Source: Psychrosphaera saromensis
GTDB taxonomy: Bacteria > Pseudomonadota > Gammaproteobacteria > Enterobacterales > Alteromonadaceae
Direction of reading: 5' to 3'
Assembly: GCF_002954545.1 (NCBI RefSeq)
Contig: NZ_MSCH01000003.1
Coordinates: 868,001 to 932,000, forward strand
Length of the DNA stretch: 64,000 bases
The position numbers and the translations under genes were made by a program. Below are positions 1 through 64,000 of the stretch, in pieces. The notes under the pieces are model-generated. The model did not search any database and had not been told where the DNA came from. It saw only the letters and a list, made by a program, of their open reading frames with translations. The number at the start of each line of letters is the position of its first letter. The first letter of the stretch is position 1.

Positions 1-50
1 GGATTGGAGCCTTGCTTAACAAGAAAATTTTGTAGTTTGTCGGTTGGCAT
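1..50 (-). CDS. possible start of an unidentified leftward gene (partial)
   Basis: On the minus strand an ATG at position 50 opens a reading frame that runs without a stop to the window edge (MPTDKLQNFLVKQGSN). It lies downstream of the nfuA terminator and reads in the same direction. Only about 16 codons are visible, so no family can be named and it could be a chance frame. Confidence 0.3.
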   Translation of the reverse strand, partial: MPTDKLQNFLVKQGSN

Positions 51-83
51 ATTAATCTCAACGCTATTGATTATTAAACGTAT

Positions 84-114
84 AAAAAAGGCAAAACGTA
101 GCGTTTTGCCTTTC
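84..114 (-). terminator. Rho-independent terminator of nfuA
   Basis: A 12-bp perfect stem (AAAGGCAAAACG pairing with CGTTTTGCCTTT, 3-nt loop) is followed on the minus strand by a run of T. It sits just after the nfuA stop codon. Confidence 0.85.
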
Positions 115-125
115 TTGGTACAGAA

Positions 126-704
126 TTAGTAATATGAATGTTCGCCAGCTTCGTGCTCTGTTGTATCACGAACGCCAGTGATTTCACCTTCGAATTCAGC
201 TAACATTTGTTTTTCGATGCCTTCTTTAAGTGTCACATCGACCATAGAGCAACCGTTACAACCGCCACCAAACATTAAGATAACTAAACCATCTTCAGTG
301 ATCTCTACAATTTGAACATTACCACCATGACTCGCTAAACCAGGATTTACTTCTGATTCAATAAAGTACTGAACGCGTTCACGTAATGGTGAATCATTAG
401 AAACTTTACGTGCTTTGGCATTTGGTGCTTTCAACGTTAATTGTGAGCCCATCTGGTCAGTGACAAAGTCAATCTCTGCATCTTCTAAAAAAGGCGTGCT
501 TTCAGCATCTAATACGGCTTCAAAGCCATTAAATGATAATATTTTATCGTCTTTTTCTACAGATTCTTCTGGGCAATAAGATACACCACATTCAGCGGTG
601 CGAGTGCCAGGATTAACAACAAAGACACGAATACGTGTACTAGCTGCTTGTTTATCTAAAAGTTTAACAAAGTGCTCTTGAGCTGATTCTGAAATAGTGA
701 TCAT
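126..704 (-). CDS. nfuA: Fe-S biogenesis protein NfuA
   Basis: NfuA is an iron-sulfur carrier that binds a [4Fe-4S] cluster at the dimer interface and passes it to client enzymes such as aconitase and lipoyl synthase, mainly under oxidative stress or iron limitation. The 192-aa protein has the two-part layout of the family: a degenerate A-type domain (about residues 1-95) that has lost the usual cysteine triad, and a C-terminal Nfu domain. The Nfu CxxC motif (GGGCNGCSM) falls at C149 and C152, the same numbers as in E. coli NfuA. The gene is leftward and single, with its own terminator. In enterobacteria nfuA lies beside gntX/comF and bioH; here the M14 peptidase gene separates it from that pair. 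Confidence 0.96.
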
Positions 705-848
705 AGAAATAACTGACTAAATTACTAGGGTATAGCTATGATACGTTTATTCGTCGCTTGAGCCAAGTCGATCAGCTAATTATTTGTTAATAGATTTGCG
801 ATTTAGCTCAGATAGTTGGTAGGGTTAGGCAACTATAAAAAGGTGCCT

Positions 849-3410
849 ATGTTTATGCGACGTTTTACGACTAAGATTTTAATCTCTATTTCTTTAATAC
901 TCAGTGTTTTTTGTTCGGTTGCCGCCGAGCTTGATTTTTATTTACCAAAGGAAAAGTTTGATTCAAATATTCCGACTCCAGAATCGGTATTGGGTTATCA
1001 GGTCGGCGATTGGCATGTCAGACACGATCAATTAGTACTGTATTTTAAAACCTTAGCCAAAAACTCAGATAGAGTCTCAGTTAAAGTAATTGGTAAGTCC
1101 CACGAGCAAAGAGAGCTGCTTCAAGTCATTATTACATCGGCTGAACATCAGAAAAAATTGGATGTTATTCAGCAGCAACATATCGCTCGACTCTCTAAGT
1201 CGAGTAAACCAAGCGCAAAAAAATCACCGTTAATTGTTAATTTAAATTATAGCGTTCATGGCGATGAACCTTCTGGTAGTAATGCTTCATTATTAGTCGC
1301 TTATTATTTAGCGGCGTCAAATAATCCAGAAGTATTAAGTTATCTAGATAATATGGTTATTTTACTAGACCCTAGTTTAAATCCCGACGGACTAAGCCGT
1401 TTTGCACAATGGGCAAACCAGCATAAAGGGCAAAACTTAAATGCCGATCCAAATAACCGTGAACATGTTCAAGATTGGATTAGAGGTCGTGTTAATCATT
1501 ACTGGTTCGATTTAAATCGAGATTGGTTACTGCTGCAACATCCAGAGTCACAAGCTCGTATCGAGCAGTATCATTTATGGCGACCAAATGTACTCACTGA
1601 CCATCACGAAATGGGAACCAATAGCACCTTTTTCTTTCAACCTGGGATTAGTTCTAGGAAAAACCCATTTACCCCTGATAAAAATGTCGAGCTAACAAAA
1701 CGTTTAGCTATGTTCCACGCCAAAGCATTTGATCAACAAAACCAATTATATTTTACCGAAGAAGCGTTTGATGATTTTTACGCAGGAAAGGGCTCTACGT
1801 ATCCAGACTTACATGGCTCAATAGGGATCTTGTTCGAACAGGCATCTAGCCGTGGCCATTTGCAAGAATCGGTCAACGGATTGTTAGATTTTCCTACCAC
1901 AATTAAGCATCAAATAATGGCGTCTTTCTCTACCTTAGAAGGTAGTTTAGTTAATAAAACTGACTTGCTAGATTTTCAATACGACTTTGCTCAGGAATAT
2001 AAAAAGTTAGCTAAAAAAGCGGATCATGTAGGTTATGTTTTATCTGAAAAACAAGACAAAACTAGATTTAATAAATTGTTAACTTTACTACAAAAACACG
2101 ATATCCAAGTTTATCCAATCACAAAAAATACAGAGGTAAACGGACATAAGTACAGTAAACAAGACTCGGTTTATGTACCGCTAGAACAGCCTCAGATGCG
2201 ACTTATTCAGTCTATATTTTCTGACCGACAAAGCTTCAACGATAATACCTTTTATGATGTGTCTAGCTGGAATTTAGCGATGGCGTTTAACATAACCTAT
2301 GACAAAGTTGATTCTAAAAGACTTGTCACTCTGGCTGATAAACAATGGCATAAACCAAATAAACAAATGATTAACTTAACTGACAGTTATAGCTATGCAA
2401 TCGATTGGGCCGACTATCAAGCACCGGCATTAACTTATGCATTATTAAATGCAGATTTTAAGGTAAGAGCTGCATTAAAACCATTTACAGCAGTTACCCC
2501 CGCAGGAAGTAAAAAATTCGCTGCAGGTACTATGTTAATTAATGCTGGTTTACAAAACGATGATTGGTTAGTTTCGTTTAAACGTATCGTAAATGAATTT
2601 AATGTTCCGGTTTCATCTATATCTAGTGGCTTAACAACCAGTGGTATCGATTTAGGCAGTCGCAACATGATGGTGGTTAATAAACCGAACGTACTTATTG
2701 TCGGCGGCTTTGGAACTAACTCGTATGAAGTGGGTGAAACATGGTATTTACTTGACAAACAACTTGGCTTTTCACCAACCATTATAGAAAAACGTTGGTT
2801 AACCAATACGGACTTTGATAAGTACACTCACATCATCATGACGGATGGAAATTATAGTAAAGCCGATGAAAACCTATTATTGAAGTTAAAAATATGGACG
2901 CAAAATGGTGGCGTATTATGGTCACAAAAACGTGCGGCATTATGGTTAGCTAATAATGATGTGCTACAAACGACCACGTTATCGCAACGAGAAATGAATC
3001 AGCGATTTAACAAGTCAGAATTGAATTATGGTGACATGGAACGTATTGCAGGCAAGCAACGAATTGCCGGTGCATTTTTTAACATGGAGTTAGACTTATC
3101 TCACCCATTAGCTTTTGGTTTTAGTAAGCCGTTGCTGCCTGTATTTAAAAATCGTACCGATTTGTTAATGGATGGTACTAAACCTTTTTCTAACGTTGCC
3201 AAATACACCAAATCACCACTTCTGGCGGGATACGCTGATAAAACTAATGTGACTACAATTGGTCAAGCAACAGGCTTAGTTGCCCATAAATATGGTAAAG
3301 GTGTGGTTGTTGGAATGACTGATAATCCTAACTTTCGTTCAATTATGTATGGTACTAATAAGCTATTATTTAATGCGTTATTTTTAGGTAGTGCAGTTGA
3401 GGCAAAGTAA
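849..3410 (+). CDS. M14 family zinc carboxypeptidase-like protein, exported
   Basis: This is a large (853 aa) predicted secreted metallopeptidase. I place the start at ATG 849 because an AAGG ribosome-binding site lies 5-6 nt upstream; an in-frame TTG at 816 would add 11 residues with no such site. The N-terminus (MFMRRFTTKILISISLILSVFCSVAAE) is a signal peptide. The M14 zinc site is visible as HGDE at H137-E140 and DHHE around residues 251-254, with the substrate-side motif NPDG between them. The roughly 450 residues after the catalytic domain resemble the long C-terminal part seen in other marine M14 proteins, with a glutamine-amidotransferase-like look near IIMTDGNYS. Its substrate is unknown; a role in peptide scavenging is inferred. 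Confidence 0.88.
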   Translation: MFMRRFTTKILISISLILSVFCSVAAELDFYLPKEKFDSNIPTPESVLGYQVGDWHVRHDQLVLYFKTLAKNSDRVSVKVIGKSHEQRELLQVIITSAEHQKKLDVIQQQHIARLSKSSKPSAKKSPLIVNLNYSVHGDEPSGSNASLLVAYYLAASNNPEVLSYLDNMVILLDPSLNPDGLSRFAQWANQHKGQNLNADPNNREHVQDWIRGRVNHYWFDLNRDWLLLQHPESQARIEQYHLWRPNVLTDHHEMGTNSTFFFQPGISSRKNPFTPDKNVELTKRLAMFHAKAFDQQNQLYFTEEAFDDFYAGKGSTYPDLHGSIGILFEQASSRGHLQESVNGLLDFPTTIKHQIMASFSTLEGSLVNKTDLLDFQYDFAQEYKKLAKKADHVGYVLSEKQDKTRFNKLLTLLQKHDIQVYPITKNTEVNGHKYSKQDSVYVPLEQPQMRLIQSIFSDRQSFNDNTFYDVSSWNLAMAFNITYDKVDSKRLVTLADKQWHKPNKQMINLTDSYSYAIDWADYQAPALTYALLNADFKVRAALKPFTAVTPAGSKKFAAGTMLINAGLQNDDWLVSFKRIVNEFNVPVSSISSGLTTSGIDLGSRNMMVVNKPNVLIVGGFGTNSYEVGETWYLLDKQLGFSPTIIEKRWLTNTDFDKYTHIIMTDGNYSKADENLLLKLKIWTQNGGVLWSQKRAALWLANNDVLQTTTLSQREMNQRFNKSELNYGDMERIAGKQRIAGAFFNMELDLSHPLAFGFSKPLLPVFKNRTDLLMDGTKPFSNVAKYTKSPLLAGYADKTNVTTIGQATGLVAHKYGKGVVVGMTDNPNFRSIMYGTNKLLFNALFLGSAVEAK

Positions 3411-3429
3411 GCAATAACAAGGAAGTAAA

Positions 3430-4152
3430 CTAGTTATATTTTCGGATCGCAACAGCTACTAAATATACAGCTGTTGCACCTGAATTTAGTAATTCTTGCG
3501 CTGCGGCATTAGCGGTATGACCTGTGGTGATAACATCGTCGACTAACAATACAGTTTTACCTTGTACTGTATTCTCACAAGCGAAGGCTTGCTTCATATT
3601 CTGCTTACGTTCAATCTTATTTAACTCTGTTTGTGGTTGGGTATATTTTGTCCTGGTTAAGCCATGAAATAATGTTGAGTGGCTTGAGTAATTAATGAAC
3701 TTACATAATAACTCTGCCTGATTGTAACCCCTTTGCAGTAATCTTTGGCTGTGAATGGGCATCGGCGTTATAAGATCTATGGTAGGCCATAAGCTATTTG
3801 CTAAATGTTCATTTAACATTTGGCCCATTAATTTTGCACTATTAATATGATTGTGGAATTTCATCTGGGGTATCCATTGCTCAAATGGCCATTGATAATT
3901 ACTCACCACGGCTATGCCTGTTATTGCATCGTGTATTATGTGTGAACTTATACTGGAATACGAATAGAGTAAATCGCTGCCTAATGGGTATAAGTCGAGA
4001 TCTGACATGCATAAATCACAAAGTAATTTCGCATTATGTTCAGTACGACTGTCGCATAATAGGCAGTCGTTATTAAAATACTTGTTAATAAATTGCAAAA
4101 AAAAGTCCTTATTTTTTGAAGCAATAAAGTAAGCATCGTAGAATGCATACAT
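3430..4152 (-). CDS. comF: ComF family phosphoribosyltransferase-like protein
   Basis: ComF/GntX proteins have an N-terminal zinc-finger-like segment and a C-terminal PRTase fold, and take part in DNA uptake in competent bacteria. Both parts are visible: CLLC and CDLC pairs near residues 30-50, and the PRPP-binding loop VLLVDDVITTGHTANAAA near residues 200-217. The length (240 aa) is normal. The gene is divergent from bioH with only 20 bp between the start codons, so promoters must lie inside coding DNA or the true start is further in. A run of eight A/T at 4097-4104 lies in the first 20 codons, and a TTG codon there is another possible start. Confidence 0.88.
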   Translation of the reverse strand: MYAFYDAYFIASKNKDFFLQFINKYFNNDCLLCDSRTEHNAKLLCDLCMSDLDLYPLGSDLLYSYSSISSHIIHDAITGIAVVSNYQWPFEQWIPQMKFHNHINSAKLMGQMLNEHLANSLWPTIDLITPMPIHSQRLLQRGYNQAELLCKFINYSSHSTLFHGLTRTKYTQPQTELNKIERKQNMKQAFACENTVQGKTVLLVDDVITTGHTANAAAQELLNSGATAVYLVAVAIRKYN

Positions 4153-4172
4153 TCATCTATTAGAGTAAAAAT

Positions 4173-4946
4173 ATGCGTACCGATATTAGTTATAATCTAA
4201 GCTCTGAAAAAACACCAATTGTTTTACTGCATGGTTGGGGTATGAATAAAACCATTTGGAGTGCGGTAGTTAAGCTCTTGCCACAAGATATTCAATCTAG
4301 AATACGTTGTTTAGATTTACCTGGTTACGGTGATAACAGACTTGAGTTAGCGGACTATAACCTACCAGCGCTAACACATTGGTTAGCAAGTGAAATTACT
4401 AGCCCTAGCATTGTAATTGGTTGGTCTTTAGGTGGTCTGTTAGCGCAAAATTTAGCATTTCATTCTCCTGAAAAAGTCACTAAGGTTGGACTTATTGCGA
4501 GTAGCCCTAAATTTATGCAAAGTGATACTTGGGCCGGAATTAAACCTGACGTGCTTACTTTATTTTTGAATCAGTTAAGTAAAGATCATGTAAAAACAGT
4601 CGAGCGATTTTTAGCGATTCAAGCCATGGGAAGTGAGTCGGCTCGTAAAGATATCACCGCGTTAAAAAATGTTGTTTTGAATGTCGAATTGCCGTCGCAA
4701 ATTGCACTGCAAGAAGGGTTAAGAATATTGCAAGATGTGGATTTAAGAGAGCAATTGTCACAATTGACTTGTCCTGTGTTTGCTTTATTTGGCAAGTTAG
4801 ATTCTTTAGTACCTATTGTTGTTGAACAAGAATTGAAAAACCTTAATGCAAACATACAAACAAGTTGCTTTAACAAGTCTTCACACGCGCCTTTTATCTC
4901 AGATACCGCTAAATTTAATACTTGGTTAATTAAAAATATCGAGTAA
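4173..4946 (+). CDS. bioH: pimeloyl-ACP methyl ester carboxylesterase BioH
   Basis: BioH removes the methyl group from pimeloyl-ACP methyl ester and so ends the synthesis of the pimelate part of biotin. The 257-aa length matches E. coli BioH (256 aa). The alpha/beta hydrolase features are in order: oxyanion loop LLHGWGMN, nucleophile elbow GWSLGG with Ser85, the aspartate in FGKLDSLVP, and the histidine in SSHAPF. It has no signal peptide and is cytoplasmic. The neighbour comF, divergent here, is part of the conserved bioH-gntX-nfuA neighbourhood of gammaproteobacteria, which supports the assignment over other small esterases. Confidence 0.93.
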   Translation: MRTDISYNLSSEKTPIVLLHGWGMNKTIWSAVVKLLPQDIQSRIRCLDLPGYGDNRLELADYNLPALTHWLASEITSPSIVIGWSLGGLLAQNLAFHSPEKVTKVGLIASSPKFMQSDTWAGIKPDVLTLFLNQLSKDHVKTVERFLAIQAMGSESARKDITALKNVVLNVELPSQIALQEGLRILQDVDLREQLSQLTCPVFALFGKLDSLVPIVVEQELKNLNANIQTSCFNKSSHAPFISDTAKFNTWLIKNIE

Positions 4947-5058
4947 TAACAAGCGCTAGGCTGTGAATATTGAAATTAATTGAATTAGAGCTTTATATAT
5001 TAGCTGTATTGGTTAATAATTATACGTTAGTAGTAGTGGATAAAGTTAGGATTATTAT

Positions 5059-5358
5059 ATGCAAATTGATCAAGTGCCATCAGCGTTTAATTCTGGTTCA
5101 ACTGGAATAAAAAAAGCCGAGCAAGGTGTCGACGAGGCCGCAGTACAAATCAATAGATTAAACATTGAACAGCAAAAAGTTCAGGATGTAAAAGCGGATA
5201 ATAAAGAACAGATAGATGCTATTGAAGCTCGCCCACAAGCTGATTTAAGTGAAGAAGCTGTGAAGTTAGTTGTTAACGAACATCTAGCCAAAGCCAATAC
5301 TAAAACAATTAAAACTGCCGATGAAATGATCGGTACATTAATCGATACTAAGGTTTAA
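5059..5358 (+). CDS. small hypothetical protein, helical
   Basis: This 99-aa protein is not assigned to a family. It has no signal peptide or membrane segment, and its middle part is rich in Q, K, E and D with a helical, possibly coiled-coil pattern. The segment FNSGSTGIKKAEQGVDEAA loosely resembles the N-terminal helix of flagellar rod and hook proteins, but this is too weak to use. It lies 6 bp upstream of the SprA-like gene on the same strand, so the two are probably co-transcribed. Confidence 0.7.
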   Translation: MQIDQVPSAFNSGSTGIKKAEQGVDEAAVQINRLNIEQQKVQDVKADNKEQIDAIEARPQADLSEEAVKLVVNEHLAKANTKTIKTADEMIGTLIDTKV

Positions 5359-5364
5359 TTTACA

Positions 5365-6396
5365 ATGTCGATGAACATTCCTCCTCATATCCCACAGGTT
5401 ATTGTCAACTCGGCAATGCCTGCTACGGAGTCATTAGCAAAAGCTAATGCTATAAAAGAGGTGGTGCCACCAACAGTGCAAGCTGAGGCTATTGTTCCGC
5501 AAAAATCGAGAGAACAAGATGTTCGTCCACCTGTAAATAACCCATCCTCTTCAACTTATGAAGACATTCAATTAAAGCGTCCAGATGCTGAAATCATTCC
5601 AGAGAGTGATGAGCAGCAACAAGATGAATCTGCTGCAGATGAAGAAAGTAATTCAGCCGATACAAGTTCAGAACAAGCTAAGCAATCAGATACAGCAGAT
5701 GGTGAATCAAAACCGTCGGAGTCCTCTGATGATAGCCAAGCTAAACAGCAAGAAAGCCAAGAGAAAGAACAAGAACAGGTAGAGCAACAACAAATTCAAC
5801 AACTGCAACAAAGAGACGTTGAAGTTAAAGCGCATGAGCAAGCTCATGCTGCAATTGGTGGCAGTCATGCTGGCACACCTAATTATGAATATGAAACTGG
5901 CCCTAATGGCAAAAAATATGCGGTAGGTGGTGAAGTTTCAATTGATGTATCAAAAGAAGCAACGCCTGAAGCTACAATTCGTAAAATGCAAACAGTGCAA
6001 GCTGCGGCACTGGCGCCTGCTGAACCATCCTCTCAAGATCGTAAAGTAGCAGCGCAAGCCGCTAGTAATATAGCAGAAGCAAAAGTAGAGGCCGTTAAGC
6101 AAAACGCCGAAACCGCTGAATCAAAATCAGATACCACTAAGGCTGAAGACACTGAAACGGATGATCTTAAGGTAAATGCTTCTGAAACAGAAAAGGTAGC
6201 ATCGGATAACGAGTCTGGCGTCACTACTGCATCATCTAGCAATGATGTCGAGCTACCGAATACAATGTCGTTAGCTAAAGATGTTGAACAAGAAAACAAC
6301 TCACCTGTATTTGAAAGTAAAACAGCCCAAGTGATTTCAAGCAGATACGCAAATGCATCAACGCCTCACCAGCAAGGCTTTAGTGCTGTCGCCTAA
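5365..6396 (+). CDS. SprA-related putative metalloprotease (CJM1_0395-like)
   Basis: This 343-aa protein has the hallmark of the SprA-related family: an HExxH zinc-binding motif in VKAHEQAHAAIGG (about residues 154-166), followed by a conserved stretch with YEYETGPNGKKYAVGGEV and the methionine-containing PEATIRKMQTVQAAALAPA. The domain is flanked by low-complexity acidic and glutamine-rich segments (residues about 75-150 and 220-300). No signal peptide is visible. Its activity has not been shown in this organism; the family call rests on the motif and the conserved residues around it. It follows a small helical protein gene by 6 bp. Confidence 0.82.
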   Translation: MSMNIPPHIPQVIVNSAMPATESLAKANAIKEVVPPTVQAEAIVPQKSREQDVRPPVNNPSSSTYEDIQLKRPDAEIIPESDEQQQDESAADEESNSADTSSEQAKQSDTADGESKPSESSDDSQAKQQESQEKEQEQVEQQQIQQLQQRDVEVKAHEQAHAAIGGSHAGTPNYEYETGPNGKKYAVGGEVSIDVSKEATPEATIRKMQTVQAAALAPAEPSSQDRKVAAQAASNIAEAKVEAVKQNAETAESKSDTTKAEDTETDDLKVNASETEKVASDNESGVTTASSSNDVELPNTMSLAKDVEQENNSPVFESKTAQVISSRYANASTPHQQGFSAVA

Positions 6397-6458
6397 GCGC
6401 GAACTCTTTTCAACATAATCCAATATCTACAGACCTGAGTCGACCAAATCAATTGGCA

Positions 6459-7244
6459 TTAGTGCATTGATAATGCTTGGCTATGCTCAAATAACCATTT
6501 CTTACTTGAGTCACAATGGGGACAAAAGTCTTTATTAAGTTGCCAAAAATTAGCTGAATGGTTCATATGGGTTAAATGGCTCAATTCATGAATTAATACA
6601 CAATCTATTACCCAATCAGGTGCCCCCATTATCATCGGATTTATTCTGATCAATCCCGACGCATAACAACAACCCCAGCGGCGTTTATACAATTTAAATT
6701 GTAATTCTTTTGCTGTTAATTGCATCTGTGTTTGCAACTCTTGAAACCTTGGCGTGATGTACTCTTGTGCCTGTTGGCTATAAAACAGGATTAATTTATT
6801 TCGTATATATTGCGCTGGATTTTTAATGTTTTTAGGTTGAGTAATAACTAACTGTTTGTCATCTGTATCGAGTTTTATATTAAATCGAGAGCCGCTAACA
6901 ATAATTAAGGTTATCCATTGGCCAAGTAATAATATTTTGGAACCAGATTGATAGTTATTTTGATTTTGAGGACGCAACGTTTGTTGAGTTTGTTTTTCCA
7001 CAATCCAACTTTGTTTTTTTATTAAAAACGCTTCAATGTAAGTAAGTTCAGTCCAATAGGGCGCTTTGACTAAAACTTCATTATGCTTGATTTCAACACT
7101 CAACGAGCGTCGGCGTTTACTCAATTTCAGCTGATATTTTAGAGTGGTATTTTCGGTATGGAGATAAAGCTCAAAATGTCCTTCAACGGCTTGTTGCAAA
7201 GCAGTTGAAGGAGACTTAAGAGTACGTTTAAGTAAGTCTAACAA
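6459..7244 (-). CDS. YgjP-like M48-type metallopeptidase domain protein
   Basis: The protein (261 aa) belongs to the YgjP/DUF45 family of small zinc metallopeptidase-fold proteins. The catalytic motif is HELSHLTHMNHS, with the family sequence RWGCCYASGLIRINPMIMGAPDWVIDCVLIHEL before it, at about residues 190-230. The C-terminus has CPHCDSSKKWL. It begins with TTG at 7244, 3 bp after the dsbA stop, so it is probably translated from the dsbA message; no ATG occurs early in the frame. The cellular role of the family is not settled. Confidence 0.85.
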   Translation of the reverse strand: MLDLLKRTLKSPSTALQQAVEGHFELYLHTENTTLKYQLKLSKRRRSLSVEIKHNEVLVKAPYWTELTYIEAFLIKKQSWIVEKQTQQTLRPQNQNNYQSGSKILLLGQWITLIIVSGSRFNIKLDTDDKQLVITQPKNIKNPAQYIRNKLILFYSQQAQEYITPRFQELQTQMQLTAKELQFKLYKRRWGCCYASGLIRINPMIMGAPDWVIDCVLIHELSHLTHMNHSANFWQLNKDFCPHCDSSKKWLFEHSQALSMH

Positions 7245-7247
7245 TCG

Positions 7248-7889
7248 TTAGTTTTTCTTAGTTAATTTTACAGCGGCATCTTCAAGTTGAGCGAATAATT
7301 CGCTATATGTTTTTGCTTTAAAGCCAGCTGTTAAAATTTTATATTTACCATTTACAATAAAGGTCGGCACACTTGTTAACACGCCGCGACGAGATAGTGA
7401 TGTTTGTTCTTTTTTCATTTTACTAGCAGCCGCTTTAACTGCGAAGCTGTTAAATGCTTTATCAAATTTCTCACCATCAACATTATGTATTAGGAATATG
7501 TTACGAATGTCTTTTTCTTGAGTAAATACGCCACGTTGGTTATGGATATATTCAAAAATAGCTTTTGATACTTGAGGTACATTTAAAAGCTCTGATGTTA
7601 CTAATGCTTTAGTTAGCATTAATTGGATCTCTGGGCCTGCCGCACGTAAAAAATCGACATGACTTTTTTCAAATTTGAAGTTATTAGCTTCACCTGCTTT
7701 TTTAAGGTTATCAGCTAGTGGTTCAAAATTGTGACAGTGTGGGCAATAGTATGAAAAAAATTCTTTTATTTCAGGTGTCGCTGTTGCTGTTGTACTAATA
7801 ACTTCATAATGAACGCCTTCTTCCAGCTCTACTGCTGAAACTGAGGCTGCCATAAATACAGCCATGACCAATGTAATTAACTTTTTCAT
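7248..7889 (-). CDS. dsbA: thiol:disulfide interchange protein DsbA
   Basis: DsbA inserts disulfide bonds into proteins as they enter the periplasm and is re-oxidised by DsbB. The 213-aa precursor has a signal peptide (MKKLITLVMAVFMAASVSA), the active site CPHC at C49-C52, and the cis-proline loop in TSVPTFIV. The gene lies 125 bp after srkA in the same direction, the srkA-dsbA order of E. coli, and is followed at 3 bp by the YgjP-like gene. Disulfide formation is needed by many type II secretion substrates, and the gsp operon is also in this window. Confidence 0.95.
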   Translation of the reverse strand: MKKLITLVMAVFMAASVSAVELEEGVHYEVISTTATATPEIKEFFSYYCPHCHNFEPLADNLKKAGEANNFKFEKSHVDFLRAAGPEIQLMLTKALVTSELLNVPQVSKAIFEYIHNQRGVFTQEKDIRNIFLIHNVDGEKFDKAFNSFAVKAAASKMKKEQTSLSRRGVLTSVPTFIVNGKYKILTAGFKAKTYSELFAQLEDAAVKLTKKN

Positions 7890-8013
7890 CTAATATAATT
7901 CCTATTTGAAAAGACTCACGTCATATTTTTTATTTTGAATAATTCACTAATTATTGCTTTTGTAATCACACATTACAACTACAGTTAAGTTATTCGATAT
8001 TCCATTCATTAGA

Positions 8014-9003
8014 CTATGGAAATAGCTTTAATGTCGACTCGTTCAACGCAGCGATCTGTTCTTTCATCGCTAATATCTGTTGTTCCCAGTATTTGTCGGT
8101 AGCAAACCAAGAAAAATTACGAGGAAATGCTGGATCTGACCAACGTTTTGAAATCCACGCCATGTAATTCACCATGCGTCTTGCTCGTAATGGTTCAATT
8201 AACGAAAATTCAGCATGATTAAAATTATGAAACTCTTCATAGGCGTTAATCATAACGTCGAGTTGCATTAATTTTTCTTGGCGGTCGCCATTTAACATCA
8301 TCCAAATATCTTGAATTGCTGGGCCATTTAAACAATCATCGAAGTCGACAAGAATCGCGTCACTTTTTGCATCATGCGATTGCCATAAAATATTACCGGC
8401 ATGGCAATCACCATGTAACTTTATTGTTTGATAATTCGTATTTGAGTGTTTTAACGTACGCTCAGTTAATAAAGCAAGGTCGCTAAAAAAGGTATTTTGT
8501 AAATACGGCGGAATAAAGTTTACTTGCTTAATAACCTCAGTGGATTCAAGTAATTCCTGCTCTATATTTATGGTTGCTCTAGAAGTAAACAAACTACTTG
8601 AACTGGCTTTATGTAATTTACCTAACAATCTACCTAGCCATTCCAGTTGGTCTAAATTGTCCAACTCAAACATACGGCCGCCGACACTTTTATATAAGCA
8701 GAACCGGTATCCGTTAAATTCAAATAGTGTTTTACCGTCAATAGTAATAGGCACAACTAATGGTACGTCATGCTCTAATAAGTCGTAACTATAAGTATGT
8801 TCTTCTAATATTTGTTCATCGGTCCATCTATTTGGACGATAGAATTTAACCACATAACGTAAGTTGTCATCTGCTTTAAATTGATAAACACGATTCTCGT
8901 AACTATTTAATGCGAGCAGCCCAGATTCTGGGTAGATACCAAGTGATTCAATAGCATCTAATATCAGATCTGGACCAAGGTTCGAGAAGTCAAAATTGCT
9001 CAT
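8014..9003 (-). CDS. srkA: stress response kinase A (YihE family)
   Basis: SrkA is a small Ser/Thr protein kinase with a choline-kinase-like fold that protects cells under envelope and oxidative stress. The 329-aa sequence shows the glycine-poor N-lobe with YVVKFYRPNRW (catalytic lysine region), the catalytic loop KLHGDCHAGNILW and the metal-binding LVDFDDCLNGP. Its start codon overlaps the ccoG stop (TAATG at 9001-9005), which suggests translational coupling. The position upstream of dsbA is the arrangement known from E. coli. Confidence 0.94.
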   Translation of the reverse strand: MSNFDFSNLGPDLILDAIESLGIYPESGLLALNSYENRVYQFKADDNLRYVVKFYRPNRWTDEQILEEHTYSYDLLEHDVPLVVPITIDGKTLFEFNGYRFCLYKSVGGRMFELDNLDQLEWLGRLLGKLHKASSSSLFTSRATINIEQELLESTEVIKQVNFIPPYLQNTFFSDLALLTERTLKHSNTNYQTIKLHGDCHAGNILWQSHDAKSDAILVDFDDCLNGPAIQDIWMMLNGDRQEKLMQLDVMINAYEEFHNFNHAEFSLIEPLRARRMVNYMAWISKRWSDPAFPRNFSWFATDKYWEQQILAMKEQIAALNESTLKLFP

Positions 9004-10421
9004 TATCTTCCTTTGAAGAAGCGTGATTCTTCATATACTTTAACGTCACCATCTTTAGATGTAACAGTTATAGTGATATTGGTGACTGGCTTGCTCAAAT
9101 CGTACGGATCAACAGCTAAACTAATCGGTAGGGTGAATGCTTCACCTGCTAATATGTTTACTTCTTTTTCACCGAAGTATTCAAAGCTTTTAAGCCCTTC
9201 GACGTTAACAACGTAAGTATTGTCATGCTGACTTTTATTTAAAATCAGTAGGGTATATGTATTCTCAATTAAGCCTTCACTGTTTTCCCTAAATAATGCC
9301 GTACGGTCTCGGTCTATATTTAATTCTAGAGGTAGACGAGAGGTAATCTGCCAAATAAAGGCAACCGTCATAACCAGAATAACCGCAAGATAACCAAATA
9401 GTTTTGGCCTAATGACATGCGTTTTCTTGCCTTCTAAACTATGTTCGGTGGTATAAGATATTAACCCTCTTTCATAATTCATCTTATCCATGGTCTCGTT
9501 ACAAGCATCGATACAAGCCCCACAGTTTATGCATTCATACTGTAAACCATTACGAATATCTATGCCTGTTGGGCAAACTAATACACATAAGTTACAGTCG
9601 ACACAATCGCCTAGACCAACATCTTTAGGCTCTACTTTTCTAGCTCGTGGACCACGATTTTCACCGCGTTCTGCGTCGTAAGTTACGGTAAAGGTATCTT
9701 TGTCGAACATAGATGATTGGAATCGAGCGTAAGGACAAATGTGTAAACACATGACTTCGCGCATCCAACCGGCATTTGCATAAGTACAACCAGCAAAAAA
9801 TAAAGTCCAACCAACAACGGCACCTGAGCTTTCAAATGTGAAAAAGTTTACAAACAGATCATCAATAGGCACAAAGTATCCGACAAAACTCAAGGCGGTG
9901 AGTAATGAAACAATAACCCAGGAGGTATGTTTGAGCCCCTTCTTCCATACTTTTTCGAAACTTAGTGGTAATGAATCTAATCGTTTTCGTTTATTAGCCG
10001 TGCCTTCAATCTTCTCTTCAAACCAAATGAACATGAAGGTCCAGACGGTTTGTGGGCACATATAACCGCACCAAACTCGGCCATAAAAGGTAGTAACAAA
10101 AAACAATAAATATGCAGAAATAATTAACAAAGTAGCAAATAAAGTAAGGTCTTGAGGCCATAAGGTTAAGCCAAAAATATTAAATTCTTGATTGGCGATA
10201 TCAAATAATATGGCTTGTTTCCCATCGTATTTTAACCAAGGTAATAGGGCGAAAACGGCAAGCGAAATAATTCCAATTTGTTTCCTAAGCATTTGGTGTA
10301 AACCTTTTACTGCTCGGACGTAAATTCGACTGCGGATATTGTACTGTGGCGTTTGACTCGGATCTGGTTTGTAAACTTTGACGTCACTAGGAATATTTTT
10401 TATGTCTATTTTATCGCTCAT
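9003..10421 (-). CDS. ccoG: cytochrome c oxidase accessory protein CcoG (RdxA/FixG)
   Basis: CcoG is a membrane Fe-S protein that helps deliver copper to cbb3-type cytochrome c oxidase. The protein (472 aa from ATG 10421) has several membrane segments, NapH-like cysteine motifs (CGYMCPQTVW, CLHICPYARF), two ferredoxin motifs (CVDCNLCVLVCP, CINCGACIDACN) and a C-terminal periplasmic immunoglobulin-like domain. I prefer ATG 10421 (MSDKIDIKN) to an in-frame codon at 10454, because the extra 11 residues do not look like a family N-terminus. No cco structural genes are in the window. Confidence 0.93.
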   Translation of the reverse strand: MSDKIDIKNIPSDVKVYKPDPSQTPQYNIRSRIYVRAVKGLHQMLRKQIGIISLAVFALLPWLKYDGKQAILFDIANQEFNIFGLTLWPQDLTLFATLLIISAYLLFFVTTFYGRVWCGYMCPQTVWTFMFIWFEEKIEGTANKRKRLDSLPLSFEKVWKKGLKHTSWVIVSLLTALSFVGYFVPIDDLFVNFFTFESSGAVVGWTLFFAGCTYANAGWMREVMCLHICPYARFQSSMFDKDTFTVTYDAERGENRGPRARKVEPKDVGLGDCVDCNLCVLVCPTGIDIRNGLQYECINCGACIDACNETMDKMNYERGLISYTTEHSLEGKKTHVIRPKLFGYLAVILVMTVAFIWQITSRLPLELNIDRDRTALFRENSEGLIENTYTLLILNKSQHDNTYVVNVEGLKSFEYFGEKEVNILAGEAFTLPISLAVDPYDLSKPVTNITITVTSKDGDVKVYEESRFFKGR

Positions 10422-10544
10422 GGGATTATCCAGATTTTTTAAAATTAAATACAACTCAATTAATAAAGTGAGTTAATACGATTCTGTATATTATTTTAAT
10501 CTAATTTACAGGAGTAAGTGTTGATCTAGCTCTAATTTAACGAA

Positions 10545-11033
10545 TTAAAAATCGTCGTAAGCAGAAACACTTATCCCTTCCATAGTGTAACCAACTTGAG
10601 CTAATTCGCCTTTCCACTCTTTAGTACTTAATTTCCCTGTCACCCAAATTGGATCGTACATGGCATCGGCTGGCGCACCATTGGGTAATGTAACGTAGAT
10701 TAATTGATTAGATGGTGGTGGTGGCACATGAACGCAAGCGCCAAAATACGGAACAAGTAGAAACTCAGTTACCTTGTTGTCGTCGCCTTCAAGAGGTACG
10801 ACAAAACCAGGTATTTTAATTAGTTGCCCGTCTAATTCTTTTACAACTGGTGCATTGATTGTTTGTGGTCCAGCCATAGCTTGACCAATATGTGCAATGT
10901 CGGGGGTTCCAGCGTCAAAGTCTTTTGGTACTAAATCGGACCATTCTAATTCTTTGGGGATAGGATCTGCCATTGTAGTTGGAGATGAAAAAAAACAAAT
11001 GGCTAAAAAGCAGTAAACAACTCTTAAAAACAT
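10545..11033 (-). CDS. DUF3299 domain-containing exported protein
   Basis: This 162-aa precursor has a signal peptide (MFLRVVYCFLAICFFSSPTTMA). The mature part carries the family core: an IKIPGFVVPLEG-type strand (IKIPGFVVPL), TEFLLVPYFGACVHVPPPPSNQ and WVTGKL. Its function is unknown; members are periplasmic or lipoproteins often found near transport genes. It is leftward, 90 bp upstream of ccoG, and could be co-transcribed with it. Confidence 0.85.
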   Translation of the reverse strand: MFLRVVYCFLAICFFSSPTTMADPIPKELEWSDLVPKDFDAGTPDIAHIGQAMAGPQTINAPVVKELDGQLIKIPGFVVPLEGDDNKVTEFLLVPYFGACVHVPPPPSNQLIYVTLPNGAPADAMYDPIWVTGKLSTKEWKGELAQVGYTMEGISVSAYDDF

Positions 11034-11168
11034 AATATGTTATCGACTTATACAGGCTGAACTAGGCGCATAGAATAACGTGTGCACTGGTTAATGCCAA
11101 GTTATACGTTGGCTATTTGCGTTCAGTCGCGTTAAATTGTAGTCATAACTTATTAATAAATTCTCAAT

Positions 11169-11639
11169 ATGACTAAAAAATTAGACTGGCAGGTTAAACC
11201 ATTTACTCAACTCACTACGGATGAGCTTTATGATTTGTTAAAGTTAAGAATCGATGTGTTTGTGGTTGAGCAAGAATGTTATTACCCAGATTTGGATAAT
11301 ATTGACCGCGAACCGAATACGTTACACATTTTTAACTATCAAGACGATAAAATAACTAGTTATTGCCGAGTTTTAGCTCCAGGTGTAGTGTATGAAAGTG
11401 AGTCGGCAATTGGTCGAGTAATAGTCTCGGATCAGTTTAGGGGGCAAAACTTAGGTTATGAATTGATGCAACAGGCAACAACACAAACCGACAAGCTTTG
11501 GCCTGACAATACCTGTCATATTTCAGCACAAGAGCATTTAGCAAAGTTTTATAATTCGTTAGGCTTTGAGCAAATTTCAGACATGTATTTAGAAGATGGC
11601 ATTCCTCATATTGCAATGAGGCGTGCAGCGCACAAATAA
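11169..11639 (+). CDS. GNAT family N-acetyltransferase, ElaA-like
   Basis: This 156-aa protein resembles E. coli ElaA. The family signature near the N-terminus is present (RIDVFVVEQECYYPDLDNID), and the acetyl-CoA loop is IGRVIVSDQFRGQNLGYELM at about residues 83-102. It is cytoplasmic. The substrate of ElaA-type enzymes is not firmly known. It stands alone between the DUF3299 gene and the TPP riboswitch. Confidence 0.88.
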   Translation: MTKKLDWQVKPFTQLTTDELYDLLKLRIDVFVVEQECYYPDLDNIDREPNTLHIFNYQDDKITSYCRVLAPGVVYESESAIGRVIVSDQFRGQNLGYELMQQATTQTDKLWPDNTCHISAQEHLAKFYNSLGFEQISDMYLEDGIPHIAMRRAAHK

Positions 11640-11681
11640 TCCTAGCAATTTACCGATTAGAAATTTACACTTGCAGCGAAT

Positions 11682-11785
11682 ACCAAGGAGTGTTCCTACT
11701 CAATGACGAGTAAGGACTGAGATGCATTAGCAAATCCTTAGAACCTGATCCGGCTTGTACCGGCGTAGGGATGGTGGCATAACCA
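11682..11785 (+). promoter_or_regulatory. TPP riboswitch (THI element)
   Basis: The conserved THI-box parts occur in order: an arm around GGAGTGTTCCTACTC, the CTGAGATG pyrimidine-sensor segment at about 11717-11724, and GAACCTGATCCGG...CCGGCGTAGGGA at about 11741-11772. These match the TPP-binding aptamer core. It lies about 95 nt upstream of the receptor start codon. The leader after the aptamer could form an imperfect stem (CTCTTTTGT with ACAAACAAGAG) that would cover the purine-rich start region, so control may act on translation; that part is inference. Confidence 0.93.
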
Positions 11786-11880
11786 ATAACGATTTGCTTA
11801 TGCATTATTACACACATCAACTTATCCTCGCTTACGACCGGCTCTTTTGTCTTTCAAATTAGAACAAACAAGAGAACCAA

Positions 11881-14061
11881 ATGAAAACCAGAATTGGAAT
11901 ATACGCACCATCTTTAATCGCTATTGGCCTTGCATTGTCGTTGCCAGTAATTGCCGATGAGACTCCTGATAAAGAAATAGAAACCATTGTCGTTAAAGGT
12001 GAGTTATTACCAACTACCGCGCAAAACGCAGCCAATTCAATTGATGTTCTTAATAAAGAAGCATTAGAAAAATCAGGCGCGGCTCATATTCAAGACGTAC
12101 TACAGCAAGTTGGCAATATTAACTATTCGTCAGGTAGCTCCAGAGCGCGTTTTTTCCAGATTCGTGGCATTGGGGAGCGTAGCCAGTTTGTTGATCCAGT
12201 TAACCCTTCAGTTGGCGTAGCGATTGACCGCATTGATTATTCTGAAATGGCGAATGCAGCTACTTTATTCGACATCGACCAGGTAGAAGTTTTTAAAGGC
12301 CCACAAGGCACTAATGTTGGCGCAAATGCGATGGCTGGATTCATTAATTTATCCAGTACAGAAACGGGGTCAGGCCAAGAAGGCAAAGTTAGAATGTCAT
12401 TAGGTAATTATGGCTTTCAGCAATTCGCTGCGGCTTATGGTGGCGATTTAGGTAATAAGGCTCAATATCGTGTATCAGTAAATAAAGTTGATGGTGATGG
12501 TTATATAGAAAATACTTACCTTGACCGTAAAGACACTAACGGCTTCGATGAACTGTCTATCAGAGCTATGTTTGATGTAGAAGTAAACCGTGATTGGTTG
12601 CTAAAAGCGGTTGTGCATAAGTTTGATATCGACAATGGTTATGACGCGTTCTCCTTAGATTTAAACCGTACTACTTTATCTGATGAACCAGGGTTTGATA
12701 AGCAAGACACAACAGCTATTGCCTTGACCAATACATATCAAGGTTTTACATTTGCAGATGTAAAATTGTTTTTAAGTACCTCTGATTCAGACTTAGATTA
12801 CGGTTTTGATGAAGATTGGAGTTATCAAGGCATAGCACCATACGATCCTATTAATGATCCAGATGGGGAGTATGCAGAGTACAGTTCCGTTGATCATTAT
12901 TTTAGGAAACGTGAAGCAAACCAAATTGATTTACGTCTATCAAGTAAAGATAAAGATTGGGTGTTAGGGCTATATACAAATAATAAAAATGTTGAATTAA
13001 CTCGACACTTTCTTGATTGGGATTTATGGGCTGACGCAACTTTTTCCAGTGATTATAAAGTTGTAAATACTGCATTGTACGGTGAAAAACGTTTTGCGTT
13101 ATCAAGCTCAATTACAGTTGCAGCAGGTTTACGTGTCGAAAACTATAAAGGTGATTACTCCGATAATAATGGAATCGTAGAGTCTACTAACGACAATATG
13201 TGGGGCGGACACTTTACGGCAAGCAAACAATACGACGACGAATTTCTAGCTTATTTTAGACTCAGTCGGGGCTTTAAAGCGGGTGGTGTTAACGGTGAAG
13301 CGTTAAGCAAGCTTAACGACAGTAACTCACAACAGTTTTACTTTGAATTAAGAGAACACGCTAACTTTAAACCGGAAACGTTAACTAACATTGAGCTTGG
13401 TTTAAAATATAGCTCAGCAAAAAATAAATTAAATGCAGTCGCTACTTTGTTTTATTCAACTCGTGACGACATGCAAATTAAACAATCGCTAACTAATCCT
13501 CCAGCTACGGGGAGTAATGATGGACCAACATTTATTGGTTATCTATTGAACGTGCCTGCTGGTTCAAATTATGGTGTAGAAACCACAGTTAATTATCAAT
13601 TAACCTCTGATGTGAAAGTATTTGCTGGTTTATCTTATCTTGAAACTGAAATTAGTAATATTGATCGCATTGAAAAACATCCAGATACAGGTGAAAAATA
13701 TCGTGTAATTATTAGCGTAAGAGAACAAGCTCATGCTCCTAAATATCAATTTAATTTAGGCACTAATTGGCAAATTACCGATAGTGTTTCATTAGATGTT
13801 TCCGTTACTGGTAAAGATGAATTCTTTTATTCATACAGCCATGATGAAAAGGCTGACGCTGTAGTATTAGCAAACGCGAGCTTAACTTATAAAGGCGATA
13901 TGTTCGACGTTACTTTGTGGGGACGTAATTTAACTGATGAAGAGTATGGCGTTAGAGGGTTCTACTTTGGTAACGACCCAAGAGACGGTTACACCCCAAA
14001 AAACTATGAACAGTTTGGCGAGCCGAGCGTTGTAGGAATAAAAGTCGATTACGTATTTTAA
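11881..14061 (+). CDS. TonB-dependent outer-membrane receptor, probably for thiamine
   Basis: This 726-aa precursor has a signal peptide (MKTRIGIYAPSLIAIGLALSLPVIA), a TonB-box-like IETIVVKG after the mature N-terminus, a plug domain (about residues 45-160, with QVEVFKGPQGTNVGANAMAG), and a beta-barrel ending in the aromatic YVF. It follows a TPP riboswitch and precedes PnuT and kinase genes, so the substrate is very likely thiamine or a related pyrimidine. It fits the thiamine-regulated receptors (Omr1 type) predicted in Shewanella and relatives. Sequence alone shows only a siderophore/cobalamin-type receptor; the substrate comes from context. Confidence 0.9.
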   Translation: MKTRIGIYAPSLIAIGLALSLPVIADETPDKEIETIVVKGELLPTTAQNAANSIDVLNKEALEKSGAAHIQDVLQQVGNINYSSGSSRARFFQIRGIGERSQFVDPVNPSVGVAIDRIDYSEMANAATLFDIDQVEVFKGPQGTNVGANAMAGFINLSSTETGSGQEGKVRMSLGNYGFQQFAAAYGGDLGNKAQYRVSVNKVDGDGYIENTYLDRKDTNGFDELSIRAMFDVEVNRDWLLKAVVHKFDIDNGYDAFSLDLNRTTLSDEPGFDKQDTTAIALTNTYQGFTFADVKLFLSTSDSDLDYGFDEDWSYQGIAPYDPINDPDGEYAEYSSVDHYFRKREANQIDLRLSSKDKDWVLGLYTNNKNVELTRHFLDWDLWADATFSSDYKVVNTALYGEKRFALSSSITVAAGLRVENYKGDYSDNNGIVESTNDNMWGGHFTASKQYDDEFLAYFRLSRGFKAGGVNGEALSKLNDSNSQQFYFELREHANFKPETLTNIELGLKYSSAKNKLNAVATLFYSTRDDMQIKQSLTNPPATGSNDGPTFIGYLLNVPAGSNYGVETTVNYQLTSDVKVFAGLSYLETEISNIDRIEKHPDTGEKYRVIISVREQAHAPKYQFNLGTNWQITDSVSLDVSVTGKDEFFYSYSHDEKADAVVLANASLTYKGDMFDVTLWGRNLTDEEYGVRGFYFGNDPRDGYTPKNYEQFGEPSVVGIKVDYVF

Positions 14062-14100
14062 TTAACCGCAAATATTAATATTTCTTTATAGCCCGAATAT

Positions 14101-14141
14101 AAGTGCATTGGTGAATATTGACTAGTATCAATGCACTTTTA
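14101..14141 (+). terminator. intercistronic stem-loop between receptor and YkoF-like gene
   Basis: A 10-bp perfect stem (AAGTGCATTG at 14101-14110 with CAATGCACTT at 14129-14138) with an 18-nt loop is followed by TTAATAA. The U tract is short, so it may be a leaky terminator or a message-stabilising hairpin rather than a full stop. Confidence 0.6.
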
Positions 14142-14160
14142 ATAAACAAGGAAAGCAATA

Positions 14161-14424
14161 ATGCAATTAAGCGTAGAAATAAGTAAATACCCTTTAGTGG
14201 AAGTTGATTTTGTAACCGCAATTCAAAATTTTATTGACCGTATTAATCAATACGACGATATAAGAGTCGTTACAAATGTAATGAGTACTCAGTTATTTGG
14301 TGATTACGATGTGGTTATGAATGCATTAACAACAGAATTAAAAACTAGCTTTGAAAAATATGGAACGACTGTCTTTGCCTGTAAATTTATACCAGGTAAT
14401 TTATATGAAAAATATGCAGACTAA
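14161..14424 (+). CDS. single-domain YkoF/MTH1187-like thiamine-binding protein
   Basis: This 87-aa protein has the size and pattern of one ferredoxin-like domain of the YkoF / MTH1187 superfamily: an opening strand MQLSVEISKYPL, a helix with FVTAIQNFIDRIN, then VVTNVMSTQLFGDYDVVMNALTTEL and a closing strand with FACKFIPGN. Bacillus YkoF has two such domains and binds thiamine; here there is one. The place between the thiamine receptor and PnuT in a TPP-controlled operon supports binding of thiamine or hydroxymethylpyrimidine. It has no signal peptide, so it would act in the cytoplasm. Confidence 0.75.
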   Translation: MQLSVEISKYPLVEVDFVTAIQNFIDRINQYDDIRVVTNVMSTQLFGDYDVVMNALTTELKTSFEKYGTTVFACKFIPGNLYEKYAD

Positions 14425-14451
14425 TATTGAGTAATACCCTTAAGGGAAAAT

Positions 14452-15069
14452 ATGATTGAGCAAGTATTAACTGGCTTTCAGGCAATGTCAGCATGGGAAT
14501 ATGTGGCGGTGCTGCTTGGATTGTCTTATGTGATTTTAGTGATGAAAGAAAGCTTGTGGTGTTGGCCAGCCGCTTTTGTTTCTACCTTAATTTACACTAT
14601 TTTATTCTGGCAAGGCGCCTTATTAATGGAGAGCTTTTTAAGTTTCTATTATTTACTAATGGCTATTTATGGCTGGTGGCAATGGAATAAACTAGATAAA
14701 ATTAGTAATGCCAAACTAGAAAAATCGATAGTGAGCTGGTCTACATCAAAGCATACAAAATGGATTGGTGCGGCTACAGTTACTTTCCTAATATTAGGTT
14801 ATGTTATGGATGAATACACCCATGCGAAAATTCCATATTTAGATGCATTTACCACGGTATTTGCCATTATGACAACCTATATGGTGACGCAAAAGGTATT
14901 GGAAAATTGGTTGTATTGGATAGTCATAGATATCGCCTCTATATTTCTATACTTAGAAATGGGCTATTACCCAACGGCAGTTTTATCTGTGTTGTACACA
15001 ATTCTGGCGTGGCAAGGTTTTCAAGTGTGGCGTAAACAATTACCAAACAAGCAATTTCAGCCTAATTAA
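14452..15069 (+). CDS. pnuT: PnuT-type thiamine transporter (PnuC family)
   Basis: This is a 205-aa integral membrane protein of the PnuC family with about seven hydrophobic segments. The family pattern WWQWNKL (in AIYGWWQWNKLD) and the WLYWIVIDIASIFLY segment near residues 160-175 are visible. PnuC members move nicotinamide riboside, while PnuT members move thiamine and rely on kinase trapping in the cell. The TPP riboswitch and a following kinase gene 1 bp away make thiamine the likely substrate. Confidence 0.9.
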   Translation: MIEQVLTGFQAMSAWEYVAVLLGLSYVILVMKESLWCWPAAFVSTLIYTILFWQGALLMESFLSFYYLLMAIYGWWQWNKLDKISNAKLEKSIVSWSTSKHTKWIGAATVTFLILGYVMDEYTHAKIPYLDAFTTVFAIMTTYMVTQKVLENWLYWIVIDIASIFLYLEMGYYPTAVLSVLYTILAWQGFQVWRKQLPNKQFQPN

Positions 15070-15070
15070 C

Positions 15071-15952
15071 ATGAAAAAGAATACGTCAGCTGACGACTTT
15101 TGGCTGCATAATTTACCAAGCTCTCATGCTGACTATTTATCCTATACCGAAATCGAGTTAGGCCGACATCCGTCGGCTTTTCTTACTTATCAAAACCATG
15201 AAAAATTTATAAAACAAGTTCCTGAGCATATTCAAAAGATCGAGTATTCGATACTGGCTTGGTTACATGAACTGCAATTAGCACCAAACGCAGTGAAAAA
15301 TGATAAAGGCATAAAACCTGTAATATCAACAAAGGCACCATATGAACTGCAAATCCCCAAACCCGATGTATCAACGTCAAGAACTGACTTACTGATCACC
15401 AGCAAATTAGACGGCATTCCATTAACAAAATTAAGTCTGGCATCTCGTTTTTCTTTGATATGTAAATCATTGGCATATCTACATCAATTGATTGAAGTAA
15501 CTCAATTACCGAGCATTATTGTACGCTCGCTAGATCATGAACTACCGATTAATAGTAATGATGTAGAGTCGTGTTATTTAGCGCAATTTAATCAAGCCAA
15601 AGCTAAAATAGATGAGAATCTATCTATATTGGGCTTGGTGCATGGAGATCTTTCCTCTGGGAATATTTTAGTCACAGATTCAACTATTGGTATTATTGAT
15701 TGGGAATATGCCAATGTCAGAGATTGTCGATGGGATTTAGCAACTGTTGCAGTTGAGTTTGAACTGAATTCAGGTGAATTTAATAAGTTATGTGATCTTT
15801 ATTTAAAGCAAAGGGGATTGCATGAGGATAGCTTTATTGATGTAGCAAAGAGTTGGGCTGTCGTTTATGCAGTAACCTGTTTATCGTGGGCTAAAAAAAA
15901 TAACCAAAAAACAAACAGGTATCTGCAATTTTTAGGACAGTTTGAAAATTAA
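15071..15952 (+). CDS. thiamine kinase-like phosphotransferase
   Basis: This 293-aa protein belongs to the choline kinase/aminoglycoside phosphotransferase fold. The catalytic loop is GLVHGDLSSGNILV (about residues 190-204) and the metal-binding motif is IGIIDWEYANVRDCRWDLA. It follows pnuT by 1 bp and is the last gene of the TPP-controlled operon, so it probably phosphorylates imported thiamine and traps it. Whether it makes TMP (ThiK type) or TPP cannot be told from the sequence. Its stop overlaps the end of the convergent HTH gene by 4 bp. Confidence 0.85.
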   Translation: MKKNTSADDFWLHNLPSSHADYLSYTEIELGRHPSAFLTYQNHEKFIKQVPEHIQKIEYSILAWLHELQLAPNAVKNDKGIKPVISTKAPYELQIPKPDVSTSRTDLLITSKLDGIPLTKLSLASRFSLICKSLAYLHQLIEVTQLPSIIVRSLDHELPINSNDVESCYLAQFNQAKAKIDENLSILGLVHGDLSSGNILVTDSTIGIIDWEYANVRDCRWDLATVAVEFELNSGEFNKLCDLYLKQRGLHEDSFIDVAKSWAVVYAVTCLSWAKKNNQKTNRYLQFLGQFEN

Positions 15953-16131
15953 AGACCGCCTAAACGTAATGCGATTTCTTTATATTTTTCAACGTCAGCT
16001 TTATCAAATAAAGGCTTTCCATCAGGATCTTTATCTGCTGCATTTAACAAATGTTCGCGCTCTAAACGGTTAACTCGAACGTCTTTCACACCTAAAAATT
16101 CAGCAACTTCATCAACGGTCATTAGTGACAT
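15949..16131 (-). CDS. small helix-turn-helix DNA-binding protein
   Basis: The 60-aa protein is almost wholly an excisionase/MerR-type winged HTH: MTVDEVAEFLGVKDVRVNRLEREHLL forms the HTH, and DPDGKPLFDKADVEKYKEIA is the wing and last helix. Despite the excisionase likeness there is no integrase near. It is convergent with the thiamine kinase-like gene and overlaps it by 4 bp. Its targets are unknown. Confidence 0.8.
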   Translation of the reverse strand: MSLMTVDEVAEFLGVKDVRVNRLEREHLLNAADKDPDGKPLFDKADVEKYKEIALRLGGL

Positions 16132-16426
16132 ATATCTTCTCCAAAAAAAATTAGATAATAGGTAATTAAAGTAAAAACACAGAAATTACTAGTTTAAATT
16201 ACTCTTATACTAAGCCATATATTGGGAATTTGAAAAGATAAAAGTAAATTTATTATAAAAACAGTGGGTAATTATTTATATAGTCGATGTACCTTACTAT
16301 TTGGTATCGGGCTACAGCAGGCGGATATAATGATTCTATAGGAAAAAGTTATTTATTATGAGGTAGTAAATAATATTTTTATTGATTAGAATGCTCGCGC
16401 TTAAGTAATTGTTTAAAGCTATTTGC
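16132..16426. other. intergenic region without recognised gene
   Basis: About 295 bp of AT-rich DNA separates the HTH gene from tRNA-Arg. I see no good reading frame, no strong hairpin and no repeat. The left part must hold the HTH gene promoter and the right part the tRNA promoter. Confidence 0.6.
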
Positions 16427-16501
16427 GCTCTCGTGGTGAAGTGGATCTCACGCGTCCCTCCGGAGGATGAGTCGCAGGTTCGATTCCTGCCGAGAGCGCC
16501 A
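16427..16501 (+). tRNA. tRNA-Arg (anticodon CCG)
   Basis: The sequence folds into a full cloverleaf of 75 nt: acceptor GCTCTCG with CGAGAGC, D stem GTGA with TCAC, anticodon stem CGTCC with GGATG around the loop CTCCGGA (anticodon CCG, reading CGG), T arm GCAGG-TTCGATT-CCTGC, and an encoded CCA end. It is a single tRNA with no neighbours in a cluster. Confidence 0.95.
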
Positions 16502-16520
16502 TATTAAATAGGCTGAATAA

Positions 16521-16985
16521 TTAAAAAGGTCGAGTAAATGCGACGCCAAAAACTAAAGCTTCTTCTCCATCAACGAAATCTACCGCTACCGTTGGCGCGA
16601 TACCAAAACGCTCAACATGAAAATCGTAACCTGCACTAACGCGATATAAGTTTTCAGTATGTGGGTGATAACCTCCAACTCTTTCTTGACCTAAGCCCAA
16701 GCCTAAACGAACGTTGTTATTAGGATGATAAAACGCTGAAATCAGAGATACGCTAACACCTTCACCGTGGTGAGCTTCGCTGGTTTTCTCGTAGACTGCA
16801 CCAACACCCCATTGATGATCAATTTTATATTCGTACTCTAGACCAAAGGTGATTTCTGTTTCACTATCAAAATGGGTAGCTCCGATAAAAATACCTGGAA
16901 TATGTTTCACTTCGTCGCTAGCTTGAACGTTAGCAGCTAGTGGCATAAGTAAAAGGGAAATGATGCCTAAGGTTTTATTTTTCAT
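16521..16985 (-). CDS. small outer-membrane beta-barrel-like protein
   Basis: This 154-aa precursor has a signal peptide (MKNKTLGIISLLLMPLAANVQA). The mature part has alternating amphipathic strands rich in G, Y and F and ends in the aromatic TRPF, as in small outer-membrane barrels. Pairs of histidines occur (GAVYEKTSEAHHGEGVSV, GGYHPHTENLY). No family is recognised with certainty. It lies leftward, ending 20 bp from tRNA-Arg. Confidence 0.75.
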   Translation of the reverse strand: MKNKTLGIISLLLMPLAANVQASDEVKHIPGIFIGATHFDSETEITFGLEYEYKIDHQWGVGAVYEKTSEAHHGEGVSVSLISAFYHPNNNVRLGLGLGQERVGGYHPHTENLYRVSAGYDFHVERFGIAPTVAVDFVDGEEALVFGVAFTRPF

Positions 16986-17269
16986 TTATTTACTCGTTAA
17001 AATAATGTTTAGTTAAGTACCCAATAAAATGTTTATTATTTATTTAAACTGAATAGTGAAATACTTTATTGCTCATATCCTTGTATAGAAGAGCTAGCGT
17101 TTATTGTCAAATGGTAAAATTGAAATTCAGCGCTATCTATAGATTATTTATTGTTCACACGTCCTCTGTTTAAAAGGGTGCTTGTGAATAAAATTACATG
17201 GCAAGATGCCTTTCTCAAAGCGGTTTGCACTTATAGATTCAATACTTATTACTAAAAAGAGAAGCGTAA

Positions 17270-18250
17270 ATGAAAGCATTTATTACTGGCGGCACTGGTT
17301 TTTTAGGTTTAAATGTCATTAAGCAATTACTTGATAATGATTGGCAAGTTATCGTTATGCATAGGAAAAACTCTAATGTGGCAGATTTAGCAAAGTTAAA
17401 TGTGACATTAGTTGAAGGTAGTTTGACAGATATACATGATCTGCACTCGATCGTACCGGATGACTTAGACGTAATTTTTCATATTGCAGGTGATACCAAT
17501 TTGTGGCGTTGTCATGACGAAAGGCAGTTTCAGACGAATGTTGTCGGTACACAAAACTTGGTAGACGTTGCACTAGAGAAAAAAGTTAAACGCTTTATAC
17601 ATACATCGTCTATATCTGCTTATGGCTTTCACGACACAATTATCACCGAACAAGATGAAAGTACTGCTATGTATAGTGGCGTTAACTATTTAAAGACTAA
17701 ATTCTTGGGTGAAAAAGTGGTAAAAGATGCCGTTAAGTTCCGAGGGTTAGATGCTGTTGTGTTAAACCCTTGTGCAATTATTGGTGCGTACGATAGACAT
17801 AATTGGTCGCAATTATTCACTATGATTCAAAATGGTAGCTTGCCTGGCATACCTCCAGGAGAAGGTTCTTATTGTCATGTAAATGAGGTAGCTGCTGCAC
17901 ATATTAGTGCATTTGAAAAAGGCAAAAGTGGTGAAAATTATATATTGGCGGGAACGGACTGTGCATTTTTAGAAGTGGTGACAAAAATTGGTAAGTTATT
18001 GGACAAACCAACTGCAGATAAGACTATCCCAAAATGGATATTACAAATAGTGGGTTATATTTCATATTGGACGTCTTTATTAACAAAAAAAGAACCAAAC
18101 ATGACGCCAGAAAAAGCCACTATGGTGTCAAAACGAGTAGTAGCTTCAAGCAATAAAGCAGTCAATGAACTAGATTATGTCGATAACATCTCTATTGATG
18201 TCATGTTAGAAGATTGTTATGTGTGGATGAAGTCTGAACACCTGCTTTAA
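17270..18250 (+). CDS. NAD(P)-dependent epimerase/dehydratase (extended SDR)
   Basis: The protein (326 aa) is an extended short-chain dehydrogenase. The Rossmann motif is FITGGTGFLGLN (residues 3-14), the active-site serine region is FIHTSSISAYG, and the catalytic YxxxK is YLKTK. It resembles dihydroflavonol reductase-like or sterol/aldehyde reductase proteins of marine bacteria. The substrate is unknown. It is monocistronic, convergent with comM. Confidence 0.87.
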   Translation: MKAFITGGTGFLGLNVIKQLLDNDWQVIVMHRKNSNVADLAKLNVTLVEGSLTDIHDLHSIVPDDLDVIFHIAGDTNLWRCHDERQFQTNVVGTQNLVDVALEKKVKRFIHTSSISAYGFHDTIITEQDESTAMYSGVNYLKTKFLGEKVVKDAVKFRGLDAVVLNPCAIIGAYDRHNWSQLFTMIQNGSLPGIPPGEGSYCHVNEVAAAHISAFEKGKSGENYILAGTDCAFLEVVTKIGKLLDKPTADKTIPKWILQIVGYISYWTSLLTKKEPNMTPEKATMVSKRVVASSNKAVNELDYVDNISIDVMLEDCYVWMKSEHLL

Positions 18251-18305
18251 GTTTTGGTTATAAATCGTTAGCCGCCATAATGCCCCGGACAAAATGATGA
18301 TTAGC

Positions 18306-19823
18306 TCATTGACTTAAGTGTGCTAACAGCCTGTCCATAGCTCGGTAGTTTAAGGCTTCCGTTAAATGACCTCGATTAATATCCGGGCATAGTTGTAAAT
18401 CAGCTATCGTACGGGCGACTTTTAGTATCTTGTGATACGCCCGTATCGACATTTTTAATTGATGAATTGTGTGCTCTAGGAATATTTGATCTTCTTTAAG
18501 CAGTACACAATATTGTGCGACTTCTTTACTGGTTAATAGTGCGTTCGGTTTGCCAGCCCTAGATAGCATAATATCCCTAGCCTGATTTACTCTTTGTTTA
18601 ACAACTGCAGACGTTTCTCTATTTGCCGTTGTATCTTGGGTTAATGCTCCTTTGGGTAATGCAGGGACATCAATTTGAATATCAATTCTGTCTAATAAAG
18701 GCCCCGATATTTTATTCAGATACTTTAAGACCTGATCCGATGTACATCTACCGTCATTGTGATGACCTGTTGGGCTTGGATTTAATGCTCCAACAAATTG
18801 AAAGCGTGCTGGAAAGTCAGCTTGCTGAGTGGCTCGGGAAATCGTGATTTCTCCAGTTTCCATCGGCTCGCGTAATACATCTAACACCTTACGGTCGAAC
18901 TCTGGCAGTTCATCCAAAAACAATACTCCATTGTGCGATAAGGAAATTTCACCAGGTTTGGGTACGCTACCTCCTCCAACTAAAGCAACACCAGATGCAG
19001 TATGATGAGGGTTACGGAAAGGGCGGGTTCGCCATTGAGTAAAGTCGAACGGCTTACCGCTTATTGAATGTATCGCGGCGGTTTGTAAGGCCTCCTCTAT
19101 GGACATCGCGGGAAGAATGCTAGCAAGTCTCGACGCCAACATCGATTTTCCTGTGCCTGGAGGACCTAAAAATAATAAATTATGTTGGCCTGCGGCAGCA
19201 ATTTCTAATGCACGTTTTGCCATTACCTGACCAATAACATCGCTTAAGTCATTTTGACTGCTCACTTCTTCAGTAATGACATTATGGATTGGAGTGGTAA
19301 ACGTTAGGCTCTGCTGGCCTGTTAAGTGGTGGAAAACTGACATTAAGGTTGTCGCTTCTAGCATTTCAGTGGTTTCAACTAAACCTGCTTGTATGATATT
19401 GGCTTTCGGTAAAATACATATACGATTAGCATTTCCACAAGCAATGGTGGTGGGGATCTCCCCGATAATGGCTCGAACGTCACCATTTAACCCCAGTTCG
19501 CCATAAAACTCATATTGAGCTAACTTATCAACAGGTACTTGTGCAGAGGCAGCCAAAATCCCTACCGCTATGGCTAAATCAAAGCGCGCGCCTTCTTTTG
19601 GTATGTCAGCGGGTGATAAGTTTACGGTTAATCTTGTTTGTGGAAATTGAAAGTCGCTATTTATTAATGCACTACGTACTCTATCTCTAGATTCGCGTAC
19701 ACTGGCATCAGGCAAACCGACAATTTGAAATGAAGGCAAGCCATTTGATATATGAACTTCTATTGTGACCAGAGGTGCATCAATACCAACTCTAGCCCGG
19801 CTGTAAACAGTAGCGAATGACAT
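18306..19823 (-). CDS. comM: YifB/ComM family Mg-chelatase-like AAA+ ATPase
   Basis: ComM is a hexameric helicase that drives branch migration during natural transformation. The protein (505 aa) shows the N-terminal Lon-like domain (SFATVYSRARVGIDAPLVTIE), Walker A GPPGTGKSML (about residue 215), Walker B LFLDELPEF and the C-terminal Mg_chelatase_C helical part. I choose ATG 19823 because GGAG lies 5 nt upstream; a GTG at 19829 is the other choice. With ComF in the same window this hints at a competence set, but YifB and ComF are both widespread. Confidence 0.93.
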   Translation of the reverse strand: MSFATVYSRARVGIDAPLVTIEVHISNGLPSFQIVGLPDASVRESRDRVRSALINSDFQFPQTRLTVNLSPADIPKEGARFDLAIAVGILAASAQVPVDKLAQYEFYGELGLNGDVRAIIGEIPTTIACGNANRICILPKANIIQAGLVETTEMLEATTLMSVFHHLTGQQSLTFTTPIHNVITEEVSSQNDLSDVIGQVMAKRALEIAAAGQHNLLFLGPPGTGKSMLASRLASILPAMSIEEALQTAAIHSISGKPFDFTQWRTRPFRNPHHTASGVALVGGGSVPKPGEISLSHNGVLFLDELPEFDRKVLDVLREPMETGEITISRATQQADFPARFQFVGALNPSPTGHHNDGRCTSDQVLKYLNKISGPLLDRIDIQIDVPALPKGALTQDTTANRETSAVVKQRVNQARDIMLSRAGKPNALLTSKEVAQYCVLLKEDQIFLEHTIHQLKMSIRAYHKILKVARTIADLQLCPDINRGHLTEALNYRAMDRLLAHLSQ

Positions 19824-19952
19824 TAGCACTCCAATTTCCCTATTATAAGAACAAATATAGTTTCAATTTATAAATATTCAATATTGTTTAATACGGGAAG
19901 TTGAAAATAATTAGCGTAAGTTCTTTCATTTTTAATAAAAAGTTAATACACT

Positions 19953-19976
19953 CACTGGTAAGACATCAGACCAGTT
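19953..19976. promoter_or_regulatory. FadR-like operator upstream of fadE
   Basis: ACTGGT (19954-19959) and ACCAGT (19970-19975) form an inverted repeat. Read on the minus strand, AACTGGTCTGATGTCTT matches about 12 of 17 positions of the E. coli FadR site AGCTGGTCCGACCTGTT. FadR represses fadE-type genes, so the place fits. The match is by eye. Confidence 0.55.
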
Positions 19977-20011
19977 AGTATTTTATATGTACTATATTTA
20001 TCGGATCTGCT

Positions 20012-20031
20012 ACCAAATGAATTCATTTGGT
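20012..20031. promoter_or_regulatory. perfect 20-bp palindrome before fadE, probable operator
   Basis: ACCAAATGAATTCATTTGGT is a perfect palindrome located 35 bp before the fadE start. It is operator-like in size and place, and differs from the nearby FadR-like site. I do not recognise the regulator; it does not show the GAAAC/GTTTG core of PsrA. Confidence 0.55.
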
Positions 20032-20065
20032 CAATTATAAAAACAGAATACAATAGGGGCAAGAC

Positions 20066-22282
20066 ATGAGCTTAAGAACGTCATTTAGAAAAATTCTACC
20101 TGAAATTTCTCGTACCGAGCAAGAAGCATTAGATGCTGGAGATACTTGGCTTGAAGCTTCAATTTATCAAGGTAAGCCAGATTTTAACGCTTTGTTACAG
20201 ACTGCCCCTTCGAAATTAACGGAGCGTGAGCAAGCGTTCATCGACGGTCCATTAGAAGAATTATTAGAGATGTTGGATGATGTAGAAATACACAACAATA
20301 TCCATATTCCACCACGTATTTTACAGCACTTAAAAGATCATAAGTTTTTCGCGTTTATCATTCCTCAGGAATTTGGCGGTTTAGAATTTAGTGCTTATGC
20401 AAGTTCTACTATTGTTGCGAGAATCTCAACAAAAAGTAACCCAATTGCAACAACGGTTATGGTTCCAAATTCATTAGGGCCAGGCGAGTTATTAGCGCAC
20501 TTTGGTACTGATGAACAAAAACAACATTACTTACCGCGTTTATCTGACGGTTTAGAAATTCCATGTTTTGCACTAACTAGCCCAGAAGCTGGTTCAGATG
20601 CTGGTGGTATTCCAGATACAGCAATTGTTACTAAAGGCATGTATAACGGCGAAGAAGTTGTCGGCTTACGTTGTACTTGGGACAAACGTTATATTACGTT
20701 AGCGCCAATCGCGACTGTACTTGGTCTTGCTGTTAAAGCATTTGACCCAGACAACTTGTTAGGTGACGAAGTAGATTTAGGTATTACATGTTTATTATTA
20801 CCTACAGATTATGAAGGTGTAGAAACTGGTAACCGTCATAACCCGTTAGGCGTTAAATTTTACAACGGTACTACACGTGGTACAGATGTATTCGTACCAA
20901 TGGATTTTGTTATTGGTGGACAGAAAAACATCGGTAAAGGCTGGCAAATGCTAGTGGCTTGTTTAGGTGCTGGACGTGGTGTTTCATTACCTGCAAACGG
21001 TTGTGCTACAGGTCACGCAGCTCTTAAATCAACATCTGAATATGCTGCGATTCGTGAGCAATTTGGTATGCCGATTGGTAAGTTTGAAGGTATTCAAGAG
21101 CAACTAGCATTAATTGGTGGCTTAACATACAACTTAGAGTCAATGCGTCATCTAGTTCTTAATTCTTTAGATGCAGGTTTAAAACCATCAGTTATTACTG
21201 CAATGGCTAAATACCACATGACTGAAATGGGGCGTGATTGTCTTGAAGCTGGTATGGATGTGCAAGCTGGTAAAGGTATCCAAATGGGTCCTAACAATGT
21301 ACTAGCAAGTGCTTACTTTGCAACGCCAATTGGTATTACAGTTGAAGGTGCAAACATCTTAACTCGTAACTTAATGATCTTTGGTCAAGGTGCAACTCGT
21401 TGTCACCCATATGTTCAAGACTTAATTTCTGTCATCCACTCTGAAGATAAAGCAGCGGATAAAGAATTTAACAAGTTAATGAGAAAGACGATTGGTTACA
21501 GTACTAAAAACTTCCTTCGTGGTTTTGCAACAGCTTACTTACCAGGTTTTGGCCGTGGTAAAAATGCAGAGCCTATGGTTAAGAAATTTGAAAAACAAAT
21601 TAATCGTTTGTCTTCAGCATTAGCTGTTCAAGCTGACTTTGCATTATTAGTTCTTGGCGGCGATTTAAAACGTAAAGAAATGCTATCTGCTCGTTTAGGT
21701 GACGTAATGAGTTACTTATTCATGGCAATGGGTAACATTAAGTTTTACTTACAAAGTGATTGTCGTGAAGAGTTAAAACCATATTTCAATTACGGTACTT
21801 CTTTGGCATTAAAACAAGCTGAAGATGCATTGTTTGCGTACACAGATAACTTCCCTAATAGATTAGTTTCTGGTTTCTTAGGCGCAAGTTTAGCTATGCC
21901 GTTTATCAAACGTTCAAAAATATCTGACAAAATGATAACTGACCTTGCTGAAGCAACATTAAAAGATGATGCAGCTAAGAAAACATTAACATCTTTAGTT
22001 AGTATGGTTGGTCGTGATGGCTTTACTGTATTAGAAGATGCTTACAAGGCTAAGTTAGATGTATTGCCATTGTTAGATGCAATGAAAGCAGCAACTCGCT
22101 CAGGTAAAATTGATAAGCAGTTAAGATTTGCTCAATTAGTTGACGTAGCTCTAGAAGCTGGTGTGATCACTGCAGATGATAAAGAAAAATTAACGGCTTA
22201 CGATACTAAACGTAAACTAGCTATCGCTGTTGATGAGTACACATTTGATATGGAATTACTGACTAACATTGATGCTAAATAA
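20066..22282 (+). CDS. fadE: acyl-CoA dehydrogenase FadE
   Basis: FadE carries out the first step of fatty acid beta-oxidation, making trans-2-enoyl-CoA with FAD. The 738-aa protein has the FadE layout: an N-terminal helical region (LSRTEQEALDAGDTW-like sequence), the acyl-CoA dehydrogenase core with CFALTSPEAGSDAGG and the FGMPIGKFEGIQE region, and a long C-terminal extension typical of FadE (DUF1974) from about residue 470. It lacks the N-terminal membrane part of E. coli FadE (814 aa). A strong AGGGG ribosome-binding site precedes ATG 20066. Two operator-like palindromes lie upstream and a terminator downstream. Confidence 0.94.
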   Translation: MSLRTSFRKILPEISRTEQEALDAGDTWLEASIYQGKPDFNALLQTAPSKLTEREQAFIDGPLEELLEMLDDVEIHNNIHIPPRILQHLKDHKFFAFIIPQEFGGLEFSAYASSTIVARISTKSNPIATTVMVPNSLGPGELLAHFGTDEQKQHYLPRLSDGLEIPCFALTSPEAGSDAGGIPDTAIVTKGMYNGEEVVGLRCTWDKRYITLAPIATVLGLAVKAFDPDNLLGDEVDLGITCLLLPTDYEGVETGNRHNPLGVKFYNGTTRGTDVFVPMDFVIGGQKNIGKGWQMLVACLGAGRGVSLPANGCATGHAALKSTSEYAAIREQFGMPIGKFEGIQEQLALIGGLTYNLESMRHLVLNSLDAGLKPSVITAMAKYHMTEMGRDCLEAGMDVQAGKGIQMGPNNVLASAYFATPIGITVEGANILTRNLMIFGQGATRCHPYVQDLISVIHSEDKAADKEFNKLMRKTIGYSTKNFLRGFATAYLPGFGRGKNAEPMVKKFEKQINRLSSALAVQADFALLVLGGDLKRKEMLSARLGDVMSYLFMAMGNIKFYLQSDCREELKPYFNYGTSLALKQAEDALFAYTDNFPNRLVSGFLGASLAMPFIKRSKISDKMITDLAEATLKDDAAKKTLTSLVSMVGRDGFTVLEDAYKAKLDVLPLLDAMKAATRSGKIDKQLRFAQLVDVALEAGVITADDKEKLTAYDTKRKLAIAVDEYTFDMELLTNIDAK

Positions 22283-22310
22283 TCAATATTAATTAAGTTA
22301 ATTTGAAATA

Positions 22311-22340
22311 AAAAAAGACGCTTTTAAAGCGTCTTTTTTA
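22311..22340 (+). terminator. Rho-independent terminator of fadE
   Basis: GACGC (22317-22321) pairs with GCGTC (22329-22333), extended by A/T pairs, and is followed by TTTTTTA. It begins about 30 bp after the fadE stop. Confidence 0.85.
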
Positions 22341-22350
22341 TTGCCTGAAA

Positions 22351-22410
22351 TAAGTCGTGAGCCGTAAGTCGTAAGACGTAAGCTGTAAGCTGTAAGCTGT
22401 AAGTAGTAAG
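22351..22410. repeat. heptamer tandem repeat TAAGNNG, interrupted by the IS
   Basis: Eight heptamers in a row start with TAAG or TGAG and end in G (TAAGTCG, TGAGCCG, TAAGTCG, TAAGACG, then TAAGCTG three times, TAAGTAG), followed by TAAG. The ninth unit is split by the insertion sequence and its remainder, GAAG, lies at 23663-23666. Confidence 0.85.
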
Positions 22411-22442
22411 AATGATGTGACCTCGTAAAAGTAGACACGGGG

Positions 22443-23249
22443 TTAATTTAATTCTTCATATTGCATGGGACTCATATACCCTAGAGTGCCATGCCTTCTT
22501 ACTGAGTTGTAATATTTTTCAATATAAAAACGACTTTGTACAGTCATTTCATTTCGACTCAATTGAGTTAAGTTATGCATCCATTCTTTTTTATATTGGG
22601 CAAAGAAGCTTTCTGAGCATGCATTATCCCAACAATTTCCTTTTCTAGACATGCTAATTGTCACGCCTCTCTTATTCAGCCAGCGGATTGTATCTTTTGC
22701 CCTGTACTGACATCCTTGGTCTGAATGAAACAATAAATTATCGCCATCTGGCTTACGAGCTTCCCATGCTTTCTTTAACGTCTTAATAACTAAAGAGGCA
22801 TTGTTTATTCTACTCGTTGCCCAACCTACCACTTTACGTGAGTACAAGTCGAGAATGACACACAAGTACTGCCAGCCTTCATTACAACGAACTTGAGTGA
22901 TGTCTGAAGCCCACACCTTGTTTGCTTCTTTCACATCAAACTGGCGTTGTAGTATATGAGTCGTCGGAATAAATGTTGACTCTTTAGCTGCCTTATTCAT
23001 TCTGTGTTTTCCCGCGACTGAGCGATAACCCATACACTGTAGCAAGCGTTGTACTTTGCCTTGACTGCAATCAAAACCATGAGATACAGCTGCATCCCAT
23101 AGTTTTCTATAACCTGGAATGCAATGCTCTTTATCACTAACGCGCTTTAGAAAGTCCCTCAGTAATGTGTTTTTATCTGCATGTTTACTGGGTGTTTGTT
23201 GGCACCATTTATAATATCCAGCTCTGGAAACACCCAGCCATTTACACAT
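22443..23249 (-). CDS. IS3-family transposase, OrfB part (DDE catalytic domain)
   Basis: OrfB carries the HTH_21 segment (VSRAGYYKW) and the rve integrase core. The catalytic triad is visible as WASDITQV (first Asp), FHSDQGCQY (second Asp) and NACSESFFAQYKKEW (Glu), with the usual YNSVRRHGTLGYMSP end. The ATG at 23249 is only the first ATG in the frame. The frame stays open further upstream through residues G-E-G-L-L-R-Q-A-K-R, so the active enzyme is expected to be an OrfAB fusion made by -1 frameshifting. Confidence 0.93.
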   Translation of the reverse strand: MCKWLGVSRAGYYKWCQQTPSKHADKNTLLRDFLKRVSDKEHCIPGYRKLWDAAVSHGFDCSQGKVQRLLQCMGYRSVAGKHRMNKAAKESTFIPTTHILQRQFDVKEANKVWASDITQVRCNEGWQYLCVILDLYSRKVVGWATSRINNASLVIKTLKKAWEARKPDGDNLLFHSDQGCQYRAKDTIRWLNKRGVTISMSRKGNCWDNACSESFFAQYKKEWMHNLTQLSRNEMTVQSRFYIEKYYNSVRRHGTLGYMSPMQYEELN

Positions 23250-23299
23250 TTTATTAACGGGCTGTTTTGTATTCGCGTGTTTATTTATATACGCGAACC

Positions 23300-23614
23300 T
23301 TATTCTTTTAGCTTGTCGAAGTAGGCCTTCGCCTTTTTTAACACATCATTCTCCAATTGAGCCTCCTCAAGTTGCTTTTCGAGTTTACGTACTTGGCGCT
23401 CTAAATCAGTATAAGACTTATCTGGACCTGCATTCTTAATTGGCTTGTTTGTGTGTTTTTTAGAGGTCATTTGGTTTCTCCACCTTGATAGGGTTGCTGG
23501 ATGTATTCCTAGCTTTAATGCCGTCATATTAACGGTATCTGGAGAGTCTAGCGATTGTTGAACGGCTTTTATTTTAAACTCTATGGAGTGCTTACGTCTG
23601 AATTCGATTTTCAT
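23300..23614 (-). CDS. IS3-family transposase, OrfA part (HTH protein)
   Basis: The 104-aa OrfA has an N-terminal helix-turn-helix (EFKIKAVQQSLDSPD...LGIHPATLSRWRN) and a C-terminal leucine zipper (LERQVRKLEKQLEEAQLEN). It binds the IS ends and acts as a regulator; fused to OrfB by frameshifting it forms the transposase. The reading frame is intact and its stop lies just after the slippery site. Confidence 0.93.
   Translation of the reverse strand: MKIEFRRKHSIEFKIKAVQQSLDSPDTVNMTALKLGIHPATLSRWRNQMTSKKHTNKPIKNAGPDKSYTDLERQVRKLEKQLEEAQLENDVLKKAKAYFDKLKE
23333..23339 (-). other. programmed -1 frameshift site (A AAA AAG)
   Basis: On the minus strand the orfA codons read TTA AAA AAG, which is the classic slippery heptamer A AAA AAG. 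A -1 slip here leads straight into the orfB frame, bypassing the orfA stop at 23300. Confidence 0.85.
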
Positions 23615-23667
23615 GACACCTTATTCCTAAAAATAGGTGTCTACTTTTGTGGAGTCATATCAGAAGT

Positions 23668-23692
23668 TCGTAAAAGTAGACTCTAACTTAAT
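23668..23692. repeat. sequence resembling the IS left end
   Basis: TCGTAAAAGTAGAC at 23668-23681 is identical to 14 bases of the IS left end (22423-22436) and is followed, after six less similar bases, by TTAATTT as at the left end. It lies just outside the right end of the IS in the orientation of a left end. Confidence 0.6.
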
Positions 23693-23764
23693 TTCAGGCG
23701 CGTATATGATACGGTTAGTTGAGGGGCAATAACATATGCGTAATCCACTATGAGTCTGATAAAA

Positions 23765-23800
23765 AAGCAAAAAAAAACCGTAACATAAGTTACGGTTTAA
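23765..23800 (-). terminator. Rho-independent terminator of the M28 peptidase gene
   Basis: A 10-bp perfect stem, AAACCGTAAC (23775-23784) with GTTACGGTTT (23789-23798) and a 4-nt loop, is followed on the minus strand by a T-rich tract. It lies about 50 bp past the stop of the peptidase gene. Confidence 0.85.
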
Positions 23801-23850
23801 TTGTTTTACAAACCTAGCTCTTAACAAGCTCAGTTGTTTGTTAAATTGGA

Positions 23851-25497
23851 TTATTTACCAGTTTGTCCAAACGTTTTACCAAAGAAGCTATCTTCTAACC
23901 AGTAAGGACGCTCGTCTTGATTTGCTATTGTTAAACCAATGCGGATATTAACGTCGGCGAATACTTTCGCTGCATCATAGTTAATTGGTAAATCTAGAGA
24001 GTCAGATGGTTTATGGTAATGTTTGGCAAAAAACTCACCCCAAACTTTACCGCCGTCTTCGCCTTCTGTTTTTGACGTGAAGCCCGTCATTAAGAATACA
24101 GCTGGAATGCCTTTCTTAACAAAATTGTAATGATCTGAACGAGTGAATATAGCCTGTTCTGGCATAGGATCTGGGCTTAAGCCAATACCTAATTCACCAG
24201 CTGCTTTTTCAACAACAGCACCTAAAGAGCTATGGTTCGCACCAAATGCAATTACGTCAGCAAAATCGTATAACAATACCGGCATATCTAAGTTTACGTT
24301 GGCGATCATTGACGTTAATGGAACGGTAGGGTTATTGGCAAAGTAACTTGCGCCTAATAAACCTTTTTCTTCACCGGTAACAACCGTGAATAAAATAGAA
24401 CGACGTGGACGTTCAGAGTTTGCTAATACACGTGCAGTTTCTAGTAATACTGAAACACCAGAAGCATTATCCATAGCACCGTTATTAATACGGTCTTTTG
24501 TTGTAACGTCTTTTGCTAAACCTATGTGATCAAGGTGAGCTGTAAATACAACATACTCATCTTTTAATACAGGATCTGAACCCGGTAAAATTGCCACTAC
24601 ATTTGGCGATGTTATTTTTTCATGGCGAGATTTCGATGCAAGTTCAATACTTGTATTTAAGTCAAAACCTTTGATTTCTTTATCTTCATTATCTAAAACA
24701 AAAATATCTTCTAAAGCGGTTGGAGCGTTAGCAAATAGCTTTTTACCAGCGTCGATATTTAAATATGCGGCACCTTTAAATTGTTTTTGTACGCCAAATG
24801 GGGTGTCTTCTTCATCTAACCAGCGAAGACTTGGTGCGCCTAAGTAGTTAAGCGATGTTGTATATGAACGAACTTTTTCTCTTTTTGGTGTGTGTAATGT
24901 TACAAAGCCAATCGCGCCATGTTTAGCCGCATTTGCAGATTTAACTTTACCCGATCCTAAATGAGCACCTTCTTCAGATGGCCATGCTTTTGGACGACCC
25001 GTTAAAGCAACAACAATCTTGCCCTCAACATCTAAGCCGGCATAATCGTCATAGTTATAATCTTCAGCAATTAAGCCATAACCAACAAAAACCACTTCCG
25101 CTTTTACACTTGACTCAGTAGATGATGTATTTGCACCCATCATATAATCTTGTGGGTATTTTAATTCGATGGCTTTAGCACCAGAGCCAATTTTAACAAC
25201 TGTGCTGTTTTGATTTAAAAATGCACGTCTAAATGGAACACGCTGCATGTATCCGTCTGTTCCTGCAGGCACTAAACCAATTTTTTTAAATTCTGAAGCG
25301 ACATAATTCGCAGCTATTTCGTAACCTTGGCTGCCTGTATCTCGGCCTTCTAACTGATCGTCAGCAAGAAATTCTAAGTGAGCTTGTATGCGTGCTTTTT
25401 CAACGCTAGCCGTATTTGTTTGTTCAGAACATGCTGCGAGTACAGTTACAAATGATGCAACTAACGCAGTTAGACTAAATTGTTTAATTAATTTCAT
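23851..25497 (-). CDS. M28 family metallopeptidase, lipoprotein
   Basis: The 548-aa precursor has a lipoprotein signal with lipobox LAAC (Cys near residue 23), so it is anchored in the envelope. Residues about 130-260 form a PA (protease-associated) domain. The C-terminal M28 domain has the zinc ligands in order: AHLDHIG, GAMDNASGV, the acid residues of TGEEKGLLGA, NLDMP and RSDHYNFV. M28 enzymes of this form are aminopeptidases that use two zinc ions. It is monocistronic with a terminator, and its promoter lies in the 142-bp gap before the thioredoxin gene. Confidence 0.92.
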   Translation of the reverse strand: MKLIKQFSLTALVASFVTVLAACSEQTNTASVEKARIQAHLEFLADDQLEGRDTGSQGYEIAANYVASEFKKIGLVPAGTDGYMQRVPFRRAFLNQNSTVVKIGSGAKAIELKYPQDYMMGANTSSTESSVKAEVVFVGYGLIAEDYNYDDYAGLDVEGKIVVALTGRPKAWPSEEGAHLGSGKVKSANAAKHGAIGFVTLHTPKREKVRSYTTSLNYLGAPSLRWLDEEDTPFGVQKQFKGAAYLNIDAGKKLFANAPTALEDIFVLDNEDKEIKGFDLNTSIELASKSRHEKITSPNVVAILPGSDPVLKDEYVVFTAHLDHIGLAKDVTTKDRINNGAMDNASGVSVLLETARVLANSERPRRSILFTVVTGEEKGLLGASYFANNPTVPLTSMIANVNLDMPVLLYDFADVIAFGANHSSLGAVVEKAAGELGIGLSPDPMPEQAIFTRSDHYNFVKKGIPAVFLMTGFTSKTEGEDGGKVWGEFFAKHYHKPSDSLDLPINYDAAKVFADVNIRIGLTIANQDERPYWLEDSFFGKTFGQTGK

Positions 25498-25639
25498 ATT
25501 ATTGTTTTAGTAACCTTATCTATTTGGACGTGTTTCGATTCTACATGAATTGGCTTTATAGGTGATAAAAATTTATATTGGAAGTCAAAGATAAACAGAC
25601 CCTAGTTAAAATCAGTTATCGCAATTTAAAGGTTAGCCA

Positions 25640-26149
25640 ATGAAATTATTACTTAATTTAATCTACAGTTTAATGTTGGGTTTGATAGTCAGTACACACT
25701 CAGTCGCATCTGAAAAAAAAGCCGTTGAGTTTGAATTACCTTATTTATTATCTGAGTCACAATCCGCTATAAAATTGGCGTTGAATGATTATAAGGGCAA
25801 GGTTGTTTATTTAGATTTTTGGGCAAGCTGGTGTAAACCCTGTAAAAAGTCTTTTCCTGTGCTGAATGACTTCCATAATAAATATCAAGCTCAAGATTTT
25901 GTCGTAATCGCAATTAATTTGGACGAAAATAAACACAATGCTTTAGCGTTTTTAAAGGCGCATTCTGTGGATTACGCTGTTTTGTATGATCAAGGTGCGA
26001 TTGTGGCTGAAAAATATGATGTACAAGCTATGCCGTCCTCTTTCTTCATTGATAAGAAAGGTGTTATACGTTTTGCACATCAAGGTTATGTGGAGTCAGA
26101 TAATGCAAAAATACAAAAAGTTATTGAGATGCTAGTTAATGAGGATTAG
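25640..26149 (+). CDS. TlpA/ResA-like periplasmic thioredoxin
   Basis: This 169-aa precursor has a signal peptide (MKLLLNLIYSLMLGLIVSTHSVAS) and a redoxin domain with active site WASWCKPCKK and the cis-proline MPSSFFID. It should be a membrane-side thiol reductase of the TlpA/ResA kind, which usually keeps apocytochrome or partner cysteines reduced. No cytochrome maturation gene is next to it, so the partner is not known. Confidence 0.9.
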   Translation: MKLLLNLIYSLMLGLIVSTHSVASEKKAVEFELPYLLSESQSAIKLALNDYKGKVVYLDFWASWCKPCKKSFPVLNDFHNKYQAQDFVVIAINLDENKHNALAFLKAHSVDYAVLYDQGAIVAEKYDVQAMPSSFFIDKKGVIRFAHQGYVESDNAKIQKVIEMLVNED

Positions 26150-26194
26150 AACGTATGGAGAAAGGCCTGAGCGTTAATTATTTTAATGGGAAAG

Positions 26195-26230
26195 AAAAAG
26201 GTAACCATGGTCAAACTCAGGTTACCTTAT
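26195..26230 (-). terminator. terminator of the hslR-hslO unit
   Basis: AAGGTAACC (26198-26206) pairs with GGTTACCTT (26220-26228). On the minus strand the stem is followed by TTTCTTTCCC, so it best fits hslO. Confidence 0.7.
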
Positions 26231-26271
26231 TGCATGTAGTGCTATCTAGTTAATAAATTAGGCTTAACCAG

Positions 26272-27156
26272 TTAATTTATGGAGTCACTTTGCTCGGCAG
26301 AATCTTTAAACAAGGCTTCTACATCTACCGCATCAAAATGATAATCGGTTAAGCAGAACTGACATGTTATCTCTATATCACCACGTTCTTCGATTAATGC
26401 CATTGCATCATCAAAACTTAGTTTTAATATAGCACCAGATGTTTTCTCACGAGAACAGCCACATTCATAAGTGATCTCTTGAGGTTCAAATAACACTGGA
26501 TTATCTTCATGGTACAACCTAGTTAATACTTCTTTTGCTGGAAGATTTAATAACTCTTCATTTTTAATCGTGTTAGTTAATGCTTCTAAGTGAGTAAAGT
26601 CGTCGTTGGCTTTTGCTTCAACAGGTAGAATTTGTAATAACATACCCGCCGATTTTCCATTGTGCTCAGACGTATCGGTTGCCAACCAAACTCGAGTTCG
26701 TAATTGCTCAGAGTTTTTAAAGTAATCTTCAATACATAAGGCTAACGAGTCTTTATCTAATGCCGCAACACCTTGATAACGTTCACCTTGATCTGGTGCA
26801 ATTGTGATCACCATGTAACCAGAACCAATCAGCTCAGGAATAGTGCCTGGCTTAATATCGTCTTTGAATTTAGCGGTGGCACGCATTTGCTGTTTGTTAT
26901 TACCATTCACCACCGCATAACTAAGTGGGCCATCACCTTGAAGTTGAATGTTAATATCACCTTCAAATTTAATGGTAGCAGTTAACAAACTCGTGATAGC
27001 TAGCAACTCACCTAAGATTTGTTTTACGATATCTGGGTATTGGTGGTTTTCTAACATAGCGTTATAGCTGTGACTCATTTGCACAATTTCGCCACGAACG
27101 TGACGTTGTTCAAAAATGTATCTGTGTAATAAGTCTGGTGTGTTTTTATCAGTCAT
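26272..27156 (-). CDS. hslO: Hsp33 redox-regulated chaperone
   Basis: Hsp33 is a holdase that is switched on when its zinc-binding cysteines are oxidised. The 294-aa protein has the family C-terminal zinc center: CGC (in ITYECGCSREK) and CQFC (in DIEITCQFCLTDYHFD). The N-terminal substrate-binding domain has GDGPLSYAVVNG and ERYQGVAAL. It lies 9 bp after hslR in the same direction, the same pair as in E. coli. Confidence 0.95.
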   Translation of the reverse strand: MTDKNTPDLLHRYIFEQRHVRGEIVQMSHSYNAMLENHQYPDIVKQILGELLAITSLLTATIKFEGDINIQLQGDGPLSYAVVNGNNKQQMRATAKFKDDIKPGTIPELIGSGYMVITIAPDQGERYQGVAALDKDSLALCIEDYFKNSEQLRTRVWLATDTSEHNGKSAGMLLQILPVEAKANDDFTHLEALTNTIKNEELLNLPAKEVLTRLYHEDNPVLFEPQEITYECGCSREKTSGAILKLSFDDAMALIEERGDIEITCQFCLTDYHFDAVDVEALFKDSAEQSDSIN

Positions 27157-27165
27157 ATGGTGTTG

Positions 27166-27561
27166 TTACTCAAAGTTGTCGGTATTTTTAAAATTGATTA
27201 AGGTTCTGCGTTGTTTTTTATCTGGTTTTCTATCTGGTCTTGGTGAAAAAGCGATACTTTGCTCGCGGGCAAGTTGATCGCTTTGTCGTAATTTTAGGCT
27301 CTCTTCAGTTTCTTCGTATAACGTTTGGGCTATTTCAAACTTCTGTCGTTTGGACGATATTATCTTCACGATGACGGTTTTAGCATCGTAACCTTGGCGT
27401 AATTTTACGCTAGCGCCTACATCTACAAGTTTTGATGCTTTACATCTTTGACCATTATAATGAACTTTACCGCCATTGATCATGTCAGTAGCAGTGGAAC
27501 GTGTTTTATAAAATCGAGCGGCCCATAGCCATTTATCTAAGCGTACTTTGGTTTCTGACAT
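27166..27561 (-). CDS. hslR: ribosome-associated heat shock protein Hsp15
   Basis: Hsp15 binds free 50S subunits that carry a nascent chain, helping recovery of stalled ribosomes. The protein (131 aa) has an S4 RNA-binding domain at its N-terminus (VRLDKWLWAARFYKTRSTATDMINGGKVHYNG) and a basic tail (RPDRKPDKKQRRTL). I start at ATG 27561 (MSETKVRLDKW), as in homologues, rather than TTG 27582. Confidence 0.93.
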   Translation of the reverse strand: MSETKVRLDKWLWAARFYKTRSTATDMINGGKVHYNGQRCKASKLVDVGASVKLRQGYDAKTVIVKIISSKRQKFEIAQTLYEETEESLKLRQSDQLAREQSIAFSPRPDRKPDKKQRRTLINFKNTDNFE

Positions 27562-27751
27562 TGTAGTTATAAAGTATCCCAAGAATATGTGTTAAAAAGC
27601 GACGATAATTTAGCATTAATAGTGATTTTTAGCCACGTGTAGGGGTATACTAAACGGTCAAGCTCTTAATTTAAAATGGAATTAAGATTATTATCGTTAA
27701 TGGCGCAATAAAACCTTAATAATAAACTGATATATTGGAGTACCTAAATTA

Positions 27752-28729
27752 ATGGAGTCGTCTCGCTTGTTTGAGCAACTCAATACCTTTGCTGGTAAGT
27801 TACCGCATCAGCAATTGAGTAAAATAGTCACAGTCACTTTGTTGATTTATTGTGCATATTTATCTGCTGACTTAATTTGGAAACTTGCACCAACATCATC
27901 TGAGTATGGCAGAGTCACAATTAGCGCGTCATCTATGACTCAAGGTAGTAGCGCGACAAGTAATAAGGTAGATCTTAGTGATTTATTAAGTATTAACTTG
28001 TTTGGTGATTTAAAGAAAAAAGCCGTTATTAAACCTCAACAAAAAACAGACCAGCCAGCTCCAAGAACCCGCTTAAACGTCACCTTAACAGGCTTAGTCG
28101 CTGACAGTTCAGATACAACCTCAAAAACCAGCGTTGCAATTATAGAAAGCGCAGGAAAGCAAGATACTTACGGGATAGATGAAAAAATCCATGGCACTCC
28201 TGCATCGGTACATGAAATACGAATAGACCGAGTTATTTTGTTTGTTTCTGGTCGGTTTGAAACCTTAATGTTAGATGGTATTGAATATTCAACCTCTGTA
28301 CCTGGCTCTGAAAATAAAGTAGACCGTGATGAGCAAACGGTTGATCAAGAGATTAATCCGGTAAAAGATGACAAGCCGTTAAAAAAAGAACGACTTGATA
28401 AACGCGAAAATCTCGAACTTTCTCGTTCTTTGCGAGCGCAAAGAGAAACGTTATTTGATGATCCTAAAAAGTTACTCGATGTAATTCGGATTAGACCATA
28501 TAGAAAAAGTGGTGAGTTAAAAGGTTATAAACTTTCACCTGGTAAAGATGGAAAGCTATTCACCGAAGTTGGATTAAAACGTAATGATTTAGCTACAAGC
28601 ATCAATGGTTACGACTTAACAGATATGCAACAAGCATTGAGTGTTATGAAAGAATTACGTTCAATGACAGAAGCAACAATAACTGTCGTTAGAAACGATA
28701 CCTCAATCGATATTATTTTGGCACTTTAG
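27752..28729 (+). CDS. gspC: type II secretion protein GspC
   Basis: GspC is the inner-membrane clamp that links the assembly platform to the secretin GspD. The protein (325 aa) has a short cytoplasmic part, one membrane helix (about residues 25-45), the periplasmic homology region with GLVADSSDTTSKTSVAIIES, an acidic/basic linker, and a C-terminal PDZ domain (about 235-325, with RNDLATSINGYDLTD). It is the first gene of gspC-N, with an SD GGAG upstream. Confidence 0.94.
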   Translation: MESSRLFEQLNTFAGKLPHQQLSKIVTVTLLIYCAYLSADLIWKLAPTSSEYGRVTISASSMTQGSSATSNKVDLSDLLSINLFGDLKKKAVIKPQQKTDQPAPRTRLNVTLTGLVADSSDTTSKTSVAIIESAGKQDTYGIDEKIHGTPASVHEIRIDRVILFVSGRFETLMLDGIEYSTSVPGSENKVDRDEQTVDQEINPVKDDKPLKKERLDKRENLELSRSLRAQRETLFDDPKKLLDVIRIRPYRKSGELKGYKLSPGKDGKLFTEVGLKRNDLATSINGYDLTDMQQALSVMKELRSMTEATITVVRNDTSIDIILAL

Positions 28730-28747
28730 TCCCTGGAGTTTGTTTTA

Positions 28748-30925
28748 ATGGGTTTGTTTACAACATCAATAAATACATTAACGATTAAGTTTGTTAAATC
28801 AATTAGGGTAACAGCGTTATCGACATCGATAACTATGTTGGCTCTATCTACTTTGTGGGTATCTCAACCTGCTTACGCAACACAATATTCTCCTAATTTT
28901 AAAGGCACTGATATTAATGAATTCATTAATATTGTTGGCAAAATTTTAAAGAAAACTATCATTATTGACCCAACGGTTAGAGGTAAAGTAAACGTTCGTT
29001 CATATGATTTATTGTCAGAAAAGCAATACTATCAATTCTTCTTGAATGTATTAGAAGTCTACGGATATGCCGTTGTGGATATGGGCAACGGTATCCTTAA
29101 AGTAGTTAAAGCTAAAGATGCAAAGAACTCTGCAATTCCAGTAGTTGGTGATGATGCGCCAGGTGTTGGTGATGAAATGGTTACCCGCGTAGTTGAAGTT
29201 AAAAATGTATCTGTGCGTGAATTATCTCCGTTACTACGCCAATTTAGTAATCAGTCTGGCTCAGGTCATGTTGTGCATTATGACCCATCAAATGTGATCA
29301 TGATGACAGGTTCTGCCGCAACGGTTAATCGTTTGGTTGATATTATTAATCGTGTTGATAGGGCTGGTGATTTAAAAGTCGAAATCGTTAAATTGCAATT
29401 TGCATCAGCCAGTGAAATCGTTCGTATTTTGGAAAGTATTTACAGTGCCAAAGGCAATAAAGACCAACCAGAATTTTTAATTCCTAAAATCGTATCTGAC
29501 GATAGAACCAATAGCGTTATTGTTAGTGGTGAGCCTCAAGCCCGTAGTCGTGTTATTAAACTAATTGAGCGTTTGGATGCGGAGTTAGAAAGCGCAGGTA
29601 ATACTCGAGTTCACTATTTGAAATACGCCAAAGCGGAAGAAATTGTTAAAGTCTTAACTGGCGTATCAGACTCCTTAGCCGCAGATGCTAAAGGTGGGAC
29701 GTCAACTAAAACCTCATCGCGCAGCCAAAAACGTGATTATTCTATTCAAGCACACGCTGACTCTAACTCGTTAGTTATTAACGCAGAGCCTGACATGATG
29801 CGTTCTTTAGAGCAGATTATTCGCCAACTCGATATCCGCCGCCAACAGGTGCTAGTTGAAGCCATCATAGTAGAAGTTTATGAAAGCGAAGGTATTAATT
29901 TAGGTGTCCAGTGGGGCAGTGAAGACCTAGGTTTTACTCAGTTTAATAACGGTGCAGTTACTCCAGTATCCTCTATAGCAGGAGCTGCTTACAATGCAAG
30001 AGATACTACTACGCAAAGTATTGTTAATGGTTTTGATGATGATGGAAATACGACTCAAAATGTAGTTGAATCAACAACTGAAGGCGATTACACAACACTC
30101 GCATCGGTATTAAGTGGTATGAGTGGATTTGCTACTGGCATTATTAAAGACGGTTGGGGCGCAGTTATTCAAGCCGTGAGCAATGATACAAATTCTAATG
30201 TTTTAGCAACACCATCAATAACCACATTGGATAATGAAGAAGCTTCTATTTTAGTCGGTTCAGAAGTACCAATTCTTACAGGGTCTTCCGTTGGTAGTGA
30301 TAATTCAAACCCATTTCAGACAGTTGAACGTACTGAAGTTGGTATTAAATTAAGCGTAACGCCACAAATAAACGAAGGCTCAGCGGTTCAGCTGCTTATC
30401 GAGCAAGAAGTTTCAAGTATCAGTGGCGCAACCGGTGTCGATTTAGGTATTAATAAACGTTCGATTAAAACCACAGTATTAGCTGAAGATGGTGCCACTA
30501 TTGTTATCGGTGGTTTGATTGATGAAGACGTGCAAGAAAGTGTATCCAAAGTACCACTTCTTGGCGATATTCCTTACCTAGGCCATTTATTTAAATCAAC
30601 CAGTACCACTAAACGTAAACGTAACTTAATGGTATTTATCCGAGCTGTGATCATTCGAGAAAATGACACTTTAGTTGGTGAAAGTCGTCGTAAATATAAT
30701 TACATCCGTGCTGAGCAGTTAAAGAGTGATGATGACGGTATAGCATTAATGCCATTTACCAGTCAGCCTGTATTAAAAAAATGGGATGAGACAATAGCCT
30801 TACCGCCGTCGTTTGAAGAATATTTAAATGAAAAACAACCTGATACGTTACAGAAATTACAAGGAACAGAGGCAACAGATAAAAAGTCAGATGAACTAGA
30901 TAATGAGAGCAAGGGTAATAACTAA
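28748..30925 (+). CDS. gspD: type II secretion outer-membrane secretin GspD
   Basis: GspD forms the outer-membrane pore. The protein (725 aa) has a signal peptide ending near AYA (residue 39), N0-N3 domains ([20 protein letters not shown] and repeated [11 protein letters not shown]-type units), and the secretin core with [10 protein letters not shown] and [17 protein letters not shown] serine-rich loop ([14 protein letters not shown]) sits in N3. No separate pilotin or gspAB is present nearby. Its stop overlaps the gspE start (TAATG). Confidence 0.96.
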
Positions 30926-32454
30926 TGTCAGAATTAGTTGCAGAAAAACTAGCTGTTTTATCTCATGACGATGAAATGGACCCGTCTATCAAACGTCTGC
31001 CTTTTGGTTTTGCTCAGCGTTTTGGTATCTTAATATCTTATCAACAAGATAAACCACGAATGCTTATTAAGGCCTCTACTCCTATGTATGCCTTAATTGA
31101 AGTCCGTCGATTTCTTGGTTTTGTGTTACCAACATCAACAATTCCAGATAACGAGTTTGATACTGAACTTGAACAAAGTTATCAAAGAAACGCCTCTGAA
31201 ACTCAACAGTTAATGGAAGACATAGGTAATGAAGTCGACTTGTTTTCTATTGCCGAAGAAATGCCTGGCACAGAAGACCTGTTAGAGAGCGAAGACGACG
31301 CACCCATTATAAAATTAATCAATGCAACATTGTCAGAAGCTATTAAAGAAGGCGCGTCAGATATTCATATCGAGACGTTTGAAAAACAGTTGGTTATTCG
31401 TTTCCGTGTTGACGGAGTATTGCGTGAAGTATTGTCGCCAAATCGTAAATTGTCGTCTTTATTAGTTTCCAGAATTAAAGTTATGGCAAAGTTAGACATA
31501 GCTGAGAAACGTATCCCTCAAGATGGTCGTATATCATTACGTATAGCAGGTCGTGCCATTGATGTACGTGTTTCAACTATGCCATCTTCTTATGGCGAGC
31601 GTGTGGTAATGCGTTTGTTGGATAAAAATAACGCTAAATTAGATTTAGTTGACTTAGGTATGACACCGTCTAATCAACAACAATTTGCTGAATTATTACG
31701 TAAGCCGCACGGTATTATTTTGGTTACCGGACCAACTGGTTCTGGTAAAAGTACCACCTTGTATGCCGGCTTAACTAATATTAATAGTAAAGACCGCAAC
31801 ATATTAACCGTTGAAGATCCGGTTGAGTATGAATTAGCGGGCGTTGGTCAAACTCAAGTTAATACCAAGGTTGATATGACGTTTGCTCGTGGATTAAGAG
31901 CAATATTACGTCAAGATCCAGATGTCGTCATGATAGGTGAAATCCGAGATTTAGAAACCGCAGAAATTGCAGTACAAGCTAGTTTAACGGGTCACTTAGT
32001 TATCTCAACTTTACATACAAATACTGCATCCGGTGCAATCACTCGTATGGAAGATATGGGCATTGAGCCGTTTTTATTATCATCAAGCTTGTTAGCGGTT
32101 ATCTCACAACGATTAGTTCGAACGTTATGTACCCATTGTAAAATTGATTATTCACCAGATGCAGCCGAAAAAGAAATGCTTGGCTTAGCACCTGACGATA
32201 CTCGTACCATTTATCACCCTAAAGGTTGTGATCAATGTAACTTCACCGGTTACCGTGGTCGTGTTGGAATTCACGAACTCTTAACGGTTGATGAAGCAAT
32301 ACGTGAAAATATTCATACCGGCAAAGGTGAACAAGCCATTGAGAAATATGTGCGTCAGCGTGCACCAGGTATTAGAGATGATGGTATAGGTAAAGTATTG
32401 GCTGGGATCACAACTCTGGAAGAAGTTTTGCGTGTTACCCGTGAGGACAGCTAA
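30925..32454 (+). CDS. gspE: type II secretion ATPase GspE
   Basis: GspE powers pseudopilus assembly. The protein (509 aa) shows the N-terminal GspL-binding part, Walker [11 protein letters not shown], Asp box and Walker B ([12 protein letters not shown]), His box [11 protein letters not shown], and a C-terminal zinc module with two CxxC pairs (CTHC, CDQC). Start and stop codons overlap those of gspD and gspF (TAATG both times), which points to coupled translation. Confidence 0.97.
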
Positions 32455-33674
32455 TGGCTGCATTTGAATACAAAGCACTGGATAGCAAAGGCAAAACTAA
32501 AAAAGGCATGTTAGAGGCGGACAACGCGAAACAAGTCAGACAGCAACTCAGAGATAAAGGGTTAATCCCAATCGATGTGAGTCAGTCCAGTCAAAAAGAA
32601 AAACAAGCAGAAGCGGGCATATCACTTTTTCAAGCTAAGATATCCGCGTCAGATTTAGCGCTAGTTACGCGTCAATTAGCTACGCTAGTTGGTTCTGCAT
32701 TAACGATAGAATCTGCACTACTAGCCGTAGCTGAACAATGCGATAAACCAAGATTAAAACGTACCGTGATGGCCATTCGCTCTAAAGTGGTTGAAGGTTA
32801 TAGTCTTGCAGAAGGCATGCAGGAATTTCCGTATATATTTGATCACCTGTTCCGTTCTATGGTGGCCGCGGGTGAAAAGTCAGGGCATTTAGATGAAGTC
32901 CTAAACCGACTTGCTGATTACACAGAAAAACGCCAAGAGACTAAATCACAGTTAACCCAAGCCATGGTTTATCCAATTATGTTGACGGTATTTGCTATTG
33001 GCATAGTGACATTCTTGTTGGCATCGGTTGTACCGCAAATTGTTGGACAAGTATCAAAGTCCGGTCAGGAACTTCCTGGTAGTACTCAACTCTTACTAGC
33101 ATTAAGTGACTTTATAATAAATTACGGTGTATTTTTAGCCATATTCATTTTGGCCGCTATTGTGGTGTTTCAACGAATGTTAAAACGACCAGATTTTCGA
33201 CTGAAATTTGATAAAGTGTTATTAAAATTCCCTTTGATTGGTAAAGTGATTTTAGGGGTGAATACGGCTCGTTTTGCACGTACGTTAAGTATCTTAACGT
33301 CAAGTGCAGTACCCATTTTAGAAGGTATGAAAATATCTGGTGAAGTATTATCTAACGCGCATATTAAAAAAGCCGTATTGGAAGCGTCGGATAATGTGCG
33401 AGAAGGTGCCTCGTTAAAGAGCTCACTGGATCATTCAAAGACATTTCCACCTATGATGTTACATATGATAGGCAGTGGTGAGAAATCCGGAGAATTAGAG
33501 CAAATGTTAAAACGCTCTGCGGATAATCAGGACAACGAATTAGATGCAATAGTTAAGATAAGTTTGAGTCTATTAACCCCACTTATTGTTGCTGTTATGG
33601 CAGGTATGGTTATGTTTATTGTGATGGCCATTATGCAACCAATCATGCAGATGAATAATTTAGCGGGCATGTAA
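32454..33674 (+). CDS. gspF: type II secretion inner-membrane platform protein GspF
   Basis: GspF is the polytopic platform protein that contacts GspE. It has 406 aa with two T2SSF repeats (about residues 70-195 and 275-395) and three membrane helices, at about 170-190, 220-240 and 380-400. The motif GEKSGHLDEVL and its second copy GEKSGELEQML mark the repeats. Confidence 0.96.
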   Translation: MAAFEYKALDSKGKTKKGMLEADNAKQVRQQLRDKGLIPIDVSQSSQKEKQAEAGISLFQAKISASDLALVTRQLATLVGSALTIESALLAVAEQCDKPRLKRTVMAIRSKVVEGYSLAEGMQEFPYIFDHLFRSMVAAGEKSGHLDEVLNRLADYTEKRQETKSQLTQAMVYPIMLTVFAIGIVTFLLASVVPQIVGQVSKSGQELPGSTQLLLALSDFIINYGVFLAIFILAAIVVFQRMLKRPDFRLKFDKVLLKFPLIGKVILGVNTARFARTLSILTSSAVPILEGMKISGEVLSNAHIKKAVLEASDNVREGASLKSSLDHSKTFPPMMLHMIGSGEKSGELEQMLKRSADNQDNELDAIVKISLSLLTPLIVAVMAGMVMFIVMAIMQPIMQMNNLAGM

Positions 33675-33720
33675 ATCAATTTTAAATTTAGTAAAAATTA
33701 CTAGAGTAACGGAGTAGAAA

Positions 33721-34158
33721 ATGAGAAAAATTAGAACAGCTCAAAAAGGTTTTACCATATTAGAAGTAATGATCGTTATTGCTATTCTAGGCATGATGGC
33801 GTCATTAGTTGTTGGTAATTTAATGGATAGTGCGGACGAAGCTAAGGTTCAAAGTACAGCAATTGAAATTAAAAACTTAGAATCGATATTAGATTTATAC
33901 AAATTAAAAGCCGGACAATACCCAACAACAGAGCAAGGTTTAGAAGCGCTTGTATCTGCACCAGAAATTGAACCTGTGCCACGTAATTATCCACAAAATG
34001 GTTTTCTAGATGAATTACCTCAAGACAAATGGGGCAACGATTACCAACTAATTAATCCAGGCGAAATGGGTAAATTTGATCTGTTCTCAGTTGGCCCAGA
34101 TGGCGAAGCTGGAACAGAAGACGATATTGGTAACTGGAATGTAAAAGACTTTTTATAA
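33721..34158 (+). CDS. gspG: major pseudopilin GspG
   Basis: GspG is the main subunit of the pseudopilus. The prepilin site is KGFTILEVMIVIAILG, cut between G and F, with Glu at +5. The body has the family sequence YPTTEQGLEAL and the C-terminal calcium-binding loop GPDGEAGTEDDIGNW. It is 145 aa, the standard size. A terminator follows it (34195-34227). Confidence 0.97.
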   Translation: MRKIRTAQKGFTILEVMIVIAILGMMASLVVGNLMDSADEAKVQSTAIEIKNLESILDLYKLKAGQYPTTEQGLEALVSAPEIEPVPRNYPQNGFLDELPQDKWGNDYQLINPGEMGKFDLFSVGPDGEAGTEDDIGNWNVKDFL

Positions 34159-34194
34159 TAAGCCTTTATTACCGAACGTTTAAATACGCGATAT

Positions 34195-34227
34195 AACGAG
34201 GTTTATTGGTTAAACCTCGTTTTTTTA
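34195..34227 (+). terminator. internal terminator between gspG and gspH
   Basis: An 11-bp perfect stem, AACGAGGTTTA (34195-34205) with TAAACCTCGTT (34211-34221), 5-nt loop, is followed by TTTTTT. It should stop part of the transcripts after gspG. Confidence 0.85.
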
Positions 34228-34262
34228 GTATAGACATAGTCTCATCTGGTAAGGATTAACAA

Positions 34263-34847
34263 GTGAACAAACATAAAGGTTTTACTCTTTTTGAGTTGAT
34301 GCTTGTGATCATGCTAATGGGGCTGTTGGTAAGTAGTGTTAAATTTCCAAGCTTAGGTCAAGAGCCGTTTGACCAAGTTGATCAGCAAAGTAAAAAGGTT
34401 GCTGCATTAATTAATCTAGCGTCCGAGTATGCAGTATTAAATAATGCCTTATTAGGTTTTTCTGTAACTGAATCAAGTTATATATTTCTGATGTTTGACG
34501 GTAAAAAGTGGAATCGAATAGAAGAAGCACCATTTACCGAAAACGAACTGGAACCAGACATTAAAATTGAATTAATGTTAGATGGTTTAGAATGGCAATC
34601 GCAAAACTTACTAAGTGCTGTGGAATGGATAGATGAAGAGGCATTAGAGCAATCTAGTGAGCAAACAGAAGAAGAGAAGAAATTGTCCTTTCCTCAAATC
34701 TTTATTTTATCGTCCGGCGAAGTTTCCCCATTCGATCTGAATATCAGTTATGACAATGGTTTTGATACACCTATTACCTTCAAAGTAAGAGGCGAGTTTG
34801 TTGCTCCTGTATTAGTTTTAGATCCTAAACAAATAGCTGAGCTATAA
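34263..34847 (+). CDS. gspH: minor pseudopilin GspH
   Basis: GspH (194 aa) starts with GTG and has the prepilin motif KGFTLFELMLVIMLMG. The rest is acidic with a Glu-rich stretch (residues 125-140) and a C-terminal beta part (KFVRGEFV-like KVRGEFVAPV). It belongs to the pseudopilus tip or side. Confidence 0.92.
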   Translation: MNKHKGFTLFELMLVIMLMGLLVSSVKFPSLGQEPFDQVDQQSKKVAALINLASEYAVLNNALLGFSVTESSYIFLMFDGKKWNRIEEAPFTENELEPDIKIELMLDGLEWQSQNLLSAVEWIDEEALEQSSEQTEEEKKLSFPQIFILSSGEVSPFDLNISYDNGFDTPITFKVRGEFVAPVLVLDPKQIAEL

Positions 34848-34848
34848 C

Positions 34849-35268
34849 GTGAATGTAAACGTGAAAAAAAACATGCAAAACTCACCCCGCCTGCTTAAAT
34901 CCAAAGGCTTTACGCTAATCGAGTTGTTATTGGCATTAGCTATTTTTGCTTACTCAGCCAGTTCAATTTTAGGTGTGGTAGGCACATCATCGCGTAATTT
35001 AGCTGAGATAGAACAAATCACATTTGCCTCTTGGGTCGCTAACGACAGATTAGTTGAATTACAAATAAGCGAGCAGTGGCCGCCAAAAGATAAAGCAAAA
35101 GGCGAACAAGAGCTCGCTGGAATGAAATGGTATTGGCAGCAGAAAGTTATAGCCACGGCCGACAAAGATTTAAGAGCCGTTACCGTTAACGTTTCTACAG
35201 AACAAAATGCAAAGTCTCCGTTATTTTCGTTAACCACCTATGTCACTTCAAATGCGCGTGAGAAATAA
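34849..35268 (+). CDS. gspI: minor pseudopilin GspI
   Basis: GspI (139 aa) starts with GTG; the prepilin motif is KGFTLIELLLALAIFAYS. The mature part has WVANDRLVELQ, the family hallmark, and MKWYWQQKV. It forms the pseudopilus tip with GspJ and GspK. Its stop overlaps the gspJ start. Confidence 0.94.
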   Translation: MNVNVKKNMQNSPRLLKSKGFTLIELLLALAIFAYSASSILGVVGTSSRNLAEIEQITFASWVANDRLVELQISEQWPPKDKAKGEQELAGMKWYWQQKVIATADKDLRAVTVNVSTEQNAKSPLFSLTTYVTSNAREK

Positions 35269-35903
35269 TGATGACTTTATTGGCGCATAAATCTAAAAAG
35301 TCGGCTGGGTTTACACTCCTAGAAATGTTGGTGTCTCTGGCTATTTTTGCCATGTTAGGCGTAGCAATATATTCAGTAGTTAACACCACAGTGAATGGCC
35401 ATGAGGCCGTGATAAATCAAAATAAACAATTAACTGATTTACAACGTGCTTTTATCATAATGGAAAATGATTTCACTCAATTAGCTCAACGTAAAGTAAG
35501 GCTCGGTGGAGAAAGCGCTGGTGAGTCATTTTTCCATGTTAGTGATTACTTATTTGACTCTGAAACCGTTGGCTTTGCTTTTGTCAGGGACGGCTGGACT
35601 AATCCAGCTATGGTGCTCGCAAGAAGTGAGTTACAACTGGTTGCTTACCGAGTAATAGAAAAAAGATTAGAGCGTTTATATTTTAACTTTGTTGATAATG
35701 AAGTCGGCACAGAGCCTAGAGTTCAAGTATTGATCAACGATATTGAGGCGCTAACGTTGTCGTATTTTATTGGCGATGATTGGAAAGACGAATTAAGCGA
35801 GAGTGAATTACCTTTAGCGATAAAACTAGAATTAGAGACTGACACCTTTGGCATTATTGAACGTAAATTTCTTATCATTCAAAAAACGATAACAGGTGGT
35901 TAG
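35268..35903 (+). CDS. gspJ: minor pseudopilin GspJ
   Basis: GspJ (211 aa) has the prepilin motif AGFTLLEMLVSLAIFAML and the family features LQRAFIIMENDFTQLAQR and LVAYRVIEKRLERLYF. It is part of the tip complex. Confidence 0.95.
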   Translation: MMTLLAHKSKKSAGFTLLEMLVSLAIFAMLGVAIYSVVNTTVNGHEAVINQNKQLTDLQRAFIIMENDFTQLAQRKVRLGGESAGESFFHVSDYLFDSETVGFAFVRDGWTNPAMVLARSELQLVAYRVIEKRLERLYFNFVDNEVGTEPRVQVLINDIEALTLSYFIGDDWKDELSESELPLAIKLELETDTFGIIERKFLIIQKTITGG

Positions 35904-35904
35904 A

Positions 35905-36942
35905 ATGATAATTAACCGTCGAAGATATAAACATTCGTTTAAAAGAAAACAACGCGGCGTTGCTTTAGTGTCAGTGTTATTAGCAATTGCCTTGTGCGTG
36001 ATCTTAGCAACCGAAATATTAACGGAACAAAAATATCAGGTTCAGCGAGTACAAAATATATTGGAGCGTCAGCAAGCCTATTGGTATGCCATTAGTTCTG
36101 AAAATTTTGTAAAAGCATTATTAAAAAGAACCGCAACGGAAGACAAAGGTGTATTTAATTTAAATCAACCTTGGGCACTTGAAGGCATGAGTTTCCCGGT
36201 TGATAACGGTTTGATTGAAGGTGAAATAACCGACTTATCTTCATGTTTTAATTTAAACAGTTTGTATTATCCTGACATCCCAGATGACATAAAAAAACAA
36301 CGCATTGATTTATTTGTTCGTTTTTTATCTGCTTTGGAAATTGAATCTGAGTCGAGTCATGAGGATTTAGCGGTAAACTTATATGACTGGTTAGACAAAG
36401 ATGATTATCCATCCGGCGCAGTAGGTTACGACGGTGATATGTATACAGGGTTAACATTTCCATATTTGAGTGGCAATACCATGCTTGCCCATGAAAATGA
36501 ATTAAGAGTGATTTACGGTTTTGATGTCGCCGTGATGACGCAGCTTATGGATAAAGTGTGCGTGATCCCAAACAGTGATCAATTAAAAGTTAATGTGAAT
36601 ACCGTGGATAGTGCAAATCCAGAATATTTGATGGCTATGTTAGATATCGAACGTGATAAAGTGGATGAAATATTATCAGCAAGACCAGAAGACGGCTTTG
36701 AAGATATAGATGCGTTTTTTGCCTTATCTCAGGTAAGTTCTTTAGCGAATTTAGCCAGCATAGATAAAAGCCAGTTTACCGTGAACAGTGACGTATTTAG
36801 ATTGGTCACAAATGCCTATTTTAATGAGATTGAATTCAATTTAACGAGTGTGTTTCAATTAGACAACAAGTATAACGTGAACGTGATCACACGTCGTTTT
36901 GGAGGAAAAGTTGAGCGAGAAGCTAATACTGAGACTGAGTAG
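35905..36942 (+). CDS. gspK: minor pseudopilin GspK
   Basis: GspK is the large tip pseudopilin. It has 345 aa with the motif QRGVALVSVLLAIALCVILATE; as usual for GspK the residue at +5 is not Glu. The body has SCFNLNSL and NVNTVDSANPEYLMAML. I choose ATG 35905, which has AGGTGG 5 nt upstream, over a GTG at 35896. Confidence 0.94.
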   Translation: MIINRRRYKHSFKRKQRGVALVSVLLAIALCVILATEILTEQKYQVQRVQNILERQQAYWYAISSENFVKALLKRTATEDKGVFNLNQPWALEGMSFPVDNGLIEGEITDLSSCFNLNSLYYPDIPDDIKKQRIDLFVRFLSALEIESESSHEDLAVNLYDWLDKDDYPSGAVGYDGDMYTGLTFPYLSGNTMLAHENELRVIYGFDVAVMTQLMDKVCVIPNSDQLKVNVNTVDSANPEYLMAMLDIERDKVDEILSARPEDGFEDIDAFFALSQVSSLANLASIDKSQFTVNSDVFRLVTNAYFNEIEFNLTSVFQLDNKYNVNVITRRFGGKVEREANTETE

Positions 36943-38221
36943 TCAGAACTCAAGCTCTATCCCTTGGTTGGTTTGGTCACAAGCCACAAAAGAAGTCATT
37001 GTATCTGGTGAGTTAGAGCATCAAGATAATTTATCTGTACTAACCGACTATGCTAAAGGCCGTCACGTAACTGTGTTGGTGGATAGCGCAGATGTTAGAT
37101 TACACCGTCATATCATGCCAAGTAAGCCAACTCGTCAATTACTCAAAGCTTTGCCGTTTATGCTAGAAGATGAATTGGCAGAAGACATAGAAAAATTGCA
37201 TTTTGCCATTGAACAAACCGGTTATGATAAAGAATTAGAAAAATACTGGGTTAATATCACGATAGTTAAACGAACATTATTGCAAAATTGGTTAGACCGA
37301 TTAGCGCAAGCGAACATACAAATAAAAAGTATGTTGCCAGATGTTTTAACCTTACCAGATGTATCAGCGGAATCTGGTCAAAATAGTAAAACCATTTCAA
37401 TACTTGGTTATGCCAATGGTTGGTTAATAAGAGAAGGCGCCTGGAGTGGTTGGTTTTTAACAGACTCTTGGTTGCCTTTGTATTTTCAAAAACTACTACC
37501 ACAGAATAACAAAGCGGACGATGACAGTGCAGAAACTGCAATCACGCCAGATCAAATACAATTAAATTACTTTTCTCCACTTCCTGCGGAATTAACCGCT
37601 AATTTAATTGAGTCCGAACGCGTTAATTTAATTGCAGCTGAACCAGAACTACCTATGTTGTTATTGGCGCAACAAGCCGATAAATTAAAGTGGAGCTTGC
37701 TACAAGGTGATTTTGCACCGAAAAAAGCAATTAGTAAAAACTGGGCATTATGGCGTCCAGCAGCAGCTTTGTTATTAATAACCTTGTCTATCCAATTTGT
37801 GATGACCATAGCGAAATGGCAATCAGCGAGCAGTCAACTTGAAGTGGCTAAAGCGGAATTAGGCAATATGTATCAAGCCGCTTTTCCAAAAGAAAAATTA
37901 AGAATAAATATTCTGCGTACTCAGTTAAAACGTAAAGTGGCTGCCGTTGGTGGAACTGATAATAGAGAGCTTGGTGGCTTTACCGCATTTATGGCCAAAC
38001 TTACGCCAACCTTTAAAAAACGACCAAACGTTAATGTCGACTCAATTCGATATGACGAAAAACGCGGTGAACTTAGGCTCAATGCAAGTGCTCCATCGTT
38101 TCAACAATTTGAACAGTTTAAAAATGATATTGAGAAGTTAGGTTTACAGGTCAAACAAGGTGCGGTTAATAACGAAGGCAATAAAGTTGAAGGCTCGTTA
38201 AGCATTCAGGAGGCCGAGTAA
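36911..38221 (+). CDS. gspL: type II secretion inner-membrane protein GspL
   Basis: GspL binds GspE by its actin-like cytoplasmic domain and GspM in the membrane. The most likely start is the rare TTG at 36911 (MSEKLILRLSSQNSSS), since GGAGG lies 5 nt upstream at 36901-36905; a TTG at 36899 would overlap that site. It overlaps gspK by 32 bp. The protein (436 aa) has one membrane helix at about residues 280-300 (AAALLLITLSIQFVMTIA) and a periplasmic ferredoxin-like end. Confidence 0.93.
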   Translation: MSEKLILRLSSQNSSSIPWLVWSQATKEVIVSGELEHQDNLSVLTDYAKGRHVTVLVDSADVRLHRHIMPSKPTRQLLKALPFMLEDELAEDIEKLHFAIEQTGYDKELEKYWVNITIVKRTLLQNWLDRLAQANIQIKSMLPDVLTLPDVSAESGQNSKTISILGYANGWLIREGAWSGWFLTDSWLPLYFQKLLPQNNKADDDSAETAITPDQIQLNYFSPLPAELTANLIESERVNLIAAEPELPMLLLAQQADKLKWSLLQGDFAPKKAISKNWALWRPAAALLLITLSIQFVMTIAKWQSASSQLEVAKAELGNMYQAAFPKEKLRINILRTQLKRKVAAVGGTDNRELGGFTAFMAKLTPTFKKRPNVNVDSIRYDEKRGELRLNASAPSFQQFEQFKNDIEKLGLQVKQGAVNNEGNKVEGSLSIQEAE

Positions 38222-38223
38222 AT

Positions 38224-38715
38224 ATGGATAAGTTAAAACAAACATTAATCACTTGGTTTAGTGGTAAAACAGAAAGTGAACAAAGACTGATTAAAATTGC
38301 AGGTCCGGTATTTGTTCTATTTTTGTTGATCACTGTCGTCACTAAAATCAATACAGGCGTAACAAGTTCGCAGAAAAAACTTACTCAACAACTTGAGCTA
38401 AACCTATGGGCAAAGCAACAAATTGATATTATAAAGTCAGCGAATGCAAACGCAGGCACATCAGTTAATGAGCGTTCTATAACACAAATTATTAACTCAA
38501 CGGCAAAACGCTTTGGGGTTGTGGTTGAACGAATTCAGCCACAAAAAACAGACATGGTGAAAGTTGGAATTAATGAAATTGGCTTTAATGACTTAATGCG
38601 TTGGTTAGTAGAATTACAAACTAAGCATAATATTAGTGCTCAAAATATTGATTTTTCTAAAGCCGATACTAACGGCATGGTGAAAGTTAGACGATTAGAT
38701 TTAGGGCGCGAATAA
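38224..38715 (+). CDS. gspM: type II secretion protein GspM
   Basis: GspM (163 aa) has one membrane helix at about residues 26-42 and a periplasmic ferredoxin-like domain with FNDLMRWLVELQTKHNI. It stabilises GspL. It starts after a strong GGAGG site in the gspL end and is directly followed by gspN. Confidence 0.93.
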   Translation: MDKLKQTLITWFSGKTESEQRLIKIAGPVFVLFLLITVVTKINTGVTSSQKKLTQQLELNLWAKQQIDIIKSANANAGTSVNERSITQIINSTAKRFGVVVERIQPQKTDMVKVGINEIGFNDLMRWLVELQTKHNISAQNIDFSKADTNGMVKVRRLDLGRE

Positions 38716-39453
38716 ATGAGTAAAGTTAAATTAATCGTTTTATTTATTATTAGTTTTATATTGTTTTTGGTGTCACTGACACCAATTAGCTTAGTTGTTG
38801 GTCAACTCACTTTACCAAAAAATGTGGCTTATCAAGGCCTGTCAGGAAATATCTGGCAAGGAGAGATAAAATCTCTGCAAGCCAATAAGATGTTGTTTGA
38901 AAATATCCATTGGCAATTTGAACCGAGCAGCTTATTACACGGTAATTTAGGTTTTGATGTTAAGTTTGGCGACCCTCGAAATAGCCAACAATTGAGTGGC
39001 CGAGGCACTGCATCAACAGGTTTAACTGGTCATCAATTACGAGATTTTGTTTTTAGAATGCCAGCTAGTGGTGTGAAACCATTTTTGCCAATCCCTGTTG
39101 GAGAAATTGCTGGTCGACTTATTACCACAATTGACGTTTTTCAAATCGGTAAGCCTGTTTGTGAACAATTATCTGGTGAATTTGTGTGGGTTAAATCAGG
39201 TGCAGATATTAATGGCCCGGTTTCATTTGGCACAATAACGTCTACATTGGTATGTGAAGATAATAAATTAGTCGCTAAATTTGATGGCAATAATCTTCTG
39301 GGAATAGAAGGTAATGCTGTAATAGAATCAGCTAGAAAATATAATTTTGATGGTTTTGTTAAACCAGATGCAAGTCTGCCGGGTATCGTACATCAAGGTG
39401 TTGGTATGCTAGGTAAAATGGATAATAAAGGTAAGTATAAAATTAAACTTTAA
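38716..39453 (+). CDS. gspN: type II secretion protein GspN
   Basis: GspN (245 aa) is an accessory inner-membrane protein found in a subset of type II systems, with an N-terminal membrane helix and a periplasmic beta-rich part (YQGLSGNIWQGEI). It has no spacing from gspM (stop 38715). It ends the gsp operon. Confidence 0.92.
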   Translation: MSKVKLIVLFIISFILFLVSLTPISLVVGQLTLPKNVAYQGLSGNIWQGEIKSLQANKMLFENIHWQFEPSSLLHGNLGFDVKFGDPRNSQQLSGRGTASTGLTGHQLRDFVFRMPASGVKPFLPIPVGEIAGRLITTIDVFQIGKPVCEQLSGEFVWVKSGADINGPVSFGTITSTLVCEDNKLVAKFDGNNLLGIEGNAVIESARKYNFDGFVKPDASLPGIVHQGVGMLGKMDNKGKYKIKL

Positions 39454-39468
39454 TGCCAATATAAGTAA

Positions 39469-39506
39469 ATCATGCCGTACAGCTAAATCGTTAGAAACGG
39501 CATGAT
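39469..39506. terminator. stem-loop at the end of the gsp operon
   Basis: ATCATGCCGT (39469-39478) pairs with ACGGCATGAT (39497-39506) with an 18-nt loop. There is no clear U tract, so it may mark the 3' end of the message rather than end transcription on its own. Confidence 0.5.
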
Positions 39507-39565
39507 ATTGTAGTTTATGTTTGCAACTCGACGGATTTATTGAAGTAGATTAAAAGCATAAACAC

Positions 39566-40132
39566 ATGAAAAAAATAACTAACATTTCAAAATTGAAATT
39601 ACTGGAATTTTTAAATCGGATCCCACTATTTAAAAACCTAGATGCCAATGACAGAAGAACTGTATCTAATATTCCAGATTTAGTGGTGATGATTGAAAAG
39701 GGTAATGCTTTTATAAAACAGAACCAACTCGATTCTGATTTCTACATTCTGCTAAATGGTGAAGCTGAAGTCACAGTGGATAAACAATTTATCGCAAAAA
39801 CGACGCCTGGTAATTTCATTGGTGAAGTTGGCTTTATTTGCAACGAAGCAAGAAGTGCCACAGTAACGGCCAAAACCGATATCATCGCCCTTAGAGTTAC
39901 CCGCGACTTGTTTGATATGCTGCCGTTAAAAGTAAGAGAGTCAATAAAACAAAAAATCATTAATGGCTTGGTTGACCGAGTGTCAAAACAAAATGTCAAA
40001 ATCATCAAGTTGGTAGAGCAGGTAGATACACTTGAACTCAAATTAGATCCCGACCGCGATAAACAACCAGAGCCAGAAAATAAACAAGACAATGATGGTA
40101 TTGCCCACGTATTAAATATAAAAAAGCGTTAA
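39566..40132 (+). CDS. cyclic nucleotide-binding domain protein
   Basis: This 188-aa protein holds one CAP_ED domain (about residues 17-130) with the phosphate-binding cassette region GEVGFICNEARSATVTAK. There is no HTH domain after it; the end is a helix and a charged tail. It may therefore regulate a partner rather than bind DNA. It lies between gspN and dld. Confidence 0.87.
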   Translation: MKKITNISKLKLLEFLNRIPLFKNLDANDRRTVSNIPDLVVMIEKGNAFIKQNQLDSDFYILLNGEAEVTVDKQFIAKTTPGNFIGEVGFICNEARSATVTAKTDIIALRVTRDLFDMLPLKVRESIKQKIINGLVDRVSKQNVKIIKLVEQVDTLELKLDPDRDKQPEPENKQDNDGIAHVLNIKKR

Positions 40133-40206
40133 CAACTAATCTATATCAGTTGTTTTAATAACGTACTTTACTAGCAAAAATTGTATAACTGTTAGGAAAT
40201 CCTATT

Positions 40207-41907
40207 ATGCCGCACACGCAATTACAGCAAGAACTTGAAGATGCTGTAGGTCAAACCCAAGTCATTATAAATAAACAAAAGTCTCGACGTTTTCGATTAG
40301 GTTGGCGCACTGGCGGCGGCGATGCTTTTGCCGTGCTTAAGCCTGAGAACTTGTTAGCCTTCTATCAAGCCCTGCAAGTATGCGTTAAACACAAAACTAT
40401 CATCATCATGCAAGCAGCTAATACCGGCTTAACGGAAGGCTCTACACCAAGTGGTGATGATTACGACAGACCTATTGTTATCATTAATACCTTGGCGATG
40501 GATCAGGTGTATTTATTGGATCAAGGCAAGCAGGCATTAAGTTTCCCCGGCGCTACTTTATTTAGTTTAGAGAAGCTATTGAAACCAATTAAGCGCACTC
40601 CGCATTCAGTGATTGGTTCTTCTTGTTTGGGGGCATCGGTTGTTGGAGGTATAGCTAACAACTCCGGTGGTGCATTAATTAAACGTGGCCCGGCTTATAC
40701 AGAAATGGCATTGTTTGCTCGTGTGGATGAGCAAGGAGAACTGCAATTAGTTAACCATTTAGGCATTGAGTTAGGCGACTCACCAGAGCAAATATTAACA
40801 AATTTAAGCAATGGTAACTTTGATAAAGATAACTTAGCGCCGAGTGATGCCCAGTGTTCAGATACCGAATACCAACAAAGAATCCGCCAGGTTGATGAAG
40901 CGACGCCAAGTCGATTTAATGCAGACCCAAGGCGCTTGTTTGAGGCCAGTGGTTGCGCTGGGAAATTAGCTGTGTTCGCCGTTAGATTAGACACTTTTGC
41001 GGTTGCTAAGCAGGAACAGACATTTTATATCGGCACCAACAACCCTCTAGTTTTAGGTAAGTTTAGACGAGATGTATTGCAAAAATACGAAAATCTACCA
41101 GAAGTTGGTGAGTACTTACATAAAGATATTTTTGATATTTCAGCCAAGTATGGCAAAGATACTTTTTTAAGTGTGAAACACCTGGGCACAGATCGTCTGC
41201 CTAAACTGTTTGCCTTAAAAGGCCGAGTGGATGCGTTATGTAAATCGTTACCTTTTGTCTCTTCACATTTAAGTGATTGGGTTATGCAAATCGCAGGTCG
41301 ATTTTTCCCACAGCATTTACCACCTCGCATTTTACAATATAGAGCCAAATACGAGCATCATTTGATTTTGAAAATGAGCGAGCAGGGAATAGCAGAAGCT
41401 AAGGCGCATTTAGCTCATTTTTTTGCTGAGCAAGAAGGTGATTTTTTTGAATGTGATGCAAAAGAAACTGAAGCAGCGGTATTAAACCGTTTTGCCGCAG
41501 CCGGTGCAGCAATGCGTTATCACACGTTATATCAAAAAGAAGTTGGTGATTTATTGTCGTTAGACATAGCGCTCAGGCGAGATGATATTAACTGGTTGGA
41601 GCAACTGCCAACAGAAATAGAACAAGAGTTAGAAATGAAACTGTATTACGGTCATTTTTTCTGTCATGTTTTCCATCAGGATTATATTTTGAAAAAAGGA
41701 GCTGACGCTAAAAAAGTTAAAAACAGTATGTTGGAGTTACTTAATCAGCGTGGGGTTAAATACCCAGCAGAGCATAATGTGGGTCATTTATACGAAGCTG
41801 AACAAACACTTAAAGACTTTTATTTAACGTTAGATCCAACCAACACCTTTAATCCAGGGATTGGAAAAACAGATAAAAACCAGCGTAACTGCAGCTGTCA
41901 GCATTAG
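40207..41907 (+). CDS. dld: quinone-dependent D-lactate dehydrogenase
   Basis: Dld is a membrane-bound flavoprotein that oxidises D-lactate to pyruvate and feeds electrons to quinone. The protein (566 aa) is close in length to E. coli Dld (571 aa). It has the FAD PCMH domain (AANTGLTEGSTPSGDDYDR) and the membrane-binding domain with DPRRLFEASGCAGKL and a C-terminal GVKYPAEHNVGHLYEA. A terminator and an octamer repeat array follow. Confidence 0.94.
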   Translation: MPHTQLQQELEDAVGQTQVIINKQKSRRFRLGWRTGGGDAFAVLKPENLLAFYQALQVCVKHKTIIIMQAANTGLTEGSTPSGDDYDRPIVIINTLAMDQVYLLDQGKQALSFPGATLFSLEKLLKPIKRTPHSVIGSSCLGASVVGGIANNSGGALIKRGPAYTEMALFARVDEQGELQLVNHLGIELGDSPEQILTNLSNGNFDKDNLAPSDAQCSDTEYQQRIRQVDEATPSRFNADPRRLFEASGCAGKLAVFAVRLDTFAVAKQEQTFYIGTNNPLVLGKFRRDVLQKYENLPEVGEYLHKDIFDISAKYGKDTFLSVKHLGTDRLPKLFALKGRVDALCKSLPFVSSHLSDWVMQIAGRFFPQHLPPRILQYRAKYEHHLILKMSEQGIAEAKAHLAHFFAEQEGDFFECDAKETEAAVLNRFAAAGAAMRYHTLYQKEVGDLLSLDIALRRDDINWLEQLPTEIEQELEMKLYYGHFFCHVFHQDYILKKGADAKKVKNSMLELLNQRGVKYPAEHNVGHLYEAEQTLKDFYLTLDPTNTFNPGIGKTDKNQRNCSCQH

Positions 41908-42003
41908 TTCAGTTACAAAAATGAAAGGCTAGGCATAACAGTCAACAAGACACGACTCATAAAATAATGCTGGTATCTTGTCTTGATGCTGCCTCCGTAG
42001 ATA

Positions 42004-42041
42004 CAAAAAAGTCCGCCAATGATATTGACGGACTTTTTTAT
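42004..42041 (+). terminator. Rho-independent terminator of dld
   Basis: GTCCG (42011-42015) pairs with CGGAC, with a second CAAT/ATTG stem above one mismatch, and is flanked by A6 and T6-7. Confidence 0.85.
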
Positions 42042-42042
42042 T

Positions 42043-42122
42043 TATAAAGCTATAGGGCTATAGGGCTATAAAGCTATAAAGCTATAGGGCTATAAGGCTA
42101 TAAGGCAATAAAGCTATAAAGC
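42043..42122. repeat. octamer tandem repeat TATARRGC x10
   Basis: Ten 8-bp units in a row: TATAAAGC, TATAGGGC twice, TATAAAGC twice, TATAGGGC, TATAAGGC twice, AATAAAGC, TATAAAGC. It lies directly after the dld terminator and 7 bp before the 3' end of a small leftward membrane gene. Confidence 0.9.
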
Positions 42123-42129
42123 TGGGCAG

Positions 42130-42372
42130 TTACTCGATTGGCTGTTTTGCCTTAAACGCAAAAAAGACAGTTAACACAACGCCGATTAAAGATATTGCCG
42201 CTAAATAGATAAAAATACCTCGAGCCGTTCCATACTCAATGGCAAATAGCACAACCGCAATAACATTAAATATTAGAGAGATAATTTTATATCCAATATT
42301 GCCAGTATAAGAGCCGTTTTGATTTAACAAAACAGCGCCTATGATTGCCGCGATAAAGGCTAAAAATAACAT
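42130..42372 (-). CDS. small three-helix membrane protein
   Basis: The 80-aa protein is almost all membrane helices (about residues 1-14, 25-45 and 50-72). It starts 1 bp after the PepSY gene stop, so it is likely coupled. I do not recognise a family; it belongs to an iron-related three-gene operon. Confidence 0.75.
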   Translation of the reverse strand: MLFLAFIAAIIGAVLLNQNGSYTGNIGYKIISLIFNVIAVVLFAIEYGTARGIFIYLAAISLIGVVLTVFFAFKAKQPIE

Positions 42373-42373
42373 A

Positions 42374-44011
42374 TTAAGACTCCTTCTCTATTTGCTCGGA
42401 TTGCTGATTTATATCCTCATCTATTGGTAAAGCCTCTGTAGGTAAAGAGAATAGTTTTTTATAACCAAATAACATTAACAAGCCTAAGACAAATAATACC
42501 AAGTCGACTGAAACAGACACATAGTGTTGGGTTTCTAATACATTAAATAAATGACTAGATGTTAAAATAGCATCCATAGGCATTACAATAATAAGTAGTC
42601 CAGCAATAAGCTTAAATATCAATTTAATCGCTGTTTTGTAATTGATAACAAAAGGTATGAGAAGCGATACAATCCACACACTAAAGAAAATAATAAATAT
42701 ACTCTTAGTGTGATCTAAACCGTGCATAACCGTGTTTAATATAAGCTGCGCGGGAAACAAAGCTGCGGTTGCTAGGACAATCCCACCACACGAGCCAATT
42801 AATAACTTATTAAAGTTTTGATAGGTGCGGCGACTATGATTTGGTTGCTGGCTGTTTAAGCCACGTTCAATCCACAGCATTAATCCAGTGATTGGTAATA
42901 AAGCCGTGATCATGCCTAATACTGACCACAGTATTTTTACTAATACACCGCCAAAGTTACCGTAATGCAGTGGAAACATAGCATCCAAAATTTTACCGGC
43001 TACACCGTCTAATCGTCCGAAGTTAGCTTGTGTTTTAATATACTCTGCGGTCGCGCCATTGTAGATCAGTGTCTCGCCACCAAGGTGCTCACCACCAGTA
43101 CCATTAATGTAAACTAAAGCATTTTTATCGCCGTAGCCCATTATGGTTACATTTCTGAAATTTAAGTCCGGTCTACTTTCTAAACTCTGCTCTATAATAT
43201 TAGAAAGTTGAGTTGGTTGCTGTACATGAGAAATGATTGCAGGTTTTACTGCGGTAAATGTTTCAAGTAACTTGTCTTGGTCGCCATTAAAGCCAACATA
43301 AGCTGCTGCGGGGACTAAAATTACGGTCGCTAAACCTAAGAATGCACCAGTGAAAGCAATCGTACTATGAAATAAAACTGCCCAAACACTCATTATTTTA
43401 TGTCCGTCATTTAACATTAATGAAAATGTTTTACGGATCCTAAAGGTAAATAATTGAGCTAGTATTTTTCGGTGAACAAATAGCCCAGTTACAATTGAGA
43501 CCATTAAGGTTAAGCCTAATAGCCCAGTTAATATTAATCCAACCGGGCGGCCCAAATGTAGATCTGCATGGAAGTGCGCAAGGAAGCTTGCCATGTCTAA
43601 TTTGTCTTGGTTAAAAAACACTTCCATATCTGTTTCAGATAATTCTTTCAGCGTCTCAGGATGGAATTCATACACTATACCTTCGTGTTTTTCTTTTCCT
43701 TCAGGTGTTTGAATATGGCCTTCAAAAATGACACGTGATGTTTGTGATGTACGTGTAGCGGGTAATCTAATCTGAATTTCTTCAAGATAGACAGGGTCTA
43801 CTTTTTGAGAGTATTCATTGATAAGTTGTTCAAACCCTTGAGGGTTATGTTTGATTGGTGCTCTAAGTTCTTCATTTGCCCATATCTTAAGCTCAGGGAG
43901 CGCAAACACCGCTACTGCACCACTAAAGGCAATGATGAATAATAGTATGCCAGTAACTAAGCCAACCCATGAGTGAAGCTGGTAAAGCTTCTTTATCGTA
44001 ATACTTTTCAC
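42374..44011 (-). CDS. PepSY-associated membrane protein (PiuB-like)
   Basis: This 545-aa protein starts with LYQLHSWVGLVTGILLFIIAFSGAVAVF, a hallmark of PepSY_TM proteins, and has a periplasmic PepSY part and further membrane segments with WLVWIERGL-like LMLWIERGLNS. Such proteins are often iron- or siderophore-linked, acting as membrane reductase-like partners of TonB receptors. A Fur-like site upstream supports iron control. It is the middle gene of three. Confidence 0.88.
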   Translation of the reverse strand: MKSITIKKLYQLHSWVGLVTGILLFIIAFSGAVAVFALPELKIWANEELRAPIKHNPQGFEQLINEYSQKVDPVYLEEIQIRLPATRTSQTSRVIFEGHIQTPEGKEKHEGIVYEFHPETLKELSETDMEVFFNQDKLDMASFLAHFHADLHLGRPVGLILTGLLGLTLMVSIVTGLFVHRKILAQLFTFRIRKTFSLMLNDGHKIMSVWAVLFHSTIAFTGAFLGLATVILVPAAAYVGFNGDQDKLLETFTAVKPAIISHVQQPTQLSNIIEQSLESRPDLNFRNVTIMGYGDKNALVYINGTGGEHLGGETLIYNGATAEYIKTQANFGRLDGVAGKILDAMFPLHYGNFGGVLVKILWSVLGMITALLPITGLMLWIERGLNSQQPNHSRRTYQNFNKLLIGSCGGIVLATAALFPAQLILNTVMHGLDHTKSIFIIFFSVWIVSLLIPFVINYKTAIKLIFKLIAGLLIIVMPMDAILTSSHLFNVLETQHYVSVSVDLVLFVLGLLMLFGYKKLFSLPTEALPIDEDINQQSEQIEKES

Positions 44012-44020
44012 TTTTATCTC

Positions 44021-44311
44021 CTAGTTACCAAATAACGCAAAATAAATACATGTGATATGGATCACATTCAGCCCAATCATCAAGAACCAAACGTTTCTTA
44101 CGGACGTCGCCATATAGCTATATATAAATAACGCGGTCCAAATAAAAGGAAACATTAAGACTGGAATGGCGATAGCATCATTTTGAACCAAAGGCAGGTA
44201 AGTAGACATGCCAGGGATCATGATTACTGAGGTAATTAGAGTCAGTATTAAAGCCAAAAATGTACGGCTTTTAAAAGCGTTGAATGTGCTTTTTTTAGAG
44301 TGTTTTTCCAT
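44021..44311 (-). CDS. small membrane protein of the PepSY operon
   Basis: This 96-aa protein has three membrane segments (residues about 14-32, 43-62, 70-92) and a basic N-terminus. It lies 9 bp upstream of the PepSY gene and is first in the operon. Family not recognised. Confidence 0.75.
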   Translation of the reverse strand: MEKHSKKSTFNAFKSRTFLALILTLITSVIMIPGMSTYLPLVQNDAIAIPVLMFPFIWTALFIYSYMATSVRNVWFLMIGLNVIHITCIYFALFGN

Positions 44312-44382
44312 TGTATTCCGATCATTAGACCTAGTGAAAAATTAGTGCTACAAAATACATTAAATTACCCACGTTTACAAAT

Positions 44383-44401
44383 AGGAATGATTGTCATTTA
44401 C
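44383..44401. promoter_or_regulatory. Fur-box-like site
   Basis: AGGAATGATTGTCATTTAC matches about 13 of 19 positions of GATAATGATAATCATTATC, including the whole AATGAT core. It lies about 72 bp upstream of the PepSY operon start. Confidence 0.5.
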
Positions 44402-44500
44402 AATGTATATTGTTAGGCCTTAACAACACTAGCTATGCAGATGATAAAATACACAAGCGTTTGGTTCCTTTGAGCTTTATACTGTGTTCTGATAATGAAT

Positions 44501-44578
44501 CGGTTGCCCTTACGTGGGATTAAACCCTAATGAATTATTCGGTTGCCCTTACGTGGGATTAAACCCTAATGAATTATT
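44501..44578. repeat. perfect 39-bp tandem duplication
   Basis: Two identical 39-bp copies lie side by side (44501-44539, 44540-44578). Each contains GGGATTAAACCC and TAATGAATTATT. A partial match, TAATGAAT, precedes the first copy and CGGT follows the second. They are upstream of nagA. The remainder of the 328-bp gap 44312-44639 holds only the Fur-like site. Confidence 0.93.
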
Positions 44579-44639
44579 CGGTCTGAATCAGATCAGGTAA
44601 ACATTTTAATTTATATATTAGCTAGACAGGAACTTCGCT

Positions 44640-45770
44640 ATGACATGGTTTTGTGCAAAACAGTTTTTTGATGGTGTCGACTTACATAATAATTATTGTT
44701 TTGAAGTGAATGATGGATTGGTGTCAGCACTCTTGAGTGGATCACTGGCCACTGAATCTACCAACTGCGATGTACAAATTAATGGTTTAGTGACGCCTGG
44801 TTTTATTGATACGCAAGTTAATGGTGGCGGTGGCGTTTTGCTTAATCAAGCCCCAACGTTTACCTCACTTAAAACCATATTTTCAGCGCATCAACAGTTT
44901 GGTACTACATCTATGATGCCCACGTTGATAACTGATAATTTAGCCGTGATGCAACAAGCAGGCGATGCAATTGCTGAGGCGATAGCGGAAAAAGCGCAAG
45001 GAATTGTTGGCGTTCATTTTGAGGGACCTCATTTAAGCATAGCTAAACGTGGTATTCATCCATCTGATCAAGTGCGGGCTATGAACGATGCTGAACTTAA
45101 CTTGGTAACGCGCAATGACCTAGGCAAAGTGTTGTTAACTGTTGCACCTGAAAACGTCAGCCCCGATGTTATAAAAGATTTAGTCAGCCAAGGTGTAATC
45201 GTTGCGTTGGGGCATTCAAATGCCGACTTTGATACTGTTTTGGCTGCAATAGATGCAGGAGCCACTGGCGCAACGCATTTATTTAACGCTATGTCTGGTT
45301 TACAGGCTAGAACGCCGGGATTGATTGGTGCAGCGCTCGACGATGAACGTATTACCGCAGGTTTGATTGTAGACTTGTTACACGTGCACCGAACTAACTG
45401 TCGTTTGGCGTTTAAGACCAAATCAGCAAAAGGTATTATGTTGGTAACGGATGCAATGGCGCACGTTGGAAGTGACTTAATCACGTTGCCTTGGCTAGAC
45501 AGCCACATCACTAGAGATGGCGATAAACTGACGACACCGGATGGGACTTTAGCTGGCTCTTGTCTTGATATGATAGGTGCAGTCAGAAAAGCACATCAAG
45601 TATTGGGTATCGAGTTAAAAGATGCTTTACACAGCGCCACACAAGTACCGGCTAAGTTTTTAGGATTAAATGATATTGGTCATTTACAAGTAGGCGCTAA
45701 AGCTGACTTTTTAGTAATTAATGATCAGCTACAGATTGAACAGGTTTATCAAGGTGGCATCTGTGTATAA
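44640..45770 (+). CDS. nagA: N-acetylglucosamine-6-phosphate deacetylase
   Basis: NagA removes acetate from GlcNAc-6-P, the first step in chitin and peptidoglycan sugar use. The protein (376 aa) has the amidohydrolase motifs GFIDTQVNGGGG, HFEGPHLS, ALGHSNADFD, ATHLFNAMSGL, and the catalytic aspartate in LVTDAMAHVG. No nagB or nagK is beside it. A 39-bp tandem repeat lies 60 bp upstream. Confidence 0.94.
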   Translation: MTWFCAKQFFDGVDLHNNYCFEVNDGLVSALLSGSLATESTNCDVQINGLVTPGFIDTQVNGGGGVLLNQAPTFTSLKTIFSAHQQFGTTSMMPTLITDNLAVMQQAGDAIAEAIAEKAQGIVGVHFEGPHLSIAKRGIHPSDQVRAMNDAELNLVTRNDLGKVLLTVAPENVSPDVIKDLVSQGVIVALGHSNADFDTVLAAIDAGATGATHLFNAMSGLQARTPGLIGAALDDERITAGLIVDLLHVHRTNCRLAFKTKSAKGIMLVTDAMAHVGSDLITLPWLDSHITRDGDKLTTPDGTLAGSCLDMIGAVRKAHQVLGIELKDALHSATQVPAKFLGLNDIGHLQVGAKADFLVINDQLQIEQVYQGGICV

Positions 45771-45786
45771 CAGGCTTATTTATAAC

Positions 45787-46446
45787 TTATTTTATGTAAG
45801 CTAATAAGTGTCTAAAGTCGGTGGTGTTTGTATAACCTTCTATTATTTTAGCTTGCCTCTTACTGTCGGGATTAGCCACTGCGAGTAAATGTTGTATACC
45901 AAACTTTTTCGCTGACTCCAGTACAGGTTTTGAGTCATCTACAAATAAGGTATGTTTGTTATCAAACCCCACATCTTGTTGTAGCTGTTGCCACAAGCTT
46001 TGGCTTTCTTTGCTCACTCCATATTGATGGCATGAGATCAATTGGTCGATATGACTGTCTAGTTGTGTCATTTCCACTTTTAAACTCAATGAGTCAGGGT
46101 GAGCGTTGGTGACCAAAATCACTTCTTTGCCTGCAGCTTTTAACGCATCTAAAAACGGAATCGTGTCATCACGCAGTTGAATTAAATGACAGATCTCGCG
46201 CTTTAACTCCACAATAGGTAAATCTAATTCTTGCTGCCAATAATCTAGGCAATACCATTCTAATTGTCCATAAACAGCATCGTTTTGAATTTTGAGGTTT
46301 TCTTTCGCTTGCTGTAAAGAAATATCATGCTTTTTGGCTAACGCTTTTGGTGCATGTTCCATCCAAAAGTGGTTGTCAAAATGCAAATCGAGCAAAGTGC
46401 CATCCATATCAAGTAAAACAGTGTGTATATCAGACCAATTAAGCAT
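45787..46446 (-). CDS. yrfG: HAD GMP/IMP nucleotidase YrfG
   Basis: The 219-aa protein is a HAD hydrolase: VLLDMDGTLLDLHFDNHFW (motif I), VTNAHPDSLSLK (motif II) and TLFVDDSKPVLESAKKFG (motif IV). The stretch LDLHFDNHFW is typical of YrfG, which hydrolyses purine 5'-nucleotides. It is divergent from nudE, as neighbours of the hsl/nud group in E. coli. Confidence 0.88.
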   Translation of the reverse strand: MLNWSDIHTVLLDMDGTLLDLHFDNHFWMEHAPKALAKKHDISLQQAKENLKIQNDAVYGQLEWYCLDYWQQELDLPIVELKREICHLIQLRDDTIPFLDALKAAGKEVILVTNAHPDSLSLKVEMTQLDSHIDQLISCHQYGVSKESQSLWQQLQQDVGFDNKHTLFVDDSKPVLESAKKFGIQHLLAVANPDSKRQAKIIEGYTNTTDFRHLLAYIK

Positions 46447-46509
46447 AGATTTTTAATCTTTGTTCGTTATAGTAGTAGCCTAGTATCCGATCTTAGTAGA
46501 AGGCAATCA

Positions 46510-47076
46510 ATGTCGGAGCAAACAAAAAACAAAAAAGATACATTACCGGTAATTCACAAATCTGAATTAGTCGCTCAAAGCCGTTTATTTAAAATTGAAC
46601 AGCTAGAGTTAGAGTTTTCCAATGGTGAACAACGAACCTACGAACGCATGAAAAGTTCAGGTCGTGGTGCGGTTATGATCATCCCCATTGTTAACGAGCA
46701 AGAATTTTTACTGGTTAGCGAATACTGTGCTGGAACCCATAGTTATGAACTTGGTTTCCCTAAAGGGCTTATTGATCCAGGTGAGTCTCCAGAACATGCA
46801 GCAAACCGAGAGTTAAAAGAAGAAATTGGCTTTGGTGCAAAACGTTTAGTCCAACTAAAAAGCTTATCAAGTACGCCAAGTTATTTTAACTCAATCATGC
46901 ATATTTTTATGGCGTTTGATCTTTACCCAGAGTCGCTTGAAGGGGACGAACCAGAACCGCTTACTGTGGTGAATTGGCAATGGGATAACCTAGAAGAATT
47001 GATGAGCCGAGAAGATTTTACCGAAGCGCGTAGTGTATCGGCCTTGTATATGGCGAAAGAAAAACTAACCTTATAG
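46510..47076 (+). CDS. nudE: ADP compounds hydrolase NudE
   Basis: NudE is a Nudix hydrolase acting on Ap3A, ADP-ribose and NADH. The Nudix box is GLIDPGESPEHAANRELKEE, followed by IG, and the length is 188 aa from ATG 46510. I reject the longer frame from 46423, whose first 29 residues overlap the divergent yrfG start. It is followed by cysQ. Confidence 0.93.
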   Translation: MSEQTKNKKDTLPVIHKSELVAQSRLFKIEQLELEFSNGEQRTYERMKSSGRGAVMIIPIVNEQEFLLVSEYCAGTHSYELGFPKGLIDPGESPEHAANRELKEEIGFGAKRLVQLKSLSSTPSYFNSIMHIFMAFDLYPESLEGDEPEPLTVVNWQWDNLEELMSREDFTEARSVSALYMAKEKLTL

Positions 47077-47102
47077 TATAAATATAAGCTAGGGAGTTAA
47101 GA

Positions 47103-47933
47103 GTGACATTATCACTAGAGCAGTTAGCAGCACATGCGGTGGAAATAGCCAATTCTGCAGGTGCCGCTATTTTAGAATTTTTTGAAGATGGTGACTTTGA
47201 GCAATTTAGTAAACTAGATGAATCTCCTGTAACCAGCGCAGATTACGCTTCTAATGGAATTATAATGGAGGAGTTAACTAAGTTAACGCCAGACATTCCC
47301 ATTATGTCAGAAGAAATCGAAAATATTCCCCTAGCCGAGCGCAAGCTCTGGTCACGTTATTGGTTAATTGATCCATTAGACGGAACGCAAGAATTTGTAG
47401 CTGGTCGTTCAGACTTTGCGGTTAATATTGCGTTAGTTGAAAATGGAAAGCCGATACTTGGTATTATTCATGCACCTGTTACAAAAGTTACCTTTTGGGC
47501 GGCGCTGGGATTAGGTACTCATAAGATATGTGGTGGCAAAACGACAAAAGTGACGGCAAGTCCCGTCGATTTGGCAAACCCATATTTACGAGTTGCTATT
47601 AGCCGAGTGCAAAAATTAGAAACTATCACTAAGTTTATTAAACCGGATGTTGCATTAGAATTCGTTTCCATGGGAAGTGCGGCATTAAAGTCATGTTTAG
47701 TGGCAGAAGGTAATGCGGATATATATATTCGAGTTGGCATTACTGGTGAATGGGATACAGGCGCCCCACAAATAATAGTGGAAGAAGCGGGTGGTTGTAT
47801 TCTAGATTCTGAGTATGGTGAACTAACCTATAACCAAAGAGAGTCGGTGTTAAATCCTAACTTTATGGTTGTCAGTGATAAGTCGTTTGATTGGTCAACA
47901 ATTACAATCCCACATACATCAAGACGAGATTAA
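47103..47933 (+). CDS. cysQ: 3'(2'),5'-bisphosphate nucleotidase CysQ
   Basis: CysQ removes the 3'-phosphate of PAP, the toxic by-product of sulfate assimilation. The motifs are DESPVTSADYASN, WLIDPLDGTQEFV and EWDTGAPQIIVEEAGG, the Mg-binding sites of the inositol-monophosphatase fold. It starts with GTG after AGGGAG. The 276-aa protein is a little longer than E. coli CysQ. It lies 26 bp after nudE, likely an operon. Confidence 0.94.
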   Translation: MTLSLEQLAAHAVEIANSAGAAILEFFEDGDFEQFSKLDESPVTSADYASNGIIMEELTKLTPDIPIMSEEIENIPLAERKLWSRYWLIDPLDGTQEFVAGRSDFAVNIALVENGKPILGIIHAPVTKVTFWAALGLGTHKICGGKTTKVTASPVDLANPYLRVAISRVQKLETITKFIKPDVALEFVSMGSAALKSCLVAEGNADIYIRVGITGEWDTGAPQIIVEEAGGCILDSEYGELTYNQRESVLNPNFMVVSDKSFDWSTITIPHTSRRD

Positions 47934-47948
47934 GGAATAAAAGTTATT

Positions 47949-48458
47949 ATGATCACTGATATTAATAATTTGATTGGTTGTGCCATGTCACTACTAAGTG
48001 GCCGAGAAGCAGATTATGTAGACGGTAGAGTGCTAAGTCCGCAATCTGCCGATGATATGAAATGTATTGCGCATGACATCACCGAATATCTTAAAAATAG
48101 CTCAATGAAGTCAGAAGTTGAAATGCAAAAGCTAGAGCATTACAAACATACTTTATTGGCAATTTCGCCATTTGGTAGCCGTTATATTTCGAATCGACAC
48201 GATCATTACTTTATTGTGCAGTGTGAGTTTGATTTTGATATTTTAGAAGATGCCCTTGAGCATGAAACACTAGACGATATGTACGACTCTATGTCTATTG
48301 CACATGACTTTAACCGCGAAGAATTTGAATCTACTGCGATTATAGTGCGTAACATTGATAACAATATTTTAGCTTGTGATTTACGTGGATGTTGGAGTCC
48401 GCTAACCGATAAGTTCGCCGTTAGGGTAGAAGACTGGGTTGATCACTACGCTATTTAA
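47949..48458 (+). CDS. hypothetical protein
   Basis: This 169-aa acidic, soluble protein is not recognised. It has no signal peptide, membrane helix or repeat. Features are a repeated DD/E-rich part (FDFDILEDALEHETLDDMYDSM) and a conserved-looking LLSGREADYVDGR near the N-terminus. It follows cysQ by 15 bp and probably shares its message. Confidence 0.75.
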   Translation: MITDINNLIGCAMSLLSGREADYVDGRVLSPQSADDMKCIAHDITEYLKNSSMKSEVEMQKLEHYKHTLLAISPFGSRYISNRHDHYFIVQCEFDFDILEDALEHETLDDMYDSMSIAHDFNREEFESTAIIVRNIDNNILACDLRGCWSPLTDKFAVRVEDWVDHYAI

Positions 48459-48488
48459 ATGCTTAGTTAGCCAATAAAATGAAAGCCG

Positions 48489-48707
48489 TTAACCTTTGAA
48501 ATCGTTAGCGGCCATCAAATTTACCGTTTCATGTAGCTCGGAATATACTAAAACAACATCACCATTGTTGAGTTGTCTTTGTACATCGAGTTTTTTTTCT
48601 TCAAATGAAATTTCAGCTTCGCCATAATCAGTTCCTTCTCTCATGACAAACTCTTCAATTATTCCACTTAATGCATCGGTACTTATTTGCTGCCACGGGA
48701 TGATCAT
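48489..48707 (-). CDS. yheU: YheU family protein (UPF0270)
   Basis: This 72-aa protein has the family pattern [29 protein letters not shown] and [21 protein letters not shown]. The function is unknown. Its start overlaps the yheT stop by 4 bp (ATGA type), giving the yheT-yheU pair known from E. coli. Confidence 0.92.
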
Positions 48708-49699
48708 TTTTTCTCAGTTAATAAGCTTTTAATAAAGGCAATACTGCGTGTTTCTAGCCAAAATTCAGGTTTTAGAGGATTGTTACCAGCTAAAAATCCG
48801 ACATGGCCACCTTTTTTACTCAACTCAAATCGAACGGAAGGAGACAGTTCAGACTCGTTTGGAATAACAGATTCATTCATAAAGGGATCGTCCTCGGAAT
48901 GAATAACTAATGTTGGCGTGTTAATGCTCGACAAAAACTGTTTACCACTGGATTGTTGATAATAATCTTCAGCGTCAACAAAGCCATTTAACGGCGCGGT
49001 GACTAATCTATCGAAGTCGGTCATATTGGTTATGCTATCGAGCGTTTCTTTGTCTAATAGCCTAGGGTCGCTACCCTTTAAATGTTCTATTTTTTCAAGG
49101 GTGCTTCTTTTCAGTTTATCTAAAAGGTACTTTTGGTAAATCTTAGCAAAACCTTGGTTTACCGCTTTTGTACACTCAGATAAGTTAAATGGAGCGGATA
49201 TAACAATCGCACCATCTAATTGTGAGTCTTCTCTTTCCCCGACATATTTCGACAGCACGTTTCCGCCTAATGAAAAGCCGATAGAGAATATTGGATTAGT
49301 AGGATGTCTTTGTCTTAGATAATCAATAAATTCACTTACATCTGAGGTTTGCCCAGAATGATAACTTTGTGTTTTACGATTAGTTTTAGCGCCACAGCCT
49401 CTAAAATGCATGAGAACCGCAACCCAACCTTGCTGATAAATAGCATTCATCATGCGCTTGGTATAAAAACTATCAAACGAACCTTCTAGTCCATGAAACA
49501 GCAATACAATTGGTTGGTCTGGTTTTATTTTATTGACTTGATGTGACCAAGTAACCTCGACAAAATCGTCATCACTTAGCTCAAAATCTTGAATTGCAGG
49601 CTTAAAAAGTGATTTTATCGGATATGTTCTAGGTATAATTGTCTGTAAATGACGATTAGTCATCCACCAAGCTGGTTTAAATTCTGATTTAACTAACAT
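48704..49699 (-). CDS. yheT: alpha/beta hydrolase YheT
   Basis: The protein (331 aa from ATG 49699, which has GAGGG upstream; a TTG at 49720 is less likely) is an alpha/beta hydrolase of the ABHD1/3-like YheT group. Motifs are the family opener [14 protein letters not shown], nucleophile [12 protein letters not shown], Asp in HSEDDPFM and His in KKGGHVGFL. The substrate is unsettled; acyl esters are likely. Confidence 0.92.
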
Positions 49700-49846
49700 G
49701 TAACCCTCAATGTTTATCAAAGATAAATGGGGTCGAATTAGTTAAATTCAAATTTATTTATCCTTTTTAATCATGGAATTGTTGGTAATAAAAGCGATTT
49801 CATACTGATAACTAGAGATTGAAGTAATTACCAAGAATAATCAATA

Positions 49847-50062
49847 TTATTGCCAGCCCATTTTCCATTTTGTTGGCTCTTTTAAATCACGCCAATTGAT
49901 TGGGTATTGCTGGTTATTGATAACCGCTTCAATCACACACAAAGATACTTTTTGTTCTTCATCAAACTCAACGTCTATAACAATAAAGTGCTTTTCTTTA
50001 TTGTTCACAAGCATTGCTGTCCATTTACTATTTAGTAGTGCTTTTGGATTTACTTTATTCAT
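49847..50062 (-). CDS. TIGR02450 family Trp-rich small protein
   Basis: The 71-aa protein has the family pattern NPKALLNSKWTA, NKEKHFIV, VSLCVIEAVINNQQYPINWRDLK and a closing W-rich KWKMGW. Its function is not known. It lies 31 bp upstream of a DUF3081 gene on the minus strand read order 50375 to 49847. Confidence 0.88.
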   Translation of the reverse strand: MNKVNPKALLNSKWTAMLVNNKEKHFIVIDVEFDEEQKVSLCVIEAVINNQQYPINWRDLKEPTKWKMGWQ

Positions 50063-50093
50063 TACTGCTCGTTTTACTTAATAACTGGTTTAA

Positions 50094-50375
50094 TTATTTT
50101 CTTAATTCTGTGTGCGCAGAACGCTGTTCTTGTATTAAGTCAAAGGCACGTTTAGCGGCCTTTTGGAATGCAAGCAACTCGGATTCTTGCTCGTATTCAA
50201 ATGAAAAACGACTATGGAACATTAACGTTATCGTCACATCTTTAAACTTTAAGTAGCAAGTGTAACCGTCGATTTCGTTCCAAGCAGAAAACTCTTCAAA
50301 AACCGATTTTGAGTCTTGTTTAGTGCCATGTGTTATCACATGATTAAATAATTCTAAATAGTTTACGTATGTCAT
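50094..50375 (-). CDS. DUF3081 family protein
   Basis: The 93-aa protein matches the DUF3081 pattern: WNEIDGYTCYLKFKDVTITLMFHSRFSFEYEQE. Function unknown. It is followed on the same strand by the Trp-rich protein gene. Confidence 0.8.
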   Translation of the reverse strand: MTYVNYLELFNHVITHGTKQDSKSVFEEFSAWNEIDGYTCYLKFKDVTITLMFHSRFSFEYEQESELLAFQKAAKRAFDLIQEQRSAHTELRK

Positions 50376-50470
50376 ATGTCACCTATATTTATTGCTCAAG
50401 TTTTATAGTTGAGCATTCTACTTATAGTAATACGTTTAAAGTTTAAAATACGATTAACTTTGTTAATGGG

Positions 50471-51367
50471 CTACTGAGGAAATAATTTCCGTGACTCATT
50501 TAATAAATGCTGAACTGCAGGGTGTTTCACCTTTCGCTCCGGCGAGATCAGATAATAATGTTCCATGATCTGATTGGTTCTGCCAATCACGGATAAGTCG
50601 AACTGTTCTAATACATGACTTTCAATAATTGTAGGCGCACAGCACACGCCATAATTTGCCTGACAAAAGTAATTGGCCAAAACTGAATCATCAAACTCAC
50701 CAATAATTTGAGGTTTTACCCCTATTTGTTCAAACCAAGATAAAACATTAATTTTCTGATTGGTACCTTCGCCAGCTAAGAAAAAAGGTACGCCATCAAG
50801 TGAATGTGGGAAGTTCTTCTCTAAATCATTGGCTTTATTCTGTGTGGCAAAAAAGCTCATTCCACTTTTGCCTACTACATGATTAAACGCTTTAACGGCG
50901 GAATGCACTGGTAATGAGGTATCGCTCAAAATAGCATCTAATTTATTAACGGCTAATTCGCCCAATAAGGTATCTAATTGGGTTTCTTTACAAATAAGTT
51001 TGATGGAGTTGTCCATGGTGTAAATATTTTTTAGGAAGTTAAAAGAGAACACCTTTGGAATGACATCTGTGACGCCAATAGAGAATTGGAAAGCAAATTT
51101 CTGTGAATGATTTTTTAATGAATTTTGTAACTCATCACCAAGATCAAATATTTCTTTGGCGTAGTTATAAGTCACGTTCCCCATTGCATTTAGCTGCATT
51201 TTTCTGCCAATACGATCAAATAGTTTATAACCCAATTGCTCTTCTAATTTTTGTAGTTGAGAGCTCAATGTTTGTGGAGTGATATGCAAAAAAGTAGATG
51301 CTTTAGCAATACTGCCATGAGTTGCAATGGCATAAAAATATTGAAGGTGATGATAGTTTAAGCGCAT
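50471..51367 (-). CDS. nhaR: LysR-type activator NhaR
   Basis: NhaR is a sodium-responsive activator of nhaA. The N-terminal winged HTH is NYHHLQYFYAIATHGSIAKA...ITPQTLSSQLQKLEEQL, close to NhaR of E. coli, and the effector domain follows. The gene is divergent from nhaA, the expected partner, with a strong palindrome between them. Confidence 0.9.
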   Translation of the reverse strand: MRLNYHHLQYFYAIATHGSIAKASTFLHITPQTLSSQLQKLEEQLGYKLFDRIGRKMQLNAMGNVTYNYAKEIFDLGDELQNSLKNHSQKFAFQFSIGVTDVIPKVFSFNFLKNIYTMDNSIKLICKETQLDTLLGELAVNKLDAILSDTSLPVHSAVKAFNHVVGKSGMSFFATQNKANDLEKNFPHSLDGVPFFLAGEGTNQKINVLSWFEQIGVKPQIIGEFDDSVLANYFCQANYGVCCAPTIIESHVLEQFDLSVIGRTNQIMEHYYLISPERKVKHPAVQHLLNESRKLFPQ

Positions 51368-51422
51368 ATTTTTTCATGTTTATAATCAACGTTATGTTTC
51401 AATATAGCATAAAATTATCAAC

Positions 51423-51449
51423 TTATAACTGATGAGTGATCAGTTATAA
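51423..51449. promoter_or_regulatory. perfect inverted repeat in the nhaR-nhaA gap
   Basis: TTATAACTGAT (51423-51433) and ATCAGTTATAA (51439-51449) are perfect 11-bp arms around GAGTG. The site is about 60 bp before nhaA and 56 bp before nhaR. It is the natural candidate for the NhaR operator. Confidence 0.65.
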
Positions 51450-51509
51450 TCGACTGTTTAATGATTTTAAGGTTGGTATAACTAAGGGGACAAACATAGA
51501 GGTAAACAC

Positions 51510-52703
51510 ATGTCAGAAAATTCGCTTATTTTAAAATGGAAAGAATTTATAAAGGCAGATGCCAGTCCCGGTATCATTCTTGTTCTTGCTTCACTTATTG
51601 CGCTTATATTAGCAAACAGTCCACTTAGCCCAGCCTATAACTCGTTCTTAGAGTTCCCAGTCAGTATCGTACTTGGTTCATTTGAAATAAGTAAACCATT
51701 GGTTTTATGGATCAATGATGGCTTGATGGCGATATTCTTTTTTGTTGTGGGATTAGAAATAAAAAGAGAATTGTTATACGGACAATTAGCATCCAAAGAC
51801 CAAGTTATTCTGCCATTTCTAGCTGCGGCTGCAGGGATCATATTCCCAGCACTTATATACGTAGCATTCAACTATGAAGATGCTATTGCAATGAATGGTT
51901 GGGCAATACCGTCGGCTACCGATATCGCATTTGCTTTGGGATTATTCATCTTATTTGGTAAGCATTTACCACCAAGTTTAAAACTGTTCTTACTGTCGGT
52001 TGCTATTATTGATGACATTGGTGCAGTTATTATTATTGCCCTGTTTTATTCAACTGATTTATCAACTAATTCATTGATTATTGCGTCTATCGGTTTAGTT
52101 GCCCTATTTGTGTTTAATCGTTTGCAGTTAGCCAGTAAAACACCATTTATTTTAGTCTCAATTATTGTTTGGGCCGCGGTATTAAAATCCGGCGTCCACG
52201 CGACGTTAGCTGGTTTTGCGGTTGCTTTGTTTATTCCGATTGCCAAAGAAAAATCCGAGTCTATGTCGTATCAGATTGAACATGGTTTACATCCATGGAT
52301 TGCCTTTTTTGTTTTGCCTGTGTTTGCTTTTTCTAACGCGGGTGTTGAATTACTTGGAACATCGGTTTCTCAGTTCTTTACGCCTGTTACTTTTGGCATT
52401 ATTGGCGGGTTATTTATTGGTAAACAGTTAGGTATTTTTGCTGCTTGTTATGCGGCTATCAAATTAAACCTTTGTAAGTTGCCGAAAGACGCAACTTGGA
52501 GTCAATTATATGGAGTGTGTTTGCTCTGTGGTGTTGGTTTTACCATGAGTTTATTTATCGGTTCTTTGGCATTTGAAGAGCAAGGGTTGGCGTATCAAAC
52601 ACAGGTTAAAGTTGGTGTGCTAGTTGGTTCAATATTGTCCGGAGTGTTGGGTGCAGTACTTATAAAACGCTCGTCTAATAAAATAAAAAAAATAGAAGGT
52701 TAA
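51510..52703 (+). CDS. nhaA: Na+/H+ antiporter NhaA
   Basis: NhaA exchanges 2 H+ for 1 Na+ across the inner membrane. The 397-aa protein has about 12 membrane segments, the discontinuous-helix region ATDIAFALG, the paired aspartates in AIIDDIGAVIIIALF (sodium site) and WINDGLMAIFFFVVGLEIKRE. It is one of two NhaA paralogues in the window; this copy is next to nhaR. Confidence 0.96.
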   Translation: MSENSLILKWKEFIKADASPGIILVLASLIALILANSPLSPAYNSFLEFPVSIVLGSFEISKPLVLWINDGLMAIFFFVVGLEIKRELLYGQLASKDQVILPFLAAAAGIIFPALIYVAFNYEDAIAMNGWAIPSATDIAFALGLFILFGKHLPPSLKLFLLSVAIIDDIGAVIIIALFYSTDLSTNSLIIASIGLVALFVFNRLQLASKTPFILVSIIVWAAVLKSGVHATLAGFAVALFIPIAKEKSESMSYQIEHGLHPWIAFFVLPVFAFSNAGVELLGTSVSQFFTPVTFGIIGGLFIGKQLGIFAACYAAIKLNLCKLPKDATWSQLYGVCLLCGVGFTMSLFIGSLAFEEQGLAYQTQVKVGVLVGSILSGVLGAVLIKRSSNKIKKIEG

Positions 52704-52708
52704 TAAAG

Positions 52709-53125
52709 ATGAATTATAAAAATGTACTTGTTGCCGTTGGTTTTATGTTAACTGCTTTTGTTGCTAAAGCTGATTTTAAATCAGAGATCATTGAATCCTG
52801 TTCTGAGTATCAAAAAAATGATGGAGGCAAATATGTTAACGCCTGTAAATTGTATATTGACGGGTTTATTGATGCCTCAATGCAATATCATGAAAGTGCC
52901 AGTAACGATGATAAAAGTGAATTTATTAAGCGGGTTTATCGTACACGTACTATGTCGGGCGAAATAGTCAGTAGTGACTTTGAAAGACCGTTTTGTATTC
53001 CTAAAAAAATGCAAAGACAAGAAGTCGCATCGTCAATTGCTAAAGCGATGGATTTATCTAACCTAGATATTACGGACTTTAGATTAGTCGTACATCACTC
53101 TTTAATTAAGCTTTACCCTTGTTAA
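52709..53125 (+). CDS. small exported protein, Rap1a/Tai-like
   Basis: The 138-aa precursor has a signal peptide (MNYKNVLVAVGFMLTAFVAKA). The mature part has SCSEYQ, CKLYIDGFIDASMQ and a later CIPKKM...VASSIAKAM, like the cysteine pattern of the Rap1a/Tai fold. It lies 6 bp after nhaA and may be co-transcribed. The family call is tentative. Confidence 0.5.
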   Translation: MNYKNVLVAVGFMLTAFVAKADFKSEIIESCSEYQKNDGGKYVNACKLYIDGFIDASMQYHESASNDDKSEFIKRVYRTRTMSGEIVSSDFERPFCIPKKMQRQEVASSIAKAMDLSNLDITDFRLVVHHSLIKLYPC

Positions 53126-53342
53126 CATCGGGTATTAAAGCTTAGATATTATAAACCTTGTAGGTAAAGGAATATCTATAAGGGTTTTGTAAACTTCAAA
53201 ACTAAAATTTGATAAACAACCGTTAAAATTAATCAGGAAAGTGTGATCGCTAAGTAATAAATCTGCGTATTGATAGTTAAATAAAATGCTTAAACTAAGC
53301 TGTTAACTTAACGAGTTTAGTTAATACGTAGAAGTGATACCT

Positions 53343-53996
53343 ATGCAACATTTTAACAATGATGATTTAACTGAAATGGCTACACGTTACCGAGTGCAGT
53401 TAATCAATAGCTTATCTGGTTTCAAAAGTGCCAACCTTATCGGCACACGTGACAAGCAAGGTAACAATAACCTTGCGATATTCAGCTCTGTTTTCCATTT
53501 AGGTTCTTCACCTGCACTGGTTGGTTTTATAATGCGACCAGACAGTGTTTCTCGCCATACGTTAGATAATATTCAACAAACCAAACAATACACTATCAAC
53601 CAAGTGAGTGATGATTTTTGGCGTAAAGCGCATCAGAGTTCTGCTCGTTATTTGAGTGAGCAAAGTGAATTTGAACATGTAGGGCTAACGCCAGAATTTG
53701 TAAATAATGTCACTGCTCCATTTGTTAAAGAAAGCCGCCTTAAATACGCATTAACGGTTAAAGAAATAACCCCGATTGAACTGAATAATACGCTGTTAAT
53801 TATAGGCGAGATCACAGATGTAATTTGTGAAGAAACTGCGATTAAAGACGATGGATATATTGATATAGAGTCATTAAATACAGTGGCCATATCAGGATTA
53901 GACAGTTACCACACGACACAAAGATTATCGCGCATTAGCTATGCTAAACCCGATAAATCACCAATGGAAATTCCGCTGAATGGGGTTAACGAATGA
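53343..53996 (+). CDS. flavin reductase family protein
   Basis: The protein (217 aa from ATG 53343; a GTG at 53334 is also possible) has the flavin reductase-like FMN-binding fold: ANLIGTRDKQGNNNLAIFSS, GFIMRPDSVSRHTLDNI. It overlaps the start of the DCC gene by 4 bp. It could supply reduced flavin or act as an oxidoreductase. Substrate unknown. Confidence 0.88.
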   Translation: MQHFNNDDLTEMATRYRVQLINSLSGFKSANLIGTRDKQGNNNLAIFSSVFHLGSSPALVGFIMRPDSVSRHTLDNIQQTKQYTINQVSDDFWRKAHQSSARYLSEQSEFEHVGLTPEFVNNVTAPFVKESRLKYALTVKEITPIELNNTLLIIGEITDVICEETAIKDDGYIDIESLNTVAISGLDSYHTTQRLSRISYAKPDKSPMEIPLNGVNE

Positions 53997-54448
53997 TGAT
54001 AGTAGAGACGAAAGACTCAGAATTATTAACCATATTTTATGATGGACATTGTCCCTTATGCGTAGCGGAAATGAATCATCTAGCGCGCAAAGATAACAAT
54101 AACGCAATTGAATTGGTTGATATCCACCAAGATGGATTTGCTCAGCTATACCCTGAAATAAAGCACTCTGATGCAATGAAAATCTTACATGGTAAATACC
54201 AAGGTAAAACGTTACTCGGGTTAGAAGTAACTCATAGGGCTTGGACTCTTGTAGGCAAAGGTTTTTGGGTGGCACCGCTAAATTGGCCAGTTATTAAAAC
54301 ATTAAGCCATTTTGTGTATTTGGGGCTAGCTAAATACAGACAACCAATATCATCTTTTTTAGCAAAGGTTTTTGGCTTAAAGGCCAATAACTGTAATTCG
54401 GGGATTTGTTATGATAACTCAACAAACACTGATAATAGGCGCAAATAG
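53993..54448 (+). CDS. DCC family (DUF393) thiol-disulfide oxidoreductase-like
   Basis: The 151-aa protein has the DCC motif FYDGHCPLCVAEM (CPLC, residues about 22-25), and the following GLEVTHRAWTLVGKG region. It resembles YuxK. Its 3' end overlaps the next gene by 38 bp. Confidence 0.87.
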   Translation: MMIVETKDSELLTIFYDGHCPLCVAEMNHLARKDNNNAIELVDIHQDGFAQLYPEIKHSDAMKILHGKYQGKTLLGLEVTHRAWTLVGKGFWVAPLNWPVIKTLSHFVYLGLAKYRQPISSFLAKVFGLKANNCNSGICYDNSTNTDNRRK

Positions 54449-55154
54449 TGCCATTGCTCAAGCCATCGGAATAGAACATGGGCATTTGAATAACAGCGAA
54501 ATAGTCCTTATTAGTCGAGGTTTTTCTGAAAGTGCTTTGTCTACCTACCAAAATTTACCGAATGCTAGACGGATCAGTGTAGAAGATTACAGCGCCAACT
54601 CCATAGAGTTAGCAATTACAAAAATACAGGCAGAATCAAGCTTGCCAATAACCAATGTTTTTGTGTGCAACGGTATATTACATAGTGAAACCATACAGCC
54701 GGAAAAACGCTTAGAAGATTTTGACCCAGAGTCGTTCAACCAGGTTATGTCAGCAAATGCATTAACGCCTATGTTGTGGTTGCAAAAATTAGTACCAGTA
54801 TTAACCGGAAAACTAAGGTGTAACTTAATTGTGTTCAGCGCTAGAGTTGGCAGTATTAGTGAGAATCAGCTTGGAGGTTGGTATAGCTACCGAGCGTCAA
54901 AAGCCGCATTGAATATGATGCTAAAAACGGCGTCGGTAGAGCTTGCTCGTCGAGCAAAAAATATCAAAGTCATAGTCTTTCATCCAGGTACTACCGATAC
55001 TGAATTATCAAAACCGTTTCAGAAAAACGTTCCTAAAGGTAAGTTGTTTACCTGCGAATTTGTTGCTCAGCAATTATTAGAAATAGTTACAAGACAGGAA
55101 CTAGATCACACTGCCAGTTTCTTAGATTGGAAAGGTGAAACCATCAACTGGTGA
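54411..55154 (+). CDS. SDR family NAD(P)-dependent oxidoreductase
   Basis: The 247-aa classical SDR has LIIGANSAIAQAIG (cofactor loop, degenerate), NGILHSE, the Ser of VFSARVGS and the catalytic YSYRASKAAL. It resembles CsgA-like reductases. It overlaps the DCC gene by 38 bp in another frame, so translation is probably coupled. Flavin reductase, DCC and SDR form one unit. Confidence 0.88.
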   Translation: MITQQTLIIGANSAIAQAIGIEHGHLNNSEIVLISRGFSESALSTYQNLPNARRISVEDYSANSIELAITKIQAESSLPITNVFVCNGILHSETIQPEKRLEDFDPESFNQVMSANALTPMLWLQKLVPVLTGKLRCNLIVFSARVGSISENQLGGWYSYRASKAALNMMLKTASVELARRAKNIKVIVFHPGTTDTELSKPFQKNVPKGKLFTCEFVAQQLLEIVTRQELDHTASFLDWKGETINW

Positions 55155-55218
55155 GCAAGGATCAACTGGCGAACAACAATCAGCTTAGTGGCAGGTCAAG
55201 CTAAGCTGATCTTTAGCT

Positions 55219-55860
55219 TTAATCGAAGCTTATTTTGAAGATAGATAAAGAAAACGTTTTTGGTTTGTGGTTTTTTTTTGGGTGAATAATGAGCTTAGTA
55301 AAGTTAAGTAAAAATCCAACTTCAACAATATTCTCAGACGTTAACTCAGGTGCATTATCAATGTTACGACCTCGGAAATACGCTTGAAAATCACTTAATT
55401 TAAAGGTTATTTGTTGTCTTTCATTAAGGCTAGTAGCGAAATCCTGTTTGTAAGATAAACGATAACCATCAACTATAGTAACCAGTCTTAATTGATAAAT
55501 ATGACCGTCACCTTGCACATCTATGCTGATGGTATCGATACCTGGCTCTAAAGAGGTCACTGGATGAAAAGTAGAGGTGAATCCACCGTTATTTTCCAAC
55601 GAAATTTCACCAGTAAATAACACTCTATCTTGAGCAAGTATTATTTCACCTTGCGACTTTCCACCCATAACACTGTCGTTTGTAATGCGCCAATTAGCTA
55701 ACTCTTCAGAGCCTGTATAATCATTAATGCCAACCATATTATTTTTCAAAGCATCGATTTTCAAACTAGCGTCTTTTAAAGTGTTCATATTTTTACAATA
55801 GACCTTTGATAAAATAGCATAAGCTATTAAAGCGAATACAAAAATGATTAACCATTTCAT
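55219..55860 (-). CDS. CIA30 family protein
   Basis: The 213-aa protein has an N-terminal membrane anchor and a CIA30 (NDUFAF1-like) domain with WRITNDSVMGGKSQGEI and FTGEISLENNGGFTS, then QRLTF-like QQITFKLSDFQAYFRGR. In bacteria the function is unclear. It lies 24 bp from the HAD gene. Confidence 0.87.
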   Translation of the reverse strand: MKWLIIFVFALIAYAILSKVYCKNMNTLKDASLKIDALKNNMVGINDYTGSEELANWRITNDSVMGGKSQGEIILAQDRVLFTGEISLENNGGFTSTFHPVTSLEPGIDTISIDVQGDGHIYQLRLVTIVDGYRLSYKQDFATSLNERQQITFKLSDFQAYFRGRNIDNAPELTSENIVEVGFLLNFTKLIIHPKKNHKPKTFSLSIFKISFD

Positions 55861-55884
55861 CCTCTTATCCTAATGATGGGTTGA

Positions 55885-56481
55885 TTAAATATTATGTGTA
55901 TTTTCAATTATGCTTTGTAAATCGGTTAGCTCATTGACCACAAGCGTAGCTAAATGTGCATAGTCTGGTGTATTACCGTGTGTCACTAAACAAGACATTG
56001 TATTTGCATTAATCGCGGCTTGAATGTCATATAAATAATCACCTACATACAATAAGTTTTCAGGTGGGATGCCCCATTTATTTGCCAAAAATAATAAGCC
56101 GTCGGGAGCTGGTTTTGCTTGGTGTTCTTCTCTTGATATGAGAATAGGAATATTAAGGTTATTATTGTTAATTTTGATTAACGCAGCATCACGACAATTT
56201 CGGGTGACGATTGCTATTGGCATGTTTAGCTTATGCAATAATGTTAACAGATTATCAGCGCCGTCTAATTTAACTGATTCGGCCGCTTCTTTGATTTCAT
56301 AACCAATTAATTTCTGCTCTATTCTGCCTTTCTCTGGCTGAGTCTTCCCATCTAAAAAATCCAATACATCAGTGTCTAGCGGACAACCTAGAGATTTTTT
56401 AATTTTATTAAAATTTAGACTAGACGACACTAATGTGTCGTCTAAATCAAAAATAACACCCTGCAATTTATTGGTTAACAA
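55885..56481 (-). CDS. HAD family hydrolase
   Basis: The 198-aa HAD enzyme has GVIFDLDDTLVSSS (motif I), IVTRNCRDAAL (motif II), KPAPDGLLFLA and LLYVGDYLYDIQAA (motif IV). It is of the phosphoglycolate-phosphatase-like subfamily. Substrate unknown. Confidence 0.9.
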   Translation of the reverse strand: MLTNKLQGVIFDLDDTLVSSSLNFNKIKKSLGCPLDTDVLDFLDGKTQPEKGRIEQKLIGYEIKEAAESVKLDGADNLLTLLHKLNMPIAIVTRNCRDAALIKINNNNLNIPILISREEHQAKPAPDGLLFLANKWGIPPENLLYVGDYLYDIQAAINANTMSCLVTHGNTPDYAHLATLVVNELTDLQSIIENTHNI

Positions 56482-56507
56482 AGCTTATCCTTACAGTATA
56501 TAAACAG

Positions 56508-56786
56508 TTAAAAAGTTATGTTTTGACGACATGGTGCAGCCGGACTTAACCCACACATTTCATCGTATGGTGTTTGATATTCAAGTGTTGCTGTGAATAT
56601 ATTTTTTTTACGTAAATAGTTTTTGGCTTCAGTGAGAGACGATGTAATACCTATTTTATTCGACTTATCTAAGCTAATTAAATTGTCCAACGAGTCTTGT
56701 ACGCCAATTAAATAATGAGTAGATTCTGCTACGCAAATGATAGTTGGTGTTAGCTCTAAATTTGCTTCGGTTAACGTGTTGCTCAT
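56508..56786 (-). CDS. DUF6482-like small protein
   Basis: The protein (92 aa from ATG 56786) has a family-like pattern CVAESTHYLIGVQD and an end with TATLEYQTPYDEMCGL, similar to the SAYDEMIG end of DUF6482. A longer frame from 56828 is unlikely. Function unknown. Confidence 0.6.
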   Translation of the reverse strand: MSNTLTEANLELTPTIICVAESTHYLIGVQDSLDNLISLDKSNKIGITSSLTEAKNYLRKKNIFTATLEYQTPYDEMCGLSPAAPCRQNITF

Positions 56787-56950
56787 AATAAAACTCCAAT
56801 TAAAGTAGTTTAAGTAATTACGAGGCAATTGCCTTTAAGGATCATCATTAGTTGTGCATTGCTTGATGAAGTTTTGTCAAACTAGGGTGAACTTTATTGA
56901 AATCAAGAACGTATATATAACAAATTAAATTTTATAAAAGTGAAATCCCA

Positions 56951-57478
56951 ATGCGTATCGTTATTTTAGCTATATTTGTATCGCTGTTATCAGCATGTGG
57001 CACATCTTATCCAAATCAGTCGGTTAAGGGCCAAGTGTTCCCATCCATTACCGGACAAACATTAGAACAAAATCAGTTGAATATTCCTGCTGATTTAAAG
57101 CAAGACGCTGTTTTATTATTAATAGGTTACAAGCAAAACTCGCAGTTTGATATTGACCGTTGGTTAATTGGTTTAGACATGACAAATACCATAGTGGACG
57201 TGTATGAGCTACCAACTATTCAAGGCATGTTCCCAAGAATGTTTAGTACCGTTATCGACAATGGTATGCGTAAAGGCATTCCAAAAGAGTTATGGAAAGG
57301 TGTGGTAACCGTTTATGAAGATGGCGAAAAAGTACAAAAATTTACAGGTAATGAAAGTGGTAATAACGCCAGAGTTGCCTTGATAAATAAAGACGGTGTT
57401 ATTTTGTATTTTTATGACAGAGGCTTTTCGGTTGGAGCGCTGAATGAGTTAAGAAATGCATTAGAAGCTACTAGGTAA
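56951..57478 (+). CDS. lipoprotein with thioredoxin-like fold, unknown function
   Basis: The 175-aa precursor has a lipobox LSAC (Cys16). The rest (LLLIGYKQNSQFDIDRWL, TPTIQGMFP-like LPTIQGMFPRMF, ARVALINKDGVILYFYDRGF) suggests a redoxin fold without the active-site cysteines. It is of the ATP10-like kind. It precedes the ParD-like gene but a promoter lies between. Confidence 0.7.
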   Translation: MRIVILAIFVSLLSACGTSYPNQSVKGQVFPSITGQTLEQNQLNIPADLKQDAVLLLIGYKQNSQFDIDRWLIGLDMTNTIVDVYELPTIQGMFPRMFSTVIDNGMRKGIPKELWKGVVTVYEDGEKVQKFTGNESGNNARVALINKDGVILYFYDRGFSVGALNELRNALEATR

Positions 57479-57491
57479 GAGGATAAATTTA

Positions 57492-57550
57492 TTGACTCAT
57501 TCTTATACCGGGGTATACACTTCATATATGTTGTATATATAAAGTGTATA
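57492..57550 (+). promoter_or_regulatory. promoter with inverted-repeat operator before the ParD-like gene
   Basis: TTGACT (57492-57497) is a -35; the -10 TATACA starts about 57514. Inverted arms TATACACTT (57514-57522) and AAGTGTATA (57542-57550) are perfect, 9 bp each. The spacer contains CATATATG. Such a layout fits autoregulation by the encoded ParD-like protein. Confidence 0.6.
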
Positions 57551-57557
57551 AAGCCAA

Positions 57558-57764
57558 ATGGGTATAGTAAAAATATCAGAAACATTGCATGAAGAAATTA
57601 GACGTTCTAGCAATGTCATGTCTAGGTCCATTAATTCACAAGCTGAGTTTTGGATAAAAGTCGGGCGATTAGCAGAGTTGAACCCAACACTGACTTTTAC
57701 TGAAATAATGAAAGCTGAGTTACTTAAAGCCGATCAGACTATTGCAGAGGCGTTTCATGAGTAA
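57558..57764 (+). CDS. ParD-like antitoxin family protein
   Basis: The 68-aa protein matches the ParD-like family (MGIVKISETLHEEIRRSSNVMSRSINSQAEFWIKVGRLAE), a ribbon-helix-helix type. There is no ParE-type toxin downstream; instead the next gene is a methionine aminopeptidase, overlapping by 8 bp. Confidence 0.85.
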   Translation: MGIVKISETLHEEIRRSSNVMSRSINSQAEFWIKVGRLAELNPTLTFTEIMKAELLKADQTIAEAFHE

Positions 57765-58530
57765 AGCCATTTTAAAAAATGAACAAGAAATTGCATTAAT
57801 GCGTGAATCTGGCCGACTGTTGGCACAAGTATTTAAAATGTTAGATGACTTTATTTGTGAAGGCATGACAACATTGGAAATAGATACCAAAGTTGAAGAT
57901 TATATTCGTAATGAATTGAATGCTCGTCCCGCCAGCAAAGGTCAATATGATTACAAGTTCTCGTTAAACTCATCCATTAATGACGTGGTTTGCCACGGTG
58001 TTCCTAGCGATACAGTCAAGATCAATGCTAAAGATATTATCAATCTTGATATCACTTTAGAAAAAGACGGGTTTATTAGCGACTCCAGTAAAATGTTCAC
58101 CTTTAGCAATACCAGTGTAGAGGCTAAGCGCTTAGTTAAAACCACTTATGATGCCATGTGGAAAGGCATTAACGTGGTGAAGCCAGGAGCAAGATTAGGA
58201 GATGTTGGTTATGCAATTCAAAAACATGCAGAGCAGGCCGGTTACAGTGTTGTAAGAGAATATTGTGGTCATGGTATCGGCCGTGAAATGCACGAAGATC
58301 CTCAAGTATTGCATTACGGCAGACCGAATACGGGACTAGTTCTGAAAGCGGGTATGACATTCACCATTGAACCTATGATCAACCAAGGTACTCACAAAAT
58401 TAAAAACAAGAAAGATGGTTGGACAGTAGTCACAAAAGATAAAAAACTATCTGCTCAATGGGAGCATACAATTTTGGTGACCAAAACGGGGTTTGAGGTA
58501 TTAACGCTGCGTCATGAGGAAACTCTGTAA
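57757..58530 (+). CDS. map: type I methionine aminopeptidase
   Basis: Map removes the N-terminal Met from new proteins. The 257-aa protein (ATG 57757, with GAGG upstream) has the metal ligands in DITLEKDGFISDSSKMF, GHGIGREMHEDPQVLHY, FTIEPMIN and QWEHTILVT. The GAREL-type N-terminal KNEQEIALMRESGRLLAQ is present. It is not next to rpsB, so it may be a second copy. It overlaps the ParD-like gene. Confidence 0.95.
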   Translation: MSKAILKNEQEIALMRESGRLLAQVFKMLDDFICEGMTTLEIDTKVEDYIRNELNARPASKGQYDYKFSLNSSINDVVCHGVPSDTVKINAKDIINLDITLEKDGFISDSSKMFTFSNTSVEAKRLVKTTYDAMWKGINVVKPGARLGDVGYAIQKHAEQAGYSVVREYCGHGIGREMHEDPQVLHYGRPNTGLVLKAGMTFTIEPMINQGTHKIKNKKDGWTVVTKDKKLSAQWEHTILVTKTGFEVLTLRHEETL

Positions 58531-58608
58531 ATTAATATAATGCCCAGCCTATAGTCCACTTATAGCTAATTATAATGTATTACTTATGTTTCATCATTTG
58601 ACTTGAAA

Positions 58609-59499
58609 CTACTGTGGCCAAATTTCGCTAAAATATGTTTTTAATAATTCGGCCACTATCACCACTCTTTCAACGTGCTGGTAGCGCTTATGGATGACGA
58701 TATGTAATTCACCAGCGGCAACTTCACTTAGGTCAATGTCTAGAGCTGTAAGTCCTTTAATTAATGGGCTTTTTACAAAACTAGTAGGTAAGGCTAATGC
58801 TCCTAATCCGGCACAACACGCCGCTACTTGGACGTTATAATCATTAGAGCTGAATACTGGCTTAAAGTTTTGTATTTCCCTCTTTAAAATTTGATTAGTC
58901 AGTAAATGATCGTGGTCTTCCGACCAACAAATCCAGTTTAACTCTTGAAAAGTCACATCATTACTTAACGAGTTGGCAACATCTTCCGATACATAAACGT
59001 TTATTCCACAATAAAAAGACGCCATACAAATTAGGTCTTTATCTTTTGGTTTTTCTGTACGAAATGATATATCTGCCTCGCCACGGGTAAGATTAAAGGT
59101 ATTGGTGCCACTTAACACTTCGAGCTGAATACCGGGATATTTGTCTTTTAGCTTTTTTCCTACCTGCGGTAAAAAGGCAAAACAAATTCCAGGAGGCGCG
59201 GTGATCCGCACTCTACCTTCAACTTTATTTGGTGCTTGAGCCTGCGTCATGGTTTCAACTGACCAAATTGCCATTTGTTTTGCTGCAGGCAAAAGTTTTT
59301 GCCCTAATGCTGTAAGTTCACAACCCTGACTAAAACGAGAAAATAATGGCTGACCAAGCTGTTGCTCCAGCTCTGCAATACGTCTGCTGAGTGTTGGTTG
59401 GCCAAGTTTTAAATTTCTGGCTGCAGCACTAAAACTACCACTCTCAGCTACCGCTAAAAAAAGTCGGATGTCTTGCCAATTTAATTCATTGCTATTCAT
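58609..59499 (-). CDS. LysR family transcriptional regulator
   Basis: The 296-aa protein has the LysR HTH (DIRLFLAVAESGSFSAAARNLKLGQPTLSRRIAELEQQL) and an effector domain. It is divergent from the metallo-hydrolase gene, its likely target. The inducer is not known. Confidence 0.93.
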   Translation of the reverse strand: MNSNELNWQDIRLFLAVAESGSFSAAARNLKLGQPTLSRRIAELEQQLGQPLFSRFSQGCELTALGQKLLPAAKQMAIWSVETMTQAQAPNKVEGRVRITAPPGICFAFLPQVGKKLKDKYPGIQLEVLSGTNTFNLTRGEADISFRTEKPKDKDLICMASFYCGINVYVSEDVANSLSNDVTFQELNWICWSEDHDHLLTNQILKREIQNFKPVFSSNDYNVQVAACCAGLGALALPTSFVKSPLIKGLTALDIDLSEVAAGELHIVIHKRYQHVERVVIVAELLKTYFSEIWPQ

Positions 59500-59546
59500 T
59501 TTTGGATATGCCGATTGTTATTTAGTGGATTTACATGATTTATAGA

Positions 59547-59564
59547 ATGGCTAAACTATGCCAT
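59547..59564. promoter_or_regulatory. candidate LysR operator
   Basis: ATGGC and GCCAT arms flank an 8-bp spacer (59547-59564). It lies midway between the two divergent starts. The match to a T-N11-A site is plausible. Confidence 0.4.
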
Positions 59565-59629
59565 ATCTTCTTTTACTACTAAAGGTAAAGAGAGAATAAA
59601 TCACATTAACTAATTATGGAGTAAATAAT

Positions 59630-60568
59630 ATGAGTAAGAATAGGTTCTATATAAAAATGGTAATTGGCTTTGTTAGTCTTTTATTTCTCTCTTCCATAAT
59701 ATGGATTAATCAAGCAACGCAAACAAACCACCCATCTATTACATCAACATTAGGGCAAGAAAGTAATTATCAGTCTTTAGTTGATAGCCTAACTACAGGA
59801 AAAAAAATATCGGTGAACAAGGTTAAATCTGCAAACTGGAAAGTCCCTTTAAGTGGTTTACTTAATCTTGAGTCCGCAGCCGCAAAACATGAAGGGTTGG
59901 AAGATCATGATGAAGACATTCAAATTTATACTTTCCATTTAACGCATCCTTTACACGGAGACTTTTTGATTGATACAGGCGTTAGCCAACAGTTTTATAA
60001 TGATCCAGAGTCGTTAGGTATTCCTAGCTGGTTAGCATCTGGGTATGGATTAGAGAACATGACAATACTGACGGCAACAGATGATTATATAAAACAAAGA
60101 AACTTGGATTTAAAAGGCGTGTTTTTAACGCATTTACACCTTGATCATATAAGCGGTATATCGGCAATAGATAAACAGGTTCCTTTGTATGTAGGAGAAG
60201 GAGAAACTGAAGAACGTTATTTCTTATACGCAGCAACGCGAGGTGCTACCGACACTATGCTTAACGGCAGACCGTCGTTGCAACAATGGACCGCAGAGTA
60301 TGTTGATGTGTTTGGAGATAGTAGTGTGTTTGCAATTCATTCACCTGGTCACACAGCGGGTTCTACCGCTTATTTAGTAAATACATTTGAAGGTCCGGTG
60401 CTTTTTACTGGTGATGCAAGCCATACTACGTGGGGATGGAACCATGGCGTTGAACCTGGCAGCTTTTCAACCGATCAAACTCGCAGTCTTACAAGTTTAA
60501 ACAAACTGATTGAACTAGTTAAAAGCTACCCTGAGATCCGAGTACAGCCTGGACATCAAAGTCTATAA
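59630..60568 (+). CDS. MBL-fold metallo-hydrolase, membrane-anchored
   Basis: The 312-aa protein has an N-terminal membrane segment or signal (MVIGFVSLLFLSSIIWI) and the metallo-beta-lactamase motif THLHLDHISG (residues about 178-187), with GHTAGSTAYLV, FTGDASHT and a final PGHQSL. It resembles lactonase-like MBL proteins. It is divergent from a LysR gene. Confidence 0.92.
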   Translation: MSKNRFYIKMVIGFVSLLFLSSIIWINQATQTNHPSITSTLGQESNYQSLVDSLTTGKKISVNKVKSANWKVPLSGLLNLESAAAKHEGLEDHDEDIQIYTFHLTHPLHGDFLIDTGVSQQFYNDPESLGIPSWLASGYGLENMTILTATDDYIKQRNLDLKGVFLTHLHLDHISGISAIDKQVPLYVGEGETEERYFLYAATRGATDTMLNGRPSLQQWTAEYVDVFGDSSVFAIHSPGHTAGSTAYLVNTFEGPVLFTGDASHTTWGWNHGVEPGSFSTDQTRSLTSLNKLIELVKSYPEIRVQPGHQSL

Positions 60569-60620
60569 ATTATGCTCGTTATATTTAATCAGGCATTTAA
60601 TGTCTGATTAAATAGCCGCA

Positions 60621-61010
60621 TCATAAATGAAGTAAGATAGAAGCTTGATCTTTTTGCGGCATATTGCCTACAACTAACATGTAAGAGTTATCGATCATGC
60701 GCTCAATTTCTCCTTGAGGAACTGAACCGTCTAAAATAATGGTATTCCAATGTTTTTTGTTCATGTGATAGCCTGGGATTATAGAAGGGAAAATATCACG
60801 TAACATTATTGCTTCATCTGGGTCACATTTTAAATTTAGCCAATACGGCTCAGAGCCGTCTTCTGCTTTAACCTCAGCTTTACTTTCGCTAAGAATTGCA
60901 AACATCTTATGTTTAACTTTATACACTTCAGATACGTCATTAAATGGAAAATTTACTAAGGTTTCAGGCTTTGATTTTAAGTACGTTTGAACTGGAATTT
61001 GAAAATTCAT
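60621..61010 (-). CDS. MmcQ/YjbR family protein
   Basis: The 129-aa protein is a YjbR-like (CyaY-fold) protein: PFNDVSEVYKVKHKMFA, WLNLKCDP, PGYHMNKKHWNTIILDGSVP. It may bind DNA. Monocistronic. Confidence 0.9.
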   Translation of the reverse strand: MNFQIPVQTYLKSKPETLVNFPFNDVSEVYKVKHKMFAILSESKAEVKAEDGSEPYWLNLKCDPDEAIMLRDIFPSIIPGYHMNKKHWNTIILDGSVPQGEIERMIDNSYMLVVGNMPQKDQASILLHL

Positions 61011-61064
61011 TAATAGCTTCCATTTAAGTGAAAATATGCGTAGCCAAGGTATGCTTGTAAAGAA

Positions 61065-61092
61065 AAAAGCGCAATATATATACTGCGCTTAA
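61065..61092 (-). terminator. terminator of the second nhaA
   Basis: AAGCGCA (61067-61073) pairs with TGCGCTT (61084-61090). On the minus strand it is followed by TTTTCTTT. Confidence 0.75.
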
Positions 61093-61121
61093 TGTACCAT
61101 TATTAACAGCTAGTAATATAA

Positions 61122-62294
61122 TTATTCAGTAACTTTTCGGCTACGAGAGATAAAGAATGCCCCAACAATAGCTGACAGAATAGATCCCGATAATACACCG
61201 ACTTTAACGCTATTTAAATGTTCAAACCCTTGGTGTTCAAAAGCTAATGATCCAATGAATAAGCTCATGGTAAAACCAATCCCACATAAAAGAGTAACTC
61301 CATAAAGTTGCAGCCAATTTGTTCCATCAGGTAATTTAGCTAATCCACTCTTAACGGCTAACCAGCAAGCACCAAAAATACCAACTTGTTTACCAATAAA
61401 TAATCCAGCAACAATACCCATGACAATAGGGTTAAAAATATCTTCTGTTGTTGTTCCAATAAGTTGTACACCTGCATTGGCAAAGGCAAATACTGGTAAG
61501 ATAAAAAAGGCGACCCAATTATGTAAGCTGTGCTCCATGTGATGCAGCATTGGATGACCATCTTCGTTCTTAACATTAATAGGAATAAACATGGCAACCG
61601 CAAAACCTGCAAGAGTTGCATGAACGCCGGATTTTAAAACAGCTGCCCATACAATAATTCCAATTAAAACATACGCACCTTGTGCTCTAACTTTATAGCG
61701 ATTTAAGCCAAATAGAGCTAACAGCCCTACAGCAGCAATAATTAAAGATGTTGTGGATAAGTCAGCAGAATAAAATAACGCAATAATCACTATCGCGCCT
61801 ATGTCATCAAAAATTGCTACCGACAATAAAAACAGTTTTAACGTTATAGGTAACGAACGACCAAATAAACTAAATACTCCAAGCGCAAATGCAATGTCTG
61901 TAGCAGAAGGTATTGCCCATCCGGTAACGGCAATAGGATCATCTTGGTTAAACCAAACATAAATTAATGCTGGTACGGCGATACCTGCAATTGCAGCTAT
62001 TGCTGGTAAGGTTATTTGAGCAACAGAACTTAAATGACCCTGTAGAATTTCTCGTTTAATTTCTAAACCCACCATAAAAAAGAAAATGGCCATCAGCCCA
62101 TCGTTAATCCATAACAGTAAAGGTTTAGCTATTTCAAATGAACCGAACTGAATTGCTACTGGTAGATTTAACATACCATTGTAGAAACCATCTAAAGGCG
62201 AATTAGCAAAGATAAGAGCCAGGATTGCGGCGCAAACAAGAATAACTCCACCTGCAGCATCGTGTTGGATCATTTGTTTTAATTTTTTAGACAT
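61122..62294 (-). CDS. nhaA: Na+/H+ antiporter NhaA, second copy
   Basis: The 390-aa protein is a full NhaA: WINDGLMAIFFFMVGLEIKRE, AIPSATDIAFALG and AIFDDIGAIVIIALF. The first Asp-pair region has FDD where the other copy has IDD. It is about as long as copy one. It has its own terminator but no nhaR neighbour. Confidence 0.96.
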   Translation of the reverse strand: MSKKLKQMIQHDAAGGVILVCAAILALIFANSPLDGFYNGMLNLPVAIQFGSFEIAKPLLLWINDGLMAIFFFMVGLEIKREILQGHLSSVAQITLPAIAAIAGIAVPALIYVWFNQDDPIAVTGWAIPSATDIAFALGVFSLFGRSLPITLKLFLLSVAIFDDIGAIVIIALFYSADLSTTSLIIAAVGLLALFGLNRYKVRAQGAYVLIGIIVWAAVLKSGVHATLAGFAVAMFIPINVKNEDGHPMLHHMEHSLHNWVAFFILPVFAFANAGVQLIGTTTEDIFNPIVMGIVAGLFIGKQVGIFGACWLAVKSGLAKLPDGTNWLQLYGVTLLCGIGFTMSLFIGSLAFEHQGFEHLNSVKVGVLSGSILSAIVGAFFISRSRKVTE

Positions 62295-62603
62295 TAGTGG
62301 TTTCTTTAAATATTTTCATGAAGCTAACCATAACAAGGAATTAAGGATATAGAAATAAATAGACGGTTAATCGACTAATTTCAATTATATAAGGTCACTT
62401 TTTTAACCAGAAAAATAAGCAGTTAACTTGATATAGCTCAATATTAGTTGTCGTAAGTTGGCGGGATCTGGATTCGTGGTTTACTTTTATAGTCGTGATA
62501 TCGATTTATCTCATATCACTAACTTTCACAACAAAGCGTTCATGGTCGATTTTTTGATCGCTGACTTTAAATATAATATCAACAACAACATGGGTCGTAT
62601 TTA
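62295..62603. promoter_or_regulatory. divergent promoter region between nhaA and porin genes
   Basis: This 309-bp gap holds a perfect -10 TATAAT at 62572-62577 ahead of the porin, and an inverted repeat GTGATAT (62495-62501) / ATATCAC (62513-62519). I see no reading frame. No Pho box is convincing. Confidence 0.5.
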
Positions 62604-63731
62604 ATGAAAAACACTCTAGCAGCAGCAATTATAGTTGCACTTGGTGCAACATCGACATCAGCTCTGGCATTAGCAGATACCCAGATTAAGGGCTTTGCCT
62701 CAGTCGTTGCAGGAATTACAACAGACGCAGATACAAGCTTGTTTGGTTATAATGATAAACTTTCATTTAAACCAGAAAGTCTATTTGCTTTACAGATTTC
62801 GTCTGACTTAGGTGAGGGGCTATCAGCAACCGCACAAATAATGTCTCGTGGAGAAAATGATTATTCTGCAAATTTTGAATGGGCTTATTTGTCTTATGAG
62901 ATATCAGACAACTCTCAAATAAACGCAGGCCGATTGCGTATTCCATTTTATCGTTACTCTGACTTTTTAGATGTTGGTTACGCTTATAACTGGAATCGTC
63001 CACCTTCGAGCGTATATAACTCAGATTTTTCCTCTTTTGACGGCTTAAGCTATGTATATAGCAGTACGCTAGGAGATGCCGACTCAAGCTTGCAATTAAT
63101 TGCAGGATCAAATGACAGTATAATTAATGGAAACCCCTCTAAGCTAGATAATTTAGTGGGCATTAACTGGACCGTAACTTACGACTGGCTAACGGCTAGA
63201 ATAGGCTACTTTGGTGCAGACGTTACTGTAGATATACAAAATGAAGGTTTGGTTGCTCTAATAGCCGGATTAAATAATGTTGGCTTGGTAGATGATGCAA
63301 ATGGCATTGCAGTTATTGAAGACTTTGGTGACTTTTTTGCTATAGGTTTAAGTGCTGATTACAACGACTTTCTTTTTGATTTTGAGTTAATTAGCTCTGG
63401 AACCGAAGACGCCGTAGCGGCAGATCAGGATTCATCTTATGTATCGGTTGGATATCGTTTTGACCAATGGATTGTATTAGCTACCGTTGAAACCCGTGAA
63501 GATGGATTTGATGACTCTAGGTTTGGTCAAATCCCAAGTGTGTATGCTCCGCTTGATTCATTAGTAGATGGAGCACTTGAAGGTCAAGAAGTGCAACAAG
63601 ATAGTGTATCGGTAGGTGTGCGTTACAACTTCCATCCATCAGCGTCATTGAAATTTGATTATACAAGTAGTGAAATTAACGATGCAGATGCGGTAAATGT
63701 ATTCACCGTTGGTGTGGACTTGGTATTTTAA
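62604..63731 (+). CDS. outer-membrane porin
   Basis: The 375-aa precursor has a signal peptide ending near ALA and a gram-negative porin pattern: AGRLRIPFYRYSDFLDVGYAYNWNRPP, VGVRYNFHPSASLKFDYT and the C-terminal aromatic VFTVGVDLVF. It is followed at 10 bp by a phosphate-binding-like gene, so it may serve anion uptake; that is inference. Confidence 0.9.
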   Translation: MKNTLAAAIIVALGATSTSALALADTQIKGFASVVAGITTDADTSLFGYNDKLSFKPESLFALQISSDLGEGLSATAQIMSRGENDYSANFEWAYLSYEISDNSQINAGRLRIPFYRYSDFLDVGYAYNWNRPPSSVYNSDFSSFDGLSYVYSSTLGDADSSLQLIAGSNDSIINGNPSKLDNLVGINWTVTYDWLTARIGYFGADVTVDIQNEGLVALIAGLNNVGLVDDANGIAVIEDFGDFFAIGLSADYNDFLFDFELISSGTEDAVAADQDSSYVSVGYRFDQWIVLATVETREDGFDDSRFGQIPSVYAPLDSLVDGALEGQEVQQDSVSVGVRYNFHPSASLKFDYTSSEINDADAVNVFTVGVDLVF

Positions 63732-63741
63732 GGGGTAATAA

Positions 63742-64000
63742 ATGAAATTTTTAAAAACTAAATTATGTGTAACGATTCTTGGCCTAACGTCAGTGTTTGC
63801 CCAAGCAGAAATTGCAGTGGTGGTTCACCCTTCAAATGCATCTGCACTTGATAGCTCATCTATCTCTAGAATATTTCTAGGTAAATTAAAAAGTTTTGAT
63901 GGTGGCGGCCAAGCGGTCCCTATCAATCAGGAATCTTCAATGCCTGCGACAGATGAATTTAACTCTAAAGTGTTAAATAAATCGGGGAGTCAGTTGAAGT
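63742..64000 (+). CDS. phosphate ABC transporter substrate-binding-like protein (partial)
   Basis: The start of a gene cut by the window edge. ATG 63742 follows AGGGG. It has a signal peptide (MKFLKTKLCVTILGLTSVFAQA) and then IAVVVHPSNASALDSSSISRIFLGK, the opening pattern of small PstS-like proteins. At least 86 codons are visible. Confidence 0.85.
   Translation, partial: MKFLKTKLCVTILGLTSVFAQAEIAVVVHPSNASALDSSSISRIFLGKLKSFDGGGQAVPINQESSMPATDEFNSKVLNKSGSQLK

Follow-up and report, generated by a model that had tools for sequence, protein, structure and literature searches.

A predicted vitamin B1 uptake operon with a one-domain YkoF-like protein encoded beside the putative inner-membrane B1 transporter

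Introduction

YkoF of Bacillus subtilis (1s7h, 1s99, 1sbr; PF07615) consists of two tandem domains in 200 aa and is encoded with the ECF genes ykoEDC, and in the passages of PMC5037267 that deal with it the role of the protein is called unclear. Proteins of the MTH1187 type (MTH1187, TM0486, MJ1052, SP2199; PF01910, TIGR00106) have one ferredoxin-like domain and are about 100 aa long. The uptake system OMthi-pnuT-tnr3 of Bacteroidetes combines a TPP riboswitch with a TonB receptor, PnuT and a phosphorylating enzyme, as set out in the relevant section of PMC5613172. Shewanella woodyi PnuT is likewise a thiamine transporter of the PnuC family, and its transport is cited as characterised in the corresponding part of PMC7749635. 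Among the papers listed by the literature search, both names were seen only in PMC9026889, which introduces its topic with PnuT and has YkoF among its references. The present study describes a predicted vitamin B1 uptake operon of Psychrosphaera saromensis in which a one-domain YkoF-like protein is encoded beside the putative inner-membrane B1 transporter. The whole stretch of 64,000 nucleotides that was analysed is referred to as the window.

Results

In the window a TPP riboswitch is followed by four genes, all on the plus strand, coding for a TonB-dependent receptor, an 87-aa protein, a PnuT-type transporter and an APH-type kinase; the ORF listing contains no gene of this operon beyond these four. 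The riboswitch aptamer (RF00059; 11676..11788, +) scores 67.6 bits in cmscan, above the gathering score of 54.3 (E 3.8e-11). The start of the region given previously, 11682, falls 6 bases within the riboswitch. The receptor (11881..14061, +; 726 aa) matches PF00593 (2.6e-28) and PF07715 (1.4e-14), and by its position it is omr1/OMthi-like. TPP riboswitch, TonB receptor and PnuT are found together in one operon, with the riboswitch upstream of pnuT, which suggests the TPP control that marks PnuT transporters. A second TPP riboswitch of the genome lies before a gene that was read by eye as thiC. Because of this gene, uptake probably supplements thiamine synthesis and does not replace it.

The transporter (14452..15069, +; 205 aa) belongs to the PnuC family, as it matches PF04973 (NMN_transporter) at 1.4e-51 and 175.3 bits (cut-off 27.3), and it is the sole PF04973 match of the genome. 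A phmmer search with it against PDB sequences gave no match at E up to 0.01. The name PnuT is proposed on the basis of membership in the PnuC family together with the predicted TPP control. The kinase (15071..15952, +; 293 aa) carries the APH-type domain that ThiK has (PF01636, 3.2e-10) and the motifs HGD....N and IDWE, read by eye, and among PDB sequences it matched two choline-kinase-type chains with a best E of 0.00027. Its best NCBIfam match is TIGR02721 thiK with 53.8 bits, below the curated cut-off of 299.45, and because of this score the last gene is called a probable thiamine kinase. The operon and riboswitch claimed in the first-pass annotation were thus confirmed by the plus-strand ORFs and the Rfam match. 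For the import-and-trap route that it proposed, the receptor, the PnuC-family protein and the APH kinase are all present, but the trapping step stays provisional since the kinase does not reach the score required for ThiK.

The 87-aa protein (14161..14424, +) has no signal peptide visible by eye. Taken alone it falls below the cut-offs of the known families: it matches PF07615 Ykof with E 0.002 and 19 bits (cut-off 21), PF01910 Thiamine_BP with E 0.027 and 14.9 bits (cut-off 24.9), and TIGR00106, the MTH1187 family, with 14.5 bits (curated cut-off 54.7), and a single-sequence search of the PDB gave nothing significant (best E 0.1). The superfamily match is nevertheless secure because relatives were included. 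A profile built from 40 homologous sequences (A1) and run against PDB sequences found B. subtilis YkoF (1s7h, 3.3e-7; 1s99/1sbr, 1.1e-6), with a weak match to its second repeat (1s7h, i-Evalue 1.8), as well as MJ1052 (2eky, 1.4e-5) and SP2199 (9.4e-5). At E up to 0.01, PF01910 was matched by 34 of the 40 members and PF07615 by 30, and relatives in two genomes, G002 (29 bits) and G527 (26 bits), pass the PF07615 cut-off of 21 bits. The hhalign comparisons (E 1.7e-7 for the MTH1187 type, and 1.4e-7) support the superfamily relation. S8-x-Y10-P11-L12, S42 and G47 are invariant across the 40 aligned sequences; at the matching positions the first domain of YkoF has SxYPM, ST and G.

The predicted model of the protein (pLDDT 87.1, pTM 0.78) has a ferredoxin-like fold whose elements run E H E E H E, with a short helix at the end. 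The best 14 Foldseek matches of this model are all single-domain proteins of the superfamily, MTH1187 and TM0486 among them; the best VIA matches include 1vk8 (Z 10.4) and 2ibo (Z 10.1), and a YkoF entry is absent from the best 50 matches of both Foldseek and VIA-align. With 87 aa and one domain, the protein lacks the internal tandem duplication of YkoF proper. Profile and predicted fold place it in the MTH1187/YkoF-like superfamily as a single-domain member, distinct from YkoF proper. A one-domain YkoF-like protein without an ABC partner had been described in the first-pass annotation, and profile, fold and ORF content agree with this; the profile comparison it proposed returned YkoF (1s7h) and MTH1187-type proteins alike.

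A hairpin (14101..14138, +) followed by TTTT lies in the gap between the receptor gene and the ykoF-like gene. The fold of 14085-14165 has -16.2 kcal/mol and a z of -1.93, with 11 of 200 shuffles equally low, and the entire gap has a z of -1.64. When intergenic gaps of at least 35 nt were folded in the window and 17 relatives, z was -2 or lower in 16 of 18. The hairpin does not appear in the output of the terminator scan. Judged from its predicted fold, it could possibly be an attenuator or an mRNA end.

Homologues of the 87-aa protein occur in 187 of the 196 genomes of the family, the own genome counted, and the ykoF-like gene stands immediately upstream of pnuT in 76 of 80 related loci; because of these counts the operon is more than a chance arrangement. 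The same was seen in the family sample, with the gene directly before pnuT in 39 of 41, and in an even sample of 274 genomes of the class, where PnuT was adjacent in all 12 clear carriers. The pair was also found in Bacteroidota and Campylobacterota. With start codons chosen heuristically, 55 of the 76 loci have two frames that abut or overlap. A 99/96 branch of the PnuT tree separates all 42 YkoF-linked entries from the other 12, none of which is YkoF-linked. The remaining genes are less constant. The kinase is present in 72 of the 80 loci (69 in the first round of searching, three more later), and in 52 the ykoF-like gene is preceded by a receptor homologue. A TPP riboswitch lies upstream in 42 loci, every one of them among the 52 with a receptor; 39 of the 80 were found by motif search, Rfam on the other 41 added L036, L080 and L089, and the contig of L081 starts at the receptor gene, so that its upstream region is missing. 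Two Bacteroidota loci (L107, L109) keep the pair, with no receptor, kinase homologue or TPP riboswitch in the fetched stretch. It is PnuT (76/80) and not the receptor (52/80) that is the most constant neighbour of the ykoF-like gene. What is new is the partner: a ykoF-like gene is coupled to pnuT recurrently across many bacteria, and because of this recurrence a partnership between the small protein and the transporter can be put to the test. Among annotated plasmids, one record was found. In one annotated case the pair is named 'hypothetical protein' and 'nicotinamide riboside transporter PnuC'; some B1 transporters may on this account be misread as NAD-precursor transporters.

In 22 Pseudoalteromonas loci the receptor is missing. 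Six genomes were looked at, five from the Pseudoalteromonas loci and one (G018) with a similar cassette. In all six, one TPP riboswitch was among the matches listed, where the first look took in at most 150 scored candidates per genome; it lies beside thiC (read by eye), and a receptor gene related to that of the window, with 37-45% identity over its N-terminal part, was found within the same 3.1 kb. A change of substrate in the receptor-less loci had been considered; since receptor and riboswitch sit by thiC and the operon looks split, it was dropped for these six genomes.

Discussion

With the parts, the riboswitch, the superfamily and the conserved ykoF-like/pnuT coupling established, we infer the ligand, the site of action and the hand-over as follows. 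The receptor would carry thiamine, or a compound with the pyrimidine moiety of thiamine, across the outer membrane, and PnuT would carry it across the inner membrane. A PnuT reportedly works by facilitated diffusion, so a pull from inside is needed, which the kinase probably provides by phosphorylating thiamine. Most likely the 87-aa protein is a cytoplasmic binder of the HMP moiety that works at PnuT or close to it. It would hand the ligand to the kinase and in this way serve as acceptor for a transporter lacking its own energy source. A probability of roughly 0.5 is given to this reading of the protein as a cytoplasmic binder of thiamine or its HMP moiety that passes substrate from PnuT to the kinase.

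The protein could instead be a sensor and gate of PnuT that, with or without bound ligand, docks on the transporter from the cytoplasmic side and opens or closes it. The PII-type protein GlnK acts in this manner on AmtB, as a docking gate. PnuT being the most constant genetic partner, the survival of the pair in L107 and L109, where the fetched stretch showed none of the other parts, and the overlapping or touching frames are all consistent with such a role. On the other hand, three of six genomes tested (G035, G527 and G746) have a ykoF-like gene but yielded no PnuC-family protein, and a neighbouring ykoF-like gene is absent from nine loci that combine a PnuC-family gene with a TPP riboswitch (L156, L160, L162, L163, L164, L204, L206, L207, L208). 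Genomes without any YkoF-like match account for seven of the nine, which argues that the protein is not essential. Both observations also count against the favoured reading. An obligate subunit of PnuT was dropped as an explanation because in these genomes and loci each of the two genes was seen without the other. In addition, ECF or ABC genes adjoin the two-domain YkoF in both resolved loci, which speaks against a surface specific to PnuT. Gating of PnuT is considered unlikely.

A role for the protein in handling HMP or breakdown products of thiamine, with the operon salvaging the pyrimidine half and not intact thiamine, is also improbable. It would agree with the published reading that YkoF contacts the HMP moiety only (PMC5627462), with a marine study that places ykoF under B1/HMP transport (PMC10881298), and with G527, a genome that has an orphan copy and also a TPP riboswitch of 52.3 bits, slightly under the cut-off of 54.3, before a sodium:solute symporter. 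Against it are the kinase in most loci, which fits a thiamine kinase, the want of a further gene in the window operon, and the citation of Shewanella woodyi PnuT as a thiamine transporter. That the protein has lost ligand binding and serves otherwise, for example as a PnuT chaperone, is very improbable, since its sub-threshold family scores when taken alone are set against signature residues kept in the 40 aligned sequences and largely conserved in nine copies without PnuT as a neighbour.

Beyond the binding and hand-over favoured here, a wider proposal is tentative at best: the YkoF-type domain may be a transporter-independent intracellular acceptor of thiamine or HMP, recruited by three unrelated kinds of importer (ECF, NMT1-type ABC and PnuT), which in the PnuT lineage became a dedicated docking partner that gates the transporter or receives substrate directly from it. 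If so, a docking partner would give directionality to a passive facilitator that lacks its own energy source. One-domain relatives by PnuT and two-domain ones by ABC/ECF genes indicate that YkoF is not tied to one transport mechanism, and these different partners suggest that the routes of B1 uptake share a cytoplasmic step. As the pair consists of one small soluble protein and one transporter, it should be easy to reconstitute.

Like YkoF, to which it is related by profile and by the SxYP(L/M) and ST motifs, the 87-aa protein is encoded with a thiamine importer under predicted TPP control; it differs in having one domain and PnuT as neighbour, where B. subtilis YkoF has two domains and ECF genes, and the proteobacterial two-domain YkoF has 202 aa. 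With the MTH1187-type proteins it shares the single ferredoxin-like domain and its best fold matches, but those are longer, and seven proteobacterial examples were by eye in no thiamine operon. Compared with Shewanella woodyi PnuT, whose transport was characterised, the function of the transporter is here read from the genes. The operon shares the TPP riboswitch, the TonB receptor and PnuT with OMthi-pnuT-tnr3, with a ykoF-like gene inserted and, by Pfam, an APH-type kinase in the place where Bacteroides has tnr3.

Results

In the window, a TPP riboswitch (11676-11788, + strand) lies upstream of four genes on the same strand, which encode a TonB-dependent receptor (11881-14061), the 87-aa protein (14161-14424), a PnuT-type transporter of the PnuC family (14452-15069) and, last, an APH-type kinase (15071-15952). 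Successive genes are separated by 99, 27 and 1 nt. The transporter is the sole PF04973 match in the genome, and a PF01910 search of the genome gave no match reaching E 0.001. The sole other TPP riboswitch precedes a gene read by eye as thiC, and thus the organism probably makes thiamine as well. In the 99-nt gap that separates the receptor gene from the ykoF-like one, a hairpin is located at 14101-14138. Hairpins also occur in this gap in related loci, with sequences that are unlike between loci. Among 53 gaps (window included) 18 are at least 35 nt long; a z of at most -2 (mean -3.3) was obtained for 16 of the 18, and the window's own value is -1.64. Convergent to the kinase end is a gene for a 60-aa HTH_17 protein (15949-16131, - strand), followed by a tRNA (16427-16498). 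Of the 80 related loci, 46 have an HTH_17 homologue, in every case on the opposite strand and some 1.7 kb past the start of the ykoF-like gene, and many Pseudoalteromonas loci have a tRNA at a comparable distance.

When searched alone, the 87-aa protein scored 19 bits against PF07615 (cut-off 21) and 14.9 bits against PF01910 (cut-off 24.9). In an alignment of 40 sequences, the window's own and those from 39 of the 80 loci, PF01910 was matched by 34 and PF07615 by 30 (E up to 0.01). The profile of the 40 sequences detected YkoF of B. subtilis at 3.3e-7 (i-Evalue 0.0076 for the first repeat, 1.8 for the second), MJ1052 at 1.4e-5 and SP2199 at 9.4e-5, which bears out the first-pass annotation of a single-domain YkoF-like protein. 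The AlphaFold2 model (pLDDT 87.1, pTM 0.78) predicts the element order E-H-E-E-H-E and then a short last helix. With this model the best 14 Foldseek rows were all single-domain proteins of the MTH1187/YkoF-like superfamily, and VIA-align gave Z 10.4 for TM0486 and 10.1 for SP2199, unrelated folds reaching at most 8.2. M1, E6, I7, S8, Y10, P11, L12, S42, G47, M53 and K75 are invariant in the 40 sequences. Counterparts exist in YkoF domain 1 for S8, Y10, P11, S42, T43 and G47, and in the MTH1187-type set for E6, S8, P11, L12, M41, T43 and G47. The small protein is a single-domain member of this superfamily.

A similarity search with the small protein gave 92 stretches that encode a relative, and the best 80 of these were kept as the set of related loci (loci carry L numbers). 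Psychrosphaera are the closest relatives that bear a name. A PnuT homologue directly follows the ykoF-like gene in 76 of the 80, which are not independent, many being from Pseudoalteromonas, Rheinheimera and Microbulbifer. The receptor is upstream in 52 loci, and these include all 42 that have an upstream TPP riboswitch (39 by motif, plus three that Rfam identified in the remaining 41 loci). A kinase was found in 72 loci, 69 at first and three (L058, L105, L108) added by HMM; it was not found in L062, where the contig ends within pnuT, L092, L102, L107 and L109-L112. Of the 76 ykoF-pnuT pairs, 55 have overlapping or touching frames (-4 in 23, -1 in 20, -8 in 11, 0 in one) and 68 lie within 30 nt, taking as PnuT start, heuristically, the ATG nearest the ykoF stop.

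In an even sample of 274 genomes over the class, the small protein was matched in 13 (E up to 1e-3); one match (G362, 8.4e-4) was dropped, as it covered residues 5-38 in a 330-aa frame. The 12 remaining carriers, the window's own included, span eight families, and each has a PnuT (E below 1e-36) no more than 100 bp away and in the same orientation. PnuC-family matches (E up to 1e-10) occurred in 28 genomes, and the other 16 (best E 2.3e-28 to 1.6e-11) showed no small-protein match. A second small-protein copy is present in G340 (alone, by eye) and G386 (both in one cassette). At family level the ykoF-like gene is present in 187 of 196 genomes. Among the 41 with listed coordinates, from a set of 59, PnuT is within 400 bp in 39 and within 130 bp in 37; the exceptions are G028 and G044, each with a ykoF-like gene that stands apart and a TPP-receptor-PnuT cassette elsewhere in the genome.

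In three loci (L038, L065, L210) ykoF-pnuT-kinase stands behind genes for an NTP transferase, an APH kinase, a GH109-like oxidoreductase and a SnoaL-like protein, named by Pfam in L038 (SnoaL-like below cut-off) and by eye in the others; in six genomes tested, a window-like receptor gene was seen elsewhere, close to thiC. A methyltransferase gene lies inside the cassette at L113:3129-4303, between two ykoF-like copies, and at L123:3826-5190.

The pairing extends beyond the phylum. In two Bacteroidota loci only ykoF-pnuT is kept, the two frames sharing 20 bp. It follows a gene for a monomeric isocitrate dehydrogenase (L107, Pfam) or a similar ORF (L109, by eye); no TPP riboswitch was found in these fetched stretches. 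Among 72,556 plasmid records the one match (38.8% identity, E 5e-11), annotated 'hypothetical protein', is on a Sulfurovum plasmid (Campylobacterota), in a cassette of TPP riboswitch, receptor, small protein, pnuC and choline/ethanolamine-type kinase. In this cassette (L233, NZ_CP087125.1) the annotation splits receptor and pnuC into pieces, and further downstream there is a second TPP riboswitch (6955-7105).

Each gene occurs without the other, so the small protein is not essential to PnuT and is not confined to it either. In five of 12 loci examined (L156, L160, L162-L164) a TPP riboswitch lies upstream of a PnuC-family gene in the same orientation and no ykoF-like gene adjoins, and four further TPP-riboswitch PnuC-family loci (L204, L206-L208) also have no such neighbour. 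The genomes of L204 and L206 carry a ykoF-like gene elsewhere; those of the other seven show no small-protein match. Three of six genomes tested (G035, G527, G746) have a ykoF-like gene and no PF04973 match; for the Bacteroidota orphans L110-L112, a PF04973 match is present elsewhere in all three genomes. In G527, whose ykoF-like gene is an orphan, a sub-threshold TPP riboswitch (52.3 bits; L222, G527:C14:391524) stands before a sodium:solute symporter gene. At L209 (G018:C28) a second PnuT, with 54% identity to that of the window, has neither a ykoF-like gene nor a TPP motif in the fetched stretch. A tree was built from 61 hand-chosen PnuC-family proteins (42 YkoF-linked, 9 with a TPP riboswitch and no adjacent YkoF, 10 other); one of its branches, with support 99/96, has all 42 linked rows on one side together with seven unlinked ones, and the 12 rows on the far side are all unlinked. 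Since the linked state needs six changes on this tree, several losses or moves of the linkage are likely.

Discussion

Going by its title, Jaehme et al. 2018 reported facilitated diffusion by PnuT. Import driven by diffusion requires an intracellular sink. The kinase would be the obvious sink for imported thiamine, and a putative cytoplasmic binding protein encoded with PnuT is a plausible acceptor. The main rival is that the YkoF-like protein gates PnuT. The ligand of the YkoF-like protein may be thiamine whole or the HMP part alone; PMC5627462 reads YkoF as in contact with the HMP moiety alone. Two other papers cite Shewanella woodyi PnuT as a thiamine transporter (PMC7749635) and describe a higher thiamine need in Bacteroides thetaiotaomicron when deletion of the receptor or PnuT is combined with deletion of the synthesis operon (PMC5613172).

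The operon type and the superfamily are already known. Searches of mostly open-access papers, made for each name separately, did not turn up a one-domain YkoF-like protein in constant company with PnuT. YkoF proper has a duplicated domain, whereas the small protein has no duplication and is therefore not YkoF proper; with 14.5 bits against a cut-off of 54.7 it is not TIGR00106 either. In a phylum sample of 299 genomes PF07615 was matched in 16, seven of them with a two-domain YkoF (two stretches). Three of these seven loci (L191-L193) were examined and neighbours read in two: in L191 it stands beside an ABC permease and an NMT1/THI5-like binding protein, and in L192 beside a protein of PF09819, the Pfam family of YkoE. 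Seven MTH1187-type singles (L194-L200) were, by eye, in no thiamine operon. Taken with the PnuT pairs, these loci show YkoF-type domains in company with ECF, ABC and PnuT importers.
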